This document shows positions 1 to 64,000 of a stretch of DNA of 64,000 bases, piece after piece. The position numbers and the translations under genes are program-made. This stretch comes from Arthrobacter citreus (GTDB lineage: Bacteria; Actinomycetota; Actinomycetes; Actinomycetales; Micrococcaceae): positions 2,108,001 through 2,172,000 of the forward strand of contig NZ_CP151657.1 of the NCBI RefSeq assembly GCF_038405225.1, read 5' to 3'. Under the pieces are notes generated by a model. It worked only from the letters and a program-made list of their open reading frames with translations. It searched no databases and was not told the origin of the DNA. The first letter of the stretch is position 1; the number at the start of each line of letters is the position of its first letter.

Positions 1-770
1 GCCCGGGTGGTCCCGTCCAGCAGCATGGACGGTGCCTCCTCGATGACCTTCTGGTGGCGGCGCTGCAGGGAACACTCGCGCTCCCCCAGGTGGATCACGT
101 TGCCGTGCGTATCGGCCAGGATCTGCACCTCAATGTGCCGGGGCACGCTGATCAGCCGTTCCAGGAACAGGGTGTCATCACCGAAAGCTGACGCGGCAAC
201 CCGGCGGGCTGTCGGCAGCACGGCCGGCAGGTCCTCTGCCCTCTCCACCGCATGCATGCCCTTTCCGCCGCCGCCGGCCGATGGCTTGATCAACAGCGGA
301 AACCCGATATCCGCGGCCGCCGCTATCAGCTGCCCGTCGCTCAGGCCTGGCTCGGCAATGCCGGGCACCACGGGCACTCCGTGGGATGAGACGTGGTTCT
401 TGGAGCGGATCTTGTCCCCCATCACGTCGAGGGCATTCACCCCGGGGCCAATGAAGACAATCCCGGCGGCTTCCAGCGCCCGGGCGAAATCGGCGCTTTC
501 GCTGAGGAACCCGTAGCCGGGATGCACAGCCTGGGCTCCGGTGGCCCGGCAGGCGGCCAGGACGGCCTCCACGTTGAGGTAGCTTTCCCGCGGGGCGGCC
601 GGACCGAGCCGGACGGCAACGTCGGCCTCGCGCACGTGCCGGGCGCCGGCGTCGTCGTCGCTGTAGACGGCCGCGGAGCGGATGCCCAGCCGGCGCAGGG
701 TGGCAATGATCCGGCAGGCAATTTCGCCGCGGTTGGCCACGAGGACGGTGTCAAAAAGTGCGTTGGTCAT
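1..770 (-). CDS. acyl-CoA carboxylase alpha subunit (biotin carboxylase), N-terminal part, cut by window edge
   Basis: ATP-dependent carboxylation of the enzyme-bound biotin for an acyl-CoA carboxylase, most likely 3-methylcrotonyl-CoA carboxylase (leucine breakdown). The first ~256 residues are visible. They include the family start [11 protein letters not shown] at about residues 11-21, GYGFLSE, the ATP-grasp glycine loop [21 protein letters not shown] and the [12 protein letters not shown] motif. The catalytic end and the biotinyl domain lie outside the window. The ATG at 770 begins 6 nt after the stop of the beta-subunit gene, so the two are surely co-transcribed. Propionyl/acetyl-CoA specificity cannot be excluded from this fragment. 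Confidence 0.9.
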
Positions 771-776
771 GTCCGC

Positions 777-2381
777 TCACATCCGGAACAGGCCGAAGGA
801 GGTCTCCGGCAGCGGGGCGTTGGCGCACACGTCCAGGGCCAGGCCCAGGACGGTGCGGGTGTCCGCCGGGTCAATGACGCCGTCATCCCACAGCCGGGCC
901 GTGGAATAGTACGGGCTGCCCTGGGTCTCATACGTCTCGCGGATGGGTGCCTTGAAGGTCTCTTCGTCTTCGGCGCCCCACTGCTCACCGCGAGCTTCGA
1001 GCTGGTCCCGCTTCACCGTGGCCAGGACCGAGGAGGCCTGGGCACCGCCCATAACGGAAATTCTCGCCGCCGGCCACATCCAGAGGAACCGCGGACTGTA
1101 AGCGCGGCCGCACATGGAGTAGTTGCCGGCCCCGAAGGATCCGCCCACCACCACTGTCAGCTTCGGAACCCGGGCGGTGGCGACGGCGGTGACCATCTTG
1201 GCGCCGTTCTTGGCGATGCCGCCGGCCTCGTAGTCCCGGCCGACCATGAAGCCGGAGATGTTCTGCAGGAAAATCAGCGGGATGCCGCGCTGGTCGCACA
1301 GCTGGATGAAGTGCGCGCCCTTGAGCGCGGACTCGCTGAACAGGACGCCGTTGTTCGCCACGATCCCCACCCGGTGCCCGTGCAGCCGGGCGAAGCCGGT
1401 CACCAGGGTGGCGCCGTATTCCTTCTTGAACTCGGAGAATTCACTGCCGTCCACCAGCCGGGCGATCAGTTCGCGCACGTCATACGGTGTCTGCAGGTCA
1501 GCGGGCACGGCGCCGTAAATTTCATCCCCGGAGTACGACGGCGGCCGGCCGGGCAGCACTTCCCAGGCCGGGTCCTGCCCGGGGAAGGTCTCCACGATGC
1601 TGCGCACAATTTCCAGGGCGTGGGCGTCGTTGTCGGCCAGGTGGTCGGTGACGCCGCTGATGCGCGAATGCAGGTCCCCGCCGCCGAGTTCCTCAGCGGT
1701 GACAATTTCGCCAATGGCAGCCTTCACCAGCGGCGGGCCGCCCAGGAAGATGGTGCCCTGGTTGCGCACAATGACGGTTTCATCGCTCATGGCCGGCACG
1801 TAGGCACCGCCGGCGGTGCAGGACCCGAGCACGGCGGCGATCTGCGGAATCTTCCGCGCTGACATCTGCGCCTGGTTGAAAAAGATGCGGCCAAAATGCT
1901 CGCGGTCCGGAAACACGTCGTCCTGCCGGGGCAGGAACGCGCCGCCGGAATCCACCAGGTAGATGCAAGGCAACCGGTTTTCCAGCGCGATTTCTTGTGC
2001 CCTCAGGTGCTTCTTGACGGTCATCGGATAGTAGGTGCCGCCCTTGACGGTGGCGTCATTGGACAGCACCATCACCTGCCGGCCCTGGACCAAGCCGATC
2101 CCCGCGATCAGGCCGGCTCCGGGGCACTCGTCGTCGTACATGCCGTTGGCGGCAAGCGGCGATATCTCCAGGAAGGGGCTGCCTTCGTCCAGCAGCCGGT
2201 CCACGCGGTCGCGCGGCAGCAGCTTTCCCCGGGCGGTGTGCCGCTCCCTGGACCGTTCGGGTCCGCCCAGCGCGGCGTCGGCCAGGCGCTTGCGCAGGTC
2301 CGCCGCCAATTGCTGCTGGGCTGCGGCGTTGCTGGCAAACTCCGGGGAAGCTGGGTCCAGCCGGGTTACAAGGGTCTCCAT
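777..2381 (-). CDS. mccB: acyl-CoA carboxylase carboxyltransferase beta subunit, methylcrotonyl-CoA carboxylase type
   Basis: Transfers the carboxyl group from carboxybiotin to an acyl-CoA; 534 aa, the normal length for MCC-type beta subunits. The N-terminal carboxyltransferase half carries [13 protein letters not shown] near residue 141 and [17 protein letters not shown] near 185. The C-terminal half carries [16 protein letters not shown] near 412 and [17 protein letters not shown]. The [17 protein letters not shown] stretch and the length favour methylcrotonyl-CoA over propionyl-CoA as substrate; this is inference from family resemblance. It is the first gene of an operon with the biotin carboxylase and faces a TetR gene across a palindromic operator, suggesting acyl-CoA-responsive control. 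Confidence 0.9.
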
Positions 2382-2432
2382 TGACGTCTCTCTCTCAGCG
2401 GGCTGCCTCAGGTTCCGGAGGACCGGCTCTCA

Positions 2433-2473
2433 GTTAATAACCGCTAACTCAAAACAGGTTATTGGTTATTAAC
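2433..2473. promoter_or_regulatory. double-arm palindromic operator between mccB and TetR gene
   Basis: Two 16-bp arms, GTTAATAACCGCTAAC (2433-2448) and GTTATTGGTTATTAAC (2458-2473), are inverted copies of each other with a few mismatches, separated by 9 bp. The AT-rich block stands out in this GC-rich DNA and sits in the only gap between the divergent carboxylase operon and the TetR gene. It is therefore the likely TetR operator and probably overlaps both promoters. Confidence 0.7.
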
Positions 2474-2531
2474 TCAGCTGTCCACCACAATGGAAGCTGC
2501 TCGTGAATTAAAAACTGCCGGAAAGGTTGGC

Positions 2532-3179
2532 ATGGACGCAGCGAAAGAGGAAGCACCAGCAGCCCCGCTCAAAAGGCCCGCGCCGCCCGCACACGCCACC
2601 GGCCGCAGCCTGGCCAAGGCATCCCGGCGCGCCGCCATGCTCGACGCCGCCGCCGCCCTTTTCGCCGAACGCGGGTACAACGGGGTCTCCATTGAAGAGC
2701 TCGGTGCGGCTTCGGGTGTCAGCGGACCTGCCGTGTACCGGCACTTCAGCGGCAAGCCGGCCGTATTATCAGCCCTCCTGGTCGGCGTGAGCGAGGACCT
2801 CCTTGCCGGCGGTAACGCCGTGGTCGCCGAGTCGGCAACTGCTGACGCCGCCCTCCGCGGACTCGTGGAGTTCCATGTGGACTTCGCCCTGCGCCAGGCC
2901 AACGTCATCCGGGTCCAGGACCGGGACTTCAGCAGCCTCCCGCCCGATGACGAACACAAGGTCCGGACTCTGCAGCGCCAGTACGTGGAGGTGTGGGTTG
3001 ACGCCCTTTCCGCCCTGCACCCGGACTGCGGGCTGCCGCTGCTGCGGCACCGGGCGCAGGCCGTCTTTGGGCTCATCAACTCCACGTCCCATACGCTGCA
3101 CGGAAAAATGAAGGCCAGGGAGACGGCACGGCTGCGGTCGCTCCTCGAGACAATGGCTTGGGCCGCCCTGAATGCCTAG
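2532..3179 (+). CDS. TetR/AcrR family transcriptional regulator
   Basis: DNA-binding repressor, probably of the divergent acyl-CoA carboxylase operon. The N-terminal TetR helix-turn-helix reads AALFAERGYNGVSIEELGAASGVSGPAVYRHFSGK, followed by a helical ligand-binding domain with FHVDFALRQANVIRVQDRD. I prefer the ATG at 2532 because GGAAAGG lies 5 nt upstream. The in-frame ATG at 2490 has no ribosome binding site and would add 14 residues. The stop overlaps the start of the following acetyltransferase gene by 8 nt, so the two are likely co-transcribed. The ligand is unknown; an acyl-CoA of the leucine pathway is an inference from position. Confidence 0.88.
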   Translation: MDAAKEEAPAAPLKRPAPPAHATGRSLAKASRRAAMLDAAAALFAERGYNGVSIEELGAASGVSGPAVYRHFSGKPAVLSALLVGVSEDLLAGGNAVVAESATADAALRGLVEFHVDFALRQANVIRVQDRDFSSLPPDDEHKVRTLQRQYVEVWVDALSALHPDCGLPLLRHRAQAVFGLINSTSHTLHGKMKARETARLRSLLETMAWAALNA

Positions 3180-3684
3180 TAGTCTGAATCAAACCCCTCG
3201 AGCAGAAAGACCTGCTGTGATTGAGCTTCGTGCCGTAGTTCCCGCCGATCTGGATGAATTCTTTTCCCATCAGCTGGATCCAAGCGCCAACCATATGGCT
3301 GGCTTTGCCGCCAAAAACCCCTCTGACCGCGGTGTGTTTGATCACCACTGGCAGAACATCCTCAATGACCCCACCATCACGGTGCGCACCATCGTGGCCG
3401 ACGGTGACGTGGTGGGCAGCATCATGGCTTACCGCGAAGGCGGGGTCCCGGAGATCAGCTACTGGGTGGACACCGCCCGCTGGGGCCGGGGCATCACCAC
3501 GGCCGCCGTGGGACAGTTCCTGCAGGAATTCTCCGAGCGCCCCATCCGGGCACGGGCCGTGGCCGATAACGCCAGCTCCATTGCCATCCTGGAGAAATAT
3601 GGTTTCACCGTGATCGGCGAGACGCAGGGCTTCGCCAATGCCCGCGGAGCCGTTGTGCGTGAACTCGAGCTCGAGCTGGCCTAG
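3172..3684 (+). CDS. GNAT family N-acetyltransferase, RimJ/RimL-like
   Basis: Acetyl-CoA-dependent N-acetyltransferase of unknown substrate, 170 aa. The GNAT core is visible as SYWVDTARWGRGITTAAVGQFLQEF (motif A, acetyl-CoA loop RWGRGI) and AVADNASSIAILEKYGFTVIGE (motif B). This resembles the proteins that modify ribosomal or small-molecule amines. The ATG at 3172 overlaps the TetR stop; a GTG at 3217, just before IELRAVVPADL, could be the true start since conserved sequence begins there. Nothing links it functionally to the carboxylase beyond co-transcription with the regulator. Confidence 0.85.
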   Translation: MPSSLNQTPRAERPAVIELRAVVPADLDEFFSHQLDPSANHMAGFAAKNPSDRGVFDHHWQNILNDPTITVRTIVADGDVVGSIMAYREGGVPEISYWVDTARWGRGITTAAVGQFLQEFSERPIRARAVADNASSIAILEKYGFTVIGETQGFANARGAVVRELELELA

Positions 3685-3712
3685 CAAGCACTACATCCGG
3701 CGGGCCGGACCC

Positions 3713-3770
3713 GCGAAATGGCAGAAGGTGCGCTTCCCAGAGCTGGGAAGCGCACCTTCTGCCATTTCGC
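3713..3770. terminator. perfect 58-nt palindrome, likely bidirectional terminator
   Basis: A 28-bp arm (3713-3740, beginning GCGAAATGGCAG) is followed by a 2-nt centre and its exact reverse complement (3743-3770). It sits between the convergent acetyltransferase gene and the E2 gene. No U-run follows on either strand. It is far longer and more perfect than an ordinary terminator hairpin, so it may belong to a dispersed palindromic repeat family. Confidence 0.7.
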
Positions 3771-3797
3771 GCCGACACTAGGTCTGCGGGGCAGGGG

Positions 3798-5330
3798 TTA
3801 CATCAGGGTCAGCGCCATTGCCGGTTCTGCCAGGACTGCCCCAACGTCGCTGAGGAACCGGGCGCCCTGCTCGCCGTCCACCAGCCGGTGGTCGAAGGAC
3901 AGGCTCAGCGTCATGACCTTTCGCAGCGCAACAGCACCCTCAAAGGCCCAGGGCTGTTCCCGGACGGCGCCCAGCGCGAGGATTGCCGCTTCACCGGGAT
4001 TCAGGATGGGCGTACCGGCATCAACACCGAAAACGCCCACGTTCGAAATCGAGAAGGTCCCGCCCGCCAGGTCCGCCGGAGTGGTCTTGCCGGCCCTTGC
4101 GGTTTGCGTCAGGGTTCCCAGCGCAGCGGCCAAATCCCGAAGCCCCAGAGTGTTGGCGTCCTTGATATTGGGAACCATCAACCCCCGCGGAGTGGCCGCG
4201 GCAATGCCAAGGTTCACGTAGCGGTACTGGATGATCTCCCGTGCGGCCTCATCCCAGCGCGAATTCAGCGTCGGATGCTTCCCCAGAGCCAGGCACGCGG
4301 CCTTGGCGGCGAGCGTCAGCGGCGTGAGCTTCACGCCCTCAAACTCCGGCTTCTGCCGCAGGCGCAACAGCAATTCGGTGGAGGCGGTGACGTCCACGGT
4401 CAGGAACACCGTCACATGCGGCGCGGTAAACGCGCTGGCTACCATGGCGGCGGCCGTGTGCTTGCGCATTCCGGCGATCGGAATCCGCTCCTCGCGGACA
4501 CTCTGTCCGCCTGCCGCAGGCGAAGGCACCGCCGGTGGTGGCACCGGGAACGTACCCGACGGCGGCGGCGACTGTTCCAGGGCCGAAACCTGCCCTGCCG
4601 CTTCCGCGGCTGCGGTGACGTCGGACCGGACGATCAGCCCGTCGGGGCCGGATCCCTGAACGTGCTCCAGCTGGATTCCGAGGTCCCTGGCCAGTTTCCG
4701 GACCGGCGGCGTGGACCGCGGGCGTTCCTGCGGACGGCTTCCGGCCGGGGCATCCTGCGGTCCGGCCGAAGCGGGCGGAACAGGTGGAGCGGGAGCGACC
4801 GGGGCAGGCACGGGAGCCGGAGCAACCGGCGCCGGAGCCGGTGTGGGAGCCGGTGCGGGGGCTGGAGCAGGTGCTGGAGCCGGCGGAGCAGCGGCATCCG
4901 GCGCAGGCGGCTGGTCCCCGGTGAGCCAGCGGCGCCGGGCCGGGCGCCCGGTTTTCTCCGGAACCGCCCCATAGCCCACCAGGTTGGGTGTGCGCTTAAG
5001 GGGTTCGCCGGCGGGCCGGGCGGGAGCAAGGCCTGCCGCGGTACCGCCCGTTGCCGTTTGACCCGGCGCCGGGGCAGCCGGACCCGGGCCGCCGCCCACG
5101 TCAAAGGACACGATGGGCGCGCCGACTTCCACCACGGTGCCGGCCACTTCGTGGAGCGCGGACACGATTCCCTCATACGGCGACGGCAGTTCCACCACCG
5201 CTTTGGCGGTTTCCACCTCGGCGATGACCTGGTTCAGGGTGACCTTGTCCCCCACCGCCACATGCCAGCTGACAATCTCGGACTCGGTCAGGCCCTCACC
5301 AAGGTCCGGAAGGCGGAATTCGCGGATCAT
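3798..5330 (-). CDS. bkdC: branched-chain 2-oxoacid dehydrogenase E2 (dihydrolipoamide acyltransferase)
   Basis: Core acyltransferase of a 2-oxoacid dehydrogenase complex, 510 aa. The N-terminal lipoyl domain has the lipoyl lysine K43 in VETAKAVVELPSPYEGIV. A long Ala/Pro linker spans about residues 90-200. The E3-binding domain reads VRKLARDLGIQLEHVQGSGPDG near 210. The catalytic domain ends with DHRLVDG at 480-486. One lipoyl domain plus a two-subunit E1 fits branched-chain oxoacid dehydrogenase rather than the AceE-type pyruvate complex of actinobacteria. Its ATG overlaps the E1beta stop as ATGA. No E3 gene is present in the window, so lipoamide dehydrogenase must be encoded elsewhere. Confidence 0.93.
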   Translation of the reverse strand: MIREFRLPDLGEGLTESEIVSWHVAVGDKVTLNQVIAEVETAKAVVELPSPYEGIVSALHEVAGTVVEVGAPIVSFDVGGGPGPAAPAPGQTATGGTAAGLAPARPAGEPLKRTPNLVGYGAVPEKTGRPARRRWLTGDQPPAPDAAAPPAPAPAPAPAPAPTPAPAPVAPAPVPAPVAPAPPVPPASAGPQDAPAGSRPQERPRSTPPVRKLARDLGIQLEHVQGSGPDGLIVRSDVTAAAEAAGQVSALEQSPPPSGTFPVPPPAVPSPAAGGQSVREERIPIAGMRKHTAAAMVASAFTAPHVTVFLTVDVTASTELLLRLRQKPEFEGVKLTPLTLAAKAACLALGKHPTLNSRWDEAAREIIQYRYVNLGIAAATPRGLMVPNIKDANTLGLRDLAAALGTLTQTARAGKTTPADLAGGTFSISNVGVFGVDAGTPILNPGEAAILALGAVREQPWAFEGAVALRKVMTLSLSFDHRLVDGEQGARFLSDVGAVLAEPAMALTLM

Positions 5331-6367
5331 AGAGCCGCTCCTTCCAGGGCGGCAGCGCCGTGCGCAACCGGTGAGCTGCTGAGGGAGTTGGGCCGGCGCA
5401 GGGCGCGGTCCACGCCGTCGAGCATCCGGTCCAGGTCCGGAAGGTGATGATGTTCGAGTTTGGAGGACGGATACGGAACGTCAAAACCGGTGACGCGCAC
5501 TGGGGCGTGCTCCAGATAGTCAAAGCAGCGTTCCGTGATGGATGCTGAAATTTCGGCGCCCACACCGCCGGATTTGCCGGCTTCGTGCGTGATGACCAGG
5601 CGCCCGGTCTTGCGCACCGACGCTTCCACGGTGGCAAAGTCCACCGGCGACAGCGAGCGCAGGTCGATCACTTCAACGGACACGCCCTCATCCGACGCGG
5701 CAATCGCGGCGTCGACGGCGGTCATGACCAGCGGCCCGTACGTCACGAGGGTGACGTCGGTTCCTTCGGTGACCACGCGCGCCTGCCCCAGCGGCAGTGC
5801 GCCGTCCAGTGCCTCCTGCACCTCGCCCTTGACGTGGTAGCGCCGCTTGGGTTCGAAGTACAGGACGGGGTCATTGCTGGCGATGGCCTGCTGGATCATC
5901 GTGTACGCGTCCTGGGGGTTGGACACGCTCACCACGCGCAGCCCCGAGGTGTGCGTGAAGTACGCCTCCGGTGACTCCGAGTGGTGTTCCGGCGATCCGA
6001 TGCCGCCGCCGAAGGGCACCCGGATGGTCAGCGGCATGTTGACCGCGCCGCGGGTGCGGTAGTGCATCTTGGCAACCTGGCACACAATCTGGTCAAAGGC
6101 GGGATAAATGAACCCGTCAAACTGGATCTCCACCACCGGCCGGTACCCGCGGAAGGCCAGCCCGACGGCGGTGCCCATGATTCCTGATTCGGCCAGCGGG
6201 GTATCAATCACGCGGGAGGCGCCGAAATCCTTTTTCAGCCCATCGGTGATGCGGAAGACTCCGCCGAGAGTTCCAATGTCCTCACCCATCAGGACAACCT
6301 TGGGGTCCGCGTCCATGGCGGCGCGGAGTCCGGCGTTGATGGCGCGGCCAAACGTCATGGTGCTCAT
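5327..6367 (-). CDS. bkdB: branched-chain 2-oxoacid dehydrogenase E1 beta subunit
   Basis: Thiamine-diphosphate-dependent E1 beta chain, 346 aa. The start is the ATG at 6367, giving MSTMTFGRAINAGLRAAMDADPKVVLMGEDIGTLGG. The E1beta hallmarks GEDIG, TPLAESGIMGTAVGLAFRGYRPVVEIQFDGFIYPAFDQIV and the C-terminal transketolase domain with ITHEAGKSGGVGAEIS are all present. It overlaps E1alpha upstream and E2 downstream by 4 nt each (ATGA), so the three proteins are translationally coupled. It forms the alpha2beta2 E1 with the upstream gene product and decarboxylates the keto acids of Val, Leu and Ile. Confidence 0.93.
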   Translation of the reverse strand: MSTMTFGRAINAGLRAAMDADPKVVLMGEDIGTLGGVFRITDGLKKDFGASRVIDTPLAESGIMGTAVGLAFRGYRPVVEIQFDGFIYPAFDQIVCQVAKMHYRTRGAVNMPLTIRVPFGGGIGSPEHHSESPEAYFTHTSGLRVVSVSNPQDAYTMIQQAIASNDPVLYFEPKRRYHVKGEVQEALDGALPLGQARVVTEGTDVTLVTYGPLVMTAVDAAIAASDEGVSVEVIDLRSLSPVDFATVEASVRKTGRLVITHEAGKSGGVGAEISASITERCFDYLEHAPVRVTGFDVPYPSSKLEHHHLPDLDRMLDGVDRALRRPNSLSSSPVAHGAAALEGAAL

Positions 6368-7566
6368 GGGGTGTTTCCCTCTTCTTCGGAGCCCACGGGA
6401 TCGGTTCCGTGCACATGGACCGGGTGTGGCTCGTCCTCTTCGGTGCCGTACACGGCCAGGTACCGGGAGTATTCGTCGCGCTGGTTCTCCAGCCAGGAGT
6501 TCGGCTCGGCGTACACGTGGGCAAAAACGTCCAGCGCGGCCGGCGGTTCCATGCCGATGCAGGAGGCACGCAGTTCCGCGGCAACGGCATTGGCACGGGC
6601 GGTGACGGCTTCGGCAAACTCGTCGGTGAACAGGCCCTCGGCGCGCAGCAGGGCTTCCACCCGGCTGATCGGGTCCTTGGCGCGCCACTCCTCCAGTTCG
6701 GCGGCGTCGCGGTAGCGGGTGGGATCATCCGCGGTGGTGTGCGGCCCCATGCGGTAGGTCACTGCTTCGATGAAGCTCGGGCCTCCCCCGCTGCGGGCCC
6801 GGTCCAAGGCTTCACGGGTCACCGCCATCACGGCGAGGACGTCATTGCCGTCCACCCGCACCGAGGGGATGCCGAAGCCCGGTGCGCGGTTGGCAATGGG
6901 CACCTGCGCCTGCAGGCCCACGGGCTCGGAGATGGCCCACTGGTTGTTGGAGCAGAAGAAAATGACGGGCGTGTGGAAGCTGGCGGCGAAGACCATGGCC
7001 TCATTCACGTCGCCCTGGCTGGTGGCGCCGTCGCCAAAGTAGGTGATGACGGCGTCGTCGGTTCCGTCAGCGACCACACCCATGCCGTAGCCGGCGGCGT
7101 GCAGTGCCTGGGCGCCGATGATGACCTGGGTGGGAGCCATATTAACGGTGAAGGGGTCCCAGCCGGCCGCCGCGTTGCCGCGCCAGACCCGCATCAGGGA
7201 CTCGGGATCGACGCCGCGGCACCAGGCCACGCCGTTTTCCCGGTAGCTGCCGAAGACAAAGTCGCTGGGCCGCAGGGTGCGGGCGGAGCCGATCTGCGCG
7301 GCTTCCTGGCCCAGCAGCGGCGGCCACAGGCCGAGCTGTCCCTGGCGCTGCAGCGCGGTGGCCTCGGTGTCGATCCGGCGGATCACCACCATGTCCTCGT
7401 AGAGGCTGCGCAATTGGTCCGGGTCGACGTCGTCCACCCAGTGGTCGTAGGAGGATGCCACGCGGGAACCGTCGGGACGGACCAGCTGGACGTAGGGGCC
7501 GGCAGCGGTGGCGCCGGCGTCGTGAGGGGGTCGAACAGGAGTATGCAGAGACACGTCGGTACGCAT
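6364..7566 (-). CDS. bkdA: branched-chain 2-oxoacid dehydrogenase E1 alpha subunit
   Basis: E1 alpha chain, about 400 aa. The TPP-binding motif runs from GDGATSQGDVNEA to NNQWAIS. RYRENG/FGSYRENG-type substrate loops and the phosphorylation-loop-like YRMGPHTTADDPTRYR stretch also match BCKDH alpha. The ATG at 7566 (MRTDVSLHTPVRPP) is chosen because the upstream extension has no family similarity; a GTG 12 nt further in, with GGAAGGA at better distance, is a real alternative. First gene of the bkdABC operon. It is divergent from an Lrp/AsnC gene, the regulator type that controls bkd operons in Pseudomonas (BkdR). Confidence 0.92.
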   Translation of the reverse strand: MRTDVSLHTPVRPPHDAGATAAGPYVQLVRPDGSRVASSYDHWVDDVDPDQLRSLYEDMVVIRRIDTEATALQRQGQLGLWPPLLGQEAAQIGSARTLRPSDFVFGSYRENGVAWCRGVDPESLMRVWRGNAAAGWDPFTVNMAPTQVIIGAQALHAAGYGMGVVADGTDDAVITYFGDGATSQGDVNEAMVFAASFHTPVIFFCSNNQWAISEPVGLQAQVPIANRAPGFGIPSVRVDGNDVLAVMAVTREALDRARSGGGPSFIEAVTYRMGPHTTADDPTRYRDAAELEEWRAKDPISRVEALLRAEGLFTDEFAEAVTARANAVAAELRASCIGMEPPAALDVFAHVYAEPNSWLENQRDEYSRYLAVYGTEEDEPHPVHVHGTDPVGSEEEGNTP

Positions 7567-7686
7567 CCTTCCGTGTTGGGCCCCAGGGATGGCGGGACCG
7601 AACCGATGCCCGAGCGCCGTTGCCCGGATACCTGTGACCCTACTCACACTCAGCAGGCGGCACAACCACAGCGGAGATCATTGAGC

Positions 7687-7701
7687 ATTGTGCCCTGCAA
7701 T
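7687..7701. promoter_or_regulatory. candidate Lrp/AsnC operator in the bkd-lrp gap
   Basis: ATTGTGCCCTGCAAT is a short dyad (ATTG, 7-bp centre, CAAT) in the 166-bp divergent region. It lies 32 bp upstream of the lrp start. Lrp-family proteins favour 15-bp dyads of this kind. It is the clearest symmetric site in the gap, but a single site is weak evidence. Confidence 0.45.
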
Positions 7702-7732
7702 CGAAGATCAGGCCGTGCTAATCTTTCGCACT

Positions 7733-8230
7733 ATGCCTCTCCTGGACAGCACCGACACCCGGCTTCTGCTTGCCCTCGCGAAGGATCCGCGGCGCACCGT
7801 GGTGGCGCTGGCCGCTGTTCTGGGCATTTCGCGCAACACGGTGCAGGCCAGGCTCGCGCAGCTGGAAAAGAAGTCGGTGTTCCTGTCCTTCGAGCGCAGG
7901 ATCAGCCCGGCGGCCCTGGGATATCCGCTGATGGCTTTTGTGCACGTCCACGTCCAGCAGCAGCAGCTGGCCGAGATTACCGCGCAGCTGGCACAGGTCC
8001 CCGAGGTGGTGGAGGCCCACGGGCTGACCGGCACCGCGGACATCCTGCTGCGCGTGGTCGCCGCCGACGCAGAGGACCTCTTCCGGATCAACAAGACCAT
8101 CCTGGCAATCCCCGGCGTCGAACGCTGCGACACCAACCTGGCCATGGGTGAACTCATCCCCTTCCGGGTGGCGCCGCTGCTCGAGCGGGAGAATCCCGGA
8201 AACGGCCCCGCGGACCGCGCCGGAAGCTGA
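7733..8230 (+). CDS. Lrp/AsnC family transcriptional regulator
   Basis: Feast/famine regulator, 165 aa from the ATG at 7733 (MPLLDSTDTRLLLALAKDPRR). The N-terminal HTH reads VVALAAVLGISRNTVQARLAQLEKK, followed by the AsnC ligand-binding/oligomerisation domain with VVEAHGLTGTADILLRVVAADAEDLFRI. Divergence from bkdABC makes it the likely regulator of branched-chain keto acid oxidation, responding to branched-chain amino or keto acids; this is inference by analogy with BkdR. An upstream in-frame ATG would add residues without family similarity. Confidence 0.92.
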   Translation: MPLLDSTDTRLLLALAKDPRRTVVALAAVLGISRNTVQARLAQLEKKSVFLSFERRISPAALGYPLMAFVHVHVQQQQLAEITAQLAQVPEVVEAHGLTGTADILLRVVAADAEDLFRINKTILAIPGVERCDTNLAMGELIPFRVAPLLERENPGNGPADRAGS

Positions 8231-8285
8231 CACACTCCCCCGCGGCCCGGACACAGTCCTTGCATCCGGAACGTTCCCCGCAACG

Positions 8286-8323
8286 CAGGCAGGGCCCCGC
8301 ACCGAGGTGCGGGGCCCTGCCTG
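8286..8323. terminator. bidirectional terminator between lrp and actP
   Basis: A 16-bp perfect stem, CAGGCAGGGCCCCGCA (8286-8301), pairs with 8308-8323 around a 6-nt loop. It lies between the convergent lrp and symporter genes. Confidence 0.8.
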
Positions 8324-8357
8324 TCCGGCCCAAGTGAGGACCGGTGGTGCGGTGAAG

Positions 8358-9983
8358 CTAGTGGTCCACTGCCTTCTCGGCGCCGACGCCGGTCAGTGAA
8401 CGGACTTCCATCTCCGCCTGCTTCTGCGGGGATTCGTCGTCCTTGCCGACCACGGTTCCCAGCCAGCCCAGGAAGAACGCCAGCGGGATGGAGACCAGGC
8501 CCGGGTTGTTCAGCGGGAAGATGGAGATGTCGATGCCGGACACCATGGACGTCTCGGCCCCGGAGAAGACCGGGGACAGGATGATCAGCAGGATGGCCGA
8601 ACCGAGGCCGCCGTACATGCTCCAGATGGCGCCCTGGGTGTTGAAGCGGCGCCAGTACAGCGAGTACAGGATGGTGGGCAGGTTGGCGCTGGCTGCAACG
8701 GCGAAGGCCAGTGCCACCAGGAACGCCACGTTCTGGCCCTGCGCGCCGATGCCGCCGAGGATGGACACGATACCGATCACGATGACGGTGCGTCGGGCCA
8801 CCTTGACCTCGCCGTCGGCGTCCACCTTGCCCTTGCGGATCACGTTCGCGTAGATGTCATGGGCGAACGATGCGGCGGCAGTGATGGTCAGTCCGGCCAC
8901 CACGGCCAGGATGGTCGCGAATGCCACGGCCGCGATCAGTCCCAGCAGGACCGGCCCGCCGAGGGCGAAGGCCAGCAGCGGAGCCGCGGAGTTCACGCCG
9001 CCCGGAGCTGAGGCGATCGTTTCCGCCGGAATCAGTGCAGCGGCGCCGTAACCCAGGACCAGGGTGAAGAGGTAGAACAGGCCGATCAGCCAAATGGCCC
9101 AGACCACGGAACGGCGGGCTTCCTTGGCGGTGGGCACGGTGTAGAAGCGCATCAGCACGTGCGGCAGTGCCGCGGTGCCCAGCACCAGCGCCATGCCCAG
9201 GGACACGAAGTCCAGACGGGTGGTGCCGCTCTTGCCGTACTGCAGGCCCGGATTCAGGAGCTCGGGGTTGCCCGACGTTTCAACGGCTGCACCCAGCAGC
9301 TCCGACAGGTTGAAGTCGTGCAGGGCAAGGACCCAGACCGTCATGATGGCCGCGCCGGCGATGAGCAGGCAGGCCTTGATGATCTGCACCCAGGTGGTGC
9401 CCTTCATGCCGCCGATGAGTACGTAGATGATCATCAGGCCGCCGACGACGGTGATGACCAGTGACTGGCCAATCTTGGAATCGATGCCCATCAGCAGGGA
9501 AACCAGTCCGCCGGCACCGGCCATCTGGGCCAGCAGGTAGAAGAAACAAACGGCCAGCGTGGTAATCGCCGCGGCGATCCGCACCGGGCGCTGCTTGAGC
9601 CGGAAGGAGAGGACATCGGCCATGGTGAACTTGCCGGTGTTGCGCAGCATTTCCGCCACCAGCAGCAGTGCCACGAGCCAGGCCACCAGGAAGCCGATGG
9701 AGTAGAGGAAGCCGTCGTAGCCGTTGATGGCGATGGCACCGACGATGCCCAGGAAGGATGCCGCCGACAGGTAGTCGCCGGCGATGGCCGTTCCGTTCTG
9801 CGGTCCGGTGAAGGACCGGCCTGCGGCGTAGTAGTCAGCCGCGGTTTTGTTGTTGCGGCTGGCCCGCAGAACGACCACCAGGGTCACCGCCACGAACAGG
9901 CCGAAGATGAGCATGTTCAGCCAGCCGGTTTCCTTGACGGCGTCGGCACTGATGGTCTGGGCCGCAATGTTCAGCGTGTTCAT
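8358..9983 (-). CDS. actP: cation/acetate symporter, sodium:solute symporter family (ActP-like)
   Basis: Inner-membrane sodium:solute symporter, 541 aa, about 13 membrane segments. It carries the ActP-type signatures AADYYAAGRSFTGPQNGTAIAGDYLSAASFLGIVGAIA near residues 48-85 and GTAALPHVLMRFYTVPTAKEARRS mid-protein. Imports acetate or related short-chain monocarboxylates. Its ATG overlaps the stop of the upstream DUF485 gene (ATGA), the classic yjcH-actP pairing. It lies divergent from a LytS-type kinase gene, which probably controls it. Exact substrate (acetate, propionate or pyruvate) is not decided by sequence. Confidence 0.92.
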   Translation of the reverse strand: MNTLNIAAQTISADAVKETGWLNMLIFGLFVAVTLVVVLRASRNNKTAADYYAAGRSFTGPQNGTAIAGDYLSAASFLGIVGAIAINGYDGFLYSIGFLVAWLVALLLVAEMLRNTGKFTMADVLSFRLKQRPVRIAAAITTLAVCFFYLLAQMAGAGGLVSLLMGIDSKIGQSLVITVVGGLMIIYVLIGGMKGTTWVQIIKACLLIAGAAIMTVWVLALHDFNLSELLGAAVETSGNPELLNPGLQYGKSGTTRLDFVSLGMALVLGTAALPHVLMRFYTVPTAKEARRSVVWAIWLIGLFYLFTLVLGYGAAALIPAETIASAPGGVNSAAPLLAFALGGPVLLGLIAAVAFATILAVVAGLTITAAASFAHDIYANVIRKGKVDADGEVKVARRTVIVIGIVSILGGIGAQGQNVAFLVALAFAVAASANLPTILYSLYWRRFNTQGAIWSMYGGLGSAILLIILSPVFSGAETSMVSGIDISIFPLNNPGLVSIPLAFFLGWLGTVVGKDDESPQKQAEMEVRSLTGVGAEKAVDH

Positions 9984-10351
9984 TTGGTCTCCTCCGGACG
10001 GCTGACGCCCTTGGCCTCAAGTTTTTCGCGCAGGCCTGCCGCGATGGGATCCATCCGGCGGTTGGCGTAGCTGACATACCACATGGTGATGCCGAAGGTG
10101 CTGACAAACTGGAGTAGGCCCAGGATCAACCCGACGTTGATGTTCCCCCAGACCGGGGTGGACATGAAGTCGTGCGCATAATCCGCCAGCAGGACGTAGG
10201 CGAAGTACCACAGCAGGAAGACCACTGCCATGGGAAAGATGAAGCTCCGCTGGCGCTTGCGCAGCTCCTGCAGTTCGGGTGATTTTTGGACTTCCGTGAA
10301 GTCGACCGGCGCGGCGTGGGCGCCGGATCCTCGGGGATGATTTTTAGCCAT
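9980..10351 (-). CDS. yjcH: DUF485 family membrane protein (YjcH-like)
   Basis: Small membrane protein, 123 aa, with two hydrophobic segments (FIFPMAVVFLLWYFAYVLLADYA and VGLILGLLQFVSTFGITMWYVSYANRRMDP). It matches the DUF485 family that accompanies acetate symporters; its exact role is unknown but it is nearly always co-encoded with ActP. The start has a strong GGAGGAG site 3-9 nt upstream. Translationally coupled to actP downstream. Confidence 0.9.
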   Translation of the reverse strand: MAKNHPRGSGAHAAPVDFTEVQKSPELQELRKRQRSFIFPMAVVFLLWYFAYVLLADYAHDFMSTPVWGNINVGLILGLLQFVSTFGITMWYVSYANRRMDPIAAGLREKLEAKGVSRPEETK

Positions 10352-10594
10352 CGCTCCTCCTTGAGTTGGGGCATGTCCGCACGGCGCTGCCTGCCGTTTG
10401 CCGGATTAGCCGGATTCGGGCACCACACACGCACAAACTGTGATCCCCATCACCTTGCTACGGGCGCCGCCTGCGGCACCAGTTTCAGCGGCCGCGCCTC
10501 GCCAAACGGTCATTCCCCTGCGGTGAACGGTTCCGGCAGCACCGATGGCGGGCGCTGAGGGGCCGGCGTCGTCCGCTGCCGCTAGGGTGGGGGA
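10352..10594. promoter_or_regulatory. divergent promoter region of yjcH-actP and the LytS/LytTR operon, with 21-bp-spaced direct repeat
   Basis: This 243-bp gap separates the divergent operons and holds no gene. AACGGT occurs at 10505-10510 and again at 10526-10531, exactly 21 bp apart, two helical turns. LytTR-domain regulators bind pairs of direct repeats with this spacing, so the pair is a candidate site for the adjacent LytTR response regulator. The match is short and could be chance. Confidence 0.4.
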
Positions 10595-11797
10595 ATGTTC
10601 AGCCCTGCCGTCGACATAGCCGTGGTCTGCGCCGTCGCGGTCCTCACCGTGGCCCTGGTGGCGGCCCTTGGCCACCGCCTGATCCGGTCACAGCGGGATC
10701 TGGGATCGGACCGGGAGCGGGCCGTGTACTCGGCCCTCCACACAGCCAGCCTTGCATCCCGCCACCTCCGCGCGGGTCTCACCCCCTCCGGCGCCGCCAA
10801 GGCGGGGCGCCACCTGCGCGCCCTGCTCGGCTGCGACACCCTGGTCCTGGCCGACGCCGCCGCCGTGCTCGCCTGGGAAGGTTCCCTGCCGGACACTCCC
10901 GAAGCACGCGCCCGGCTGCTCGAGGCATCCCGGACGGTGCTGGACAGCGGGCGGACCAAGGTTTTCCGTGGTGCCTCCCTGCGTTCGCTGGGGATCGACG
11001 ACGGCGGCCGGCAGCTGCTGGTGTGCCCGCTGCAGGTGAACCGCCAGACGGTGGGCACGCTCGCCGTATTCACTCCCTCGGTCAGCGCCGGGCTGGTCCG
11101 TGCGGCCAATGACGTTGCCGCCTGGGTGGCCGCCCAAGTGGAACTGGCCGAGCTGGACACCTCCCGGACCATGCTGATGGAGGCCGAGGTCCGGGCCCTG
11201 CGGGCGCAGATCAGCCCGCACTTCATCTACAACTCGCTCAACGCGATTGCCTCCTACATCACCACCGATCCGGTGCGGGCACGGGAGCTGGTGGTCGAGT
11301 TCGCGGACTTCACCCGCTACACCTTCCGCCGCAGCGGCAACTTCACCACGGTGGCCGAGGAACTGCAGGCCATCGACCGGTACCTGCTGCTGGAGCGGGC
11401 GCGTTTCGGGGACCGCCTGAAGATCAGCCTGCAGATCGGCCCGGAAGTCCTGGGCACCGTGATTCCATTTCTTTCGCTGCAGCCGCTGGTGGAGAACTCG
11501 GTCCGGCACGGACTGGAGGCCACCGACGGCGAGGGCCACCTCACCATCACCGCCTCCGACGCCGGAGCGCAGGCGGTGATCACCGTCGAAGACAATGGCT
11601 CGGGCATGGACCCGGAATATCTGCGGGCCGTGCTGGCCGGCCATGCCGACGGTGACCACGTCGGCCTGCGGAACGTGGATGTCAGGCTGCGCCAGGTGTA
11701 CGGCGATGACTTCGGCCTGGTCATTGACACGGCGCCGGGCGCCGGCACCCTCATCACCCTGCGCATACCCAAGTCGCAACCGGATCACCGCCTCTGA
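10595..11797 (+). CDS. LytS-family sensor histidine kinase
   Basis: Membrane-anchored kinase, 400 aa. One N-terminal membrane segment (residues ~5-27) is followed by a GAF-like domain (~50-180). The His_kinase box is ALRAQISPHFIYNSLNAIASY with the phosphoacceptor H209. The C-terminal ATPase shows N-box LVENSVRHGLE and G1 DNGSGMD. This is the LytS/YehU/BtsS class but with a single membrane helix in place of the usual 5TM domain, so the signal may be cytoplasmic and bound by the GAF domain. Followed by a LytTR response regulator, a small membrane protein and a symporter; homologous E. coli systems (BtsSR, YpdAB) sense pyruvate and switch on carboxylate transporters. Confidence 0.92.
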   Translation: MFSPAVDIAVVCAVAVLTVALVAALGHRLIRSQRDLGSDRERAVYSALHTASLASRHLRAGLTPSGAAKAGRHLRALLGCDTLVLADAAAVLAWEGSLPDTPEARARLLEASRTVLDSGRTKVFRGASLRSLGIDDGGRQLLVCPLQVNRQTVGTLAVFTPSVSAGLVRAANDVAAWVAAQVELAELDTSRTMLMEAEVRALRAQISPHFIYNSLNAIASYITTDPVRARELVVEFADFTRYTFRRSGNFTTVAEELQAIDRYLLLERARFGDRLKISLQIGPEVLGTVIPFLSLQPLVENSVRHGLEATDGEGHLTITASDAGAQAVITVEDNGSGMDPEYLRAVLAGHADGDHVGLRNVDVRLRQVYGDDFGLVIDTAPGAGTLITLRIPKSQPDHRL

Positions 11798-11816
11798 GTC
11801 TTGTAACCTGTTTCAC

Positions 11817-12566
11817 ATGTCCGCACCAGCTAAAGCGCCTTCCCGGCAGATCTCAGTGCTTGTTGTCGACGACGAGCTGCCGGCGGTTAACGAACTGGCG
11901 TTCCTGCTGGGCCGGGACTCCCGGGTAGGGGACGTGCACCGCGCCTCCAGCGGCGTGCAGGCACTGAACGCCATCGAAAACAACGCGGTGGACGCGGTGT
12001 TCCTGGACATCCACATGCCGGCACTGTCCGGCCTGGACATAGCCCGCGTCCTGTCCGGGAGGGAGCGTCCGCCCGCCGTGGTGTTCGTGACCGCCGACGA
12101 AGAACAGGCGCTGGCGGCGTTCGACCTCGCCGCCGTGGACTATCTGCTCAAGCCCGTCCGTCCGGAGCGGCTGGCCGAATCGGTCCGGCGCATCTGCGAC
12201 ATCGCCGCCGAAGCGGCCGGTGACGGCGACGTCGTCAGCGTGGCCCAGGGCGGGACCACCCTGCTGATCCGCCGCGACGATATCCGCTATGTGCAGGCCC
12301 AGGGCGACTACGCCCGGCTGCACACCGCCGAGTCCTCCTACCTGATCCGGGTTCCGCTTGCGGACCTGGAGGAGCAGTGGGCGGAGGCCGGTTTTGTCCG
12401 TATCCACCGCTCATACCTGGTGTCCCGCACGCACATCCGGCAGGTTCGGGTGTCCGGAGGCCACGCCAGCATCACTGTGGGCTCGGCGGAGCTGCCGGTG
12501 AGCCGGCGGCACCTGCCCGGGGTCCGGAGCACGCTCTCCGCCAGCCGGGTCCGGCCCCGCGCATGA
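11817..12566 (+). CDS. LytTR-family response regulator
   Basis: Response regulator, 249 aa, partner of the preceding kinase. The receiver domain has acidic pair D18/D19, phosphoacceptor D64 in AVFLDIHMP and the conserved K in DYLLKPVRPERL. The LytTR DNA-binding domain covers roughly residues 145-240 (IRYVQAQGDYARLHT ... FVRIHRSYLVSRTHIRQV). The ATG at 11817 lies 19 nt after the kinase stop; the longer upstream reading frame is inside the kinase gene. Its stop overlaps the next start as ATGA. The likely targets are the flanking symporter operons. Confidence 0.93.
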   Translation: MSAPAKAPSRQISVLVVDDELPAVNELAFLLGRDSRVGDVHRASSGVQALNAIENNAVDAVFLDIHMPALSGLDIARVLSGRERPPAVVFVTADEEQALAAFDLAAVDYLLKPVRPERLAESVRRICDIAAEAAGDGDVVSVAQGGTTLLIRRDDIRYVQAQGDYARLHTAESSYLIRVPLADLEEQWAEAGFVRIHRSYLVSRTHIRQVRVSGGHASITVGSAELPVSRRHLPGVRSTLSASRVRPRA

Positions 12567-12973
12567 GTGCGGAGACGGAACCTCCGCACCCTCCGCCCAT
12601 CGCTCCCGTGCAGCGGCAGCGGGTCCGGGTCACCGCACCGCGTTCCTCACCGGCGTCGGCGGATTCCAACACGGTGTCACGGGAGCTGGATGAGCAGACC
12701 GAAGTCGGCGAGCTGTTCATTGGCTCCCTGATCCGTTCGCAGCTGCGCCTGGCCCTGGTGGTCGCCGGCGGATTCCTGCTGATCCTGCTGGGGGTGCCGG
12801 TGCTCCTGGCCTTCCTGCCGGTGATTGCCGACCTCACCGTCTTCACCGTCCCGGCGCCTTGGATCCTGCTCGGGGCAGGTGTGTATCCGCTCGTCATCAT
12901 CTGCGGCGTCCTGTACGTGCGCAGCGCCGCCCGCAACGAACAGCGTTTCCTGGATCTGATGGACGATGCCTAG
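12563..12973 (+). CDS. small two-helix membrane protein preceding a symporter
   Basis: 136 aa. A Pro/Arg-rich N-terminal ~50 residues is followed by two hydrophobic helices (LALVVAGGFLLILLGVPVLLAFLPVI and WILLGAGVYPLVIICGVLYVRSA) and a short acidic tail. The layout (two helices, cytosolic ends, directly upstream of an SSS transporter) parallels the DUF485/YjcH partner of ActP, so it is probably the accessory subunit of the downstream symporter. It is not a clear DUF485 match by eye. The start overlaps the response regulator stop by 4 nt. Confidence 0.8.
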   Translation: MSAETEPPHPPPIAPVQRQRVRVTAPRSSPASADSNTVSRELDEQTEVGELFIGSLIRSQLRLALVVAGGFLLILLGVPVLLAFLPVIADLTVFTVPAPWILLGAGVYPLVIICGVLYVRSAARNEQRFLDLMDDA

Positions 12974-12991
12974 GCACCAAGGAGTTCCGGC

Positions 12992-14464
12992 ATGAACCCG
13001 GTGACCGGTTACGCCGCCCTGGCCGCGGTCACCGCAGCAACGCTGCTCATCGGCGTCTACGGTCTGCGTATTTCCCGCACCACCGGGGACTTTTACGTGG
13101 CGTCCCGGACCGTGCGTCCGTGGTGGAATGCCTCGGCCATCGGCGGCGAATACCTGTCCGCAGCCAGCTTCCTGGGTGTTGCCGGACTGATCCTGGTGTC
13201 CGGCGTGGACGCGCTCTGGTTTCCCATCGGCTACACGGCCGGCTATCTCATGCTGCTGCTCTTTGTCGCGGCACCGCTGCGCCGGTCAGGCGCCTACACC
13301 ATTCCAGACTTTGCGCAGGCCCGGCTGGGATCGCTGGCCGCCCGGCGGATCACCAGCCTGCTGGTGATCGCCGTCGGCTGGCTGTACATCGTTCCGCAGC
13401 TGCACGGGGCGGCGCTGACCATCCGCATCACCACCGGGCTCCCGGGCTGGGTGGGGTCGGTGGCCGTGGTGGTGGTGGTGTGCCTGAGCGTGGTCACGGG
13501 TGGCATGAGGTCCATTACGTTCGTGCAGGCCTTCCAGTACTGGCTGAAGCTGGTGGCCATTGCCGTGCCGGTGCTTTTTGTCCTCTTTCGGCTGTCCTCC
13601 GACGGCCTGCCGTGGACCGACGGCGGCGCCGTTTTTGCGGCCGCCCTGAATCCGGAGACCAACGCCTCGCTGTACCGGAACATCTCGCTGAGCATTGCGC
13701 TGCTGTGCGGAACCCTCGGCCTGCCGCACGTACTGGTGCGCTTCTACACAAACCCGGATGGGCCGTCGGCGCGGCGAACCACCCTGATCGTGCTGGGGCT
13801 GCTGTCGCTGTTCTACATCTTTCCGATCATCTACGGCGTCCTGGGCCGGATCTACACGCCTGAACTGGCCGCGGGAGGCGCGGATTCAACGGTGCTGCTG
13901 CTTCCCGGCCGGGTCTTTGACGGAGCGCTGGGCGACCTGCTCTCAGCCCTGGTGACGGCCGGGGCGTTCGCAGCATTCCTGTCTACGACCAGCGGGCTGG
14001 TGGTTTCCCTCGCCGGGGTGGTCAGCCAGCAGTTCTTCCGCGGCAGTGTGGGCGGGTTCCGGCTATCGGCCGTCCTGGCCGCCGTCGTGCCCCTGGGCCT
14101 GGCGCTGCTGACCAGCTCCCAGGCGCTGGCCGGCAGCGTGGGCATGGTGTTCGCGTTCACCGCGTCCACTCTGTGCCCGCTGCTGGTGCTCGGCATCTGG
14201 TGGCGCGGTCTCACCTCCCCCGGCGCGGTTTCCGGCATGCTCACGGGGGCGATGCTGTGCGGCGGCGCCATGGTGGCCGGCGGCGCGCTGGCCACCATGG
14301 GAAGAAGTGTTCCGGTATGGCTGGAACAGCCGGCCGCATGGACCGTTCCCGCGGCGTTCGCTGTCACGGTTGCCGTATCCAAGCTGCGGCCGGACCTGGC
14401 TCCGGCCGGTGCGGCTAAAATCCTGGCCCGGCTCCATACCCCGGAACGACGGCGAACCAACTAG
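12992..14464 (+). CDS. sodium:solute symporter family transporter (monocarboxylate type)
   Basis: 490-aa SSS-family permease with about 13 membrane segments. FYVASRTVRPWWNASAIGGEYLSAASFLGVAGLIL near residue 34 is the SSS sodium-site region, and TLGLPHVLVRFYTNPDGPSARRT matches the ActP motif seen in the other symporter of the window. AAGGAG stands 8 nt before the ATG. It ends the two-component operon, so its product is a likely target and perhaps co-sensor of that system. The substrate is probably acetate, pyruvate or another small monocarboxylate. Its TAG stop overlaps that of the convergent DivIVA gene. Confidence 0.9.
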   Translation: MNPVTGYAALAAVTAATLLIGVYGLRISRTTGDFYVASRTVRPWWNASAIGGEYLSAASFLGVAGLILVSGVDALWFPIGYTAGYLMLLLFVAAPLRRSGAYTIPDFAQARLGSLAARRITSLLVIAVGWLYIVPQLHGAALTIRITTGLPGWVGSVAVVVVVCLSVVTGGMRSITFVQAFQYWLKLVAIAVPVLFVLFRLSSDGLPWTDGGAVFAAALNPETNASLYRNISLSIALLCGTLGLPHVLVRFYTNPDGPSARRTTLIVLGLLSLFYIFPIIYGVLGRIYTPELAAGGADSTVLLLPGRVFDGALGDLLSALVTAGAFAAFLSTTSGLVVSLAGVVSQQFFRGSVGGFRLSAVLAAVVPLGLALLTSSQALAGSVGMVFAFTASTLCPLLVLGIWWRGLTSPGAVSGMLTGAMLCGGAMVAGGALATMGRSVPVWLEQPAAWTVPAAFAVTVAVSKLRPDLAPAGAAKILARLHTPERRRTN

Positions 14465-15039
14465 TCGATAGAGGCCATAAGCTCGACCACGCGGTCCAGG
14501 AAGGCATCCACCTGGGTTTCTTCATATCCGTCGGCGCCCTTGGCTTCGCGGAAGACCGCCCGGCGGACAACATCCACGCTCAGCGGCTTGTCGTTTTCGA
14601 AGTAGCCCAGCAGCTCGTTGCACAGCGCGTCCACGTCCTCAACGTTGTAGCTGGGCACCTTGCGCTTGCTGGGCCTGCGGAACCGTTCTCCGGGCTTGCG
14701 GTGCAACCGTGCGCGCAGAACGGCCGAGGTGCGGCCGATCTGCAGCAGCCAAGCTTCTTCGCCCTTGTCCTGGATCAGCTGATCCCGTTCACGCTGTGCA
14801 AACACATCTTCAAGCCGGTCCAGTGCGGCGTCCACGGCTTGAGGCTCATACCCGGCCTTTGCCGGATCGAACGCCATGGACCGGACGCTGCGGCTGGTGA
14901 TGGCCTTCGCGGACGGGCTTTCGGCGTTGTAGTAGCTCCGAGCCTTGGCCAGGAACTCATCAACCTGGCGCGTGTTGTAGCCGTATTCCCGACGCCCCAC
15001 ACGCTCGAAAGGGGCGCTGGCCTGCCGCGCTTCGTCCAT
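14461..15039 (-). CDS. DivIVA-domain protein with four DivIVA-like motifs
   Basis: 192-aa cytosolic protein. Four copies of a G/S-Y-x4-VD-x2-L motif occur: GYNTRQVDEFL (20-30), GYEPQAVDAAL (63-73), SYNVEDVDALC (130-140) and GYEETQVDAFL (171-181). They fall into two pairs about 42 residues apart. This motif is the core of the DivIVA N-terminal domain, but the long coiled coil of true DivIVA/Wag31 is missing. It follows cdsA in a membrane-lipid/translation cluster, so a role in polar growth or lipid-linked localisation is possible but unproven. The stop shares a CTAG with the convergent symporter gene. Confidence 0.8.
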   Translation of the reverse strand: MDEARQASAPFERVGRREYGYNTRQVDEFLAKARSYYNAESPSAKAITSRSVRSMAFDPAKAGYEPQAVDAALDRLEDVFAQRERDQLIQDKGEEAWLLQIGRTSAVLRARLHRKPGERFRRPSKRKVPSYNVEDVDALCNELLGYFENDKPLSVDVVRRAVFREAKGADGYEETQVDAFLDRVVELMASID

Positions 15040-15173
15040 GTTTTAACTGTTCCTCTGTGGTGTCGTACCGCTTGTGCCGAGACTGTTTGGAAAACCTGTA
15101 ATTATCGTACGTTGCCGCTTGTTGGGCCTGCGGCAAGCCGCTGCCGGAGCATCCCCCCGCCCGGCGGGACCTG

Positions 15174-16475
15174 CTAGGCCCCCGCCAGCAGGACGGAAAG
15201 CGTGAACACCACCGGCGACGCAAAGACCACTGAGTCCAGCCGGTCCATGATGCCGCCGTGGCCCGGCAGCAGATTGGACATGTCCTTCACGCCCAGCTCC
15301 CGTTTGATCATGGACTCCGAGAAATCGCCGGCTGTTGCTGCGGCAACCGTGGCAACCGCAAGCACAAGGCCAAACCACCACGGCTGGTCCAGGAAGAAGA
15401 GCGCCGCCACGATGCCCACCACGGTGGCGCCGGCCGCCGAACCGGCGAACCCCTCCCAGGACTTTTTCGGGCTGATCTTGGGTGCCATGGGATGTTTCCC
15501 GAAGATGGCACCCACCAGGTATCCGAAGGTGTCATTGGCCACCACCAGCAGCAGCAGCACCGCAACGCCGATGCTTCCGTTGGGTTCACCCAGCAGCAGC
15601 AGCGCGAAGCTCAACAGGAAGGGAACCCACAGCACCACAAAAATACCGGCAAAGATGCTACGGACCGCGTCCTCGGCAGTGTCGATGGCCCGCCACAGCA
15701 GAATGGCCACCACCGTTGCCACAAGGGCAAACGCCAGCGTTTCGCTGCCGCCAAAGTACGCGGCAAAGGGCAGGGCAACGGTGCCGACAAGAACCGGCAC
15801 CAGGGGAACCTTGATGCCGCGCACTTCCAGGGCACGGCTGACTTCCCACACGCCAACAGCGGCAAACACCGTGGCGATGGCCACGATGGCAAAGGGGAAG
15901 AACAGCAGTCCCGCAAGCAGGCCACCCAGCAGGATCACGCCGACGGCGGTGGCCGCGGGAAGATTCCGCCCCGCCTTTGACGGCTTGGCCGGAGCCTTGG
16001 GCTGCTTGGCTGCCTTGGGTTGCTTGGGTTGCTTGGGCTGCTTGGGCGCCTTGCCGGCACGGATCACCTTGCCTGCTCCGGGTGCCTTCGCAGCGGGAGT
16101 CTCCTGCCCTGCGTCAGGCTCCTTGACCGCGGAGGTCTCCGTTCCCACGTTGGGTTCCTTAGCGGCATTGGATCCCTCAGCAGCGTCCGAGCCTTTAGCA
16201 GCGCCGGAGTCCGAAGCATCGTCGAAGCCCTTAGCAGCGCTGTTGTCCGTGACAGCGGCAGTCTCCTGGCTGGCTGGAGTCTCCCGGCCGGCGTCGGACT
16301 CCTTCCCAGCGGGGGTCTCCCCCGAGGCCGCGGGCGCGCTGGAATCGCCGGGAGGCGTTGCGCCCTTTCGGCCGGGCACGGCTCCGTCGCTAGCATTCAT
16401 GTCCGTGGCCTTCGCTGCCGGATCAGTCTCAAGGGACGCACCGCCAGCCTTGCTGGGAGGCAGGTCGTTCCTCAT
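15174..16475 (-). CDS. cdsA: phosphatidate cytidylyltransferase with long disordered N-terminal extension
   Basis: Makes CDP-diacylglycerol from CTP and phosphatidate in the membrane. The enzyme proper is the C-terminal ~265 residues with about eight membrane helices and the CdsA signature KRELGVKDMSNLLPGHGG followed by DRLDS near 392-415. The N-terminal ~165 residues are low-complexity: Ala/Lys/Glu/Thr-rich repeats (for example SAAKGFDDASDSGAAKG) ending in a Lys-Gln-Pro run. The domain is extra relative to the ~270-aa family norm. The ATG overlaps the frr stop by one base (TGATG), giving translational coupling. Confidence 0.92.
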   Translation of the reverse strand: MRNDLPPSKAGGASLETDPAAKATDMNASDGAVPGRKGATPPGDSSAPAASGETPAGKESDAGRETPASQETAAVTDNSAAKGFDDASDSGAAKGSDAAEGSNAAKEPNVGTETSAVKEPDAGQETPAAKAPGAGKVIRAGKAPKQPKQPKQPKAAKQPKAPAKPSKAGRNLPAATAVGVILLGGLLAGLLFFPFAIVAIATVFAAVGVWEVSRALEVRGIKVPLVPVLVGTVALPFAAYFGGSETLAFALVATVVAILLWRAIDTAEDAVRSIFAGIFVVLWVPFLLSFALLLLGEPNGSIGVAVLLLLVVANDTFGYLVGAIFGKHPMAPKISPKKSWEGFAGSAAGATVVGIVAALFFLDQPWWFGLVLAVATVAAATAGDFSESMIKRELGVKDMSNLLPGHGGIMDRLDSVVFASPVVFTLSVLLAGA

Positions 16476-17032
16476 CAGACCTCGAGCAGCTCGGCTTCCT
16501 TGCGCTTGAGCAGATCGTCAATGGCGTCAGTGTGAGCCTTGGTCTGCGCGTCCAGGTCCTTTTCGGCCCGGGCTCCGTCGTCTTCGCCGATCTCGCCGTC
16601 CTTGACCAGCCGGTCCAGCGCATCCTTGGCCTTGCGGCGGATGTTGCGGACCGAGATCTTGGCATCCTCGCCCTTAGTCTTGACGATCTTGACGTATTCC
16701 TTGCGGCGGTCCTGCGTCAGTTCGGGCATGATGACGCGGATAACCTTGCCGTCATTCGAAGGGTTCGCACCAACCTCGGAGTCGCTCAGGGCACGCTCAA
16801 TAGCCCGCAGGGCCGAAACGTCGTAGGGCGTGATCAGCAGAGTGCGTGCGTCCGGGGTTCCAAAGGAAGCCAGCTGCTGAAGCTGCGTGGGAGAGCCGTA
16901 GTAGTCCACGAGGACTTTGGAGAAGAGGGCCGGGGTGGCACGGCCGGTGCGGATGGTGGCGAAGTCCTCTTTGGCTACTTCCACCGCCTTGTCCATTTTG
17001 TCGGTGGCCTCGGCCAGGGTTTCTTCGATCAT
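16475..17032 (-). CDS. frr: ribosome recycling factor
   Basis: Releases ribosomes from mRNA after termination; 185 aa, the standard length. The start is the ATG at 17032 ([19 protein letters not shown]); an upstream in-frame ATG would add a non-conserved stretch. Family signatures are [48 protein letters not shown] and [20 protein letters not shown]. Normally it directly follows pyrH; here a 890-bp interval containing a membrane-protein gene and inverted repeats intervenes. Confidence 0.97.
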
Positions 17033-17110
17033 GGTGTCTCCTAACACGCAAAAAATGTCCACGCAGGCGTGGCTGGGCTCTCTTATTCATCCTAAGCCAA
17101 AAGGGTCAGG

Positions 17111-17198
17111 GTTCCCTGCACCGAGCTTGCGAGGTGGAGGGAACCCTCTTGGCGCAAAAGGGTCTTCGGTTCCCTGCACCGAGCTTGCGAGGTGGAGG
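17111..17198. repeat. two direct copies of a 30-bp element upstream of frr
   Basis: A 30-bp sequence starting GTTCCCTGCACCGAGCTTGC lies at 17111-17140 and identically at 17169-17198, 58 bp apart. The first copy sits inside a hairpin with arms AGGGTTCCCT and AGGGAACCCT. An AAAAGGGTC tract precedes each copy. Located between frr and the inserted gene; no coding potential seen. Confidence 0.8.
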
Positions 17199-17203
17199 TC
17201 TCC

Positions 17204-17283
17204 GGGACCTGGATCGGCGGCAACGATATTCCCTCGGCCGCGGACGGCCTCCGGAATAATAAAGCCGCCTTCCTCCAGGTCCC
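17204..17283 (+). repeat. left copy of an ~80-bp inverted repeat
   Basis: The segment begins GGGACCTGGA and ends TCCAGGTCCC, so it has its own 10-bp terminal inverted repeat. It recurs in inverted orientation at 17796-17874 on the far side of the small membrane-protein gene, with about 90% identity by eye. Confidence 0.8.
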
Positions 17284-17298
17284 TGCGCACGGGGCTCC

Positions 17299-17730
17299 TC
17301 AGGCTGATCGCAGTCGGAGGAGTCCGCCGACCGCTGTAAGAATCACCGCTACGGAACCGAACAGCACAAGCAGCGCAGCGATCCAGGCAGCTTGGTTCTG
17401 GGAACCGGTTGCTGACGCGGCGCCGACGACGATGCCAACGCAGCACCAGCCCATCAGGTGGATGCCGAGCCCCATGGCCGCCCAGTACCCGGGCAGGCCG
17501 CGAGTCGCTGCCCAGCGCTGCCCGACCCGGTGGCCAAGAAGAAGCAGGCAGCCGCTAAAAGCGGCTAGAACCGCCGCGTACAGGAGTTGGACGGCACCGC
17601 CGGTCCCTGGGTCCGCGAAGACCCGTTCATCCGTAAACACGCCGCTGATCCGTAGAACGACAAAGAGAACGACGGCTACCGCCGCCCCCAGCCATGCTCT
17701 CCTGAGGCCCGAACCTGAAGCAATCGCCAT
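17299..17730 (-). CDS. hypothetical four-helix membrane protein between pyrH and frr
   Basis: 143 aa, not recognised. Four hydrophobic segments: AWLGAAVAVVLFVVLRISG, LLYAAVLAAFSGCLLLLGH, YWAAMGLGIHLMGWCCVGIVVGA and WIAALLVLFGSVAVILTAVGGLL. There is a charged loop after helix 1 (FTDERVFADPGTGG). It lies in the otherwise very conserved pyrH-frr junction and is bracketed by inverted ~80-bp repeats, which suggests a lineage-specific insertion. No catalytic motif seen. The absence of any recognisable family keeps this at moderate confidence. Confidence 0.6.
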   Translation of the reverse strand: MAIASGSGLRRAWLGAAVAVVLFVVLRISGVFTDERVFADPGTGGAVQLLYAAVLAAFSGCLLLLGHRVGQRWAATRGLPGYWAAMGLGIHLMGWCCVGIVVGAASATGSQNQAAWIAALLVLFGSVAVILTAVGGLLRLRSA

Positions 17731-17795
17731 GGGAGGTGCACCTTTTCACCAGTGGGAGGGAAATCCCCTGCCCATGGTGGCACATTGTTGCCGCA

Positions 17796-17874
17796 GGGAC
17801 CTGGAGGAAGGCGGCTTTAAATCCCGGAGGCCGTCCACGGCCGAGGGGATTTCGTTGCCGCCGTTCCAGGTCCC
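17796..17874 (-). repeat. right copy of an ~80-bp inverted repeat
   Basis: Inverted partner of 17204-17283: it begins GGGACCTGGA, ends TCCAGGTCCC and carries the same internal blocks (ACGGCCGAGG, GGAGGCCGTCC) on the opposite strand. The pair encloses 512 bp containing a single gene. Confidence 0.8.
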
Positions 17875-17920
17875 GCAGGCACCGCAGCCACCGAGTCCGG
17901 CAGGCACCAGGGCGGTACGC

Positions 17921-18652
17921 CTAGTTCGAGACGATGGTGCCGATCTTCTCGCCGCGGATGGCGCGGGTGACGTTTCCTTCGCCTTCCATGCCGAAGACCA
18001 CCATGTTCAGGTCATTGTCCTTGCACATGGTCATGGCCGTCTGGTCCATGACGCGGATGTCCTGGCGCAGGGCGTCGTCGTACGTGAGGGTTTCCAGGCG
18101 CACGGCGCTGGAGTCCTTGTTGGGGTCGGCGGTGTAGACACCGTCAACTCCGCTCTTCGCCATCAGCACCTCGTCGGCGTGGACCTCGAGGGCGCGCTGG
18201 GCAGCCACGGTGTCGGTGGAGAAGTACGGCAGGCCGGCGCCGGCGCCGAAGATGACCACGCGGCCCTTTTCCAAGTGGCGGATGGCGCGCCGGGGAATGT
18301 AGGCCTCGGCCACCTGGCCCATGGTGATGGCGCTCTGGACGCGGGTCTCAACGCCCGCCTGTTCCAGGAAGTCCTGCAGCGCAAGGCAGTTCATGACCGT
18401 GCCGAGCATGCCCATGTAGTCCGCCCGGGAGCGGTCCATGCCGCTCTGGGAAAGCTCGGCACCGCGGAAGAAGTTTCCGCCGCCCACCACAATGGCAACC
18501 TCCACCTCGCCAACGGTCGCAGCAATCTGCTTGGCCACTGCGCGCACCGTGTCCGGGTCCACTCCGAGCTTCCCGCCGCCGAAGACTTCACCGGAGAGCT
18601 TGAGCAGTACGCGTCGACGCGCCAGATCGGATTCTTTCAGGACGTGGGCCAT
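17921..18652 (-). CDS. pyrH: uridylate kinase (UMP kinase)
   Basis: Phosphorylates UMP to UDP with ATP; hexameric amino-acid-kinase-fold enzyme of the cytosol, 243 aa from the ATG at 18652 ([26 protein letters not shown]). GGGAGG lies 5 nt upstream. Hallmarks: [63 protein letters not shown] and [10 protein letters not shown]. It lies between tsf and the inserted membrane-protein gene in the conserved translation cluster. Confidence 0.97.
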
Positions 18653-18717
18653 TGTGCCTCCCGGGGCATAGTACGTGCTTGGTTTAAAGGGTATAGATCT
18701 GTTTTGGGCAGACAAAA

Positions 18718-18743
18718 GGGGTGGCCACCTCGGTGACCACCCC
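18718..18743 (-). terminator. rho-independent terminator after tsf
   Basis: The stem GGGGTGG...CCACCCC with an inner CACC/GGTG pair is followed on the minus strand by CCCCTTTTGTC, a short U-run. It lies just past the tsf stop and before pyrH, so rpsB-tsf and pyrH may be partly separate transcripts. Confidence 0.8.
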
Positions 18744-18787
18744 AAATGTTCATGATGACGTATCCGTCAGGTCCAGTGCCTTGTGGG

Positions 18788-19627
18788 CTAGGCGCCTACG
18801 CGGAAACGGGCGAAGCCGGACGGCGTGGTGCCGGCCTCTTCGAGCACCTTTGCCACGGTCTTCTTGGCGTCCTTGGCGAACGGCTGGTCCAGCAGGACGA
18901 TTTCCTTGAAGAAACCGGTCAGGCGGCCTTCAACGATCTTGGTCAGCGCGGCTTCGGGCTTGCCCTCGGCACGTGCGGTCTCGTCAGCAATGCGGCGTTC
19001 GTTCTCAACCGTCTCGGCCGGAACTTCGTCCCGGGTGAGGTAGGTGGGAGCGTAAGCAGCGGTGTGCACGGCGATGTCGTGCGCAGCGGTCTTGGCTTCG
19101 TCGCTGTCACCGTCAACGGCAAACAGAACGCCAACCTGGGCCGGAAGGTCCTTGGAGGTCTTGTGCAGGTACGCGTCGACGGTCTTGCCCTCGATGCGTG
19201 CAACCCGGCGGACAACAACCTTCTCGCCCAGGATTGCGCCTTCTTCGATGACAACCTCGGACAGCGGCTTGCCGTCAACGTTGTAGGCCAGCAGCGTCTC
19301 GGCGTCGGCGGCAGCCGACTCCACAGCAGCAGCCAGGACCTTGTCAGCCAGTTCGATGAACTTGGCGGACTTGGCAACGAAGTCGGTCTCGCAGTTGAGT
19401 TCAACCATGACGCCGACGGTGCCGTCGATGACCTTGGCGGCAACCAGGCCTTCAGCCGTGGAACGGCCTTCGCGCTTGGTGGCACCCTTCAGGCCCTTGA
19501 TGCGGATGAGCTCCATGGCCTTTTCGGCGTCGCCGTTGGCCTCGTCGAGAGCCTTCTTCACATCCATCATGCCGGCGCCTGTGCGCTCGCGCAGAGCCTT
19601 GATATCAGCAGCGGTGTAGTTCGCCAT
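18788..19627 (-). CDS. tsf: elongation factor Ts
   Basis: Nucleotide-exchange factor for EF-Tu, 279 aa. Begins MANYTAADIKALRERTGAGMMDVKKALDEANGDAEKAMELIRIKG, the UBA-like N-terminal signature with the TGAGMMD EF-Tu contact. VMVELNCETDFVAKSAKF gives the core TDFV motif. The C-terminal LLDQPFAKD is also typical. Follows rpsB as expected; two hairpins lie in the intergenic gap. Confidence 0.97.
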   Translation of the reverse strand: MANYTAADIKALRERTGAGMMDVKKALDEANGDAEKAMELIRIKGLKGATKREGRSTAEGLVAAKVIDGTVGVMVELNCETDFVAKSAKFIELADKVLAAAVESAAADAETLLAYNVDGKPLSEVVIEEGAILGEKVVVRRVARIEGKTVDAYLHKTSKDLPAQVGVLFAVDGDSDEAKTAAHDIAVHTAAYAPTYLTRDEVPAETVENERRIADETARAEGKPEAALTKIVEGRLTGFFKEIVLLDQPFAKDAKKTVAKVLEEAGTTPSGFARFRVGA

Positions 19628-19674
19628 TTGGACTCCAGTCCTCCCGTTATAAGTTTTGGTGAGATTCCGCCAGA

Positions 19675-19752
19675 GCGGCTGGCCGGAATACTCCGGCCAG
19701 CCGCGCCAGCAGATACCCCGAAATCACCACAGCGTGGCTGCGGTGATTCGGG
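19675..19752 (-). terminator. two hairpins between rpsB and tsf
   Basis: A 13-bp perfect stem GCGGCTGGCCGGA (19675-19687) pairs with 19692-19704 around ATAC. A second stem-loop spans 19717-19752, with CCCGA...ATCACC arms. No U-run follows, so these may act as attenuator or processing structures that set the rpsB:tsf ratio rather than full terminators. Confidence 0.6.
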
Positions 19753-19761
19753 AACTTCTAT

Positions 19762-20649
19762 TTACTTCTCTGTTGCGTCCGCGGCGGGTGCCTCGGCAGC
19801 AGCTTCGGCCGGAGCCTCGGCTGCAGCTTCAGCGTCTGCAGCCGGAGCTGCTTCTTCTGCCGGAGCGGCTTCAGCGGCGGGGGCAGCTGCGCCTTCGAGG
19901 AGTTCGCGCTCCCACTCAGCAAGCGGCTCAGCCGGTGCTTCCGTGTTGCCGGACTTGTTGTGGCGGACGATCAGGCCCTCAGCAACGGCGTCGGCGATAA
20001 CGCGGGTCAGCAGGTTGACGGAGCGGATGGCGTCGTCGTTGCCCGGGATCGGGAAGTCGACGTCATCGGGATCGCAGTTGCTGTCCAGGATGGCGACAAC
20101 CGGGATGTTCAGCTTCTTGGCCTCGTCAATGGCGAGGTGTTCCTTCTGGGTGTCCACGATCCAGACCACGGACGGAGCCTTGGTCAGGTTGCGGATGCCG
20201 CCGAGGTTGGTCTGCAGCTTGGTGAGCTCGCGCTTCAGCAGCAGCAGTTCCTTCTTGGTGTGGCCGGAACCGGCAACATCGTCGAAGTCGATTTCTTCGA
20301 GTTCCTTCAGACGCTGGATGCGCTTGGCAACGGTCTGGAAGTTGGTGAGCATACCGCCGAGCCAACGCTGGTTCACGTAGGGCTGGCCAACACGGGTGGC
20401 CTGCTCGGCGATGGCTTCCTGAGCCTGCTTCTTGGTACCGACGAACAGTACGGTTCCGCCGTGGGCAACGGTGGCCTTGACGAACTCGTAGGCGCGGTCG
20501 ATGTAGGACAGCGACTGCTGCAGGTCGATGATGTAGATGCCGTTGCGCTCGGTGAAGATGAAACGCTTCATCTTCGGGTTCCAGCGACGGGTCTGGTGTC
20601 CAAAGTGGACGCCGCTGTCGAGCAGCTGGCGCATTGTAACGACGGGCAT
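19762..20649 (-). CDS. rpsB: 30S ribosomal protein S2
   Basis: Small-subunit ribosomal protein, 295 aa from the ATG at 20649 ([32 protein letters not shown]). GGAAGGAG lies 8 nt upstream, which decides against longer in-frame starts. S2 signatures: [50 protein letters not shown]. The C-terminal ~50 residues are an Ala/Glu/Pro-rich acidic tail, common in actinobacterial S2. Confidence 0.97.
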
Positions 20650-21052
20650 GTCGTCACTCCTTCCGGCAGCAGTAGGCGTGCCGAAGCACAGTGACTCTGC
20701 TGCCAATTGACGGTTTTTAGCTGTACGCCCGGGCGGGCGAAGCTCCTGGTGCCCATCAGCTGAAACTTCAGCATGCCTCCCCTGCCGGCTTACCGGACCG
20801 ATGGAAAGGCACCCGCGGCAATTCCGAGGAATCGCCGGGATAATTGGGGCACGCGTAGTCAGCATCCTGTGCCGGAAGCCGCTCGGATTTCGGTGAAACC
20901 AAGGCGGTATCCTCCCTGCGGGCAGGGAACATGGCACAGCAAACTGCTTCGTCAACTATACACCAGCGCTACGGTGCTTTTGTCCTCCCCAGCCCCGCCG
21001 GCGGCATCCGCGGGCTCGGACTGTCCACAGCCCGGCTTGGGGACAGATCCGC
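20650..21052. promoter_or_regulatory. divergent region between rpsB and M23 peptidase gene; candidate rpsB promoter
   Basis: A 403-bp stretch without a gene. On the minus strand TATAGT (complement of 20955-20960) is the best -10 box, in a local AT-rich patch, and would give rpsB a leader of about 300 nt. Such long leaders often carry S2 autoregulation, but I recognise no defined structure here. Confidence 0.35.
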
Positions 21053-21715
21053 ATGGAAGAACAGGGACAGACTGCGGGCATGGACCTCCCTCTTCACCGC
21101 AGACTCCGGCGCATGAAGCCGACGACGCCGCGCCCGCCCAGGGCGCGCCGTCACCGACTGCTTCCGCTGGGCTGGGCGGGACTATTGGCAGCCATGTTCC
21201 TCGGCGTGACCGTTCCCGCCGTTGGCTGGAATGAAGGCACCGGTGCGAATGCAGCACCCGGGGCAGGGACGGCGTCCGCCGGCAGCTACGAACCGGAGTG
21301 GAGCTGGCCGCTCTCCCCCGAGCCGGTGGTGCTCCGCACCTTTGAGGCACCCCCGCAGCGGTGGCTCGCCGGACACCGGGGCGTGGACCTGGCGGCAGCA
21401 CCCGGAACACCTGTGCTCAGCCCGGCTGCCGGAACCGTGTCCTTCACGGGGTGGGTGGTGAACCGTCCGGTGCTGACCGTGGATCTTGGCGATGGACTGC
21501 TGGCCAGTTTTGAACCGGTGCTTGCGGAGAAATCCACCGGGGACGCGGTGGCCGAAGGTGAGGTGCTGGGACGGCTGGCCGGACCGGAGACCGCGGTCCC
21601 CGGCCACTGCGCCGCTTCCTGTTTGCACTGGGGGGTTCGCTTGAACCGGGACTATGTGAATCCCCTGAACTACGTCACGGACCGGAGGCCGTCGGTGTTG
21701 TTGCCGCTGCGCTGA
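21053..21715 (+). CDS. M23 family metallopeptidase (LytM-like), membrane-anchored or secreted
   Basis: Cell-wall peptidase-like protein, 220 aa. After an Arg-rich N-terminus a hydrophobic segment (LLPLGWAGLLAAMFLGVTVPAVG, ~36-58) acts as signal or anchor. The M23 domain holds GHRGVDLAA and CLHWGVRL, which supply the zinc-ligand His and Asp residues. It lacks LysM or coiled-coil parts. GGGGA is 9 nt before the ATG at 21053; the ATGs at 21080 and 21113 are alternatives. It stands divergent from rpsB, a conserved neighbour position in this order. Confidence 0.85.
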   Translation: MEEQGQTAGMDLPLHRRLRRMKPTTPRPPRARRHRLLPLGWAGLLAAMFLGVTVPAVGWNEGTGANAAPGAGTASAGSYEPEWSWPLSPEPVVLRTFEAPPQRWLAGHRGVDLAAAPGTPVLSPAAGTVSFTGWVVNRPVLTVDLGDGLLASFEPVLAEKSTGDAVAEGEVLGRLAGPETAVPGHCAASCLHWGVRLNRDYVNPLNYVTDRRPSVLLPLR

Positions 21716-21770
21716 GGACGTGCCGTGGACGAGCAATCCCGCAGGCATCGTGAACGTCGCCCCAACAGAA

Positions 21771-21804
21771 AAGGTGGCCGGCCCCGGTCGGGACTGGCCA
21801 CCTT
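21771..21804 (-). terminator. terminator between M23 gene and acyl-CoA dehydrogenase
   Basis: AAGGTGGCC (21771-21779) pairs with GGCCACCTT (21796-21804). On the minus strand the stem is followed by TTCTGTTGG, a weak U-tract. It serves the convergent genes. Confidence 0.6.
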
Positions 21805-21821
21805 CTCACCTTGAGCTGTTC

Positions 21822-23006
21822 CTAGACGAACGCAGCCACGCCGGTGATGGCACGGCCGGTGACGAGGGTATTGATCTCGTAAGTGCCCTCGTAGGAGTAG
21901 ATCGCTTCGGCGTCGGCAAAGATCTTGGCCATGCCGTAGTCGGTGACGATTCCGTTGCCGCCGAGGATGCTGCGGCCCATGGCCACTGATTCGCGCATGC
22001 GGGCCGTGGTGAAGGCCTTGGCCAGGGCCGACTGTTCATCCTTGGCCTGGCCGAGGTCTTCGAGCTGGGCCAGGCGGACCATCATGCCCATGGAGGCGAC
22101 GGTGTTGCCCAGGATCTGGACAAGCTGGTCCTGCACCAGCTGGAAGGAAGCCAGCGGCTTGCCGAACTGGTGGCGCTCCACTGCATACTTGCGGGCCACA
22201 TCAAAGGCGGCCATCTGCTGGCCCACTGCCTGCCAGGCGACGGACAGGCGGGTGACCTTGAGGACCTTGTTGGTGTCCTTGAAGCTGTTGGCGCCCTTGA
22301 GGTGGAAGTCGTCGCTGACCACCACGTTGTCCAGGAGGATGTCAGCATTCTGCACGGTGCGCAGGGCGATCTTGTTCTCGATCTTGGTGGCGCTGTAGCC
22401 CTTGGTCTTGGTGTCCACCAGGAAGCCCTTGACCTGATTGTCGGCCACGTCGCGGGCGTAAATGACCACCCAGTCGGAGAAGGTGGCGTTGCCGATCCAA
22501 CGCTTTTCGCCGTTGAGGATCCAGTTGTCGCCGTCGCGGCGGGCGGTGGTGCGGGTTCCGCCGGCCACGTCGGATCCGCCCAGCGGTTCCGTCAGGCCGA
22601 AGGCGCCGATCTTCTTCATGGAGTAGATGTCCGGCAGCCAGGCAGCTTTCTGCTCTTCGGACGCCAGTGCTTCGATGGAACCGGTGAACAGTCCGTCATG
22701 GACACCCAGGAACGTGGCGAAGGAGGTGTCGGCGCGGGTGAACTCGGCGTGGCACAGGCCGGCAAAGAGGTTGGAGTGACCCTGGCGGTAGACCGGGCTC
22801 ATGACGTCCAGTTCGGCAATCTTGGGGATCATGTGGTGCGGGAACTCACCGGCGTTCCACCAGTCCGCGGCGAACGGGGTGACCTCGGTCTTCAACCATG
22901 CCCGGACCTCGTGGAGGCGGTCCCGCTCTTTGTCCGAGAGCAGGTCCTCGAATGCGTAGAAGTCGCCGTCCGCGTACGGAAGATTGTCGACGTCGATAGT
23001 TGCCAT
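21822..23006 (-). CDS. acyl-CoA dehydrogenase, glutaryl-CoA dehydrogenase-like
   Basis: FAD-dependent acyl-CoA dehydrogenase, 394 aa. Motifs: GAFGLTEPLGGSDVAGGTRTTARRDGDNWILNGEKRWIGNA (FAD/substrate loop near 132-172), VERHQFGKPLASFQLVQ, and YSYEGTYEIN near 370, which carries the catalytic Glu in the glutaryl/isovaleryl arrangement. GGNGIVTDYG is typical. Glutaryl-CoA or another branched acyl-CoA is the likely substrate. It is monocistronic, with AAGGAT before the ATG, and unlinked to the mcc/bkd genes. Confidence 0.9.
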   Translation of the reverse strand: MATIDVDNLPYADGDFYAFEDLLSDKERDRLHEVRAWLKTEVTPFAADWWNAGEFPHHMIPKIAELDVMSPVYRQGHSNLFAGLCHAEFTRADTSFATFLGVHDGLFTGSIEALASEEQKAAWLPDIYSMKKIGAFGLTEPLGGSDVAGGTRTTARRDGDNWILNGEKRWIGNATFSDWVVIYARDVADNQVKGFLVDTKTKGYSATKIENKIALRTVQNADILLDNVVVSDDFHLKGANSFKDTNKVLKVTRLSVAWQAVGQQMAAFDVARKYAVERHQFGKPLASFQLVQDQLVQILGNTVASMGMMVRLAQLEDLGQAKDEQSALAKAFTTARMRESVAMGRSILGGNGIVTDYGMAKIFADAEAIYSYEGTYEINTLVTGRAITGVAAFV

Positions 23007-23155
23007 GGAGATATCCTTCGTTGCTGATCATCGATGATCCGGGACTGTGAATCCGGTCTCACCTATGTTACCCACCAGTAATATGATCCACAACACGAGC
23101 TTGGACATGCGCCGCCGTGGGAAGCACGGATTTCCCGGGCTCCCAGGCAAAAGAA

Positions 23156-23183
23156 AACACCCCGGTCCGAAGACCGGGGTGTT
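23156..23183 (-). terminator. rho-independent terminator of the CAU tRNA
   Basis: The 12-bp stem AACACCCCGGTC/GACCGGGGTGTT with CGAA loop is followed on the minus strand by TTTCTTTTGCC. It lies 26 nt downstream of the tRNA on the same strand. Confidence 0.85.
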
Positions 23184-23208
23184 ACCTATGCCGCGACTCA
23201 TCACACTG

Positions 23209-23282
23209 TAGGGCTGGTGGGGCTTGAACCCACGACCCACGGATTATGAGTCCGCTGCTCTGACCAGCTGAGCTACAGCCCC
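23209..23282 (-). tRNA. tRNA with CAU anticodon, probably tRNA-Ile2
   Basis: A 74-nt cloverleaf is read on the minus strand: acceptor GGGGCTG with CAGCCCT, D-arm GCTCAGCTGGTCAGAGC, anticodon loop CTCATAA, T-arm GTGGGTTCAAGCCCCAC. The CAU anticodon fits initiator Met, elongator Met or TilS-modified Ile2. The G-C-rich anticodon stem and GGTCG variable region resemble Ile2. The initiator is excluded by the absence of its three GC pairs. CCA is not encoded. Confidence 0.85.
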
Positions 23283-23380
23283 CAGCACCCCTGAGGGGCT
23301 GGTTGCCCGCGAGGGCAATAGGAACATCCTAGTGGCAGCCGCGCCGGTCCTGCCAATTGGCGGCGGGACAGGAGGAAGCG

Positions 23381-24577
23381 CTAGATGCTTCCCTGCGTCA
23401 CCGGGCGCCCGTAGTACAGGTCCTCGAACGTTGACAGGGTCGCATCCAGGCTGTGCCGCTCGACCATGGACCGGCTGTGGGCGCCCATTTTCTCGCGGTC
23501 ATCCGGGTCCAGTTCCAGAATGGAGGTGAGCCGTTCGCAAAGCTCGTCGCTGTTGCCCGGGGTGAACAGGTAACCGTTCCGGCCCGGCTCCACCAGATGC
23601 GGCAGGGCCATGGCGTCCGCCAGGAGCACCGGAGTTGATGCGGACATGGCTTCCAGCGTCACCAGGGACTGCAGCTCGGCGGTCCCCGGCATCACAAACA
23701 CATCGGCCCGCTGGTAGGCGCGCCGCAGTTCCTCATCGGACACCAGACCGCGGAACACCACGCGGTCATCCAGCCCCAGCCGCTTCACCTGCGCCTGCAG
23801 GGCAGCCTTGACCTCGCCTCCGCCGACAATTTCGGCATGAACATTCAGGTGCGCGGGGGTCTTTGCCACGGCGTCGATCATGACGTCCACGTGCTTTTCC
23901 TCGGCCAGCCGTCCGACAAACAGGACCGTCGGATGCTCGTTCCGCTCAACGGGCTCGCCCGGCTTCAGTTCGTAGACCGAGGCGTCAATGCCGTTGGAAA
24001 GGGGCAGGACGTCGTGCAGGAAGGCGTGGGCATGCATGGCCTTCGCCGCGAGCGGGGTGGGCGTGGTGACCACCGCGGCGCGGCCCATCACCTTGCCCAT
24101 GTCCTTCCAGGAGTTCTTGGCAACAATGTCCTTGAACCACCGGGGGAAGGGCAGGAAGGGATCAAGGTTCGCGGGCATGAAGTGGTTCGTGGCGATAACC
24201 CGGATCCCGCGCTTTTCCGCCTCGTAGAGGGTGTACTCCCCCACCATGTAGTGGCACTGGATATGCACGACGTCGGGCTTCACCCGGTCGAAAAGCAGGC
24301 TGATTTCCTTCTTGATCTGCCACGGCAGGCAGATGCGCCAGTAGTCGTGCGTGGGCACCCCGTGGGAGCGCAGGCGGTGGACCGGCCATTCTCCGTCGAG
24401 GTCGGAGCGGCTGCCGCCGTCGACGTCGTTGGGCGCCAGCACGTGCACGTCATGGCCACGTCCATTAAGGCCCTTGGCGAGCCGGTATCCGAACTGTGCC
24501 GCACCGTTCAGGTGCGGTGGATAGGTGTCGCAAGCAATGAGGATCGTCAGCGGTTTTTCGGCCGGTGCGTCGGTCAA
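23381..24577 (-). CDS. GT4-family glycosyltransferase
   Basis: Retaining GT-B glycosyltransferase, 398 aa, probably at the cytoplasmic membrane face. Begins LTILIACDTYPPHLNGAAQFGYRLAKGL (acceptor-side loop). The donor-site region includes TVLFVGRLAEEKHVDVMIDA, ADVFVMPGTAELQSLVTLEAMSAS and the EX7E pair. This resembles actinobacterial mannosyl/glucosyltransferases of glycolipid synthesis (PimB'/MgtA type). Start is TTG at 24577, overlapping the upstream permease stop (TTGA), with AGAGGGG upstream. Coupled to a DMT permease and a CDP-alcohol phosphotransferase, which points to glycolipid or polar-lipid metabolism. Confidence 0.88.
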   Translation of the reverse strand: MTDAPAEKPLTILIACDTYPPHLNGAAQFGYRLAKGLNGRGHDVHVLAPNDVDGGSRSDLDGEWPVHRLRSHGVPTHDYWRICLPWQIKKEISLLFDRVKPDVVHIQCHYMVGEYTLYEAEKRGIRVIATNHFMPANLDPFLPFPRWFKDIVAKNSWKDMGKVMGRAAVVTTPTPLAAKAMHAHAFLHDVLPLSNGIDASVYELKPGEPVERNEHPTVLFVGRLAEEKHVDVMIDAVAKTPAHLNVHAEIVGGGEVKAALQAQVKRLGLDDRVVFRGLVSDEELRRAYQRADVFVMPGTAELQSLVTLEAMSASTPVLLADAMALPHLVEPGRNGYLFTPGNSDELCERLTSILELDPDDREKMGAHSRSMVERHSLDATLSTFEDLYYGRPVTQGSI

Positions 24578-25515
24578 AGGGAGCCCCTCTTTTGGTCTTT
24601 TCCATTTTTCGCGGCTGCCTGCTTTTGCCGGTGCCTTGCCTCTGCCCGCCGCTGGATCACGTCCGGGTGATAGCGGGAGAGCGCGAACACCCCAACGATA
24701 GCAACCAATGCTGCCACTCCCATGGCAACCGCGGCCACTGCGGGCACATTGGGCTGCAGTTCATGCAGGACTCCGATGCCAATCGCAATGCCCACCATCG
24801 GATCGATCACGGTCAGCCCGGCAATCACCAGATCCGGCGGGCCGCTGGAGTACGCGCTTTGCACAAACCACGCCCCCAAGCCGCCCGCCACCGCAATGCC
24901 GACAACCGTGTACCAAGGGACGTTGAGCAGGAAACGGCCGTTCGGGTTGAGCAGGTCCGCAGCGATCACCTTGGTCAGCACGGCTACGAAACCGAAGAGG
25001 ACCCCCGCACCCACAATGAATCCGATGGCCCCAATTTTGCGGCCAAACAGGGCATTGAGTGTGCCGAAGAACACCACAACAACCGCCAGGATCAGGACGA
25101 TGACCAACTCCTGGGCGGGCTGGACCTCGCCGGGGTCACGGGTGACGCCGACGGCGAGGGAGACAAACAGGGCGCTGCCCAGGACGCAGGCCACGATGGA
25201 GACGATGGTGACGCGGTTCATCCTCAGCCCCTGGTCCCGGGAATTGACCACCGTCGTGATCACCAGGGCAATGGAGCCGATGGGCTGCACCACCGTCAGC
25301 GGTGCCAGGGTGAGTGCCGTGACGTTAAGGGCCATACCCACTCCCAGCAAAAAAAGTCCCAGCAGCCAGCGGGGATTGCGGAGCAGGCGGACCAGTTGGG
25401 AAGAGCGCAGTTCCAAGCCGCCGGTGTCAGCGCTGACGGCGCTTCCCTGGCGCTGGGCACCGAAGGCCAAAAACACCGCGCTGGCCAAGGCGCAGGCAAT
25501 AGCTACACCAACCAT
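24574..25515 (-). CDS. DMT-superfamily permease (EamA/NIPA-like)
   Basis: Ten-helix membrane transporter, 313 aa. Begins MVGVAIACALASAVFLAFGAQRQGSAV and shows the duplicated five-helix layout with repeats around NPRWLLGLFLLGVGMALNVTALTLAPLTVVQPIGSIALV and AIAVAGGLGAWFVQSAYSSGPPDLVIAGLTVIDPMVGIAIG. The C-terminus is Lys-rich. Substrate unknown; lipid-linked sugar or amine export would fit the operon but is inference. ATG overlaps the preceding CDP-alcohol transferase stop (TGATG). Confidence 0.85.
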   Translation of the reverse strand: MVGVAIACALASAVFLAFGAQRQGSAVSADTGGLELRSSQLVRLLRNPRWLLGLFLLGVGMALNVTALTLAPLTVVQPIGSIALVITTVVNSRDQGLRMNRVTIVSIVACVLGSALFVSLAVGVTRDPGEVQPAQELVIVLILAVVVVFFGTLNALFGRKIGAIGFIVGAGVLFGFVAVLTKVIAADLLNPNGRFLLNVPWYTVVGIAVAGGLGAWFVQSAYSSGPPDLVIAGLTVIDPMVGIAIGIGVLHELQPNVPAVAAVAMGVAALVAIVGVFALSRYHPDVIQRRAEARHRQKQAAAKNGKDQKRGSL

Positions 25516-26135
25516 CAGCCGTTCCCGGCCGCACTGCGTTCCCGGGCGTGCTTAGCCCACGAGGCCCGCAGATATCCGACCGCTGCAATGAGATGGCCGA
25601 CGCAGCCCAGGAACAGCACGGCATTTCCCGTGGTGGACAGCCAGCCGTAATCGAATCCCGGCACCCGCTGCAGCAGCAGGAGCGGGGCCCCCAGCAGCAG
25701 CAGCGCCGTCCGTATTTTTCCGACGTTGCTGACCGGCAGGTTGGGGCTTCCGTGGAAGAGCACCAGGGCATTGACTATCAGGATGGCGTCGGGAATCACG
25801 ATGGCCAGAACCAGCCAGGCGGGCGCGATGCCCTGCACCACAAAGGTCACCGCCACCACGATCAGGGCCAGGCGGTCCGCCACGGGATCAAGCCACTGGC
25901 CAACCCGGGACACTTGGTTCAGCCTGCGGGCCAGGTAACCGTCCACCCAGTCAGTGGAACCGACAACCACAAGGGTGATGAAGGCCGCCCCGTAGTCTTC
26001 GCCCACAATAAAGGCAACAAAAAGAGGTACCCCCAGAAAGCGAAGGACCGTGATCACGTTGGGAACGGTCCAGAAAGTGTCCATGACCGTTAGCGTGCGG
26101 CCTGGACGAGTTCCTGCACCGATCAACCTGATCAC
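25515..26135 (-). CDS. CDP-alcohol phosphatidyltransferase family protein
   Basis: Integral membrane phosphotransferase, 206 aa. The full catalytic motif D-x2-D-G-x2-A-R-x8-G-x3-D-x3-D is present: D62, D65, G66, A69, R70, G79, D83, D87. It transfers a phosphatidyl or phospho-alcohol group from a CDP-alcohol to an acceptor such as inositol phosphate or glycerol phosphate; the acceptor is not clear. GTG start at 26135, with GGGGGAG 6 nt upstream; MDTFWTVPN at residue 18 is a weaker alternative. First gene of a tightly overlapped three-gene operon. Confidence 0.9.
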   Translation of the reverse strand: MIRLIGAGTRPGRTLTVMDTFWTVPNVITVLRFLGVPLFVAFIVGEDYGAAFITLVVVGSTDWVDGYLARRLNQVSRVGQWLDPVADRLALIVVAVTFVVQGIAPAWLVLAIVIPDAILIVNALVLFHGSPNLPVSNVGKIRTALLLLGAPLLLLQRVPGFDYGWLSTTGNAVLFLGCVGHLIAAVGYLRASWAKHARERSAAGNG

Positions 26136-26166
26136 GGTCCACTCCCCCTATCAGCGATGGCGGGAC

Positions 26167-27000
26167 CTACTTGGCGGAGAGCCTGCGGATCATGATGGCC
26201 ATGGCCAGCAGTGATGCGGCCAGCACCGTCAGAGGCTGCCACCGTTCCTTGATCATGGCCATAATGTCGTCGGCCGATGATGTTGTGTTGCCCTGGTCCG
26301 GGGTTCCTGAGTTGCGCTGCCCAGCGGAGCGGCGGGCCTTGAGCTCACGGATCTGCGCCTTGACGTCCACCTTCTCGCCGAGCCCGTCCCGGACAGCTGC
26401 CATGTGCTCGCGGCGCTGGCGCGCGCGGGTACGCAGCTCTTCCGGAGTAGCCTGGGCGGGTCCGTCCTCAGCCTGCTCCTTCTTCTTCTTTTCCTTGTCT
26501 TTGTCCTTGGGTTCCTTCGGCTTCTTCTCCAGCGTGGCCGGGTCGAAGCTGCGGCCTTCCTTCAGGACGCCGAGGTCATAGCGCAGGCCGTAAATGGCCT
26601 CCTCGGGCAGCAGCGGAAGCGTCTTCTTGAACCGGTTGACACCGATCAGCGCTCCCACGCCGGCGATGATCAGGAACAGCAGCGCCACCAGCAGAGCGGC
26701 AAGCCAGTCCGGCATGATTGTGCCCAGTCCGAGGATCGCGGCAACTATCAGCGCGATCGCAAGGGCGGCGGCGAACAGCAGTGCCACGACCAGGAACGCC
26801 GCTGCCACACCGGCTTTGACGCCCTTTTGCTTCATCTCGGCGGTGGCGAGGGCGAATTCGTCATTGAGTTGCCGGGGGGTCAGGCGGGCCATCACCTTCG
26901 CCAGGCCCACCAATGACGAACTCCCTGCAGTCCTTCGTGTGCTAGCGGAGCGATTCATGCGCCCTGCCTCCGTCCCCTGATTAATCTTCGCCGTTGCCAT
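26167..27000 (-). CDS. phage-holin-superfamily-like membrane protein with charged cytosolic tail
   Basis: 277 aa. Two adjacent hydrophobic helices (VKAGVAAAFLVVALLFAAALAIALIVAAILGLG and WLAALLVALLFLIIAGVGALIGV) match the Act-type holin-like family PF07332. A Lys/Glu-rich linker (KKPKEPKDKDKEKKKKEQ), a helix with RTRARQRREHMAAVRDGLGEKVDVKAQ (DUF3618-like) and a C-terminal membrane helix (WQPLTVLAASLLAMAIMI) follow. This is a common actinobacterial housekeeping membrane protein, not prophage. Function unknown. Stands alone 31 nt upstream of the CDP-alcohol gene. Confidence 0.8.
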   Translation of the reverse strand: MATAKINQGTEAGRMNRSASTRRTAGSSSLVGLAKVMARLTPRQLNDEFALATAEMKQKGVKAGVAAAFLVVALLFAAALAIALIVAAILGLGTIMPDWLAALLVALLFLIIAGVGALIGVNRFKKTLPLLPEEAIYGLRYDLGVLKEGRSFDPATLEKKPKEPKDKDKEKKKKEQAEDGPAQATPEELRTRARQRREHMAAVRDGLGEKVDVKAQIRELKARRSAGQRNSGTPDQGNTTSSADDIMAMIKERWQPLTVLAASLLAMAIMIRRLSAK

Positions 27001-27056
27001 TACCCAAAATTACCATTCTCCTCACGTTTCACATTTTGAACAGCTGTTTGCGCGCC

Positions 27057-28493
27057 CTAGGGAGTTCCCAGCCCCTCCCGGTCTTCGAGCGCGCGTCCGG
27101 AGAATTCAGGGAGTTTGGTCTTGACGAACCAGAAGGAAATGACCGAGAAGATCGTAAAGATCGCGTACATGATCCAGACTCCGAAGTTATCGCTCACCCA
27201 TGGGAACGACAGAGTGACGATGAAGTTGAAAATCCAGTTGACCATGGCGCCCAAACCAAGGGCCAGCGAACGGATGTTGTTCGGGAACACCTCGCCCAGG
27301 GTGACCCACATGACCGGCCCCCAGGTGGCTGCGAAGAAGATCACAAACAGGTTGGCACCCACCAGGGCCACCGGGCCCCAGATACCGGGGAGCGAAACGT
27401 CGTCGCCCATGCCCTCGGCCTGTGAGAACGAGAGCGTCGCCAGCAGCAGGCCGACAAACATTCCGGCGGAACCAATCATCAGCAGCTTCCGGCGGCCGAT
27501 CCGGTCCACAAAGGCAATGGCCACGATGGTCATGACCACGTTGATGATCGAGGTAATGACCGACGTCGTGAAGGAGTCGCTTTCGCTGAAGCCCACCGAC
27601 TGCCAGAGCGTGGTGGAGTAGTAGAAAATTGCGTTGATACCGACCAGCTGCTGGAACGCGGCGATGGCCATACCGACCCAGAGGATGGGCTGCAGGCCGA
27701 ACTTCGGCCCGCGCAGGTCCTTGAAGGTGGGCTGCTTGCTGTTGAAGCTCTCGCGGATCTGGCGGATCTTCAGGTCGGTGTCGGTGACGCCCGAGACGTC
27801 GCGCAGGACCTTGGCCGCGTCTTCGTCACGGTCCTTGCGCACCAGGTACTGCGGAGACTCCGGAATGGTCAATGCCAGGACGCCGTAGACAATCGCCGGC
27901 AGGACGCCCACCAGAAGCATCCAGCGCCAGGCGGCCAGTCCCCACCACAGCTCTCCCAGGGCGCTGCCCGCCGAATTCGCCAGGAACGCGTCGGAGAGCA
28001 GGGCCGCGAAAATGCCCAGCGTGATCGCCAGCTGCTGGACCGAGCCCAGCGCTCCGCGCCACTTGTTGGGTGCGACTTCGGCAATGTAGCCCGGGGCAAT
28101 CACGGAGGCCGTACCGATGGCGAGGCCGCCGATCAGGCGCCACCACATCAGATCCCATTCGCTGAACGCGTACGCGGAACCCACGGAGTTGGCGGCGAAC
28201 AGGATGGCTGCGGCAACCATGACCTTTTTGCGGCCCAACCGGTCCGCCAGCTGCCCGGCGAACCAGGCGCCCACGGCACATCCGAGCAGCGTAATGGCAA
28301 CAGTGAAGCCCAGCACCCCTGGGGTGAGCGTGAATTCTTCGCCAATGGCATCCACAGCGCCATTGATAACTGCGGTGTCGAAGCCGAACAGCAGACCGCC
28401 CACCGCCGCCGCCACAGTGACGGCAATCACCTTGAATGGATGGGCCACCTTCTCTGATTCACCCGGATTAGGCCTTGGCTGGCTCGCGCCCAT
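27057..28493 (-). CDS. sugar porter family MFS transporter
   Basis: Twelve-helix major facilitator sugar:H+ symporter, 478 aa. Signatures: GGLLFGFDTAVINGAVDAI (helix 1), FAGQLADRLGRKKVM (loop 2-3), PESPQYLVRKDRDEDAAKVL (the PESPR-type central motif), FQQLVGINAIFYYSTTLWQSVG (QQxxGxNxxxYY, helix 7) and DRIGRRKLLM. Relatives transport xylose, glucose, galactose or inositol; the specificity is not determined. Monocistronic. Confidence 0.92.
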   Translation of the reverse strand: MGASQPRPNPGESEKVAHPFKVIAVTVAAAVGGLLFGFDTAVINGAVDAIGEEFTLTPGVLGFTVAITLLGCAVGAWFAGQLADRLGRKKVMVAAAILFAANSVGSAYAFSEWDLMWWRLIGGLAIGTASVIAPGYIAEVAPNKWRGALGSVQQLAITLGIFAALLSDAFLANSAGSALGELWWGLAAWRWMLLVGVLPAIVYGVLALTIPESPQYLVRKDRDEDAAKVLRDVSGVTDTDLKIRQIRESFNSKQPTFKDLRGPKFGLQPILWVGMAIAAFQQLVGINAIFYYSTTLWQSVGFSESDSFTTSVITSIINVVMTIVAIAFVDRIGRRKLLMIGSAGMFVGLLLATLSFSQAEGMGDDVSLPGIWGPVALVGANLFVIFFAATWGPVMWVTLGEVFPNNIRSLALGLGAMVNWIFNFIVTLSFPWVSDNFGVWIMYAIFTIFSVISFWFVKTKLPEFSGRALEDREGLGTP

Positions 28494-28756
28494 GGAAGGT
28501 CCCTCTAGTCTCTCGTCGCTTATTGTGAAAGTTCCGCCTCAAACCTAGTAATCCTACGCATAACCCTAGGCATGACGCGCGGCGGTGGGAACACGTAGGG
28601 GGCATTTCGCCTCGTCAGTGGGGCGGCAGGCTGGAGACGCCAACCGCTGTTTCCGGTAAAAGCGGCGACTGGGCAGCAGCAATGAAAAGGGCCAAAACGG
28701 CCAGACCGAAGAGCCACCCGGGCAGATCCGGCCACGGGGAGGGTCCATCAAATAAA
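28494..28756. other. intergenic stretch, no supported gene
   Basis: Between the sugar porter and the first tRNA-Asn terminator. Several short minus-strand frames exist (for example within 28520-28784), but none has a ribosome binding site with consistent codon use. Possible promoter of the sugar porter near 28510-28560, where AT content rises. Confidence 0.5.
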
Positions 28757-28758
28757 AA

Positions 28759-28800
28759 TGAGGCCCTGACCGGCATATTGCCACGTCAGAGCCTCATTAT
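28759..28800 (-). terminator. terminator downstream of tRNA-Asn copy 1
   Basis: The stem AATGAGGC(T)CTGAC/GTCAG(G)GCCTCATT is followed on the minus strand by TTTTATTTG. Closely related in sequence to the terminator of the second tRNA-Asn. Confidence 0.85.
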
Positions 28801-28803
28801 TTG

Positions 28804-28876
28804 CTCCTCCGACTGGACTTGAACCAGTAACCCTTCGATTAACAGTCGAATGCTCTGCCAATTGAGCTACGGAGGA
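28804..28876 (-). tRNA. tRNA-Asn (GUU), copy 1
   Basis: 73-nt cloverleaf on the minus strand: acceptor TCCTCCG/CGGAGGA, D-arm GCTCAATTGGCAGAGC, anticodon loop CTGTTAA (GUU), T-arm ACTGGTTCAAGTCCAGT, discriminator G. TATAGT (complement of 28890-28895) sits 14 nt upstream as a probable -10 box. Identical to copy 2. Confidence 0.97.
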
Positions 28877-29095
28877 AAGCGCGAGTTCTACTATACAGGG
28901 TTTTTGGAGTGCCTGTGCGCCGTTTTGGTGTGTTCCAAATCTCACCCCCGGGGAGGTCCGCCGCGCCCTGCCAGCCCTGGGCATGACACGCATGCGGAGC
29001 TCCCGCATTCCGTCTCTTGATCCCAGCGCGTCACGGGCCATCCACCGCTTTGGCGGCCTCAAACCCCCTGTCCAAACCGCGGGCCGGCCATAAAC

Positions 29096-29134
29096 AATGA
29101 GGCCCTGACCGGCATACCCGGTCAGGGCCTCATT
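29096..29134 (-). terminator. terminator downstream of tRNA-Asn copy 2
   Basis: A 15-bp perfect stem AATGAGGCCCTGACC/GGTCAGGGCCTCATT with a 9-nt loop, followed on the minus strand by GTTTATGG. It shares its arm sequence with the first terminator. Confidence 0.85.
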
Positions 29135-29140
29135 TTCCTG

Positions 29141-29213
29141 CTCCTCCGACTGGACTTGAACCAGTAACCCTTCGATTAACAGTCGAATGCTCTGCCAATT
29201 GAGCTACGGAGGA
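29141..29213 (-). tRNA. tRNA-Asn (GUU), copy 2
   Basis: Same 73-nt sequence and GUU anticodon as copy 1, offset by 337 bp. The 5' flank CGCGCTTTCC is also identical. TAGAGT (complement of 29227-29232) replaces TATAGT as the likely -10 box. Confidence 0.97.
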
Positions 29214-29298
29214 AAGCGCGTGTCCTACTCTACAGAGGTTTCCCGGGGAAGCGAAATCGGCGCCCTGGCACCAAATTTTCGCTCCCCCGCGGCACCGT

Positions 29299-31317
29299 CT
29301 ACTGATCCCCGCGAAGAGCCCGCCGCTGCATTTCCAGCTCCATCAGGTCGCGGTTCAGCTGCTGGAACAGCGCCGGATCGGCAGTGGGATCCAAACGCTG
29401 CAGCTGCCCGAGCTTCTCGGCCTTCAGATGCGTCACCTGCAGTTCGAAGAGCCGGTTCAGGATGTCCCGGCAGTAGCGCTGCAGGGCGTCGTCGTCGCGG
29501 GCGTGCAGCGGAGTCACCGCCAGTTCACTGACAAAGTCCCGCAGCGTGTCGGGCAGCTCCTGGCGGACCTGCTCCACCCACTGGGCCGGGGCGGTGCCGG
29601 CGTGGCCGGCGGCGATAATGGCATTGTGGACGGCCAGGTACGCCGGAACGGAGAAGCGCGCAGCCTTGAACCGCTCCCATTGCCCCTCGTCCAGCATGCC
29701 CGGCTGCTGCAGCGCCACCTCCAGCGCCTGCCGCTCCATGCGGGCGGCCGGGTCCCGGGGATCGGGCCGCGAGAACGCCGGCGGCTCCAGGGTGGGTTCG
29801 GGAACCTGCTGCTGGTATCCGCCCTGCTGAACCGGCTGGGCAGCGCGCCCGCCCTGCATCTGGTTTCCCCGCTGGTCCTGCTGACCCCTGCCGTCGCGCT
29901 GGGAGCCGCGGCCGTCGTCGTGCGCCGCCATCCCCTGCGAGCCCTTGCCCTGCTGCGATTTACCCGCCGACGTACCCTCGCGCAGGCGCTTGGCGGCGCC
30001 CGCGACAGCACGGGTGACGTCGTCGACGTCGGTTCCCAGCCAGCCGGCGAGCTCGCGGGCGTAGGCCGGGCGCATGGCGGGGTCGCGGATCTCGGCCACC
30101 ACCGGTGCCGCCGCGCGGAGCGCCTGCACCCGCCCCTCAACGGTGTTGAGGTCAAACTTGCGCAGGGTGGAGCGGATCGAGAATTCGAACAGGGGACGGC
30201 GGGAGCGGATCAGCTCGGCCACCGCGGTGTCGCCGTGCTTCTGCCGAATGTCGCAGGGGTCCATGCCCTCGGGGTCGACGGCGACGTAGGTCTGCGCCGT
30301 GAAGCGCTGATCAAGGTCAAACGCCCGCAGGGCGGCCTTCTGGCCTGCGGCGTCGCCGTCGAAGGTGAAGATGACCTCTCCCCCGCTGCCGTCGTCGGAC
30401 AGCAGGCGGCGGGCGATCTTGATGTGATCCTCACCGAAGGCGGTGCCGCAGGTCGCGACGGCGGTGGTGATCCCGGCCAGGTGGCAGGCCATCACGTCCG
30501 TGTAGCCTTCGACGACGACGATCTGCCGGTCCTTGGCGATCGAGCGCTTGGCCAGATCGATGCCGTAGAGCACCTGGGACTTCTTGTAGAGCGCGGTCTC
30601 CGGGGTGTTCAGGTATTTGGGGCCCTGGTCATCCTCGTACAGCTTGCGCGCCCCGAAGCCGATCACGGCGCCGGTGAGGTCGCGGATGGGCCAGATCAGG
30701 CGGCCGCGGAAGCGGTCATAGAAACGGGAGGCGTCGGAGCCGGTGGAGAACATGCCGGTGCCGGCCAGCTCGTCGCGGGTGAACCCCTTGTCCGTGAGGT
30801 GCTTGAGCAGTGAGTCCCAGCCCTGCGGGGCGTAGCCGACGCCGAAGTGGGCCGCGGCGGCCGGATCGAAGCCGCGTTCCTGCAGGAAATCCCGGGCTGC
30901 CTGCGCGCCCGGGGTGTGCAACTGGGCTGCGAAGAATTCAGCGGCGATCTTATGGGCATCCAGGAGCCGCTGGCGCTTGCCCACGTCCTCGCGGCGCGGG
31001 CCGGTGCCGCCGTCCTCGTAGTGCAGTTCGTAGCCGAGCCGGGCCGCAAGCTTCTCCACGGTTTCGGAGAAGGTGCCGTGGTCCATTTTCTGGACGAAGG
31101 AGATGACGTCGCCGCTCTCGCCGCAGCCGAAGCAGTGGTAGGACCCCACCTGGGGCCGGACGTGGAAGGACGGGGAGCGCTCATCGTGGAAGGGGCACAG
31201 GCCCTTGTAGGAGCCGATGCCGGCGGACTTCAGCGTCACGTAGCCGTCAATCACGGCCTTGATGTCGGTGCGGGAGCGTACTTCGTCAATATCTTCGCGT
31301 TTAATCAGACCGGCCAT
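29299..31317 (-). CDS. dnaG: DNA primase
   Basis: Synthesises RNA primers for replication; 672 aa. The CHC2 zinc finger reads LCPFHDERSPSFHVRPQVG then YHCFGCGESGDVISF (residues ~39-72). The catalytic core has the Toprim motifs VVVEGYTDVMA and FTFDGDAAGQKAAL. A Gln/Gly-rich low-complexity linker lies around residues 455-510 before the C-terminal helicase-binding domain. Upstream dgt and dusB face the same way; dnaG-dgt-dusB is a common actinobacterial order. Confidence 0.96.
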   Translation of the reverse strand: MAGLIKREDIDEVRSRTDIKAVIDGYVTLKSAGIGSYKGLCPFHDERSPSFHVRPQVGSYHCFGCGESGDVISFVQKMDHGTFSETVEKLAARLGYELHYEDGGTGPRREDVGKRQRLLDAHKIAAEFFAAQLHTPGAQAARDFLQERGFDPAAAAHFGVGYAPQGWDSLLKHLTDKGFTRDELAGTGMFSTGSDASRFYDRFRGRLIWPIRDLTGAVIGFGARKLYEDDQGPKYLNTPETALYKKSQVLYGIDLAKRSIAKDRQIVVVEGYTDVMACHLAGITTAVATCGTAFGEDHIKIARRLLSDDGSGGEVIFTFDGDAAGQKAALRAFDLDQRFTAQTYVAVDPEGMDPCDIRQKHGDTAVAELIRSRRPLFEFSIRSTLRKFDLNTVEGRVQALRAAAPVVAEIRDPAMRPAYARELAGWLGTDVDDVTRAVAGAAKRLREGTSAGKSQQGKGSQGMAAHDDGRGSQRDGRGQQDQRGNQMQGGRAAQPVQQGGYQQQVPEPTLEPPAFSRPDPRDPAARMERQALEVALQQPGMLDEGQWERFKAARFSVPAYLAVHNAIIAAGHAGTAPAQWVEQVRQELPDTLRDFVSELAVTPLHARDDDALQRYCRDILNRLFELQVTHLKAEKLGQLQRLDPTADPALFQQLNRDLMELEMQRRALRGDQ

Positions 31318-31393
31318 ACAACCAAGTCTATTCTTCCCGTCCTAAACGTCCGGTTTCGTGCGTACTGACGGACGGATCAGGAAGTTAGTTCGC

Positions 31394-32674
31394 CTACCAG
31401 AGCGCCGGAACCGGGCCGACCAGGCGTTCGTGCAGGGCCAGAGCCGATCCGTCAGTGAGGGACGCCACCTGGTCCACCACCACGCGCAGGCGCGCGCCGT
31501 CGTCGTTCGCCTCGCGCCAGTCGGCGGCGAACATCGGCTCCAGGTGCCGGTCCCCCGTGGCCGAGAGCTGCGCCACCAGGGCGGTGAGGATTTCGCGCTG
31601 CCGTTCATAGAGGGGCTGGCGCTGATCGGTGGTCATCACGAACGTGGTGGCCAGGCCCTTCATGACCGCGATTTCAAGCTTGGTTTCCTCGGGGATCACC
31701 ATCTCGGCGTAGCGCGTGAGGGGATCGGTGCCGTAGATGCCGCGGGTGGCCTCCAGCGCGCTGTTGCAGAACCGGCCGATCAGCTGGCTGGTCATGTCCT
31801 TCAGCGCGGCCATCGCCTTGCGGCTGCCGTCGGATTCGCGGACCCACACCGGATCGGACTCAAGCCGCTTCAGTGCATCCTCAATGGCCGCGCCGTCGGT
31901 GCCGGGCAGGTACCACTGCTGCGTGTAGCCAACCACGCGGGCACGCTGGTCCGGGTTGTCCAGCCACTTGAGCTGCACGTGCCCGGCAACGATGGCGTCC
32001 TCGACGTCGTGGACCGAGTAGGAAATGTCGTCGGCGAGGTCCATGACTTGGGCCTCGAGGCAGGAGCGGCCGGCGGGGGCGCCGTCGCGCAGCCAGGTGA
32101 ACACCGGCAGGTCATCCTCGTACACGCCGAACTTGGTGGTGCGGTGGCCATTGACCAGCGGCGCGTCCGCGATGGGCCAGGGGTACTTGGTGGCGGCGTC
32201 GAGTGAGGCGCGGGTCAGGTTCAGGCCGGCGGGGCCGCCGTCGGGCGCAATGATCTTGGGCTCAAGGCGGGTCAGCAGCCGCAGGGTCTGGGCGTTGCCC
32301 TCAAAACCGCCGATGGCGTGGGCGATGTCGTTCAGCGCGGTCTCGCCGTTGTGCCCGAAGGGCGGGTGTCCCAGGTCGTGCGAGAGGCAGGCGGCGTCGA
32401 CGACATCGGGATCGCAGCCCAGCGCGTTGCCCAGCTCGCGCCCCACCTGGGCCACTTCCAGGGAGTGCGTCAGGCGGGTCCGGACAAAGTCATCGGTGTC
32501 CGGAGCCACGACCTGCGTCTTGGCGCCCAGCCGGCGCAGGGCCGAGGAGTGCAGCACGCGGGCCCGGTCCCGGCCGAACTGGGTGCGGTTGGTGTTCTTG
32601 GCAGGCTCGGTGACCCATCGTGCAAGGTCAACATCGGTATAGCCTGCGGTTTGGAAAGCCTGCGGAAAGGTCAT
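31394..32674 (-). CDS. dgt: deoxyguanosinetriphosphate triphosphohydrolase-like protein
   Basis: HD-domain dNTP triphosphohydrolase, 426 aa. Metal ligands are visible in FVRTRLTHSLEVAQ (H70) and AACLSHDLGHPPFGHNGE (H99, D100), with the later D in MDLADDISYSVHDVEDA. Hydrolyses dGTP or other dNTPs to the deoxynucleoside and triphosphate. Lies between dusB (6-nt gap) and dnaG. Confidence 0.93.
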   Translation of the reverse strand: MTFPQAFQTAGYTDVDLARWVTEPAKNTNRTQFGRDRARVLHSSALRRLGAKTQVVAPDTDDFVRTRLTHSLEVAQVGRELGNALGCDPDVVDAACLSHDLGHPPFGHNGETALNDIAHAIGGFEGNAQTLRLLTRLEPKIIAPDGGPAGLNLTRASLDAATKYPWPIADAPLVNGHRTTKFGVYEDDLPVFTWLRDGAPAGRSCLEAQVMDLADDISYSVHDVEDAIVAGHVQLKWLDNPDQRARVVGYTQQWYLPGTDGAAIEDALKRLESDPVWVRESDGSRKAMAALKDMTSQLIGRFCNSALEATRGIYGTDPLTRYAEMVIPEETKLEIAVMKGLATTFVMTTDQRQPLYERQREILTALVAQLSATGDRHLEPMFAADWREANDDGARLRVVVDQVASLTDGSALALHERLVGPVPALW

Positions 32675-32680
32675 GGGTGT

Positions 32681-33853
32681 CTAGCCACCTGAAATGTTGA
32701 GTTCGGCTGCGGAAATGACTGACTTCTGCGCGGCGTTGAGCTCCCGCGATTCCAGCCAGTTTTCCGGCAGTGCGGTCTTCTTGGGGGATCCGGCGCGCCC
32801 GCGGGGGCCTTCGGCGTCGGCACCGGGGTACGGCGCCTCGGGATCCAGCTGGTCCAGCAGTTCGCGCAGGACTTCAAGCGTGGGCACGGTGGCCAGCTGG
32901 GCCCGCAGGTCTCCGCCCACCACGTAGCCCTTGAAGTACCAGGCCATGTGCTTGCGGATGTCGCGCAGGGCCATCATTTCGCCGCCGAAGGTTTCCACCA
33001 GCAGTTCGGCGTGGCGGTACACACTGTCAGACACTTCCTTCAGGCCCGGGCGGTGCCGCAGGTCGCTGCCTTCGAAGGCGGCCTGCAGGTCCCCGAAGAG
33101 CCAGGGCCGGCCCTGGCAGCCGCGGCCGATGACGACGCCGTCGACGCCGGTTTCGCGCACCATGGCGATGGCGTCCTCGGCGGACCAGATGTCGCCGTTG
33201 CCCAGGACCGGGATGTCCGGCAGCGCTTCGCGCAGTTCGGCGATGGCGGACCAGTCGGCTTTGCCGGAGTAGAACTGGGAGGCGGTGCGGCCGTGCAGGG
33301 CGACGGCGGCGACGCCCGAGTCGCGGGCGATCCGGCCGGCGTCCAGGAAGGTCAGGTGGTCCTCGTCGATGCCCTTGCGCATCTTGATGGTCAGCGGGAT
33401 GTTGCCCTTGGAGGCTTCCTTCACCGCGGTCTGCACGATGGCCTTGAACAGGTCCAGCTTCCAGGGCAGGGCCGAGCCGCCGCCCTTGCGGGTGACCTTC
33501 GGAACGGGGCAGCCGAAGTTCAGGTCAATGTGGTCGGCGCGGTCTTCCTCCACAAGGATGCGGATGGCTGCACCGACGGTCACCGGGTCCACGCCGTACA
33601 GCTGGACGGAGCGGACCTTCTCGTCGTCGTCGTGCTCGATGATGCGCAGCGATTCCGGCGAGCGCTCCACGAGGGCGCGGGAGGTGACCATTTCCGTCAC
33701 GTACAGGCCGCCGCCGTATTCGCGGCACAGGCGGCGGAAGGCCTTGTTGGTAATGCCGGCCATGGGAGCCAGGATTACCGGCGTGTCCACGGTGATGGGA
33801 CCCAGCTGCAGCGGGGGCAGCTCGAGCTTGAGTTCTGGGGATGAAACAGTCAC
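32681..33853 (-). CDS. dusB: tRNA-dihydrouridine synthase
   Basis: FMN-dependent reduction of uridines in tRNA; 390 aa. Starts at GTG 33853. Motifs: VILAPMAGITNKAFRRLCREYG (FMN barrel start), VQLYGVDPVTVGAA, DHIDLNFGCPVPKVTRKGGGSAL with the catalytic Cys in NFGCP, TIKMRKGID, and GNGDIWSAEDA. The C-terminal helical tRNA-binding domain has RDIRKHMAWYFKGY. The last ~50 residues are a Pro/Gly-rich extension. First gene of dusB-dgt, 6 nt apart. Confidence 0.95.
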   Translation of the reverse strand: MTVSSPELKLELPPLQLGPITVDTPVILAPMAGITNKAFRRLCREYGGGLYVTEMVTSRALVERSPESLRIIEHDDDEKVRSVQLYGVDPVTVGAAIRILVEEDRADHIDLNFGCPVPKVTRKGGGSALPWKLDLFKAIVQTAVKEASKGNIPLTIKMRKGIDEDHLTFLDAGRIARDSGVAAVALHGRTASQFYSGKADWSAIAELREALPDIPVLGNGDIWSAEDAIAMVRETGVDGVVIGRGCQGRPWLFGDLQAAFEGSDLRHRPGLKEVSDSVYRHAELLVETFGGEMMALRDIRKHMAWYFKGYVVGGDLRAQLATVPTLEVLRELLDQLDPEAPYPGADAEGPRGRAGSPKKTALPENWLESRELNAAQKSVISAAELNISGG

Positions 33854-34061
33854 ACCCCCATTCTCTCAAGCCGGTGCAAATCCTGCTGCGGTTGTGGGTT
33901 CCGCGTCCACGGGCCGTTTTGGTTTGGCCTTATGAGTGTCCTTGGCCTCACCGTTGGAGCTGCTTTGAGGGCTTCCCGGGGAGCTTCCTTGGGGATAATG
34001 CCGCACGGGATGCCGCTGGCGGGGAAGGTTGCGTGGGTTTCACATCCGGACAGCCTTCTCT

Positions 34062-34358
34062 CGTGCAGATAGCGGCCCTTCAGGCTTCCAGATCCGATCC
34101 ATCGTGCAGATAACGGGACTACGGAGAATCCTTCGTGCAGATAACGGGCTCAAAAGCCGGTTTTCGGGCAGTTTGAGCCCCTGATCTGCACTATAGATTT
34201 CCGGAAGGCCCCTGATCTGCACGAAGGATGCTGAGTATCCCCCTGATCTGCACGAAGGATGCCGGGTATCCCCCGATCTGCACGAACGATTCCGGGAAGC
34301 CCCGTTATCTGCACTAGAGATTCCAGGGAAACCCTCTGATCTGCCTGAAGGATGCCCG
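34062..34358. repeat. 31-bp-period inverted repeat array 1
   Basis: Forward units with core CGTGCAGATARCGG start at 34062, 34103 and 34134. Inverted units with core GATCTGCAC start at 34183, 34214, 34245, 34275, 34306 (TATCTGCAC) and 34338 (GATCTGCCT), so spacing is 30-32 bp. Between the two orientations GGGCTCAAA and TTTGAGCCC form a central hairpin (34146-34180). The array as a whole can fold into one long imperfect hairpin. Confidence 0.85.
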
Positions 34359-34481
34359 GAGGAACCGGCACGGCATAGCCGCAGCCTCGCCGCAAACTCC
34401 CTCCCCCGTCCCAACCCCTTCCCGTCCCGGCGGCGAAGCCGGATCGACAGCCGGCTCATGATCGCCAGCGACAGTGTTAGA

Positions 34482-34511
34482 CTGACTGGTCAGATTAAAC
34501 TGACTGGTCAG
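34482..34511. promoter_or_regulatory. tandem TetR operators with promoter
   Basis: CTGACTGGTCAG, a CTGAC/GTCAG dyad, occurs at 34482-34493 and 34500-34511, 18 bp centre to centre. TACAAAT (34512-34518) directly follows and is a plausible -10 element. It lies 60-90 nt before the operon that ends in its own TetR gene, so autoregulated repression is likely. Confidence 0.75.
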
Positions 34512-34570
34512 TACAAATAGCTCCTGACCGGTCCTCACCGGGATTCTCCCGGATTCCCTGAAAGGCACCT

Positions 34571-35248
34571 GTGCAACCGGTTATTACAGCGGAAGGCCTC
34601 AGCCTGACCGCCGCCCGGGGTCCCGTCTACGGCCCGCTGAGCTTCGACGTCGACGGCCCCCTCAATGTCCTTTACGGCCCGGCGGGAAGCGGCCGCACCA
34701 GCCTGCTCCTTACACTGGCGGGCCGGATGAAGGCTGAAAACGGCGACCTTGAGGTCCTGGGCCATGCCCTCCCCCGGAACGCCCGGGAGGTCCAGAAGCG
34801 TACGGCCATCGCCGGCTTCACGGACATCGACAGCCTCGAGCCGAGCGTCACCGTTGGGCAGGCGGTCCGGGAACGCCTCGCCTGGCTGGCTCCCTGGTTC
34901 TCCTTCCTCGGCAAGCCCACCGACCGGCAGGTCACCCGCGCCTGCGCACCGGTCTTTGGCGACGCCGAAGTTCCCGCCGCGTCCACCGTGATCTGGAACC
35001 TCGGCGAGGCTGAGCACTTCCTCCTGCGCCTGTCCCTGGCCATGCTCAGCGAACCGAACATCCTCTTTGTTGATGACATCGAACAGGTGCACAGCGCGGA
35101 CGCCCGCCGTCTGGTCTGGGAGCGCCTCGCTGCAATTGCAGCCTCCGGCACCACCGTCGTCGTCGGTGCCGCTTCCCTTGAAACCGGCCTGTGGGAGGGC
35201 CTTGACCCCCAGCCATCCGCGCTGCTGCTCGCACAGGAGACCAACTGA
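34571..35248 (+). CDS. ABC-type ATP-binding protein lacking a normal signature motif
   Basis: 225-aa P-loop protein. Walker A is YGPAGSGRTSLLLTLAG (~36-52). Walker B is EPNILFVDDIEQ, but the usual second acidic residue context is altered. The ABC signature LSGGQ is replaced by NLGEAEH at the expected place. LEPSVTVGQAVRERL corresponds to the Q-loop region. GTG start at 34571 with AAAGG upstream. The stop overlaps the start of the YhgE/Pip membrane protein (TGATG), so it probably energises or regulates that protein. A canonical export ATPase is less certain because of the signature loss. Confidence 0.82.
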   Translation: MQPVITAEGLSLTAARGPVYGPLSFDVDGPLNVLYGPAGSGRTSLLLTLAGRMKAENGDLEVLGHALPRNAREVQKRTAIAGFTDIDSLEPSVTVGQAVRERLAWLAPWFSFLGKPTDRQVTRACAPVFGDAEVPAASTVIWNLGEAEHFLLRLSLAMLSEPNILFVDDIEQVHSADARRLVWERLAAIAASGTTVVVGAASLETGLWEGLDPQPSALLLAQETN

Positions 35249-37371
35249 TGTTTGCTCTGTTTTCACCCGGCACCGAGCTGGCGCGGTTCCGCCGTGGCAC
35301 GCTGCCGAAGATCGCCGTCGTGGTGATGCTCTTCATTCCCCTGATCTACGGTGCGCTGTACCTGTGGGCCTTCGACTCCCCGGACAAGCACGTGGACGGA
35401 CTCTCCGTGGCCCTGGTCAACGAAGACGCCGGCACCACAAAGGACGGCGAACCTCTCAACGCGGGCGATGAGCTGGTGGACAAGCTACTGGACGGAGCGG
35501 ACCTCGACTGGCACGCCACTGACGCCGACGATGCGGCGCAGGGTGTTGAGGACGGCACCTACTACCTCTCCCTCACCATCCCTGAGGACTTCTCTGCCAA
35601 CGCCGTGTCCGTCGGCACGGACAACCCCGTCCCGGCCCGGCTGAACGCGACGTACAACGACTCCAACAACTTCCTGGCCGGTGTCCTCGGCAAGCAGGCC
35701 ATGGCCCAGGTACAGGCGGCGGTCTCCTCGGAGCTCGGCGGGCAGGTGGCCTCCACCCTGCTGGTCGGCCTGAACGACGCCGGCAGCGGGCTCCGCGACG
35801 CCGCCGACGGCGCGACCAAACTGAGCACGGGCATTGACTCGGCGGTGGACGGTGCCGGTCAGCTTGTAACCGGCCTGGACAGCCTCGCCTCCGGAACCGT
35901 TACCCTCCAGGACGGAGCACTCAAGCTCTCCTCCGGCGCCGGCGAGCTGGCCTCCGGACTCTCCACACTGTCCGCAGGAACGTCTTCACTGGCGGCGGGC
36001 AGCAATGACCTGTCCACCGGAGCGGGCTCACTCGCCGCCGGAACCGCCACCCTGTCCGAGGGCGCCGGCAGCGTCGCCTCCGGTGCGGCCACACTGAACA
36101 CCAACCTCGGAACGCTCTCAGAGAAACTCACTGCAGCTGTTCCCCAGGCCGAGACCCTGACCGCCGGTGCATCGCAGGTTTCCACCGGACTGGACCAGGT
36201 GGTTGCCGGTCTCCAGGCCGCCGATCCGCAGAACCCCCTCCTCGCCCAGCTCCAGCCGCTGGCCGCAGGTGCCCAGCAGGTGTCTGCGGGGAACGCCGCG
36301 CTCCAGTCGGGCATCTCCGATGCCGCAGCGGGAACCGGGCAGCTCGCAGCGGGCAGCTCCACGCTCGCCGCCGGAGCCGGTGAAGTAGCCACCGGAGCAC
36401 AGTCCGCCGCAGCCGGTGCAGCCCAGCTTTCCGCCGGTGCAGCAGACCTCGCCTCCGGTGCCGCCCAAGTCGATGCCGGCGCGCACAGCGCCGAAGCCGG
36501 GGCCGGAGAACTTGCCGCCGGTGCCAACACGCTCAGCGGCGGCACGAATGACCTCGCCGCCGGCGCGGGAGAACTGCGCGACGGCGGCACCACGCTTTCC
36601 GCAGGGGCAGAAGAACTCTCCGCGGGCAGCCATACGCTGGCCGACGCCCTGACCGAAGGCAGCGCCGCGCTGCCGCAGGATTCCGGCGACCTGATCGATA
36701 CCAAAGCCTCAGTCGCCGCCAATCCGGTGGAGCTGGACGCCGAGTACTCCACGGAGGCAGCCAGCTTCGGTGAAGGGTTTGCTCCCTTCTTCCTGGCCCT
36801 GGCCACCTTTGTGGGCGCACTGATCACGTGGCTGCTGCTGCGTGCCCTGCCGACACGTGCCCTGGCCGCCGGTGTTTCCGGATTCCGCGCCCTGGCCACC
36901 GGACTCGTGCCGGCACTGGCCATCGGGCTCGGCCAGGTGATCATCATGATGGCCGTCCTCGTCTGGGGTCTGGACATCCATCCCGCCTACCTCATCGGCA
37001 CCGGTGCGTTCCTGTACCTGACCACTATCGCCTTCCTGGCCCTGCAGCAGATGCTGATCATCGTGCTCGGCACGGCGGCCGGCCGGGTTGCCTCACTGGT
37101 CCTGCTGATGCTCCAGCTCAGCTCCTCCGGCGGAACCTACCCCGTGGAAACCACCCCGGGCTTCTTCCAGGCACTGCATCCGTTCATGCCCGCCACGTAC
37201 GTGGTCAACGGCCTCCGCGCCCTGATCACCGGAGGGGTGGACGCGAGGATGTGGATCGCCGTCGCCTTCCTGGGCATCCTGGCCCTGGCCTGCATCGTGA
37301 TCAGCTCCGTGACAGCCGGCCGGCAGCGCATGTGGACGATCAAGCGGCTGCATCCGGAGCTGCACCTCTAA
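35248..37371 (+). CDS. YhgE/Pip family membrane protein
   Basis: 707 aa. An N-terminal helix (KIAVVVMLFIPLIYGALYLWAF) is followed by an extracytoplasmic region, then a long run of seven-residue repeats of the form x-G-x-x-x-L-x (about residues 190-470, for example SLAAGSNDLSTGAGSL). Five to six C-terminal helices follow, as in ABC-2 type permeases. Relatives include phage infection protein Pip and type VII-associated EsaA proteins. Its pairing with an ABC-like ATPase and TetR gene suggests an export or envelope-stress system; cargo unknown. Confidence 0.9.
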   Translation: MFALFSPGTELARFRRGTLPKIAVVVMLFIPLIYGALYLWAFDSPDKHVDGLSVALVNEDAGTTKDGEPLNAGDELVDKLLDGADLDWHATDADDAAQGVEDGTYYLSLTIPEDFSANAVSVGTDNPVPARLNATYNDSNNFLAGVLGKQAMAQVQAAVSSELGGQVASTLLVGLNDAGSGLRDAADGATKLSTGIDSAVDGAGQLVTGLDSLASGTVTLQDGALKLSSGAGELASGLSTLSAGTSSLAAGSNDLSTGAGSLAAGTATLSEGAGSVASGAATLNTNLGTLSEKLTAAVPQAETLTAGASQVSTGLDQVVAGLQAADPQNPLLAQLQPLAAGAQQVSAGNAALQSGISDAAAGTGQLAAGSSTLAAGAGEVATGAQSAAAGAAQLSAGAADLASGAAQVDAGAHSAEAGAGELAAGANTLSGGTNDLAAGAGELRDGGTTLSAGAEELSAGSHTLADALTEGSAALPQDSGDLIDTKASVAANPVELDAEYSTEAASFGEGFAPFFLALATFVGALITWLLLRALPTRALAAGVSGFRALATGLVPALAIGLGQVIIMMAVLVWGLDIHPAYLIGTGAFLYLTTIAFLALQQMLIIVLGTAAGRVASLVLLMLQLSSSGGTYPVETTPGFFQALHPFMPATYVVNGLRALITGGVDARMWIAVAFLGILALACIVISSVTAGRQRMWTIKRLHPELHL

Positions 37372-37410
37372 GATCAAAGGGAACCAACGCTCAACAAAGG
37401 ACAACATTCG

Positions 37411-37974
37411 ATGCCACGCGTATCAGGCACCAAGCGGTCAATCCTCGATGCCGCCTTGGAGCTGGCGTCCCTGAACGGGATCACCGGCACCACCATGGAG
37501 GACGTGGCCGTACGTGCCGGCGTTGCCAAGGGCAGCGTATATTACAACTTCTCCTCCAAGGACAAGTTGTTTGAACAGCTGCTGCTTGACGGCGTTGGTT
37601 CCCTTGCCGAAACGCTGCGCTCGGCCCGTGATGACAAGACCGGTGCCGCAGCGCTTAGTGCCATGGTGAACGCCATGTTGGAGGCCATTTCCGGCAACCA
37701 GCCGCTGGCCAAACTGATTGCCGCGGAGATTTTCCGGACCGACAGGTCCTGGCAGACCCCGCTGCAGCTGGTGCGCCGCGAGGCATTGGCGGAGCTGGTG
37801 GAAGTGATCCGGCAGGCGCATCCCGAGCGCAGGGATGCCGAGCTGGTGGCCGGCACCATCTTCGGCGCGGTCCTGGTGGGCGGCATTGAGTGGCTGGTCT
37901 TCAGCCCCGACCGTTCACTGGCGGAAGTTGCCGATTCGGTGATGTTCACGCTTTCCGGCCAGCTGACTGGCTAG
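37411..37974 (+). CDS. TetR/AcrR family regulator of the YhgE operon
   Basis: 187 aa. HTH: ILDAALELASLNGITGTTMEDVAVRAGVAKGSVYYNFSSKDKLFEQLL, followed by a C-terminal ligand domain with a hydrophobic end (ELVAGTIFGAVLVGGIEWLVF). Lies 39 nt after the YhgE-like gene with AAAGGA upstream of the ATG, so it is part of the operon. It probably binds the two CTGACTGGTCAG sites at 34482-34511 to control its own operon. Confidence 0.92.
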   Translation: MPRVSGTKRSILDAALELASLNGITGTTMEDVAVRAGVAKGSVYYNFSSKDKLFEQLLLDGVGSLAETLRSARDDKTGAAALSAMVNAMLEAISGNQPLAKLIAAEIFRTDRSWQTPLQLVRREALAELVEVIRQAHPERRDAELVAGTIFGAVLVGGIEWLVFSPDRSLAEVADSVMFTLSGQLTG

Positions 37975-38004
37975 GGCTGCCCGCCTGAGCGTGCGGACAA
38001 CTAT

Positions 38005-38035
38005 GGCGCCGGTCCCCTTCCCGGGGCCCGGCGCC
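38005..38035. terminator. bidirectional terminator between TetR and YibE/F genes
   Basis: The GGCGCCGG (38005-38012) and CCGGCGCC (38028-38035) arms, extended inward by CCCC/GGGG, give a strong hairpin in the convergent gap. No U-run. Confidence 0.65.
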
Positions 38036-38087
38036 GTCGTCGTTAAGCCGCCGTGGTCAAGCCGAAACGGTGCCCGGGCCAACGCTC

Positions 38088-39551
38088 CTATGGCCGGTTC
38101 CGCAGTGAGCGGCGGGTCGGCAGGCCGGAGGCGGCGATACCGCTGTCGGACGGTTGTCCGGCGGAACCCGCAGTGGCGGGCTCGGCGCCGGAGACAGCAT
38201 CGGCTCCGGCAGTGGCGGGCTCGGCGCCGGTGGCAGGAACTGCGCTGCCGGCCGCTCCGGCCTCATTGCCAGCTTCGACGAGCCGGCTTTCCCGGGTGTC
38301 CGGAAGTCCCGGCGCACCCGGAGCCGCCTTGATCCCGACGGCTTTGACCACCAGCACGGCAATGGCCGTGGTTACCGGGATGGCGAGCACCAACCCCACG
38401 GAGCCAACCAGCGTGCGGATGACTTCCTCGGCCAGCTCCCCGCCGGTGAGGCTGTCCAGCAGGGGCCTGTCGTAGAGCGAGACCAGGATGAGCACCGGCA
38501 GGGCCGCCCCGGCGTAGGCGAAGGCAATGGTGTAGACGGTGGAGGCAATGTGGTCCCGGCCCACCCGCATCGCGCCGGAAAAGAGCCGCTTCGCGCTGGC
38601 GCCGGGAGCCAGTTCGTACATTTCCCAGACGGCGGAGGACTGGGTGATGGTGACGTCATTGAGCACACCCAGGCCGGAGATGATCAACCCGCAGAGGATG
38701 ATGCCCGAGACCGATATGCTCTCGGACGAGTTGATGAGCGTGTACGCATTTTCGTCGTCGACCCCCACCAGGTGCGCGGCGTCGGTGGCCCACGCCGCCA
38801 GGCACGCGGTGATCGACAGCCCGAACAGTGTCCCCAGCAGTGCTGTGGAGGTCCGGGCCGTGAAGCCGTGGGCAAAGTACAGCACCCCGAACATGATCAC
38901 GCTGGACCCCACCAGTCCGAGCAGCAGCGGCGGCTGCCCCTCCACCAGCCCGGGCAGGATGAAGCCGGCCAGCACCGCGTAGGCTCCGGCCAGCCCCACC
39001 AGTGCGCGCAGTCCGCGCCAGCGTGCGACGGCGATGACCACTCCCGCATACAGCACGGTCAGCGCCGCCATCGGCACGGACCGGACGAAGTCCACGAAGA
39101 CATAGGGCGGGGCTCCCCCGCCGTCCTGCATCACGGCTTCCAGGTTCAGGTAGCGGATGCTGTCTCCGGCCTCGATGGCATCACCCTTGGCCACCTCCGG
39201 CGGAACTTCCACTTGGATGGTGGGTCCCCCAGCGTTGGGAACCGTGTAGGCAACCAGGCACTGCTGGGCCGTTCCCCCCGCTTCGACAAGCGCGGCCGAG
39301 GACGGGCAGTCCTCCTGGCTGACCCGCTGGACCTTGCCGGTGTCGAAGGTAACTCCGTCGGCAGTGGCGTAGGGATCGGCAACGGTGACACTGGAGCGGT
39401 CCCCGGAGGGCCACATCAACAGCATTGCCACCACGGCCAGCAGACCCAGTGGCACCAGGATGGCGGTCAGCAGCAGGTTGGCGCGACGTCGGGCGGCCAG
39501 GGCAACCAGAGACGGCGGCTCATCGGAGTGCGGGGAATGGCTGTGTCCCAT
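38088..39551 (-). CDS. YibE/F family membrane protein
   Basis: 487 aa, about eight membrane helices. A His/Ser-rich N-terminus (HSHSPHSDEP) precedes helix 1 (NLLLTAILVPLGLLAVVAMLLMW). An extracytoplasmic domain includes a Cys pair (EDCPSSAALVEAGGTAQQCLV). The multi-helix YibE/F core follows, with GVLNDVTITQSSAVWEMYELAP and FAYAGAALPVLILVSLYDRP typical of the family. The C-terminal ~70 residues are Ala/Gly/Thr-rich repeats. Function unknown in general. Convergent with the TetR gene. Confidence 0.9.
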   Translation of the reverse strand: MGHSHSPHSDEPPSLVALAARRRANLLLTAILVPLGLLAVVAMLLMWPSGDRSSVTVADPYATADGVTFDTGKVQRVSQEDCPSSAALVEAGGTAQQCLVAYTVPNAGGPTIQVEVPPEVAKGDAIEAGDSIRYLNLEAVMQDGGGAPPYVFVDFVRSVPMAALTVLYAGVVIAVARWRGLRALVGLAGAYAVLAGFILPGLVEGQPPLLLGLVGSSVIMFGVLYFAHGFTARTSTALLGTLFGLSITACLAAWATDAAHLVGVDDENAYTLINSSESISVSGIILCGLIISGLGVLNDVTITQSSAVWEMYELAPGASAKRLFSGAMRVGRDHIASTVYTIAFAYAGAALPVLILVSLYDRPLLDSLTGGELAEEVIRTLVGSVGLVLAIPVTTAIAVLVVKAVGIKAAPGAPGLPDTRESRLVEAGNEAGAAGSAVPATGAEPATAGADAVSGAEPATAGSAGQPSDSGIAASGLPTRRSLRNRP

Positions 39552-40117
39552 GGGGTCCTTTGGCGGTGGCAGGGCGCTGCAGCCCGGATAATACGGATGC
39601 AGGAAACACGGTCGGCATCATTGTCCCAAGCCCGGCGCCAATGTCCCAAAAACTGTGCGGCCGGCCGGGCTGTCAGGCCTGTCAGGCCGGGAAGTCAGGG
39701 GCCGGGAAGTCAGGGGCCGGGCCTTATTTACGTCCGACCGCCGGGTTCTCCACCGATCCATCGTGCAGATAACGGGGCATCCCGGCATCTCTCGTGCAGA
39801 TAACGGGGTATCCCGGCATCTCTCGTACAGATAGCGGGGTATCCCGGCATCTCTCGTGCAGATAGCGGGCTCAAAACCTCGAAATTCGGGGTTTTGGTCC
39901 CCTGATCTGCACAAAGGATTCTTTGATTGCCCGTGATCTGTGCGAGAGATCCGCCAGCAGTGCCGGCAGCAGGAGCCGGACGGATGAAACGCCCGCATAA
40001 ACGCCGACGACGGCGGGCGCTGAATCCCCCAAAGGAACCCGCACCCGCCGCCGTCGCAAATCACGCAGCCGCAGCTGTCCGTCATCCACAGCCTTAAGAG
40101 CCAGGCGACCGAAGGAC
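39552..40117. other. 566-bp non-coding region with repeat array 2
   Basis: No supported gene. The centre (about 39762-39945) is occupied by the second 31-bp-period array. GTCAGGCC/GGGAAGTCAGGGGCC short tandem repeats occur at about 39670-39720. The remainder is unremarkable and includes the YibE/F promoter side. Confidence 0.8.
39762..39946. repeat. 31-bp-period inverted repeat array 2
   Basis: Forward units start at 39762, 39793, 39824 and 39855, exactly 31 bp apart; the first three agree over nearly the full 31 bp (core CGTGCAGATAACGGGG, then ATCCCGGCATCTCT). Inverted units follow at 39904 and 39935, again 31 bp apart. Between them CTCAAAACC and GGTTTTG form a central hairpin. Same architecture and core as array 1 at 34062-34358. 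Confidence 0.88.
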
Positions 40118-41026
40118 CTACGTGCTGACGATCTCCGTGGCCGGCCCAACTTCGCGGGCGGCACCCTTTTCCAGCAGGGCCTGGATGATCCGGGCCACCG
40201 GTTTCATGGATTCGTCCACCTCCAGCTGGATCGGATACTGATAGGTCAGCAGGGCCAGCAGCGATTCGAGCGCCGCCTCCTGTTCCGACTGTTCCAGCGA
40301 AGGATCATAGCCAAGGAACACGTCGGCCGGCTCATCCGTGCGGTTCTGCGTATAGCTCACGGCGAAGGCAGCGATCTTGCCGCCCTGTGACTTGGGCGCA
40401 TCGCGCAGGACCACCGCTCCGGCGGCGCCGGTGGCGTCGTTGAGCAGCATCTGCTGCGCCCGTCCGAGCGTCATCTCCGACCGGTCCCAGCCGTGCACGG
40501 CGTTGTAGAACTCCACCACGGCCTGGGTCAGTTCCACCGAGCCGGTGGCGGCCTCGTCCAGCTGCGGTCCGGCGTCGTCCTGGAAGACCGGAAGGGTGAT
40601 CCGCCCGGGCTCCACCACAACCACGCGGGACCGCTGGATCCGGGAGAAACCGGCAGCCTCGGCGAAGGCAGCACCGGAGGTTCCCGGCTCCACCTTCGCG
40701 CGCATGGCGGTAACGCCCGACGGCGCCGCTTCGGCTTCCCTCCGCAGCATCGCCAGCAGCGTGGATCCGAGGCCGGCGCGCCGGTTTTCCCGGGCCACTT
40801 CCACGTAAACCCACAGCCGGTCCGGGTGCAGCGATGTCTCGTAAACGACGCCGGCAGCTACCGGAATACCGTCGTCTTCGGCCACGATGCAGCGGCTCCA
40901 CGGCTCGTTGGACGAGGGCCGCAGGACTGCCCGGAACTGGCCGGACTGCACCGTTTCCGGATCGCCCCACAGCTGGTTCAGGGCCAGGTCGTCATCTTCG
41001 CGCCATTCGCGGAACGTCAAGGCCAT
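40118..41026 (-). CDS. GNAT family N-acetyltransferase, two-lobed
   Basis: 302 aa, twice the usual single-domain length. The N-terminal GNAT lobe is intact: RLWVYVEVARENRRAGLGSTLLAMLRREAEA (acetyl-CoA loop R-x-x-G-x-G-S near 82-90) and FAEAAGFSRIQRSRV. The C-terminal lobe is degenerate, with FAVSYTQNRTDEPADVFLGYDPSLEQSEQEAALESLLALL resembling a motif A without its glycine loop. Substrate unknown. The ATG overlaps the glyS stop (TAATG), giving co-translation with GlyRS. Confidence 0.85.
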   Translation of the reverse strand: MALTFREWREDDDLALNQLWGDPETVQSGQFRAVLRPSSNEPWSRCIVAEDDGIPVAAGVVYETSLHPDRLWVYVEVARENRRAGLGSTLLAMLRREAEAAPSGVTAMRAKVEPGTSGAAFAEAAGFSRIQRSRVVVVEPGRITLPVFQDDAGPQLDEAATGSVELTQAVVEFYNAVHGWDRSEMTLGRAQQMLLNDATGAAGAVVLRDAPKSQGGKIAAFAVSYTQNRTDEPADVFLGYDPSLEQSEQEAALESLLALLTYQYPIQLEVDESMKPVARIIQALLEKGAAREVGPATEIVST

Positions 41027-42414
41027 TACGCGCCGATCAGCCTTTCGGCGAGGTAGCCCTCAACCTTGTCCAGGCTCACCCGCTCCTGGGCCATCGAGTC
41101 ACGCTCGCGCACGGTGACCGCCTGGTCTTCGAGGGTGTCGAAGTCCACGGTGATGCAGAACGGGGTGCCGATTTCGTCCTGGCGGCGGTATCGGCGGCCA
41201 ATGGCGCCGGCGTCGTCGAAGTCGATGTTCCAACTGCGGCGCAGCTGTGCCGCCAGGTCCTTGGCCTTCGGGGACAGGTCCTCGTTGCGGCTCAGCGGCA
41301 GCACGGCGGCCTTGACCGGGGCCAGGCGCGGATCCAGCTTCAGGACGGTGCGCTTGTCGACGCCGCCCTTGGCGTTGGGGGCCTCGTCCTCGGTGTAGGA
41401 GTCCACCAGGAACGCCATGAAGGAACGGGTCAGGCCGGCGGCGGGCTCAATCACGTACGGGGTGAAGCGCTCGTTGGTGGCCTGGTTGAAGTAGCTCAGG
41501 TCGGTGCCGGAGTGCTTGGAGTGCGTGCCCAGGTCAAAGTCGGTGCGGTTGGCAATGCCTTCCAGCTCGCCCCACTCGGAGCCGGCGAAACCGAAGCGGT
41601 ATTCGACGTCGGTGGTGCCCTTGGAGTAGTGGCTCAGCTTTTCCTTCGGGTGTTCAAACAGGCGCAGGTTCTCTGGATCGATGCCCAGCTGGGTGTACCA
41701 GTTGAACCGGTTTTCGATCCAGTACTTGTGCCATTCCTCATCGGTGCCCGGCTCGACGAAGAATTCCATTTCCATCTGCTCGAACTCGCGGGTGCGGAAG
41801 ATGAAGTTACCCGGCGTGATTTCGTTGCGGAAGCTCTTGCCGATCTGGCCGATGCCGAACGGCGGCTTCTTGCGGGAGGTGGTCAGCACGTTGTTGAAGT
41901 TCACGAAGATACCCTGCGCGGTTTCCGGGCGCAGGTAGTGCATGCCCTCTTCATTGGCGACCGGACCCAGGAAGGTCTTGAGCAGGCCGGAGAATTCCTG
42001 CGGCTCGGTCCACTGGCCCTTGGTGCCGCAGTTGACGCAGGCAATGTCGGCCAGGCCGTTTTCGGGTGCGTGGCCCTTCTTTTCCTCGTAGGCCTCTTCG
42101 AGGTGGTCGGCGCGGTAACGCTTGTGGCAGCTCAGGCACTCCACCAGCGGATCGGAGAAGACCTCAACGTGGCCGGAGGCCTCCCACACCTGGCGAGGCA
42201 GGATGACGGCGGAATCCAGCCCGACGACGTCGTCGCGCCCGCGGACCATGTGCTGCCACCACTGCTTCTTGATGTTTTCCTTGAGCTCGACGCCAAGGGG
42301 GCCGTAATCCCATGCGGACCGGGAGCCGCCGTAAATCTCGCCCGACTGGAAGACGAACCCCCGGCGCTTGGCGAGGGAGATGATCGGATCCAGCTTGGAT
42401 TTGGTCGAAGCCAT
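41026..42414 (-). CDS. glyS: glycyl-tRNA synthetase, single-chain (alpha2) type
   Basis: Class II synthetase, 462 aa, of the eukaryote/archaeal-like dimeric kind used by actinobacteria. Start [53 protein letters not shown]. Motif 2 region [29 protein letters not shown]; motif 3 [21 protein letters not shown] zinc-site-like insertion [15 protein letters not shown] ... [12 protein letters not shown] carries four Cys. Anticodon-binding domain at the C-terminus. Confidence 0.97.
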
Positions 42415-42612
42415 GGAATGGTACCGCCGTTCTTTCGTGTTTACAGGGCCGCTGGGTGCGGTCCGCTCATGGTCCCGTCCGCAGTTTGCGCCGGCGGGTT
42501 GCGCGGCGAGGGACTGACGGAGGGCAAAAGCTACAACTACCAGCTTAAGGCGAGGGAGCCCAAACGCCGCTACCGGCCCGGCTGTGGTGCGCCGCTGCGG
42601 TAGTCGGGGCGT

Positions 42613-42669
42613 CTTAGCGGCGCCGGAACGGCTAAGCGGCGGCGGAACGGCTCAGCGGCGGCGGAGCAG
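42613..42669. repeat. three 19-bp tandem units at the 3' end of the YdcZ-type gene
   Basis: CTTAGCGGCGCCGGAACGG and close variants begin at 42613, 42632 and 42651. The last unit encodes the C-terminal Arg-rich end and stop of the permease gene. Simple slippage-type expansion. Confidence 0.7.
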
Positions 42670-43623
42670 CCCGGGCATGTTCCACGGCAGCGTGGCCACC
42701 ACGATGGCCACCAGGGTCAGCAGGGTCCCCAGCACGGTGGCCGCTACAACCACGCTGCCCGGCGCGGGAAGAAAGATGTCCAGCAGCAGGGAACCAATAA
42801 GCTGGCCCCCGATCAGGCCCAGACTGGTCAGCAGCACGCCCAGGCTGCGCACCAGGAGCGCGCTCAGCCCGATGAAGATGCAGCCCATCGGCCCGCCCAG
42901 ATACAGGTACCACTCCCCCGGAAGCGGCTGGCCAACGCCGGAGACCGCCACCTTGACCAGCCACATCAGGCCCAGCACGCTGGTGCCGATAATGAAGTTG
43001 ACCAGCGTTGCGGTGATCGGGGTTCCGTAGTGCATGCCGGTGGTTCCGTTCATGGCCTGCTGGAAGCTCATCAGCATGCCCGCCGTCAGGGGCAGCAGCA
43101 CCGGGAGCAGCAGGTCGGCAGCCGCGGACGTGCCCGCAAGCTTCGGGCTCACGGCCCAGGCGACGGCGGCGATCGTCAGCACGGCGCCCACCACGCGCAT
43201 CACGGTGAGTGCTTTTTTCCCGGCCGGACCAATGCCCAGCCGGTCCACCACCAGGCCGGTCAGCGTTTGGCCGGCCACTGCGGCCACCGTGAAGACGGCG
43301 ACCCCGAGCACGGCGACGGTCAGGGTTTGGGAGAGCACAAAGTAGCCGCCGATGGCTCCGGCCAGCACGTAGTAGCGCGGGAACCGGCGTTCGCGCAGCG
43401 CCGGCAACAGCTGGGCGGCACCGGCACGGCCGCGCGGCAGAACGGCCGAAATGAGGATCATGACCACGAGCCCCACCGAGAAGCTGACCAGCGCTGCGGC
43501 CAGCCCGTCCTCCAATTTGGCCCCGAGGGCACCGTTGACCCGGGACTGCACGGGCATCGCTGCTCCGGCAACAATGGCAAGGGGAAGACCGATCAGGGGA
43601 TTGAATCGCACAGCGTTTGGCAC
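42652..43623 (-). CDS. DMT family transporter, YdcZ type
   Basis: 323-aa, ten-helix permease made of two DMT_YdcZ halves. The first half begins LIGLPLAIVAGAAMPVQSRVNGALGAKLEDGLAAALVSFSVGLVVMILIS; the second begins LLPLTAGMLMSFQQAMNGTTGMHYGTPITATLVNFIIGTSVLGLM. VNGALG and MNGTTG are the paired family motifs. GTG start at 43623. Substrate unknown. The C-terminal LLRRR runs into a 19-bp tandem repeat. Confidence 0.9.
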   Translation of the reverse strand: MPNAVRFNPLIGLPLAIVAGAAMPVQSRVNGALGAKLEDGLAAALVSFSVGLVVMILISAVLPRGRAGAAQLLPALRERRFPRYYVLAGAIGGYFVLSQTLTVAVLGVAVFTVAAVAGQTLTGLVVDRLGIGPAGKKALTVMRVVGAVLTIAAVAWAVSPKLAGTSAAADLLLPVLLPLTAGMLMSFQQAMNGTTGMHYGTPITATLVNFIIGTSVLGLMWLVKVAVSGVGQPLPGEWYLYLGGPMGCIFIGLSALLVRSLGVLLTSLGLIGGQLIGSLLLDIFLPAPGSVVVAATVLGTLLTLVAIVVATLPWNMPGLLRRR

Positions 43624-43693
43624 GGACCAACCCTACGGCAGAGCTTCGCTTCTTCCGGCATTGATGGCGGACAATTTCGGGCAGAATGGAGGT

Positions 43694-43924
43694 ATGAGTT
43701 CCACTGACCCCCAAGACCTTCCCATCCGCGATGACATGATCCGTCTGGGGCAGCTGCTGAAGCTTGCCAGCCTCGCCGAGGACGGCATCCAGGCTAAACA
43801 GCTGATCGAAGACGGCCTGGTGAAAGTCAACGACGCGATCGAAGAGCGCCGCGGCCGCCAGCTGCACCCGGGCGACGTCGTTTCCGTTAACGGTGAAGCG
43901 ATCCGCATCGTTCAAGAGGGCTAG
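43694..43924 (+). CDS. S4-domain RNA-binding protein (YaaA/YbcJ-like)
   Basis: 76-aa small S4 protein, from the ATG at 43694 with GGAGGT directly upstream. The S4 fold is clear: DMIRLGQLLKLASLAEDGIQAKQLIEDGLVKVNDAIEERRGRQLHPGDVVSVNGEAIRI. Likely binds structured RNA; family members YbcJ/YlmH are linked to ribosome function. Shorter than most annotated open frames here and easily missed. Confidence 0.92.
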   Translation: MSSTDPQDLPIRDDMIRLGQLLKLASLAEDGIQAKQLIEDGLVKVNDAIEERRGRQLHPGDVVSVNGEAIRIVQEG

Positions 43925-43938
43925 TCCCTCCGCCAAAG

Positions 43939-43966
43939 AGGACCAGCTCCACCGGGAGCTGGTCCT
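43939..43966. terminator. bidirectional terminator after S4 gene and esterase
   Basis: Stem AGGACCAGCTCC/GGAGCTGGTCCT with ACCG loop, extended by AAG/CTT on each side, in the convergent gap. Confidence 0.85.
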
Positions 43967-43980
43967 CCTTGATGTCCGCC

Positions 43981-44640
43981 TCAGGCCTTGAGCACCAAGT
44001 GGGTGAGAAACTCCTTCACGTGTCCGAGTTCCTGCATGTTGATTCCGTGTCCCATGTTGGAGTAGAGAATCTTTGTCAGCGCGGTGTGCTCATTGAGCCA
44101 GGCGTGCGTGAACTCGATCCGCGGCGCATCAATCACCGGATCGGCCTGGTCCCGGCCCCAGAAAAACGGCACCTGACCGGCGGTCAGTTCCTCGTCCTTG
44201 AAGAACGGGTTGCCGTCCGAAGGCACCACAAAACCGGAGAGCCCGACGACGGCGGCGAAGTCCGCGGGCCGGTGGCGCAGCAGGGTGCTCGCCACGGCCA
44301 TGCCCATCGAGAAGCCCAGCAGCGACACACTGCTGTGCGCGCCCTTGATGCCGTCCAGCCAGTCCGAGACATCGCTCACAGCATCCACGACGCGCTGCAC
44401 GGAAAAATCCGGTTCATTCATCAGCGGGAACCAGGTGTAGCCCGGACCCTGCGCCTGGGGTGCGCGCACCGAGGCAATGGTGAACTCGGAGGGCAGATAA
44501 TCCGCCAGGCCCATCAGGTCTTCCTCGTTGGCGAGGTAGCCGTGAAAGAGCACCAGCAGCGGCGTTCCTTCACGCTCGGCTTCCGGTTTGGACCAAAGGA
44601 CGGTGGGGTTCCAGGGAGCTGTTGTAGGCATGATATTCAT
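43981..44640 (-). CDS. alpha/beta hydrolase, carboxylesterase/phospholipase type
   Basis: 219-aa cytosolic serine hydrolase. LVLFHGYLANEEDLMGLADYLP (oxyanion region HGY), nucleophile elbow GFSMGMAVAS, acid near GRDQADPVIDAPRIEFTHAWLNEH, and the catalytic His in MGHGINMQEL. Related to the YpfH/EstB esterases. Start either at 44640 or the ATG at 44631; neither has a clear ribosome binding site. Confidence 0.88.
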   Translation of the reverse strand: MNIMPTTAPWNPTVLWSKPEAEREGTPLLVLFHGYLANEEDLMGLADYLPSEFTIASVRAPQAQGPGYTWFPLMNEPDFSVQRVVDAVSDVSDWLDGIKGAHSSVSLLGFSMGMAVASTLLRHRPADFAAVVGLSGFVVPSDGNPFFKDEELTAGQVPFFWGRDQADPVIDAPRIEFTHAWLNEHTALTKILYSNMGHGINMQELGHVKEFLTHLVLKA

Positions 44641-44705
44641 TTTGGCACGGCCGGTTCCCGAACCTACGGTCGCGTAGCCGTCCCCCTCCTTGGCAGGATG
44701 GAGCG

Positions 44706-45587
44706 GTGACTTCTCCTTCGATGCCCCCGGACAGCTCTTCCCCCTCCCCGGCGTCCCCCGACGCCGTGCCCGCAGCCGACGAGCATCCGGTGCAGCCCTG
44801 GACCCGTTATGTTGCCATCGGCGATTCCTTCACCGAAGGGATCGGCGACCCCAATCCGGACAGCCCGGGCGGGCACCGCGGCTGGGCGGACCGTGTCGCT
44901 GAGGAACTGGCGCGCGACACTGACAACTTTGCCTACGCCAACCTTGCAATCCGGGGCCGGCTGCTGGACCAGATCATTGGTGAGCAGCTGCAGCCCGCGT
45001 TGGACCTGAAACCTGACCTTGTCACCATCTGCGCCGGTGGAAATGACGTCATCCGCCCCGGGGGCGATCCGGATAAGCTGGCCGAAAAAATGGACGCGGC
45101 CATCGCACGCCTGAGCGGCAGCGGCGCAACCGTGGTGCTCTTTACCGGCCCGGATCTGGGCACCACCCCCGTGCTGGGCAGCGTTCGGGGACGGGTGGCC
45201 GTGTACAACGAAAACCTGCGGACCATTGCCGCGCGCCGCGACGTCATCATCGCTGACATGTGGGCGCTGCGCGAGCTGAGAGCCCGTGACATGTGGGCGC
45301 CGGACCGGCTGCACTTTTCGCCCCTGGGCCACCACACCATCGCCGCCATGGTGCTGGACACCCTGGCCGTGCCCCACACCCTGGAACCGCTGGATCCCAA
45401 GCCGCTGCCGGCCAAGAGCTGGCGGACGGCCCGCACGGAGGACCTGACCTGGGCGCGGGAGTACTTCATGCCGTGGGTGGTGCGCCGGGTGCGGCACCGG
45501 TCCTCCGGGGACGGCATTGCCGCCAAGCGTCCCTTGGCCGGTCCCATCTTTGGCGGTTCGGGCATGCCGCCGGGTTCGGCGGACTAG
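44706..45587 (+). CDS. SGNH/GDSL-family hydrolase
   Basis: 293 aa. The four SGNH blocks are present: Ser in RYVAIGDSFTEGIGDP (~41), Gly in NLAIRGRLLDQI, Asn in ICAGGNDVIRPGG, and the Asp/His pair in DRLHFSPLGHHTI. No signal peptide, so intracellular. The C-terminal ~60 residues (WAREYFMPWVVRRVRHRS) are typical of the actinobacterial branch. GTG start at 44706. Substrate probably an ester of unknown kind. The TAG stop shares CTAG with the convergent gene. Confidence 0.88.
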   Translation: MTSPSMPPDSSSPSPASPDAVPAADEHPVQPWTRYVAIGDSFTEGIGDPNPDSPGGHRGWADRVAEELARDTDNFAYANLAIRGRLLDQIIGEQLQPALDLKPDLVTICAGGNDVIRPGGDPDKLAEKMDAAIARLSGSGATVVLFTGPDLGTTPVLGSVRGRVAVYNENLRTIAARRDVIIADMWALRELRARDMWAPDRLHFSPLGHHTIAAMVLDTLAVPHTLEPLDPKPLPAKSWRTARTEDLTWAREYFMPWVVRRVRHRSSGDGIAAKRPLAGPIFGGSGMPPGSAD

Positions 45588-45937
45588 GAGCGCCTGCCGC
45601 GCGGCCTGCGGCGGTTTCCGGCCTGCAGTCCGCCCCAGAAGGCAAACAGCACGGCTCCCGCCAGCACCAGCAGCGCACCCGCCCGCATTCCGCGGCTGAA
45701 CAGCATCACGCCGTCGGGCAGCCCTTCCTCCGGCAGCGGGGTATAGGCAACCCAGCTGATCTCCGTGGGTCCCGGCCCCTGGGCCAGGAGCAGGACACCG
45801 GACAGGACCAGCAGGAGCGCCGCAGCCGGCATCCACATCAGCAGGAACAGGTTCCGGGCGCGGCCAGCGGCGGAACCCGTGCTCCGGCGGGCACCCGAAA
45901 CCCTCTTGTCCTGGCCGTCGCCCCTCTGATCCGTCAT
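45584..45937 (-). CDS. hypothetical two-helix membrane protein
   Basis: 117 aa, not recognised. A basic N-terminus is followed by two hydrophobic helices (LFLLMWMPAAALLLVLSGVLLLAQ and GALLVLAGAVLFAFWGGLQAG) with a ~35-residue outer loop (ISWVAYTPLPEEGLPDGV). The short C-terminus is Arg-rich (RRRPRGRRS). Such small proteins are common next to SGNH genes in Arthrobacter-like genomes, but I cannot assign a function. Confidence 0.7.
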   Translation of the reverse strand: MTDQRGDGQDKRVSGARRSTGSAAGRARNLFLLMWMPAAALLLVLSGVLLLAQGPGPTEISWVAYTPLPEEGLPDGVMLFSRGMRAGALLVLAGAVLFAFWGGLQAGNRRRPRGRRS

Positions 45938-45973
45938 GCCGGAAAGGCTAGCACCGCGCCCGCCCCGGCAGCG

Positions 45974-46513
45974 TCAGGCGGGGGACCCTTTCTCGGCCAG
46001 TCGAATGAGGGTGGCCAGATGATCGCTCCAGTCCCCGGTATGGGTCCGGGCCACCTCAGCTCCGTCGGTGAGGCTCCCCAGTCCGCTCTCAGTCACGACG
46101 ACGTCGGTGTAATCCGCTTCCGCATCAGGCCCAGCCCCGGCATCCAGCGTGAAACTCACAATCGTATGGCTGTTCCAGCCGGGCATCGTCCAGCGGAAAG
46201 ACAGCAGCCGCTCCCGGGCCACGGCCAGCACCGTTCCCGTGGCACGGGTTCCGGAGCCGCTGCGGCCGTCACTGTCGCCGCCGTCGCCGCCGTCGCCGCT
46301 TCCGGAGCCGCCTTCGCCGCTGCCGCCGTCGCCTCCGCCTCCGCCGTCGCTGCCGTCGCTGTCTTGCGCGCTAAACCGCTCCGTCAGCGGAGCGCCGGGA
46401 CTGGCGGTAAAGTCCATCTCCGGCCACCACGCCGCCCGGTGATCCACCAACGCCTGCCACAGCTGTTCCGGCGAGCACCGCGCCTGTGCCGCAACCCGAA
46501 TTTGATCGCCCAT
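45974..46513 (-). CDS. SRPBCC/AHSA1-domain protein with a Gly/Ser/Asp-rich insert
   Basis: 179 aa. Begins IRVAAQARCSPEQLWQALVDHRAAWWPEMDF, the START-like lipid/ligand-binding fold, and ends with VARTHTGDWSDHLATLIRLAEKGSPA. In between sits a ~38-residue insert almost entirely of Gly, Ser and Asp, encoded by a GCCGCCGTC-type repeat. The insert interrupts the beta sheet between strands. Function unknown; the fold binds small hydrophobic ligands. Confidence 0.75.
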   Translation of the reverse strand: MGDQIRVAAQARCSPEQLWQALVDHRAAWWPEMDFTASPGAPLTERFSAQDSDGSDGGGGGDGGSGEGGSGSGDGGDGGDSDGRSGSGTRATGTVLAVARERLLSFRWTMPGWNSHTIVSFTLDAGAGPDAEADYTDVVVTESGLGSLTDGAEVARTHTGDWSDHLATLIRLAEKGSPA

Positions 46514-46687
46514 GGTTTTGTTCTTCCATGTCCGCGGCTTCTTGGCAAGGGAAACCGTGTACTGACGGCGGCCTGCACCGCGTCATGAGCAGGAGCCTGC
46601 CCCGGCCGTGCCCTACGTTGGTGAAGAGAGCAGGCACCGTCGGCACCAGATCAGCTGCCGACGCCGCCATCCAGCGAAGGAGATCCC

Positions 46688-47953
46688 TTGACCACCACCC
46701 TGATCCGCGCCGTCCGCCCGTGGGGCCGCGCCCTCAGCGACGTCACACTGACGGACGGCACCATCACCGCCGTTGCGCCGCATCAGCCCGCCGCCGGCGC
46801 CGGCACCGCAGGTTCGTCCGGCGCCGGCTCCCCCGCGTTGCCTGAAACGGGCGCCACCGTGGTGGAGGGCCGCGGACGCCTGCTGCTGCCCGCCTTCACC
46901 GACGCGCACGTACATCTGGACTCGACCCGGATTGGCCTGCCCTTCCGCGAACACACCGGCGGCCCCGGCGTGTGGGAAATGATGCTGAACGACCGCCGCA
47001 ACTGGCGCACCGCGGAGGTGTCCCTGCAGGAGCGGGTCAACGAGACGCTGGGGCGGATGATCGCCCGGGGCACCACCCGGGTGCGCTCGTTTGCCCAGGT
47101 CGATGTGGACTGCCGGCTGGAACGCTTCGAGGCCGTGGCCGCTGCCCGGGAAACCTTCAGGGACCGGGCCGCCGTTCAGATCGTGGCGTTTCCGCAGGCC
47201 GGGCTGCTCCGGGAAAAAGGGTCGGTGGAGCTGCTGGAGGAGGCGCTGAAAGCCGGCGCCGACGTCGTCGGCGGCATTGATCCCTGCAGCCTGGACCGCG
47301 ATCCGGCCCGGCACCTGGATCTCGTTTTCGGTCTTGCGGAAAAGTACCAGGTGCCCCTCGACATCCACCTGCACGAGCCCGGGGACCTCGGTGTGTTCAG
47401 CGCGGATCTGGTGCTGGAGCGAACCCGTGCCCTGGGGATGCAGGGCAGGGTCACACTGTCCCACGCCTACCAGCTGGGCAGCGTCAACGAAGCAACCACC
47501 AGCCGGCTCATGGAGGCCTTTGGCGAGCTGGATGTCTCCCTGACCTCCGTGGCTCCGGCAGTGTCAGGCCAGCTGCCGCTAACCCGACTGGCCGAAGGCG
47601 GCGTCCGTTTCGGGCTGGGCGAGGACGGCCAGCGCGATTACTGGTCCCCGTACGGAAACGCGGACATGCTGGACCGGACCTGGCAGCTGGCCTTCACTCA
47701 GGGCTTCCGGCAGGACGAACTGATCGGGCACTGCCTGGCCATCGCCACGGTGGGCGGGGCAAGCATCCTGGATCCGTCCGCCGTCCGGCTCAAGGACACC
47801 GCCCACCGCCCCGGCCTTGATGCCGGCGATCCTGCGGATCTGCTGCTTGTCGACGGCGAAACGCTCACCTCTGCGGTGATGGACCGCGGCACCGACCGCA
47901 CGGTGCTCCGCGCAGGACGGGTAGTGGCGGACCAGCTGGCGCTCATTTCCTAG
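46688..47953 (+). CDS. amidohydrolase, cytosine deaminase-like
   Basis: 421-aa TIM-barrel amidohydrolase. Metal ligands fit the CodA pattern: HVHLD near residue 75, H-x-x-E in DIHLHEPGDLG, SHAYQL and the Asp in GEDGQRDYWSPYGNADML. The C-terminal composite beta domain carries GLDAGDPADLLLVDGET. Likely deaminates cytosine, creatinine, isoguanine or a similar ring compound; which one is not decided. TTG start at 46688 with AAGGAG 6 nt upstream. Stop shares CTAG with metX. Confidence 0.85.
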   Translation: MTTTLIRAVRPWGRALSDVTLTDGTITAVAPHQPAAGAGTAGSSGAGSPALPETGATVVEGRGRLLLPAFTDAHVHLDSTRIGLPFREHTGGPGVWEMMLNDRRNWRTAEVSLQERVNETLGRMIARGTTRVRSFAQVDVDCRLERFEAVAAARETFRDRAAVQIVAFPQAGLLREKGSVELLEEALKAGADVVGGIDPCSLDRDPARHLDLVFGLAEKYQVPLDIHLHEPGDLGVFSADLVLERTRALGMQGRVTLSHAYQLGSVNEATTSRLMEAFGELDVSLTSVAPAVSGQLPLTRLAEGGVRFGLGEDGQRDYWSPYGNADMLDRTWQLAFTQGFRQDELIGHCLAIATVGGASILDPSAVRLKDTAHRPGLDAGDPADLLLVDGETLTSAVMDRGTDRTVLRAGRVVADQLALIS

Positions 47954-49074
47954 CTGAAGAAAAGTTTCCGCAGCGGCCGTCCGAGCTGCTCAACATCGGT
48001 CAGGAATCCGTCGTGGCCGATGGGTGCGCTGATGGTGTGCACCCGGACGCCGCCGGGAAGCGCCGCAGCCAGGACCTCGGACTGCTGCGGGAAGTAGAGC
48101 CGGTCCGAATCGACGGCGGCAATGAAGAACTCGGCCGTAACTCCGGACAGGGCTTCCTGCAGCGATCCCCGGCTGCGCGTGACGTCGTGGCTCATCAGGG
48201 CTTCGGTCAGCACCAGGTAGCTGTTTGCGTCAAAACGCTGCACCAGTTTCCGGGCCTGATGATCCAGATAGCTCTCCACCGCGTAACGGCCGCGCTCCGC
48301 CGACAGGGCCGATCCCAGCGGATCCTCCTGCTGCTGGGGTGCGTTCCCAAACCGGTATTCCAGTTCCGCCTCGGAGCGGTAGGTGATGTGCGCAATCCTC
48401 CGCGCCAGCCCCAGACCGGCGGTCGGAGCGGTTCCGTTGTAGTAGTCCCCGCCGTTGAAGTGCGGATCCAGCCGGATGGCCTCAAGCTGCGCCTGGCCAA
48501 AGGCGATCTGCTCGGCCGAACTGGCTGCGGTGCAGGCGATCACGGCGCAGCGCTGCACCCGGCCGGGTTCCGTGACCGCCCATTCCAGGGCCCGCGCTCC
48601 GCCGAGCGATCCGCCCAGCACCGTGTGCCAGGCCCGGATCCCCAGCAGATCCGCCAGCCGGGCCTCAGCGCGGACCGAGTCCCGGATCGTGACAAACGGG
48701 AAGCGCGAGCCCCAGGGCAGTCCTTCGGGATCATTCGAGGACGGTCCGGTGGAGCCATAGCAGCCGCCGAGCATGTTGATCGAGACAACGAAGAACCGGT
48801 TGGTGTCCACGGTTTTCCCGGGACCCACGAGGGCGTCCCACCATCCGTCCTCGTCGCTGCTGCCCCGGGCAACATGGGTGCTGCCAGTGAGGGCATGGGC
48901 CACCAGGACCGCGTTGGAGCCGTCCTCGTTAAGGGTCCCCCACGTTTCATAGGCGAGGGACACCTGCGGCAGGCGGCCGCCGGTTTCAAGTTCGAGGCTG
49001 CCGATTTGGGCATGCCGCAGCACCCCGTCCCAGGCGGGGGCGGGGTGCTGCGGCACCGTGGACGGCAGGCTCAC
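47950..49074 (-). CDS. metX: homoserine O-acetyltransferase
   Basis: Activates homoserine with acetyl-CoA for methionine synthesis; 374 aa, alpha/beta-hydrolase fold. GTG start at 49074. Motifs: VSLAYETWGTLNEDGSNAVLVAHALTGSTHV, RFFVVSINMLGGCYGSTGPSS, LGGSLGGARALEWAV (nucleophile Ser) and HDGFLTDVEQL (catalytic His). Stands 8 nt downstream of metY and is thus in the same SAM-controlled transcript. Confidence 0.96.
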   Translation of the reverse strand: MSLPSTVPQHPAPAWDGVLRHAQIGSLELETGGRLPQVSLAYETWGTLNEDGSNAVLVAHALTGSTHVARGSSDEDGWWDALVGPGKTVDTNRFFVVSINMLGGCYGSTGPSSNDPEGLPWGSRFPFVTIRDSVRAEARLADLLGIRAWHTVLGGSLGGARALEWAVTEPGRVQRCAVIACTAASSAEQIAFGQAQLEAIRLDPHFNGGDYYNGTAPTAGLGLARRIAHITYRSEAELEYRFGNAPQQQEDPLGSALSAERGRYAVESYLDHQARKLVQRFDANSYLVLTEALMSHDVTRSRGSLQEALSGVTAEFFIAAVDSDRLYFPQQSEVLAAALPGGVRVHTISAPIGHDGFLTDVEQLGRPLRKLFFS

Positions 49075-49082
49075 GCGAATCC

Positions 49083-50399
49083 CTACGCTCCCTTGGCGGC
49101 GCGGAAACCGGCGTCGAGGTCGGCAATGATGTCGTCAATGTGCTCGATGCCCACGGACAGCCGGACCAGCCCCGGGCTGACCCCCGCTGCAAGCTGGGCT
49201 TCGGCGCCGAGCTGGCTGTGCGTGGTCGACGCCGGGTGGATCACCAGGGACCGGACGTCGCCCACGTTTGCCACATGGGAATGCAGTTCCAGGGCATCCA
49301 CAAAGCGTTTCCCCGCCTCGATGCCGCCGGTGATGTCGAAGGAGACAATGGCGCCGGTGCCGCGGGGACCATACTTGCGGCCGCGCTCAAACCACGGACT
49401 GGATTCCAGGCCCGCGTAGGCGACGGAGATGACGTCGTCGTGCGCTTCGAGCCAGTTGGCGACGGCGACGGCGTTGGCCACATGGCGCTCCACCCGCAGG
49501 CTCAGCGTCTCCAGCCCCTGGGCAATGAGGAACGCGTTGAACGGCGACACCGCGGAGCCCAGGTCGCGGAGCAGCTGCACCCGGGCCTTGAGGATGTAGG
49601 CGAGGTTGGCGCCCAGGACGCCGTTGGCGCCGAGGTCGCGGGCGTACACCAGTCCGTTGTAGCTCTCATCCGGAGTGTTGAAGCCCGGGAACTTCTCCGG
49701 ATCAGCACCGAAGTCGAAGTTGCCCGAATCGACAATGGCGCCGGCGATGGAGGTGCCGTGGCCGCCCAGGTACTTCGTGGCCGAATGCACCACGATGTCC
49801 GCTCCCCACTCAATGGGCCGGATCAGGTACGGGGTGGACAGGGTGTTGTCCACGATCAGCGGCACCCCGGCCTCATGTGCGACGGCGCTGATGCCCTCGA
49901 TGTCCAGGACGTCCTGGCGCGGGTTGGAGACCACTTCACCGAAGAAGGCCTTGGTGTTTGGCTGCACGGCGCTGCGCCACTGGTCGAGGTTGTCCGGGTC
50001 CTGCACAAAGGTGGTCTCGATGCCGAACTTCTTCAGCGTGTGCTTGAAGAGGTTGTAGGTGCCGCCGTAGAGGCTGGGGCTGGCCACGATGTGGTCTCCG
50101 GCCTCCGCGACGTTGAGGATTGCGAAGGTTTCAGCCGCCTGCCCCGACGCGAGCAGCAGCGCACCGAGACCGCCTTCGAGGGAGGCGATCCGGTTTTCTA
50201 CGGCTTCCTGGGTGGGATTGCCGATGCGCGTGTAAATCGGCGCCAGTTCGGCCAGCGCAAACCGGTTGGCCGCCGCCTCGGCGCTGGGGAACACGAATGA
50301 CGTTGTTTGGTAGATCGGCAGGGCACGGGCGCCGGTGACGGCGTCGGGCTCCTGTCCCACATGGATCTGCCGGGTTTCGAACGACCAGTTTCCTGACAT
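49083..50399 (-). CDS. metY: O-acetylhomoserine sulfhydrylase (aminocarboxypropyltransferase)
   Basis: PLP enzyme making homocysteine from O-acetylhomoserine and sulfide; 438 aa. The start is the ATG at 50399 (MSGNWSFETRQIHVGQEPDAVTGARALPIYQTTSFVF) with AAGGGAG upstream. Signatures: YTRIGNPTQEAVENRIASLEGG, VPLIVDNTLSTPYL and the PLP lysine in VVHSATKYLGGHGTSIAG. C-terminal LVRLSVGIEHIDDIIADLD. First gene of metYX, under a SAM-IV riboswitch. Confidence 0.96.
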   Translation of the reverse strand: MSGNWSFETRQIHVGQEPDAVTGARALPIYQTTSFVFPSAEAAANRFALAELAPIYTRIGNPTQEAVENRIASLEGGLGALLLASGQAAETFAILNVAEAGDHIVASPSLYGGTYNLFKHTLKKFGIETTFVQDPDNLDQWRSAVQPNTKAFFGEVVSNPRQDVLDIEGISAVAHEAGVPLIVDNTLSTPYLIRPIEWGADIVVHSATKYLGGHGTSIAGAIVDSGNFDFGADPEKFPGFNTPDESYNGLVYARDLGANGVLGANLAYILKARVQLLRDLGSAVSPFNAFLIAQGLETLSLRVERHVANAVAVANWLEAHDDVISVAYAGLESSPWFERGRKYGPRGTGAIVSFDITGGIEAGKRFVDALELHSHVANVGDVRSLVIHPASTTHSQLGAEAQLAAGVSPGLVRLSVGIEHIDDIIADLDAGFRAAKGA

Positions 50400-50467
50400 G
50401 GAGTGCTCCCTTGTAACCAGGGGCCGCACCGAGACTTCTAGCCGGAAAAGAGCCGGCAGCCACGTGT

Positions 50468-50584
50468 GACCCGCGCTTGCCGCACGTCCTTTTGACGTGC
50501 AGCCAGGTCTTCACCCGGGGCACCCCACCGCGGTTGGAGGGTTGCCGGCCAGCAAGCCGGGGCTATCTGCTGGCACTCATGACC
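50468..50584 (-). ncRNA. SAM-IV riboswitch in the metYX leader
   Basis: The minus-strand RNA matches the SAM-IV consensus closely: GGTCATGAGTGCCAGC, the GCCCCGGCTTGCTGGCC core, GGCAACCCTCCAACCGCGG, TGGGGTGCCCCGGGTGA, the closing AGACC, a variable hairpin (GCACGTC/GACGTGC) and the pseudoknot tail GGCAAGCGCGGGTC. It lies 68 nt before the metY start. S-adenosylmethionine binding would reduce metYX expression. Confidence 0.93.
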
Positions 50585-50778
50585 TATCCCCCTATGAAAA
50601 CGGATAACCCCGGAGCCCGCAACCTCTGTGACGGTTCATTTCCCTGCGTTTCATCGGTGTGGAGCGTCAGCTCCTGCGGCCTCCGCCGGAAGGAGATTGT
50701 CCAGTTCCGCGGCTCAAAATCGACCAAAAGCCGCAGTTAGGGTTACCTTGGTCGAGAGGTCGGTCACAACGTGCAATT

Positions 50779-51438
50779 ATGGGCCGCATGCGCTTGGACC
50801 ATGTATCTTATGCCTGTGAATCCGACGGTCTCTTGGCCACGACTGAGAGGATCGCCTCCGCTCTGGGAGCCGACTTCGTCAAGGGCGGCGTACATCCGCG
50901 TTTCGGCACCCGCAACATGATTCTGCCCCTGGCCAACCACCAATACGTCGAGGTGGTCGAGGCACTGAACCATCCGGCGTCGGACAAGGCTCCGTTCGGC
51001 CAGGCCGTGCGCCAGCGCTCCGAGTGCGGCGGCGGCTGGATGGGCTGGTGTGTTGCCGTGGATGACCTGTCGCCGTTCGAGGAGCGCCTGGGCCGCGAGT
51101 CGGTTCCGGGTAACCGCAAGTTCCCGGACGGCCAGGAACTGACCTGGCGCCAGATCGGCATCAACGGTCTCATCGCCGACCCCCAGGTTCCGTACATGCT
51201 GCGGTGGGACGACGGCACCGAACCGCTGCACCCCTCCGCCGCCCTGCCGGGAATGCCCGGAGCCGTGAACCTGAATTCGCTGACCATTGCCGGATCCGCG
51301 GCGCGGGTGGCCGAATGGCTGGGCACCCCCGTGGAGGAGCCGCTGGAGAACGTCGGCGTCACTTGGATTTCGCCCAAGGGAACGCCCGGCATCATGTCGG
51401 TCACGTTCAACACGGCGAACGGCCTCGTCGAGATCTAG
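50779..51438 (+). CDS. VOC/glyoxalase-like domain protein (Glyoxalase_3 type)
   Basis: 219 aa. MRLDHVSYACESDGLLATTERIASALGADFVKGGVHPRFGTRNMILPL shows the first beta-alpha-beta-beta-beta module, with the metal-site His-like positions; the second module includes GAVNLNSLTIAGSAARVAEWLG. Matches the actinobacterial glyoxalase-like family; substrate unknown. Start at 50779 or the ATG at 50788. Divergent from metYX. Confidence 0.85.
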   Translation: MGRMRLDHVSYACESDGLLATTERIASALGADFVKGGVHPRFGTRNMILPLANHQYVEVVEALNHPASDKAPFGQAVRQRSECGGGWMGWCVAVDDLSPFEERLGRESVPGNRKFPDGQELTWRQIGINGLIADPQVPYMLRWDDGTEPLHPSAALPGMPGAVNLNSLTIAGSAARVAEWLGTPVEEPLENVGVTWISPKGTPGIMSVTFNTANGLVEI

Positions 51439-51464
51439 TTCTGCCGATTCCGTCCGGGCCGGGT

Positions 51465-51540
51465 TTCTGCTGCCACTTTGGGTTTCTGCTGCCATTGCGC
51501 AGTGGCAGCAGAAACCCAAAACAGTCGATTGTGCCCAAAA
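51465..51540. repeat. palindromic element, left copy
   Basis: TTTGGGTTTCTGCTGCCA (51477-51494) pairs exactly with 51503-51520 around TTGCGCAG. An extra half-copy (TTCTGCTGCCA) precedes it, and ACAGTCGATTGTGCCCAAA follows. The whole ~76-bp block recurs in direct orientation at 52564-52639 with only four differences seen. Confidence 0.9.
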
Positions 51541-51606
51541 CGGAAGGTTTTCCACAGATTTCCGGCTGCTCTCCTCCGATATGAATCACTCCCTCACTCT
51601 GGGCGG

Positions 51607-52548
51607 ATGGATCCGGAGTTCCTTTTTGCGGCCGATGCCGAGCGTGCCGGCGTAAACAGGCGTCAAATAGCCCTGCGGTGCGCATCTGGAGAACTCGTCC
51701 GGGTCCGGCCAGGCGTATACGTTCGGTCCGAATTCTGGCGCGAGTTGCCCAAGTGGGACCGGGACCACGTGCGGATTCAGGCCGCCGTCGAACAGGGCAG
51801 AAGTCCCCGGATTCTCGTTCAGCAGTCGGCCGCGGTTATCTGGGGCATCCCCGCTATCGGAGGCTCATCGGAAATATTGCTGCTGGCCTCTGATTCTTCA
51901 CACGGCCGACGCCGCGGCGAGCTCCGCTGGACGACACGGCGGTTACTGGAGCCTGTCACGTCCCGAAACGGCCTACAGCTTACTTCACGTGCCCAGACGG
52001 TCCTGGATATGGCGGCCTACTTGCCGTTTGAACGCGCCGTGCCCGCCATGGACCATGTATTGCGGCCTGACCCGGTCCGGCGCCATCCGCCGTTAAACAA
52101 GGATGCCTTGCGGGAGCTGTCGCTGCTGCTGCCTGACCAAGCCAAACGTGCCAGGGCTTTGCGCGTCATCGACTTCGCGGACAGCAACTCGCATTCCCCC
52201 GGCGAGTCCTATTCCCGTGCAAAACTGCATCGGTTTGGATTCCCGCCGCCGGAGCTGCAGCACGAGGTCATCACGCCCGCAGGCCGGTTCAGGACTGATT
52301 TCTATTGGAAAAAGCACAGTCTGGTGGGCGAGTTTGACGGTGCCGTGAAGTACGGGGCAAACGGATCCATGCTGGCTCCTACGTGGGAGACGCTCACGAA
52401 CGAGAAGCGAAGGGAAGACGCCATCCGGGCCACGGGGGCCGCCTTCGTCCGCTGGTCGTGGGTCAACATCACCAAATCGCCGCAGGACCCCGATGGACTG
52501 GTGCAGCGGCTGGTCCGGGCGGGTCTTCCGCGGTCACGGCGCAGCTAA
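51607..52548 (+). CDS. AbiEi-antitoxin-like/DUF559 nuclease-fold protein
   Basis: 313 aa. The N-terminus (LFAADAERAGVNRRQIALRCASGELVRVRPGVYVRSEF) is the winged-helix domain of AbiEi-type antitoxin proteins. A middle region has SRAQTVLDMAAYLPFERAVPAMDHVLR. The C-terminus resembles the Vsr/PD-(D/E)xK fold: FRTDFYWKKHSLVGEFDGAVKY carries the Asp, Glu-x-Asp and Lys of the active site. ATG at 51607. The gene is bracketed by two identical-orientation palindromic elements. No AbiEii toxin gene is nearby, so a TA function is unsupported. Confidence 0.75.
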   Translation: MDPEFLFAADAERAGVNRRQIALRCASGELVRVRPGVYVRSEFWRELPKWDRDHVRIQAAVEQGRSPRILVQQSAAVIWGIPAIGGSSEILLLASDSSHGRRRGELRWTTRRLLEPVTSRNGLQLTSRAQTVLDMAAYLPFERAVPAMDHVLRPDPVRRHPPLNKDALRELSLLLPDQAKRARALRVIDFADSNSHSPGESYSRAKLHRFGFPPPELQHEVITPAGRFRTDFYWKKHSLVGEFDGAVKYGANGSMLAPTWETLTNEKRREDAIRATGAAFVRWSWVNITKSPQDPDGLVQRLVRAGLPRSRRS

Positions 52549-52563
52549 GCACCCCTCCCCCGA

Positions 52564-52639
52564 TTCTGCTGCCAATTTGGGTTTCTGCTGCCATTGCGCA
52601 GTGGCAGCAGAAACCCAAAACGGTCGATTTTGCCCAAAC
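52564..52639. repeat. palindromic element, right copy
   Basis: TTTGGGTTTCTGCTGCCA (52576-52593) and its reverse complement (52602-52619) around TTGCGCAG. Preceded by TTCTGCTGCCAA and followed by ACGGTCGATTTTGCCCAAA. Direct repeat of the element at 51465-51540, 1,099 bp away. Confidence 0.9.
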
Positions 52640-52651
52640 CGGTCGAATTCC

Positions 52652-54601
52652 TTAGCCCACGGCGCCCCCAGCGGCCCGAATCAGCCCGGCATTGAGCTCC
52701 CGCACCGTTCCGGCATCGATCTTCACCACCCGCCGGTCGTACGTGAGCAGCCCGTTCACCTCGTCCTCCACATCGGTCAGCTGGGTGTAGACCGTGGCCG
52801 CAAGCCCCTGTGCCACAGCGGGTTCGATCTGCCGCCGGTGCAGCTTCTCATACGCCTGCCGCAGGGCATCCCGGGTCTTGAACCGCCGGTACCCGAACTC
52901 CTTCTCGTTGAAGGTGTGGCCCGGCACGCGCAGGCTGTACCCGCCGTACTCGGAAAGCACGACGGCGCGGCCGTCCCGCAGCCAGCCCTTCCGCAGCTTG
53001 AACGGCACAAAGTAGACGTGCACGCTCTTGAGGTCTCCCCCGCCCTGGTCATGCCACCCGCTGGCGTGGTCGATGCTGCGGGTGGGATCCAGCCCGCGCA
53101 GCAGCTCCGTCGCGGCGTTTGCGTCAAACTGTCCCCATCCCTCGTTGAACGGCACCCATACCGCAATCGAGGTGCAGCTGCGCAGCAGTTCAACGGTGGC
53201 GCGCAGCTCGTCGAGGAACTCGGCCCGGCCCTGCTCATCCGTCCGCCCGAAGGCCGCGTAGTCGCCGTCGTTGCGGTGCGGCAGCCCCACGGCCGGCGCA
53301 GTCACCACAGCATGCCGGTAGGACCGGCCGCCGTTGACCAGGTCCTGCCACACCAGCATGCCGAGACGGTCGGCGTGGTAGTACCAGCGCAGCGGCTCAA
53401 TCTTGATGTGCTTGCGCAGCATCGTAAAGCCCAGGTCTTTGGCGGCCTGGATGTCATAGGCCAGGGCATCGTCCGACGGCGCGGTGTACAGTCCGTCCGG
53501 CCAGTACCCCTGATCGAGCAGCCCGGCGTGGAAGTACGGGCGGCCGTTGAGCAGCAGCCGGGTATGGCCGGCACTGTCCGGCCCGACCCCGAAGGTGCGC
53601 AGCCCGGTGTAGCTGCGAATGCTGTCGACCTCCGCGCCGGCGCTGAGCAGCGTCACTGACACGTCGTAGAGGAAAGGATCCTCCGGTGTCCACAGGTGCG
53701 GATCAGGCACCGGGATGCGGGTGGGCACGCCGGGCACGACGACGGCGTCCGCCACAGTGCGGCCGGCAGCGGACACGGTGATTGCCGCCTGCAGATCCGA
53801 ATCCGCGGATTCCCCTGCCAACCCGGCGTCCCCGTGCAGGCCGCCCTCGAGGTGGACTGTCACGGAGACGGATTCGAGGTCCGGCACCAGATGCAGCCGT
53901 GAAATGCTGATCCGCGGAACCGCTTCCAGCCACACCGTCTGCCAAATGCCCGATTGTGCCGTGTACCAGATGCCTCCGCGGTCCAGCGTCTGTTTTCCCC
54001 GGCTGGCGTAGCCGGTGTCGCTGATGTCGCGGACCCGGACGATGATCTCGTGCTCGGCTTCGGCGGCTGCAGATCCGGGCTCTGCGGCATCGGGGCCGGC
54101 GTCACTGGGGCCGGCGGCAGATGCGGCGGTGGAGGCGGATCCGGCCGCTGCGGAATCGGCGGCACCCGCGGCGTCCCGTGCACCGGCTGCCAGCGCCTCG
54201 GTGACGTCCAGCGCGAACGGGAGGTAGCCGCCGTCGTGCCCTCCCACCTCGATCCCGTTGACGGTGACCGTGCAGCTCTGGTCCACCGCGCCGAAGTGCA
54301 GCAGCACCCGTTCGCCTGCGAAGCCCTCGGGCAGGCGGAGGGTGCGCCGGTACCAGAGGAACTGCTGCGGCTGGAGCTGGCGGTTGACGCCGGAGAGCGG
54401 AGCCTCGGGGGAAAACGGCACCAGGATCTGTCCGTCCCAGTCGCCGGCGGTCGGCGGAGCATCCCGGCGCACGGAGGTGAACGCATACTGCCAGTAGCCG
54501 TTGAGATTCAGGTAGCTGTCGCGGACCAGCTGCGGGCGCGGATAGTCCTGCAGGACGGCTTCCGGATCCAGGTCCGTTCCCCAGAGTGTCGTCAATGTCA
54601 C
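52652..54601 (-). CDS. glycoside hydrolase family 2 protein
   Basis: 649 aa, cytosolic. Order: jelly-roll sugar-binding domain (PRPQLVRDSYLNLNGYWQYAF ...), immunoglobulin-like domain, then TIM barrel. Acid/base Glu in WVPFNEGWGQFD and nucleophile Glu in VVLSEYGGYSL. HIKIEPLRWYYHADRLGMLVWQDLVNG is the family signature before the acid/base site. Substrate could be a beta-galactoside, glucuronide or mannoside. An Ala/Ser/Gly-rich insert (~50 residues) interrupts the N-terminal domain. GTG start at 54601 with AAGGAG 9 nt upstream. Confidence 0.9.
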   Translation of the reverse strand: MTLTTLWGTDLDPEAVLQDYPRPQLVRDSYLNLNGYWQYAFTSVRRDAPPTAGDWDGQILVPFSPEAPLSGVNRQLQPQQFLWYRRTLRLPEGFAGERVLLHFGAVDQSCTVTVNGIEVGGHDGGYLPFALDVTEALAAGARDAAGAADSAAAGSASTAASAAGPSDAGPDAAEPGSAAAEAEHEIIVRVRDISDTGYASRGKQTLDRGGIWYTAQSGIWQTVWLEAVPRISISRLHLVPDLESVSVTVHLEGGLHGDAGLAGESADSDLQAAITVSAAGRTVADAVVVPGVPTRIPVPDPHLWTPEDPFLYDVSVTLLSAGAEVDSIRSYTGLRTFGVGPDSAGHTRLLLNGRPYFHAGLLDQGYWPDGLYTAPSDDALAYDIQAAKDLGFTMLRKHIKIEPLRWYYHADRLGMLVWQDLVNGGRSYRHAVVTAPAVGLPHRNDGDYAAFGRTDEQGRAEFLDELRATVELLRSCTSIAVWVPFNEGWGQFDANAATELLRGLDPTRSIDHASGWHDQGGGDLKSVHVYFVPFKLRKGWLRDGRAVVLSEYGGYSLRVPGHTFNEKEFGYRRFKTRDALRQAYEKLHRRQIEPAVAQGLAATVYTQLTDVEDEVNGLLTYDRRVVKIDAGTVRELNAGLIRAAGGAVG

Positions 54602-54685
54602 GGGGCGGTGCTCCTTGTGGTTTGGGCGGCGTCCATCCCGAAATCCTAGCGCGGCGTGCAGCCGCACCTGCCCCGCATCACGGCG

Positions 54686-55474
54686 TCAGTCGCCAATGCC
54701 GATCGCCGAACCGAACAGCGCAAACCCGACAAACCCCGCAATGTCCACAAGGGCGTGCGCGATCACCAGCGGCATGACCCGCTTGGTCTTGGTGTACGCA
54801 TACCCGAAAAGCAGGCCCATCAGGAAGTTCCCGATGCCGGGCCCAATGCCCTGGTACAGGTGATAACTGGAGCGGATGAGGGCGCTGGTGATGATGATCG
54901 CCGGAGTGCTCCAGCCCAGCTGCCGCAGCCGGATAAAGAGGTACCCCACCACAATGACCTCCTCCAGCACGGCGTGCCGCAGGGCCGACAGGATGAGCAC
55001 CGGAAGCGTCCACCAGTAGGTGTCCAGGGCGGCCGGCACCAGCGCGGTGGTGATGCCCAGCGCACGCCCCGCGGCATACACGCCCAGGGTGCCGACGCTG
55101 ATGACCGTTGCCAGCCCGAAACCCAGCGCAAAGTCGCGCACCGGTTTGGCGAAGGTGAAGCCGAGGCGTCGGAACGCACTCTTGCCCGGTCCGGTCAGCA
55201 GGAACAGCACCAGTGCCACGGGCAGCAGCGAAAAGAAGATCCCCAGCAGCTGGTACACCAGATCGAACACCGGGTTCTCGTCCAGGACCGGGTTCAGCGT
55301 GGTTGTCTGCCCGGCGAGCGGACCCTCTGCCGCCTTTTCCAGGAGCTCGACGACGGCGTACACGCCTGATCTGCCCAGCGACAATCCCAGCACAATCAGG
55401 ATTTCGAAGACCAGCATCTTCCGGGCCCGCGGATCCAGGGCTTCGGCGGGGGCAGAGGGGAAGGCGGCACGCAT
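54686..55474 (-). CDS. CPBP family intramembrane metalloprotease-like protein
   Basis: 262 aa, about seven to eight helices. Abi/CPBP motif 1 appears as AVLEEVIVVGYLFIRLRQLG, with the Glu pair but Val where the EExxxR Arg usually stands. Motif 2 His is in SSYHLYQG and motif 3 His in VIAHALVDIAGF. Relatives process prenylated or signal substrates in the membrane. Monocistronic. Confidence 0.88.
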   Translation of the reverse strand: MRAAFPSAPAEALDPRARKMLVFEILIVLGLSLGRSGVYAVVELLEKAAEGPLAGQTTTLNPVLDENPVFDLVYQLLGIFFSLLPVALVLFLLTGPGKSAFRRLGFTFAKPVRDFALGFGLATVISVGTLGVYAAGRALGITTALVPAALDTYWWTLPVLILSALRHAVLEEVIVVGYLFIRLRQLGWSTPAIIITSALIRSSYHLYQGIGPGIGNFLMGLLFGYAYTKTKRVMPLVIAHALVDIAGFVGFALFGSAIGIGD

Positions 55475-55586
55475 GCTCCCATTGTGCCGGATGCCACAGG
55501 GTATTCCGGCTGCGGCGGGCGGCTTCAGGGGCTCCGGGCCTCAGGTTATTCCGGCTTGTCGGGAGCGGGAGACGCAGGCGCGGTCG

Positions 55587-56156
55587 CTAGGGGGACCGGA
55601 CCGTTTCATACGTCAGTTTCACCATGCCGGTTGTGTCGAAGCGTTGTTCGCGAAGAAGCCGCAGGCTGAGCCTGAGCCCGTCGGGAAACACCCGGGTTCC
55701 TTCGCCCAGCGTCACGGGGTAAACCATCAGCGACACCACATCCACCAGGTCCAGCCGGAAGGCCGCTTCGGTCACTGTGGGACCTTCAATAAGGAGGTCT
55801 CCCGTGGTTTCAGCCTTTGCCCGGGCAAAGGCTTCAGCGGTGAACTCCCGTTCCAGCCGGGTCCTTTGCGTCCAGGTGTGCTCCAGCGTCCGGGAAAAGA
55901 CCACCTTGTGGGCCCGGTTCCACGTTTCGGCAAAGGCTGCCGCTGCCGGTGAGCCTTCGGCGAGGGAGGGATCGGTTTCCCAGACGGCCATGGCTTCGTA
56001 CATCCGACGCCCGTACAGGTGTGTGCCCACGGTGGCCAGGTCCGCGGTGACTTGCTCCACCATGGCGTCATCCGGGGCCGCCCAGGAAAAGTCGCCCGAG
56101 GCATCAGCGATGTAGCCGTCCAGCGTGCAGGAGAGCATGTAGATGAGTTTTCCCAT
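55587..56156 (-). CDS. dihydrofolate reductase-family (RibD C-terminal-like) protein
   Basis: 189 aa from the ATG at 56156 (MGKLIYMLSCTLDGYIADASGDFSW). NADPH-binding: HLYGRRMYEAMAVWE; core GDLLIEGPTVTEAAFRLDLVDVVSLMVYPVTLGEGTRVFPDGLRLSLRLL. This is the YwjB/RibD-C family, widespread and of uncertain substrate. An upstream in-frame ATG at 56168 would add four residues. Confidence 0.9.
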   Translation of the reverse strand: MGKLIYMLSCTLDGYIADASGDFSWAAPDDAMVEQVTADLATVGTHLYGRRMYEAMAVWETDPSLAEGSPAAAAFAETWNRAHKVVFSRTLEHTWTQRTRLEREFTAEAFARAKAETTGDLLIEGPTVTEAAFRLDLVDVVSLMVYPVTLGEGTRVFPDGLRLSLRLLREQRFDTTGMVKLTYETVRSP

Positions 56157-56229
56157 GGCACATCCCAACCCGCCAAACGCTCAGAAGGCAAGGGTGCCGG
56201 GGTGGGAATTCGACACATCACCGGAGTGA

Positions 56230-56319
56230 AGCGGTGACAGAAGGCCACGGGTTCAGAAGGCCAGGGGTTCGGGGGGAGGTTCAGGGGTTCGGGGGGTCAC
56301 GGGCTCAGCGGCCGCGGAT
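56230..56319. repeat. G-rich short tandem repeats between RibD-like gene and hutI
   Basis: AGGGGTTCGGGGGG recurs twice (about 56262 and 56282) amid CGGGTTCAG/GGGCTCAG variants. Simple degenerate tandem repeats; could fold into G-quadruplex-like structures on the plus strand. Confidence 0.45.
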
Positions 56320-57615
56320 TCAGCGCACCCGCACACCGGCACGCCACACGGTACCGGTCAACGGCATGCCCGGCCGGTAGGCCAGATGCGCGGCCGAGGG
56401 GGCGTTGAGCAGCTGCAGATCCGCCCGGTGCCCGACGGCGAGCGACCCCACGGCGCGCTGTCCGTCCCGGTCAGTGCCGCGGTTCACCCGCAGGGCGAGC
56501 GCACCGCCGTACGTTGCGGCACGGACGGCTTCCTGCACGGTCAGCCTCATCTGCAGCACGGCGGTCGCGACGCAGAAGTTCATTGAACTCGTGTATGACG
56601 TCCCCGGGTTGCAGTTCGAGGCCAGCGCCACCGGCACACCGGCATCCAGCAGCCGGCGGGCATCGGCCAGCGGTGCCCGGGTGGACAGATCGCAGGCGGG
56701 CAGGCAGGTTGCCACTGTGCCAGGACCGCCGACACCGGCAGCGGCGCCCGCACCGACACCGGCGCCTTCGGCTCCGGCCCCGGTGCCCCCGCTCCACCCG
56801 GACCAGGTCCCGGCGAGCGCGTCGACGTCGCCGTCGGACAGGTAGTTCACGTGATCCACGCTGGCGGCCCCGAATTCCACGGCCAGCTGGACGCCGGCAC
56901 CGTGGCCCAGCTGGTTTCCGTGCGCCCGCAGCCCGAGCCCGGCATCCCGGCATGCTGCCAGCACGCGCCGCGACTGCTCCTCGGTGAAGGCGCCCTTCTC
57001 GCAGAACACGTCAGCCCACTGCACGTACGGGCGCACGGCGGCGAGCATGTCGGTGCAGACCAGCTCGGTGTACTCGTCCGGATCGGCACCGTGGGGCACC
57101 AGATGGGCGCCGAGAAAGGTGACGGTGTCCGCGACGGTGGAGGCGATGCGCGCGTGCCGCCGCTCCTCCTCCACGCTGAGCCCGTAACCGGTCTTGGTTT
57201 CCAGGTAGGTGGTTCCGCCCGCGGCGGCCTCCGCCACCCGGGCCAGCAGCAGCCGGGTCAGGTCATAGTCCGAGGCCTCACGCGTGGCTGCGGTGGTCAC
57301 GGCAATGCCGCCGGCGGCGTAGGATTCTCCAGCCATCCTTGCCTCGAATTCGGCGCTGCGGTCCCCGGCGAACACCAGGTGCGTGTGCGAATCCACCCAA
57401 CCGGGCAGCCCGGCCCGTCCCCCGGCGTCCACCGCCGAGTCGGCGGCCGGAGCGTGGGCGGCGGCACCGATCCAGCTGATCCGCTCCCCCTCGAAGACCA
57501 CCGCCGCGTCCTTCAGCACGGCGGCCGGGGCACCGTCGGCGTAGTCCTGCGTGGAGAGTTCGCCGATGTTGGTGATCAGGGTCGAAGCGGTGCTCTGGGG
57601 TGTAACCGTGCTCAT
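56320..57615 (-). CDS. hutI: imidazolonepropionase
   Basis: Third step of histidine breakdown: opens 4-imidazolone-5-propionate to formimino-glutamate. 431 aa from the ATG at 57615. Metal site GWVDSHTHLVFAGDR; GGTTYLETKTGYGL; ADVFCEKGAFTEEQSRRVL; LRAHGNQLGHGAGVQLAVEFGAASVDH; SNCNPGTSYTSSMNF. A ~35-residue Gly/Ala-rich insert (about 262-296) follows LSDGDVDALAGT, in the place where homologues have a short loop. Start overlaps hutF stop as ATGA. Confidence 0.95.
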   Translation of the reverse strand: MSTVTPQSTASTLITNIGELSTQDYADGAPAAVLKDAAVVFEGERISWIGAAAHAPAADSAVDAGGRAGLPGWVDSHTHLVFAGDRSAEFEARMAGESYAAGGIAVTTAATREASDYDLTRLLLARVAEAAAGGTTYLETKTGYGLSVEEERRHARIASTVADTVTFLGAHLVPHGADPDEYTELVCTDMLAAVRPYVQWADVFCEKGAFTEEQSRRVLAACRDAGLGLRAHGNQLGHGAGVQLAVEFGAASVDHVNYLSDGDVDALAGTWSGWSGGTGAGAEGAGVGAGAAAGVGGPGTVATCLPACDLSTRAPLADARRLLDAGVPVALASNCNPGTSYTSSMNFCVATAVLQMRLTVQEAVRAATYGGALALRVNRGTDRDGQRAVGSLAVGHRADLQLLNAPSAAHLAYRPGMPLTGTVWRAGVRVR

Positions 57616-59072
57616 GGGCGCGGGGTTCCTTCCAACGTAGAGGTGCGGGCGGCGTCCACGGCCGCGATGGCCGTGCCCAGCAGGGCGGCTGGATTCCCCA
57701 GCGTGGTGTGCCGTCCGCTGCGGGCGCGGATACGGCCGCCGACGACGACGGTGTGCACATCCGCGGCAGTGGCCGTGAGTGACAGCTGCCCGGGACGGGA
57801 GCCGGCGGTCCGGATGCTCGCCGGGTCCACGCACATCAGATCGCAGACCTTCCCGGCCTCCAACCCCGGCTCCGGCCGGTCTTGGGCGCGCGCCCCGGCG
57901 CCCGACACGGCCGCGTGCAGGTCGGCCGGCGTAAAACGGCCGCGTTCCCCCGAGGACAGCCGCTCCCCGTGTTCCAGGGCGCGCATCTCGAGGAAGGGAT
58001 CGACGACGGCGTGCTGGTCGGTGCCCAGCGCGATCCGGGCGCCGGCGGCACGCAGCGCGGCGGCCGGACCAATTCCGTCCGCCAGGTCAGCTTCGGTGGT
58101 GGGACACATGACCACGGTGGCGCCGGCATCCCCCAGGACGGAAATGTCCTCTTCGCTGAGGTGGGTGGCGTGCACGGCGGACAGCCGCGAACTGATCAGT
58201 CCGTGCTTGTCCAGGAGCATTGTGGGGGTCAGGCCGGTGGCCTGCACACAGGCCTCGTTCTCGGCGGGCTGCTCCGAGAGGTGGATGTGCAGGGGAATCC
58301 CGTCCGGGAGGCCGGCCGCAATGGTGGGCAGGGCAGCTTCCGGCACGCCGCGCACCGAGTGCAGCGCGGCCCCCACGCTGACGAGTGCCGGATCGAACTC
58401 CGCGGTTACGGCCGTTCGCAGCGACGCGAGGCGGTGCAGCCAGCCCTGCGCATCGCGGTCCCCGAAACGCTGCTGCCGCCCGTTCAGCGGAACCCCGAAT
58501 CCACCGGCCAGGTAACAGGTGTCCAGCAGGGTCAGCCGGATGCCGGCGGCGACGGCGGCGCGGGCCAGGGCTCGTTCCATGGCGTGGTCGCCGGTCTCTG
58601 ACCCGCCGTACGTGCTGCCGTCCGGGCGGTGGTGGACATAGTGGAACTCCGCCACGGAGGTGAACCCGGTGACCACCATTTCGGCGAACACGGCGGTGGC
58701 CAGCTGCTCGTACAGCTCCGGGGTCAGGGCACCGGCCGCCTCGTACATCTGCTCGCGCCAGGTCCAGAAGCTGCCGGAACCGCCGGCGTGTGTGCGTCCG
58801 CGCAGGACCCGGTGGAAGGCATGGGAATGAGCGTTCGACGCCGCCGGGAAGCTGACGCCGGGCAGCCGACAGTCACCCTCCCGGGCGGGCACCCAGGTTT
58901 CGGATCCGGTGACCATCCCGGCGCTGTCGACCTCCAGCCGGACGCCCGGCACCACGGCGCCGTCCACCCAGCCCTGCTCACACCAGAAGAAGCGGACCCC
59001 TTCGGCGGCGGCCCCGGCGGATGTCCCGGTGGCCGGACCACCGGCGGTCCCCTTGGCGGCCGGACTGCTCAC
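57612..59072 (-). CDS. hutF: formimidoylglutamate deiminase
   Basis: Converts N-formimino-L-glutamate to N-formyl-L-glutamate and ammonia; 486 aa. Amidohydrolase motifs SNAHSHAFHRVLRGRTH, AEFHYVHHRPDGSTYG, PLHIHLSEQPAENEAC, and VMCPTTEADLADGIGPA ... ALGTDQHAVVDPF. GTG start at 59072 overlapping the M20 gene stop (GTGA). Its presence means the five-step pathway that needs an N-formylglutamate deformylase. Confidence 0.94.
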   Translation of the reverse strand: MSSPAAKGTAGGPATGTSAGAAAEGVRFFWCEQGWVDGAVVPGVRLEVDSAGMVTGSETWVPAREGDCRLPGVSFPAASNAHSHAFHRVLRGRTHAGGSGSFWTWREQMYEAAGALTPELYEQLATAVFAEMVVTGFTSVAEFHYVHHRPDGSTYGGSETGDHAMERALARAAVAAGIRLTLLDTCYLAGGFGVPLNGRQQRFGDRDAQGWLHRLASLRTAVTAEFDPALVSVGAALHSVRGVPEAALPTIAAGLPDGIPLHIHLSEQPAENEACVQATGLTPTMLLDKHGLISSRLSAVHATHLSEEDISVLGDAGATVVMCPTTEADLADGIGPAAALRAAGARIALGTDQHAVVDPFLEMRALEHGERLSSGERGRFTPADLHAAVSGAGARAQDRPEPGLEAGKVCDLMCVDPASIRTAGSRPGQLSLTATAADVHTVVVGGRIRARSGRHTTLGNPAALLGTAIAAVDAARTSTLEGTPRP

Positions 59073-60391
59073 AGCAGGTCCTGCAGCACGTCGGCCAGGG
59101 CCTGCACGCCGAGCTCGGCGTCGCCGTCCTCCACGTACTCCTCGGGCGAATGGCTGATGCCGGAGGGGTTCCGGACAAACAGCATGCCGGTGGGCACGCG
59201 GGCCGCGAGCACCCCGGCGTCGTGTCCGGCGCCGGTGGCCAGGACCGGGGCGCCGGGGACCGTGCGGGCCACCGACTGCGCCAAGGCGCGCTGCAGGGCG
59301 GGATCGAAGTGGACCGTGCCGGAGAACGATTCCTCGGTCAGCTGCACGCTGCAGCCTTCAAACGCGGCAATCTTCTGGGCCTGGCCGTGGATTTTCTCCA
59401 CCAGAGCGGCGGTCACGGCGTCGTCGGGGTGGCGGACGTCCAGCCAAAGGTCCACCCGGGATGCAATGACGTTGGTTCCGCCCGGGACCGGTTCCAGCCG
59501 GCCCACGGTGGCGCGGGCACCGGACTGGGAGGCTGCGGTCTGGCGCACGGCCACAATCAGCTGCGCTGCCGCGACCATGGGATCAGACCGGTCCGCCATC
59601 AGCGTGGTTCCGGCGTGGTTGCCCTGCCCGGTGATGGAGAACCGCCACCGGCCGTGGCCCAGGATGGAGCCGGCCACCGCAACGGCGGGTCCGCGGCCGG
59701 CGGCATCGGTGAACTCTTCGGTGTTCAGGCCCTTGCCCTGCTCCACGTGCAGTTCCACGAAGTCGCCAATGAGGCTCAGCGTGGCGTCGTCCCGGCCCAT
59801 GCGGTCCGGATCCAGGCCGTTGGCGCGGGAGACATCGGCGAAGGTGTTGCCGTCAGCATCGCGCAGGGCCAGCGCCTTGCGCGGCTCGATGGCGCCGGCC
59901 AGCAGCCGGGAACCGAGGCAGGCCACGCCAAAGCGCGAGCCTTCCTCCTCCGGGAACACCGCGACGGCGAGCGCCCGGTTCCGCTGCAGGCTGCCGGTGT
60001 TTTCCCGGTCCTGCAGGATGTCCACGGCGGCGAGGGCGCTGGCCACACCCAGCGGCCCGTCGAAGGCGCCGCCCCCGGGAACGGAGTCCAAGTGGGAGCC
60101 TGTAACCAGGGCGCCCCGGCGTTCCGGAGCTGAATCGGTGCCGGACCCGGGAACGGGCGCGCCGCCGGATCCCTTGGATCCGCCGCCGGGCAGATCCCAC
60201 CAGGCCCAGAGGATGCCGTTCCGGTCCGTCTCCACCGACAGCCCCCGGCGGGAAGCCTCCGCGGTGAACCACGCGCGCAGGTCTCCTTCCGCCGTTGAGT
60301 AGACTGGCCGGCTGTAGCCGCCGCGGCGTCCGTCGCGGCCGGTGTCTTCGATGGCTCTCAGCAGGGTGTTGACGCTTGTTGTGTTCACCAT
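59069..60391 (-). CDS. M20-family amidohydrolase (allantoate/N-carbamoyl-amino-acid hydrolase-like) in the hut operon
   Basis: 440-aa zinc amidase. Metal ligands: GSHLDSVPGGGAFDGPLGV (His, Asp), FPEEEGSRFG (Glu), ELHVEQGKGL (His) and TGAGHDAGVLA (His). RNGILWAWWDLPG and FAGCSVQLTEESFSG-type regions are typical of the hydantoinase/carbamoylase family. ATG at 60391. It fills the operon position of HutG, suggesting action on N-formyl- or N-carbamoyl-glutamate; this substrate is an inference. Overlaps hutF by 4 nt and follows the permease by 2 nt. Confidence 0.9.
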   Translation of the reverse strand: MVNTTSVNTLLRAIEDTGRDGRRGGYSRPVYSTAEGDLRAWFTAEASRRGLSVETDRNGILWAWWDLPGGGSKGSGGAPVPGSGTDSAPERRGALVTGSHLDSVPGGGAFDGPLGVASALAAVDILQDRENTGSLQRNRALAVAVFPEEEGSRFGVACLGSRLLAGAIEPRKALALRDADGNTFADVSRANGLDPDRMGRDDATLSLIGDFVELHVEQGKGLNTEEFTDAAGRGPAVAVAGSILGHGRWRFSITGQGNHAGTTLMADRSDPMVAAAQLIVAVRQTAASQSGARATVGRLEPVPGGTNVIASRVDLWLDVRHPDDAVTAALVEKIHGQAQKIAAFEGCSVQLTEESFSGTVHFDPALQRALAQSVARTVPGAPVLATGAGHDAGVLAARVPTGMLFVRNPSGISHSPEEYVEDGDAELGVQALADVLQDLL

Positions 60392-60393
60392 GT

Positions 60394-61755
60394 CTATGTT
60401 CCCACCAGCAGGAACGCCACCGGCGTCGTGATGATCAGGCTCAGTGCCACCCGCTCGGCCCAGATGACCACCAGCTGCCACACCTTGAGGGGAATCCTGG
60501 TGGCCAGGATGCACGGCACCAGTGCGGAGAAGAAGATGATCGCTGAGACACAGACGACGGCGATGACCAGCCGCAGGACCTCGGACTCGTGCCCGGCCAC
60601 CACCGTGGCGGGCAGGAACATCTCGGCGATGCCGACGGCGGACGCCTTGGCGGCGAGCATTGGATCCGGCAGCTGGAGCACCAGGGTGAGCGGATAAAAG
60701 AGGTAGCCGAGCCAGTCGAACACGGGGGTGAAACGGGCCAGCAGCAGGCCGATCAGACCCACGGACATGATGGAGGGCAGGATGGCCATGGACATGAGCA
60801 CGCCGTCGCGGATGTTGTCCAGGACGTTCCGACCCAGCCGCGGAGCGGTTTTCAGGGCGGTCAGGGCCTCATTCCAGGCCGCGGCTCCCCGGTTGCCGGT
60901 GACCTTCGCTTCCGGCTGGGGCGTTGAACCCGGAAAATAGTCATCCGGGATGCGGCTCAGCGGCGGAATCCGCACCGTGATGGCCGTGACCGCGAAGGTG
61001 ACGGCAAAGGTGAGGAAAAAGTACGGCAGCCACAGGTGCATGATGTCCAGGGTTTTCGCGACGATCAGCATGAAGGTCACCGACACCGTGGAGAAACCCG
61101 TGGCGATGATTGACGCCTCGCGCGCCGTGTAGCGTCCGCTCTGGTACACCCGGTCGGTGATCAGCAGTCCCAGCGAATAGCTGCCCACAAAGGAGGCGAC
61201 GGCGTCGACCGCCGAGCGTCCCGGCGTCCGCCATACGGGGCGCATGACCCGCTGCACCATGACGCCGGTGAATTCCATCAGTCCGTAGCCCACCAGCAGG
61301 GCCAGGAAGATGGCTCCTATGGGGACAATGAAGCCCACCGGAATGACCAGCTTGTCGAACAGGAACGGTCCCAGGTCCGGGTCGAAGAACCACTGCGGAC
61401 CGAAACCGAAAACCAGCATGGTCCCGGTGATGAGTCCAATGATGTTCAGCAGCGCGAAGGTCCGCTTCAGCGGGGATTCCCGCCACCGACCGCTGGCGAA
61501 CGGATACACGGTGCCGGCCAGGATCAGGGCCAGGGCGATGTACCGGGTCAGTTCGCCCAGCCCTCCGGTGATCCAGGTGACCAGGTGGTCCAGCGGAATG
61601 GTGTTCTTGCCCCCGAGGGTGATCGGGATGAAGAACATGAAGATGCCGATGCCGCTGTAGACAAAGAACCGCCACATACCGGTCCGCGCCGCGGGTGCGT
61701 CCGCCGGTGATGGGCTTGCTGCTGCACTGTCGGGCCTGTTGCTGGAGGCTTCCAC
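60394..61755 (-). CDS. YjiH family (nucleoside-recognition/gate-domain) transporter
   Basis: 453 aa, about ten helices. MWRFFVYSGIGIFMFFIPITLGGKNTIPLDHLVTWI starts the YjiH family. The gate-like region is RSAVDAVASFVGSYSLGLLITDRVYQSGRYTAREASIIATGFSTVSVTFML. Homologues sit in hut operons of actinobacteria and bacilli and are thought to move histidine or urocanate. GTG start at 61755, 9 nt after hutU, with AAGGGGA upstream. Confidence 0.9.
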   Translation of the reverse strand: MEASSNRPDSAAASPSPADAPAARTGMWRFFVYSGIGIFMFFIPITLGGKNTIPLDHLVTWITGGLGELTRYIALALILAGTVYPFASGRWRESPLKRTFALLNIIGLITGTMLVFGFGPQWFFDPDLGPFLFDKLVIPVGFIVPIGAIFLALLVGYGLMEFTGVMVQRVMRPVWRTPGRSAVDAVASFVGSYSLGLLITDRVYQSGRYTAREASIIATGFSTVSVTFMLIVAKTLDIMHLWLPYFFLTFAVTFAVTAITVRIPPLSRIPDDYFPGSTPQPEAKVTGNRGAAAWNEALTALKTAPRLGRNVLDNIRDGVLMSMAILPSIMSVGLIGLLLARFTPVFDWLGYLFYPLTLVLQLPDPMLAAKASAVGIAEMFLPATVVAGHESEVLRLVIAVVCVSAIIFFSALVPCILATRIPLKVWQLVVIWAERVALSLIITTPVAFLLVGT

Positions 61756-61764
61756 GGGGTCCCC

Positions 61765-63450
61765 TTACTCTTCCATCGGAATGCGGATGCCGCGCTCGGC
61801 GGCAACTTCGGACGCGCGGTCATAACCGGCGTCGGCATGGCGGACGACGCCGGTGCCCGGATCGTTGGTCAGCAGCCGTTCCAGCTTGCGCGCCGCCAGG
61901 TCGGTGCCGTCGGCCACTGACACCTGTCCGGCGTGGATGGACCGGCCAATGCCAACGCCGCCGCCGTGGTGGATCGACACCCAGGTGGCCCCGGAGGCGG
62001 TGTTCAGCATCGCGTTGAGCAGCGGCCAGTCGGCGACGGCGTCGGAGCCGTCCGCCATGGCTTCGGTTTCCCGGTACGGCGAGGCTACGGAACCGGAGTC
62101 CAGGTGGTCACGGCCGATCACGATCGGAGCGCTGACCTTGCCCTCGGCCACCAGCTGGTTGAACAGCAGGCCCGCCTTGGCCCGGTCGCCGTACCCCAAC
62201 CAACAAATCCGTGCCGGCAGCCCTTCAAACTCGACATGCTCCGCGGCGGCGTCCAGCCAGCGGTGCAGGCGGGTGTTCTCCGGAAACAGCTCCTTCATGG
62301 CGGCGTCGGTGACGGCGATGTCCGCCGGGTCACCGGAGAGCGCCACCCAGCGGAACGGGCCCATCCCCTCGCAGAACAGCGGGCGGATATAGGCAGGAAC
62401 AAACCCGGGAAACTCAAAGGCCCGCTCGAACCCGCCTTGGCGCGCCTCGTCGCGGATTGAGTTGCCGTAGTCGAACACCTCGGCGCCGGCGTCCTGGAAG
62501 CCCACCATGGCCGCCACTTGGCGGGCCATCGACTCGCGGGCCTTCTTGGTGAACCCTTCGGGATCAGCGGCGGCTTCCGCTTTCCATTCCTCCACCGGGA
62601 TACCCACGGGCAGGTAGCTCAGCGGATCGTGGGCCGAGGTCTGGTCGGTCACGATGTCCACGGTGATGGTCCCTGCTTCGTGCCGGCGCAGCAGTTCCTC
62701 GAACACCTCGGCGGCGTTGCCCACCAGGCCCACCGACAGCGCCCGCTTTTCCGCCTTCGCGGCCATGACCTTGGCGACGGCGGTGTCCAGGTCGGTTTCC
62801 ACCTCGTGCAGGTAGCGCTTGCCGGCGCGGCGGCGCAACCGGGTCTCGTCGACGTCGACAATCAGGACCGCTCCCCCATTGAGGGTGACGGCCAGCGGCT
62901 GTGCCCCGCCCATGCCGCCGCAGCCGCCGGTGAGGGTCAGGGTTCCGGCCAGGGTGGCGTTCTCATCGGCGAACAGTTTCCGGGCGACGGCGCCGAAGGT
63001 TTCGTAGGTGCCCTGCAGGATGCCCTGCGTGCCGATGTAGATCCAGGAGCCGGCGGTCATCTGCCCGTACATCATCAGGCCTTCGGCCTCGAGCCGGCGG
63101 AACTCGGGCCAGGTGGCCCAGTCCCCCACCAGGTTGGAGTTGGCCAGCAGGACCCGCGGTGCCCACTCGTTGGTGCGGAACACGCCCACGGGCTTGCCGG
63201 ACTGGACCAGCAGGGTTTCGTCATCCTCCAGGGTGGCCAGGGTGCGGGTGATCGCGTCGTAGGCCTCCCAGCTCCGTGCTGCCCGTCCGGTGCCGCCGTA
63301 GACCACCAGGTCCTCGGGGCGTTCAGCGACCTCCGGGTCCAGGTTGTTCATGAGCATGCGCAGCGGGGCTTCGGTCTGCCAGCTCTTGGCGGTCAGGGAG
63401 GTGCCGCGGGCGGCGCGGATGCTGCGGGAGGGATCAGAAGTAGTAGCCAT
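61765..63450 (-). CDS. hutU: urocanate hydratase
   Basis: Second step of histidine breakdown; uses NAD+ as cofactor; 561 aa. Family signatures: [41 protein letters not shown] (Rossmann loop), [42 protein letters not shown], and [20 protein letters not shown]. First gene of the operon; its upstream gap holds two candidate operators. Confidence 0.97.
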
Positions 63451-63500
63451 GTTCCGACCGTAACCGCGCAGTGTTTCCCGGAAGTGAACACCGTCACACT

Positions 63501-63537
63501 GTCTGGTATCCCAGACGGGGACTGTCTGAGCAGTCCC
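63501..63537. promoter_or_regulatory. two adjacent palindromes upstream of hutU
   Basis: GTCTGGTATCCCAGAC (63501-63516; GTCTGG/CCAGAC) and GGGACTG-TCTGAG-CAGTCCC (63518-63537). Two dyads 1 bp apart in the gap between the IclR gene and hutU. They are the best candidates for the IclR-type hut regulator. Confidence 0.6.
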
Positions 63538-63604
63538 GTGATCCGGGTATTCCGGCCTGCCCTCCGGGGATGACCGGACGACGCCGGGCCGGGTCTATCC
63601 GGAT

Positions 63605-64000
63605 TTATGACGCGTTGTCTGCGCGTCCCGCCCCGGACTGAACGCCCAGCCGGCGGGAGATTTCCGCCGCGCACCTGACCAAAGCCGAAAGCCACTGGTC
63701 TGCAAAGTCGCCGATCTTCCGTCCCGCCGGTCCCGCTGCGGAACCGGCCACCAGGTCATTCGGCGCCGTCAGGGTCACACTGGCAACGGCCCGTCCGGAC
63801 CGGTCCAGCACCGGAACCGAAAGCGAGGAAAAGCCGTCGGTTACTTCATTTTCCTCCCACGCATAACCGACCTCCCGCACCTGTTCCAGCAGGGTGCCCA
63901 AAGGCGGACCGGTCCGGCCTGACCTCATCGACGCCGGATCCGGATACAGCGCATGCAGCTGTGCGTCGGTCATCTGTGCCAGCATGGCCCGTCCGCTGGC
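63605..64000 (-). CDS. IclR family transcriptional regulator, C-terminal part, cut by window edge
   Basis: 132 residues of the effector-binding domain: ASGRAMLAQMTDAQLHALYPD (the conserved SGRAMLA) then EVGYAWEENEVTDGFSSLSVPVLDRSGRAVASVTLTAPNDL. Ends with a short Arg/Ala tail. The DNA-binding domain lies beyond the window. Same strand as and directly upstream of hutU, so it is the probable regulator of histidine use; hutH has not been seen and may lie further upstream. Confidence 0.88.
   Translation of the reverse strand, partial: ASGRAMLAQMTDAQLHALYPDPASMRSGRTGPPLGTLLEQVREVGYAWEENEVTDGFSSLSVPVLDRSGRAVASVTLTAPNDLVAGSAAGPAGRKIGDFADQWLSALVRCAAEISRRLGVQSGAGRADNAS

Follow-up and report, generated by a model that had tools for sequence, protein, structure and literature searches.

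Iteron and centromere arrays are direct repeats, phased with the helix, onto which a DNA-binding protein loads, and I-shaped (tail-less) intrinsic terminators exist in actinobacteria. REP sequences are extragenic palindromes whose stem is by definition 5–13 bp long, according to passages of PMC3733652, and known BIMEs bind IHF or gyrase, as excerpts of PMC2817692 report, which provides a precedent for a protein-bound array. The stretch of the Arthrobacter citreus chromosome analysed here (the window, 64,000 nucleotides) contains an array of 31-bp periodicity that a preliminary description, made from the letters alone, considered to fit no known feature class. This proves too strong, as REP/BIME-type interspersed palindromes come close, though the features that define a REP are not present. 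The array element was not found described in the literature searched, as judged by titles, abstract openings and passages; Arthrobacter livingstonensis is named once in passages of PMC12306157, where a table lists genome and REP statistics for it. We propose that the array belongs to a dispersed, BIME-like set of Micrococcaceae extragenic palindromes, expanded in Arthrobacter into multi-site arrays for a putative sequence-specific DNA-binding protein, a proposal to which we give an even chance of being right.

The array consists of direct units that lead up to a central palindrome and of inverted units that lead away from it, between the following features:

39756–39950, no strand: whole array, four forward units, central palindrome and two inverted units (steps 31, 31, 31, 57-bp centre, 31)
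39756–39776, plus strand: forward unit 1, 21 bp, with core GTGCAGAT at 39763 (core matching)
39787–39807, plus strand: forward unit 2 (core matching)
39818–39838, plus strand: forward unit 3, GTACAGAT variant (core matching)
39849–39869, plus strand: forward unit 4, the left arm of the centre (core matching and centre pattern)
39849–39919, no strand: central palindrome of 71 bp, measuring 57 bp from the start of one core to the end of the other and matching covariance model R1
39899–39919, minus strand: inverted unit 1, the right arm of the centre (centre pattern)
39930–39950, minus strand: inverted unit 2, with degenerate core ATCTGTGC (from the sequence)
38088–39551, minus strand: yibE/F-type neighbour gene, 487 aa (name assigned by eye), its start 204 bp from the array
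40118–41026, minus strand: neighbour gene with a GNAT acetyltransferase domain, its 3′ end facing the array

The forward units had been described as exactly 31 bp apart, and their starts at 39762, 39793, 39824 and 39855 bear this out; the two inverted units do share the period (ATCTGCAC at 39905–39912 and ATCTGTGC at 39936–39943, 31 bp apart), and the central hairpin placed between the two orientations corresponds to the 71-bp palindrome. Tandem Repeats Finder reports a period of 31 with 3.5 copies and 94% matches, units of one arm are 81% alike over 62 nt, and the stretch 39740–39960 has a fold z of −8.8. Directly beside the array, at 39685–39721, GGCCGGGAAGTCAGG is repeated perfectly in tandem with a 15-bp period (2.5 copies).

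The same window carries a second array of this family that the preliminary description did not mention:

34056–34345, no strand: sister array, three forward units (steps 41, 31), 57-bp centre and five inverted units (steps 31, 31, 30, 31) (core matching)
34128–34198, no strand: centre of the sister array, a palindrome of 71 bp (centre pattern and model)
32681–33853, minus strand: neighbour gene, dihydrouridine synthase (Dus) (domain scan)
34571–35248, plus strand: neighbour gene with an ABC transporter ATPase domain (domain scan)

This array is larger on its inverted side, where a degenerate sixth unit is seen by eye at 34338, and its left and right outer steps are unequal (41 vs 31). With up to three mismatches the core is matched 10 times in the window (four times in the first array and six in the sister array) against 0.76 expected, a count that none of 100 shuffles reaches.

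Both arrays are members of a genome-wide family. In the own genome (G000, a single contig of 3.88 Mb), GTGCAGATNNNGGG is matched exactly at 121 places and the reversed-reading pattern at none. Covariance model R1 was built from an alignment (A1) of 43 centres, 25 of them from the own genome and 18 from relatives, which takes in 25 of the 30 own centres and excludes two matches judged by eye to be chance (L103, a Lysobacterales MAG, and L106, Mucilaginibacter). On the own genome R1 finds these 30 palindromic centres (60 strand-matches) at 24 intergenic loci, 22 of them outside the window; the locus table was cleared of a further, 25th row that consisted of two weak matches lying over a gene. 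All 24 loci are extragenic; at two of them an outermost weak unit overlaps the end of a gene by as much as 47 bp. With genes called by simple codon usage, nine loci lie between convergent genes, 13 between co-directional and two between divergent ones; divergent gaps thus account for 2/24 own array loci and 8/79 genus array loci vs 20/54 long array-free gaps of the own genome. Thirteen of the 24 loci fall within 0.56 Mb (1.78–2.33 Mb, with the window inside), a clustering as tight as which arose in 7 of 20000 random placements. Nineteen skew samples of 3 kb gave no clear pattern of origin–terminus polarity, and by eye no dnaA was found upstream of the topoisomerase gene among ORFs of 250 aa or more.

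Scanning of 30 of the 48 flanking proteins revealed metabolic, transport, regulatory and housekeeping genes, with no transposase and no replication initiator or partition gene among these 30. A regulon was considered and rejected, as the same 30 proteins (encoded by proC, trkA, serA, thyA, hisD, argH, ctaA, galK, dusB, the topoisomerase A subunit gene and others, short names being our interpretation of Pfam matches) show no evident common pathway. A recurrent neighbour as partner was likewise set aside: 222 flanking proteins fell mainly into clusters of orthologous neighbourhoods, and the most varied cluster (four members, three partner classes) is a near-identical membrane permease-like protein in four species, which we read as an orthologous site.

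Beyond the own genome, the exact centre pattern occurs in 6 of 295 family genomes (own included), every one of the own genus. Named matches are Arthrobacter gandavensis, whose strain JCM 13316 is a relative with the same spelling, and Arthrobacter sp. APC 3897; two records outside the family were judged chance by eye. R1 matches 23/29 genus genomes at E 0.01 (own included). A second model, R2, built from an alignment (A2) of 14 centres of differing spelling, matches 28/29 genus genomes at 1e-5 (own included; 0 to 52 strand-matches per genome), 40/149 family genomes at 1e-6, in 13 of the 32 sampled Micrococcaceae genera (own included), and 11/297 order genomes at 1e-8 (6 of 94 genera), nine of these in the family and two in one other family, where each has a single match with a palindrome that looks similar by eye; the E-values of both models are rough. 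The preliminary description had named absence of the unit elsewhere, or its occurrence without period and orientation switch, as the mark of a local tandem duplication. This test has now been run, and the observation withstood it.

Across these genomes the core is spelled GTGCAG, GTACAG, GAGCAG, GGGCAG or GGGGAG, the outer 7 bp also varies, and more than one spelling coexists within G299 and within G004. Another hairpin, TTCATAGTGCAGTAG...CTACTGCACTATGAA, which has the GTGCAG core, stands left or right of the centre in several species (L116, L117, L119, L120) and may be a sister family of the arrays. Another GTGCAG-containing word (e.g. GCCGCCATACCTGCAC) occurs in copies close to arrays at L111, L135 and L137, and is possibly a further related family.

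Within the genus, the arrays follow a spacing rule. A loose scan of seven sets of genus loci, background matches included, shows unit steps piling up at 31, 41–42 and 51–52 bp, and inverted core distances at 34 and 44. A similarity filter and removal of duplicates leave 261 distinct direct steps of 25 to 60 bp, of which 253 measure 30–32, 40–42 or 51–53 bp. Grouping the spacers into families less than 70% alike leaves 105 of 113 on this grid (binomial p about 3e-53 against 9/36, the families not being strictly independent). Palindromes of the genus span 47 bp in 41 and 57 bp in 29 of 78 loop families, and the difference of 10 bp is one turn of B-DNA. The quantised steps and spans are consistent with a B-DNA ruler, a Rayleigh measure giving no distinction between periods of 10, 10.5 and 11. 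Helical phasing, suggested before from the 31-bp step, is therefore well supported within the genus, where the 31/41/52 steps and 47/57 spans recur with unlike spacers in several species. Length locking could in part reflect descent with few indels; however, step lengths differ between species at the same genes and yet stay on the grid, which counts against descent alone. On the 5′ side of yibE/F, for example, the step is 31 in the own genome, 41 in G013 and 52 and 42 in G004, and steps on the ctaA side are 31 or 41–42 across species.

Steps of whole helical turns, with the spacer sequence free to vary, are characteristic of proteins bound on one face of the DNA, and for this reason we favour a sequence-specific DNA-binding protein, although none has been found. 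One site would be each unit of 15–21 bp, conserved about G-N2-CAG-N-T-N-A-N-G, with a 7-bp outer part spelled by species. Starting from a central inverted pair, further units would be added on the outside at three, four or five helical turns, such that the bound proteins would lie on one helix face, able to touch each other, and the inverted pair may allow two protein rows to meet or fold back. The resulting nucleoprotein complex may form a boundary (a transcription roadblock, or an anchor of supercoils or of chromosome organisation) rather than serve as a promoter switch, as is suggested by the scarcity of arrays between divergent genes and by the gene-end position of the element in other genera. 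If this protein reads the dialects, the presence of more than one spelling within G299 and G004 means that either a tolerant reader or several readers would be needed.

The pairing of the arms bears directly on a first serious rival, in which the element acts as RNA, a strong and often bidirectional hairpin that ends (convergent) transcripts or protects their 3′ ends, the tandem units being by-products; we regard this as unlikely. In other genera the element mainly takes the form of one 61-bp palindrome, two examples of which have predicted fold energies of −42.6 and −62.9 kcal/mol (−36.6 kcal/mol for the centre of the window array), and it lies a median of 11 bp from the nearest stop codon (28/31 within 25 bp), with 21 of 31 between convergent and none between divergent genes. 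Its stems covary strongly. In one alignment from these genera (A3) 98.1% of cells are paired and 14 of 28 pairs have double changes, with two-sided changes in 58 cells, one-sided changes in 5 and no pairing in 8, as two opposite transcripts would demand; in a second (A4) 91.8% of cells are paired, with double changes in 9 of 28 pairs. That these stems stay complementary locus by locus, as a hairpin needs, also counts against the protein-bound reading. Across species, A2 likewise shows strong covariation of the arms (double changes in 18 of 25 pairs; score 0.385 vs 0.163 shuffled).

Against a role as RNA, centres in Arthrobacter stand a median of 149 bp from the nearest stop codon, with 3 of 71 within 25 bp (outer units add to this distance), and of 79 loci 29 are convergent, 42 co-directional and 8 divergent. 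These positions derive from 161 loci, of which 49 without a centre and two without one flank were dropped and 110 kept, one site (L123/L213) being counted twice. No T-run (Rho-independent) terminator was found by a simple scan of 39540–40130, or at other loci by eye only. The conserved primary sequence exceeds what a terminator needs, the arms are mismatched, and a hairpin leaves the 31/41/52 rule for direct units unexplained. Covariation in A1, the GTGCAG type, is small (0.118 vs 0.094, although above all 500 shuffles), and its columns 16/56, 18/54 and 5/67 are unpaired in 35, 36 and 25 of 43 rows, the first two counts being biased because rows were oriented on those columns. The one long, regular transcript hairpin offered earlier as an alternative is weaker here: the two arms differ (16/56 and 18/54 mostly unpaired, with the bias just stated) and the outer steps of the sister array are unequal. 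In the GTGCAG type, columns 16–18 and 54–56 tend to carry different triplets on the two arms (AAC vs CAG), so that the centre has a direction, a tendency that the 47-bp type does not evidently share.

Rfam gave no gathering-level match at either window array and, at 20 further loci, only one tRNA; two miRNA matches fell below threshold. Elsewhere in the window, an ordinary SAM-IV riboswitch lies at 50468–50584 (minus strand).

Arms of the same centre are 0.823 alike in Arthrobacter (n = 76) vs 0.784 for arms of different sites, compared with 0.959 vs 0.858 in other genera. Since the A1 arms are loosely complementary, and own arms only slightly more alike than others, spacing appears to be kept more strictly than pairing in Arthrobacter. 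We infer that the older form was a gene-end palindrome, which Arthrobacter made into a multi-site array.

A second serious rival, which we hold to be improbable, takes the element for a REP/REPIN or MITE-like repeat, non-autonomous and multiplied by an unrecognised transposase, which the dialects would follow and whose complex would set the spacing. The dispersed, genome-specific families, more than one in some genomes and with the wide range of copy number given above for the 29 genus genomes, are what such a repeat would produce, as are the duplicated modules among the arrays (L063, L065, L070 and L174, clearly so for L065 and L070). Arm identities point the same way, averaging 0.803 between different sites in one genome (525 pairs), 0.724 between orthologous sites in different species (45 pairs) and 0.706 between different sites in different species (2471 pairs). 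Copies within one genome are thus more alike than orthologous sites, and the picture is mixed: spellings at shared sites mostly differ by species, and within one orthologous set the spelling is retained, with an identity of 0.90.

The shared sites themselves argue against mobility. BLAST of flanks, together with clustering of the proteins encoded there, finds arrays next to shared genes in several species: beside maf in G000, G010, G018, G012, G009 and G008; beside ctaA in G000, G010, G003, G299, G008, G011 and G004; beside argH in G000, G004, G010 and, in another genus, G100; and in the proC–trkA gap in two genera (G000, G007 and G286, with G100 again from the other genus). In the near relative G010 the array is missing at four sites, where the alignment shows no target duplication and, at one, a fairly clean presence/absence together with extra flanking DNA. 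At L312 of the same genome (about 9966–10076) the place of the own genome's L075 array is taken by an unrelated palindrome with TTTTGGGAC arms. A search for the RAYT domain (Y1 transposase, PF01797) was negative in the own genome (0/1) and in 17 further genomes (0/17), controls being positive in 5 of 14 known genomes; with no PF01797 in these 18 genomes and no transposase among the 30 neighbours scanned, a RAYT link was rejected. The exact centre pattern has no match in viral contigs and the sister array none in plasmids or phages, so a phage or plasmid origin was rejected as well.

Finally, a functionless local tandem duplication, in which the 31-bp period is simply the length of the duplicated piece, would account for the likeness of units within an arm and for the modules at L065 and L070 but is hardly credible and refuted as a full explanation by the 121 exact units in the genome, the related centres in 28/29 genus genomes and the recurrence of the same steps with unlike spacers.

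For the protein-bound reading, a weak candidate partner is the DUF559 protein encoded at the maf site, which we take to have a Vsr-like nuclease fold. Its gene (L077:2797–3618, minus strand) is convergent with maf, and the array lies between the two. DUF559 shows 58–84% amino acid identity among species over its length vs 80–99% for Maf, with only a fragment matched in G012 (L128); in excerpts of PMC2817692, rayt genes are likewise said to evolve fast relative to their neighbours. A tblastn search of the fetched loci with DUF559 yielded one further match, at L307, in another genus and in the other orientation, and a link to other arrays is thus unsupported.

Extragenic palindromes are usually accounted for by RAYT transposases or by terminators, and here a family in 13 of 32 sampled genera of the Micrococcaceae has no RAYT in the 18 genomes tested; it shows spelling dialects beside the same genes and, in one genus, a whole-turn spacing rule. 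A wider proposal, which we put forward tentatively and hold to be possible rather than probable, is that the family represents a RAYT-independent interspersed class defined by a DNA helical ruler, in which gene-end palindromes would be read by a co-evolving putative protein and the one-faced rows of Arthrobacter would serve as chromosomal boundaries. It is now testable which protein reads the arrays and whether selection keeps helical phasing rather than a hairpin.

Compared with known systems, the family resembles REP/REPIN elements with a RAYT, as described in the passages seen of PMC3733652 and PMC2817692, in being short, extragenic and palindromic, in a spelling particular to each species, in complementary changes of the stems and in its preference for positions downstream of genes (24/24 own loci intergenic and 2/24 divergent; 0/31 divergent in other genera). 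It is unlike them in that no RAYT was found, in stems of up to 28 bp that exceed the 5–13 bp of a REP, in the lack of an unpaired GTAG or CGTC tag, as judged by eye in alignments and printed flanks, and in its fixed helical-turn spacing.

The palindromes of other genera are similar to I-shaped terminators, being long hairpins without an evident T-run just past stop codons, often between convergent genes; they differ in a primary sequence common to the copies of a genome, and the Arthrobacter multi-unit arrays differ further in having centres far from stops. With iteron and centromere arrays the family shares direct repeats in helical phase, but it occupies two dozen dispersed chromosomal loci and is inverted at a palindrome. 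BIME-1 and BIME-2, for which binding of IHF, gyrase or Pol I is characteristic, are like the arrays in being extragenic clusters of palindromic units in both orientations with intervening segments. Whereas the segments between REPs in Stenotrophomonas BIMEs vary substantially in length, as an excerpt of PMC2817692 states, the step length here is locked, and orientation is uniform on either side of a module's centre, where it switches.
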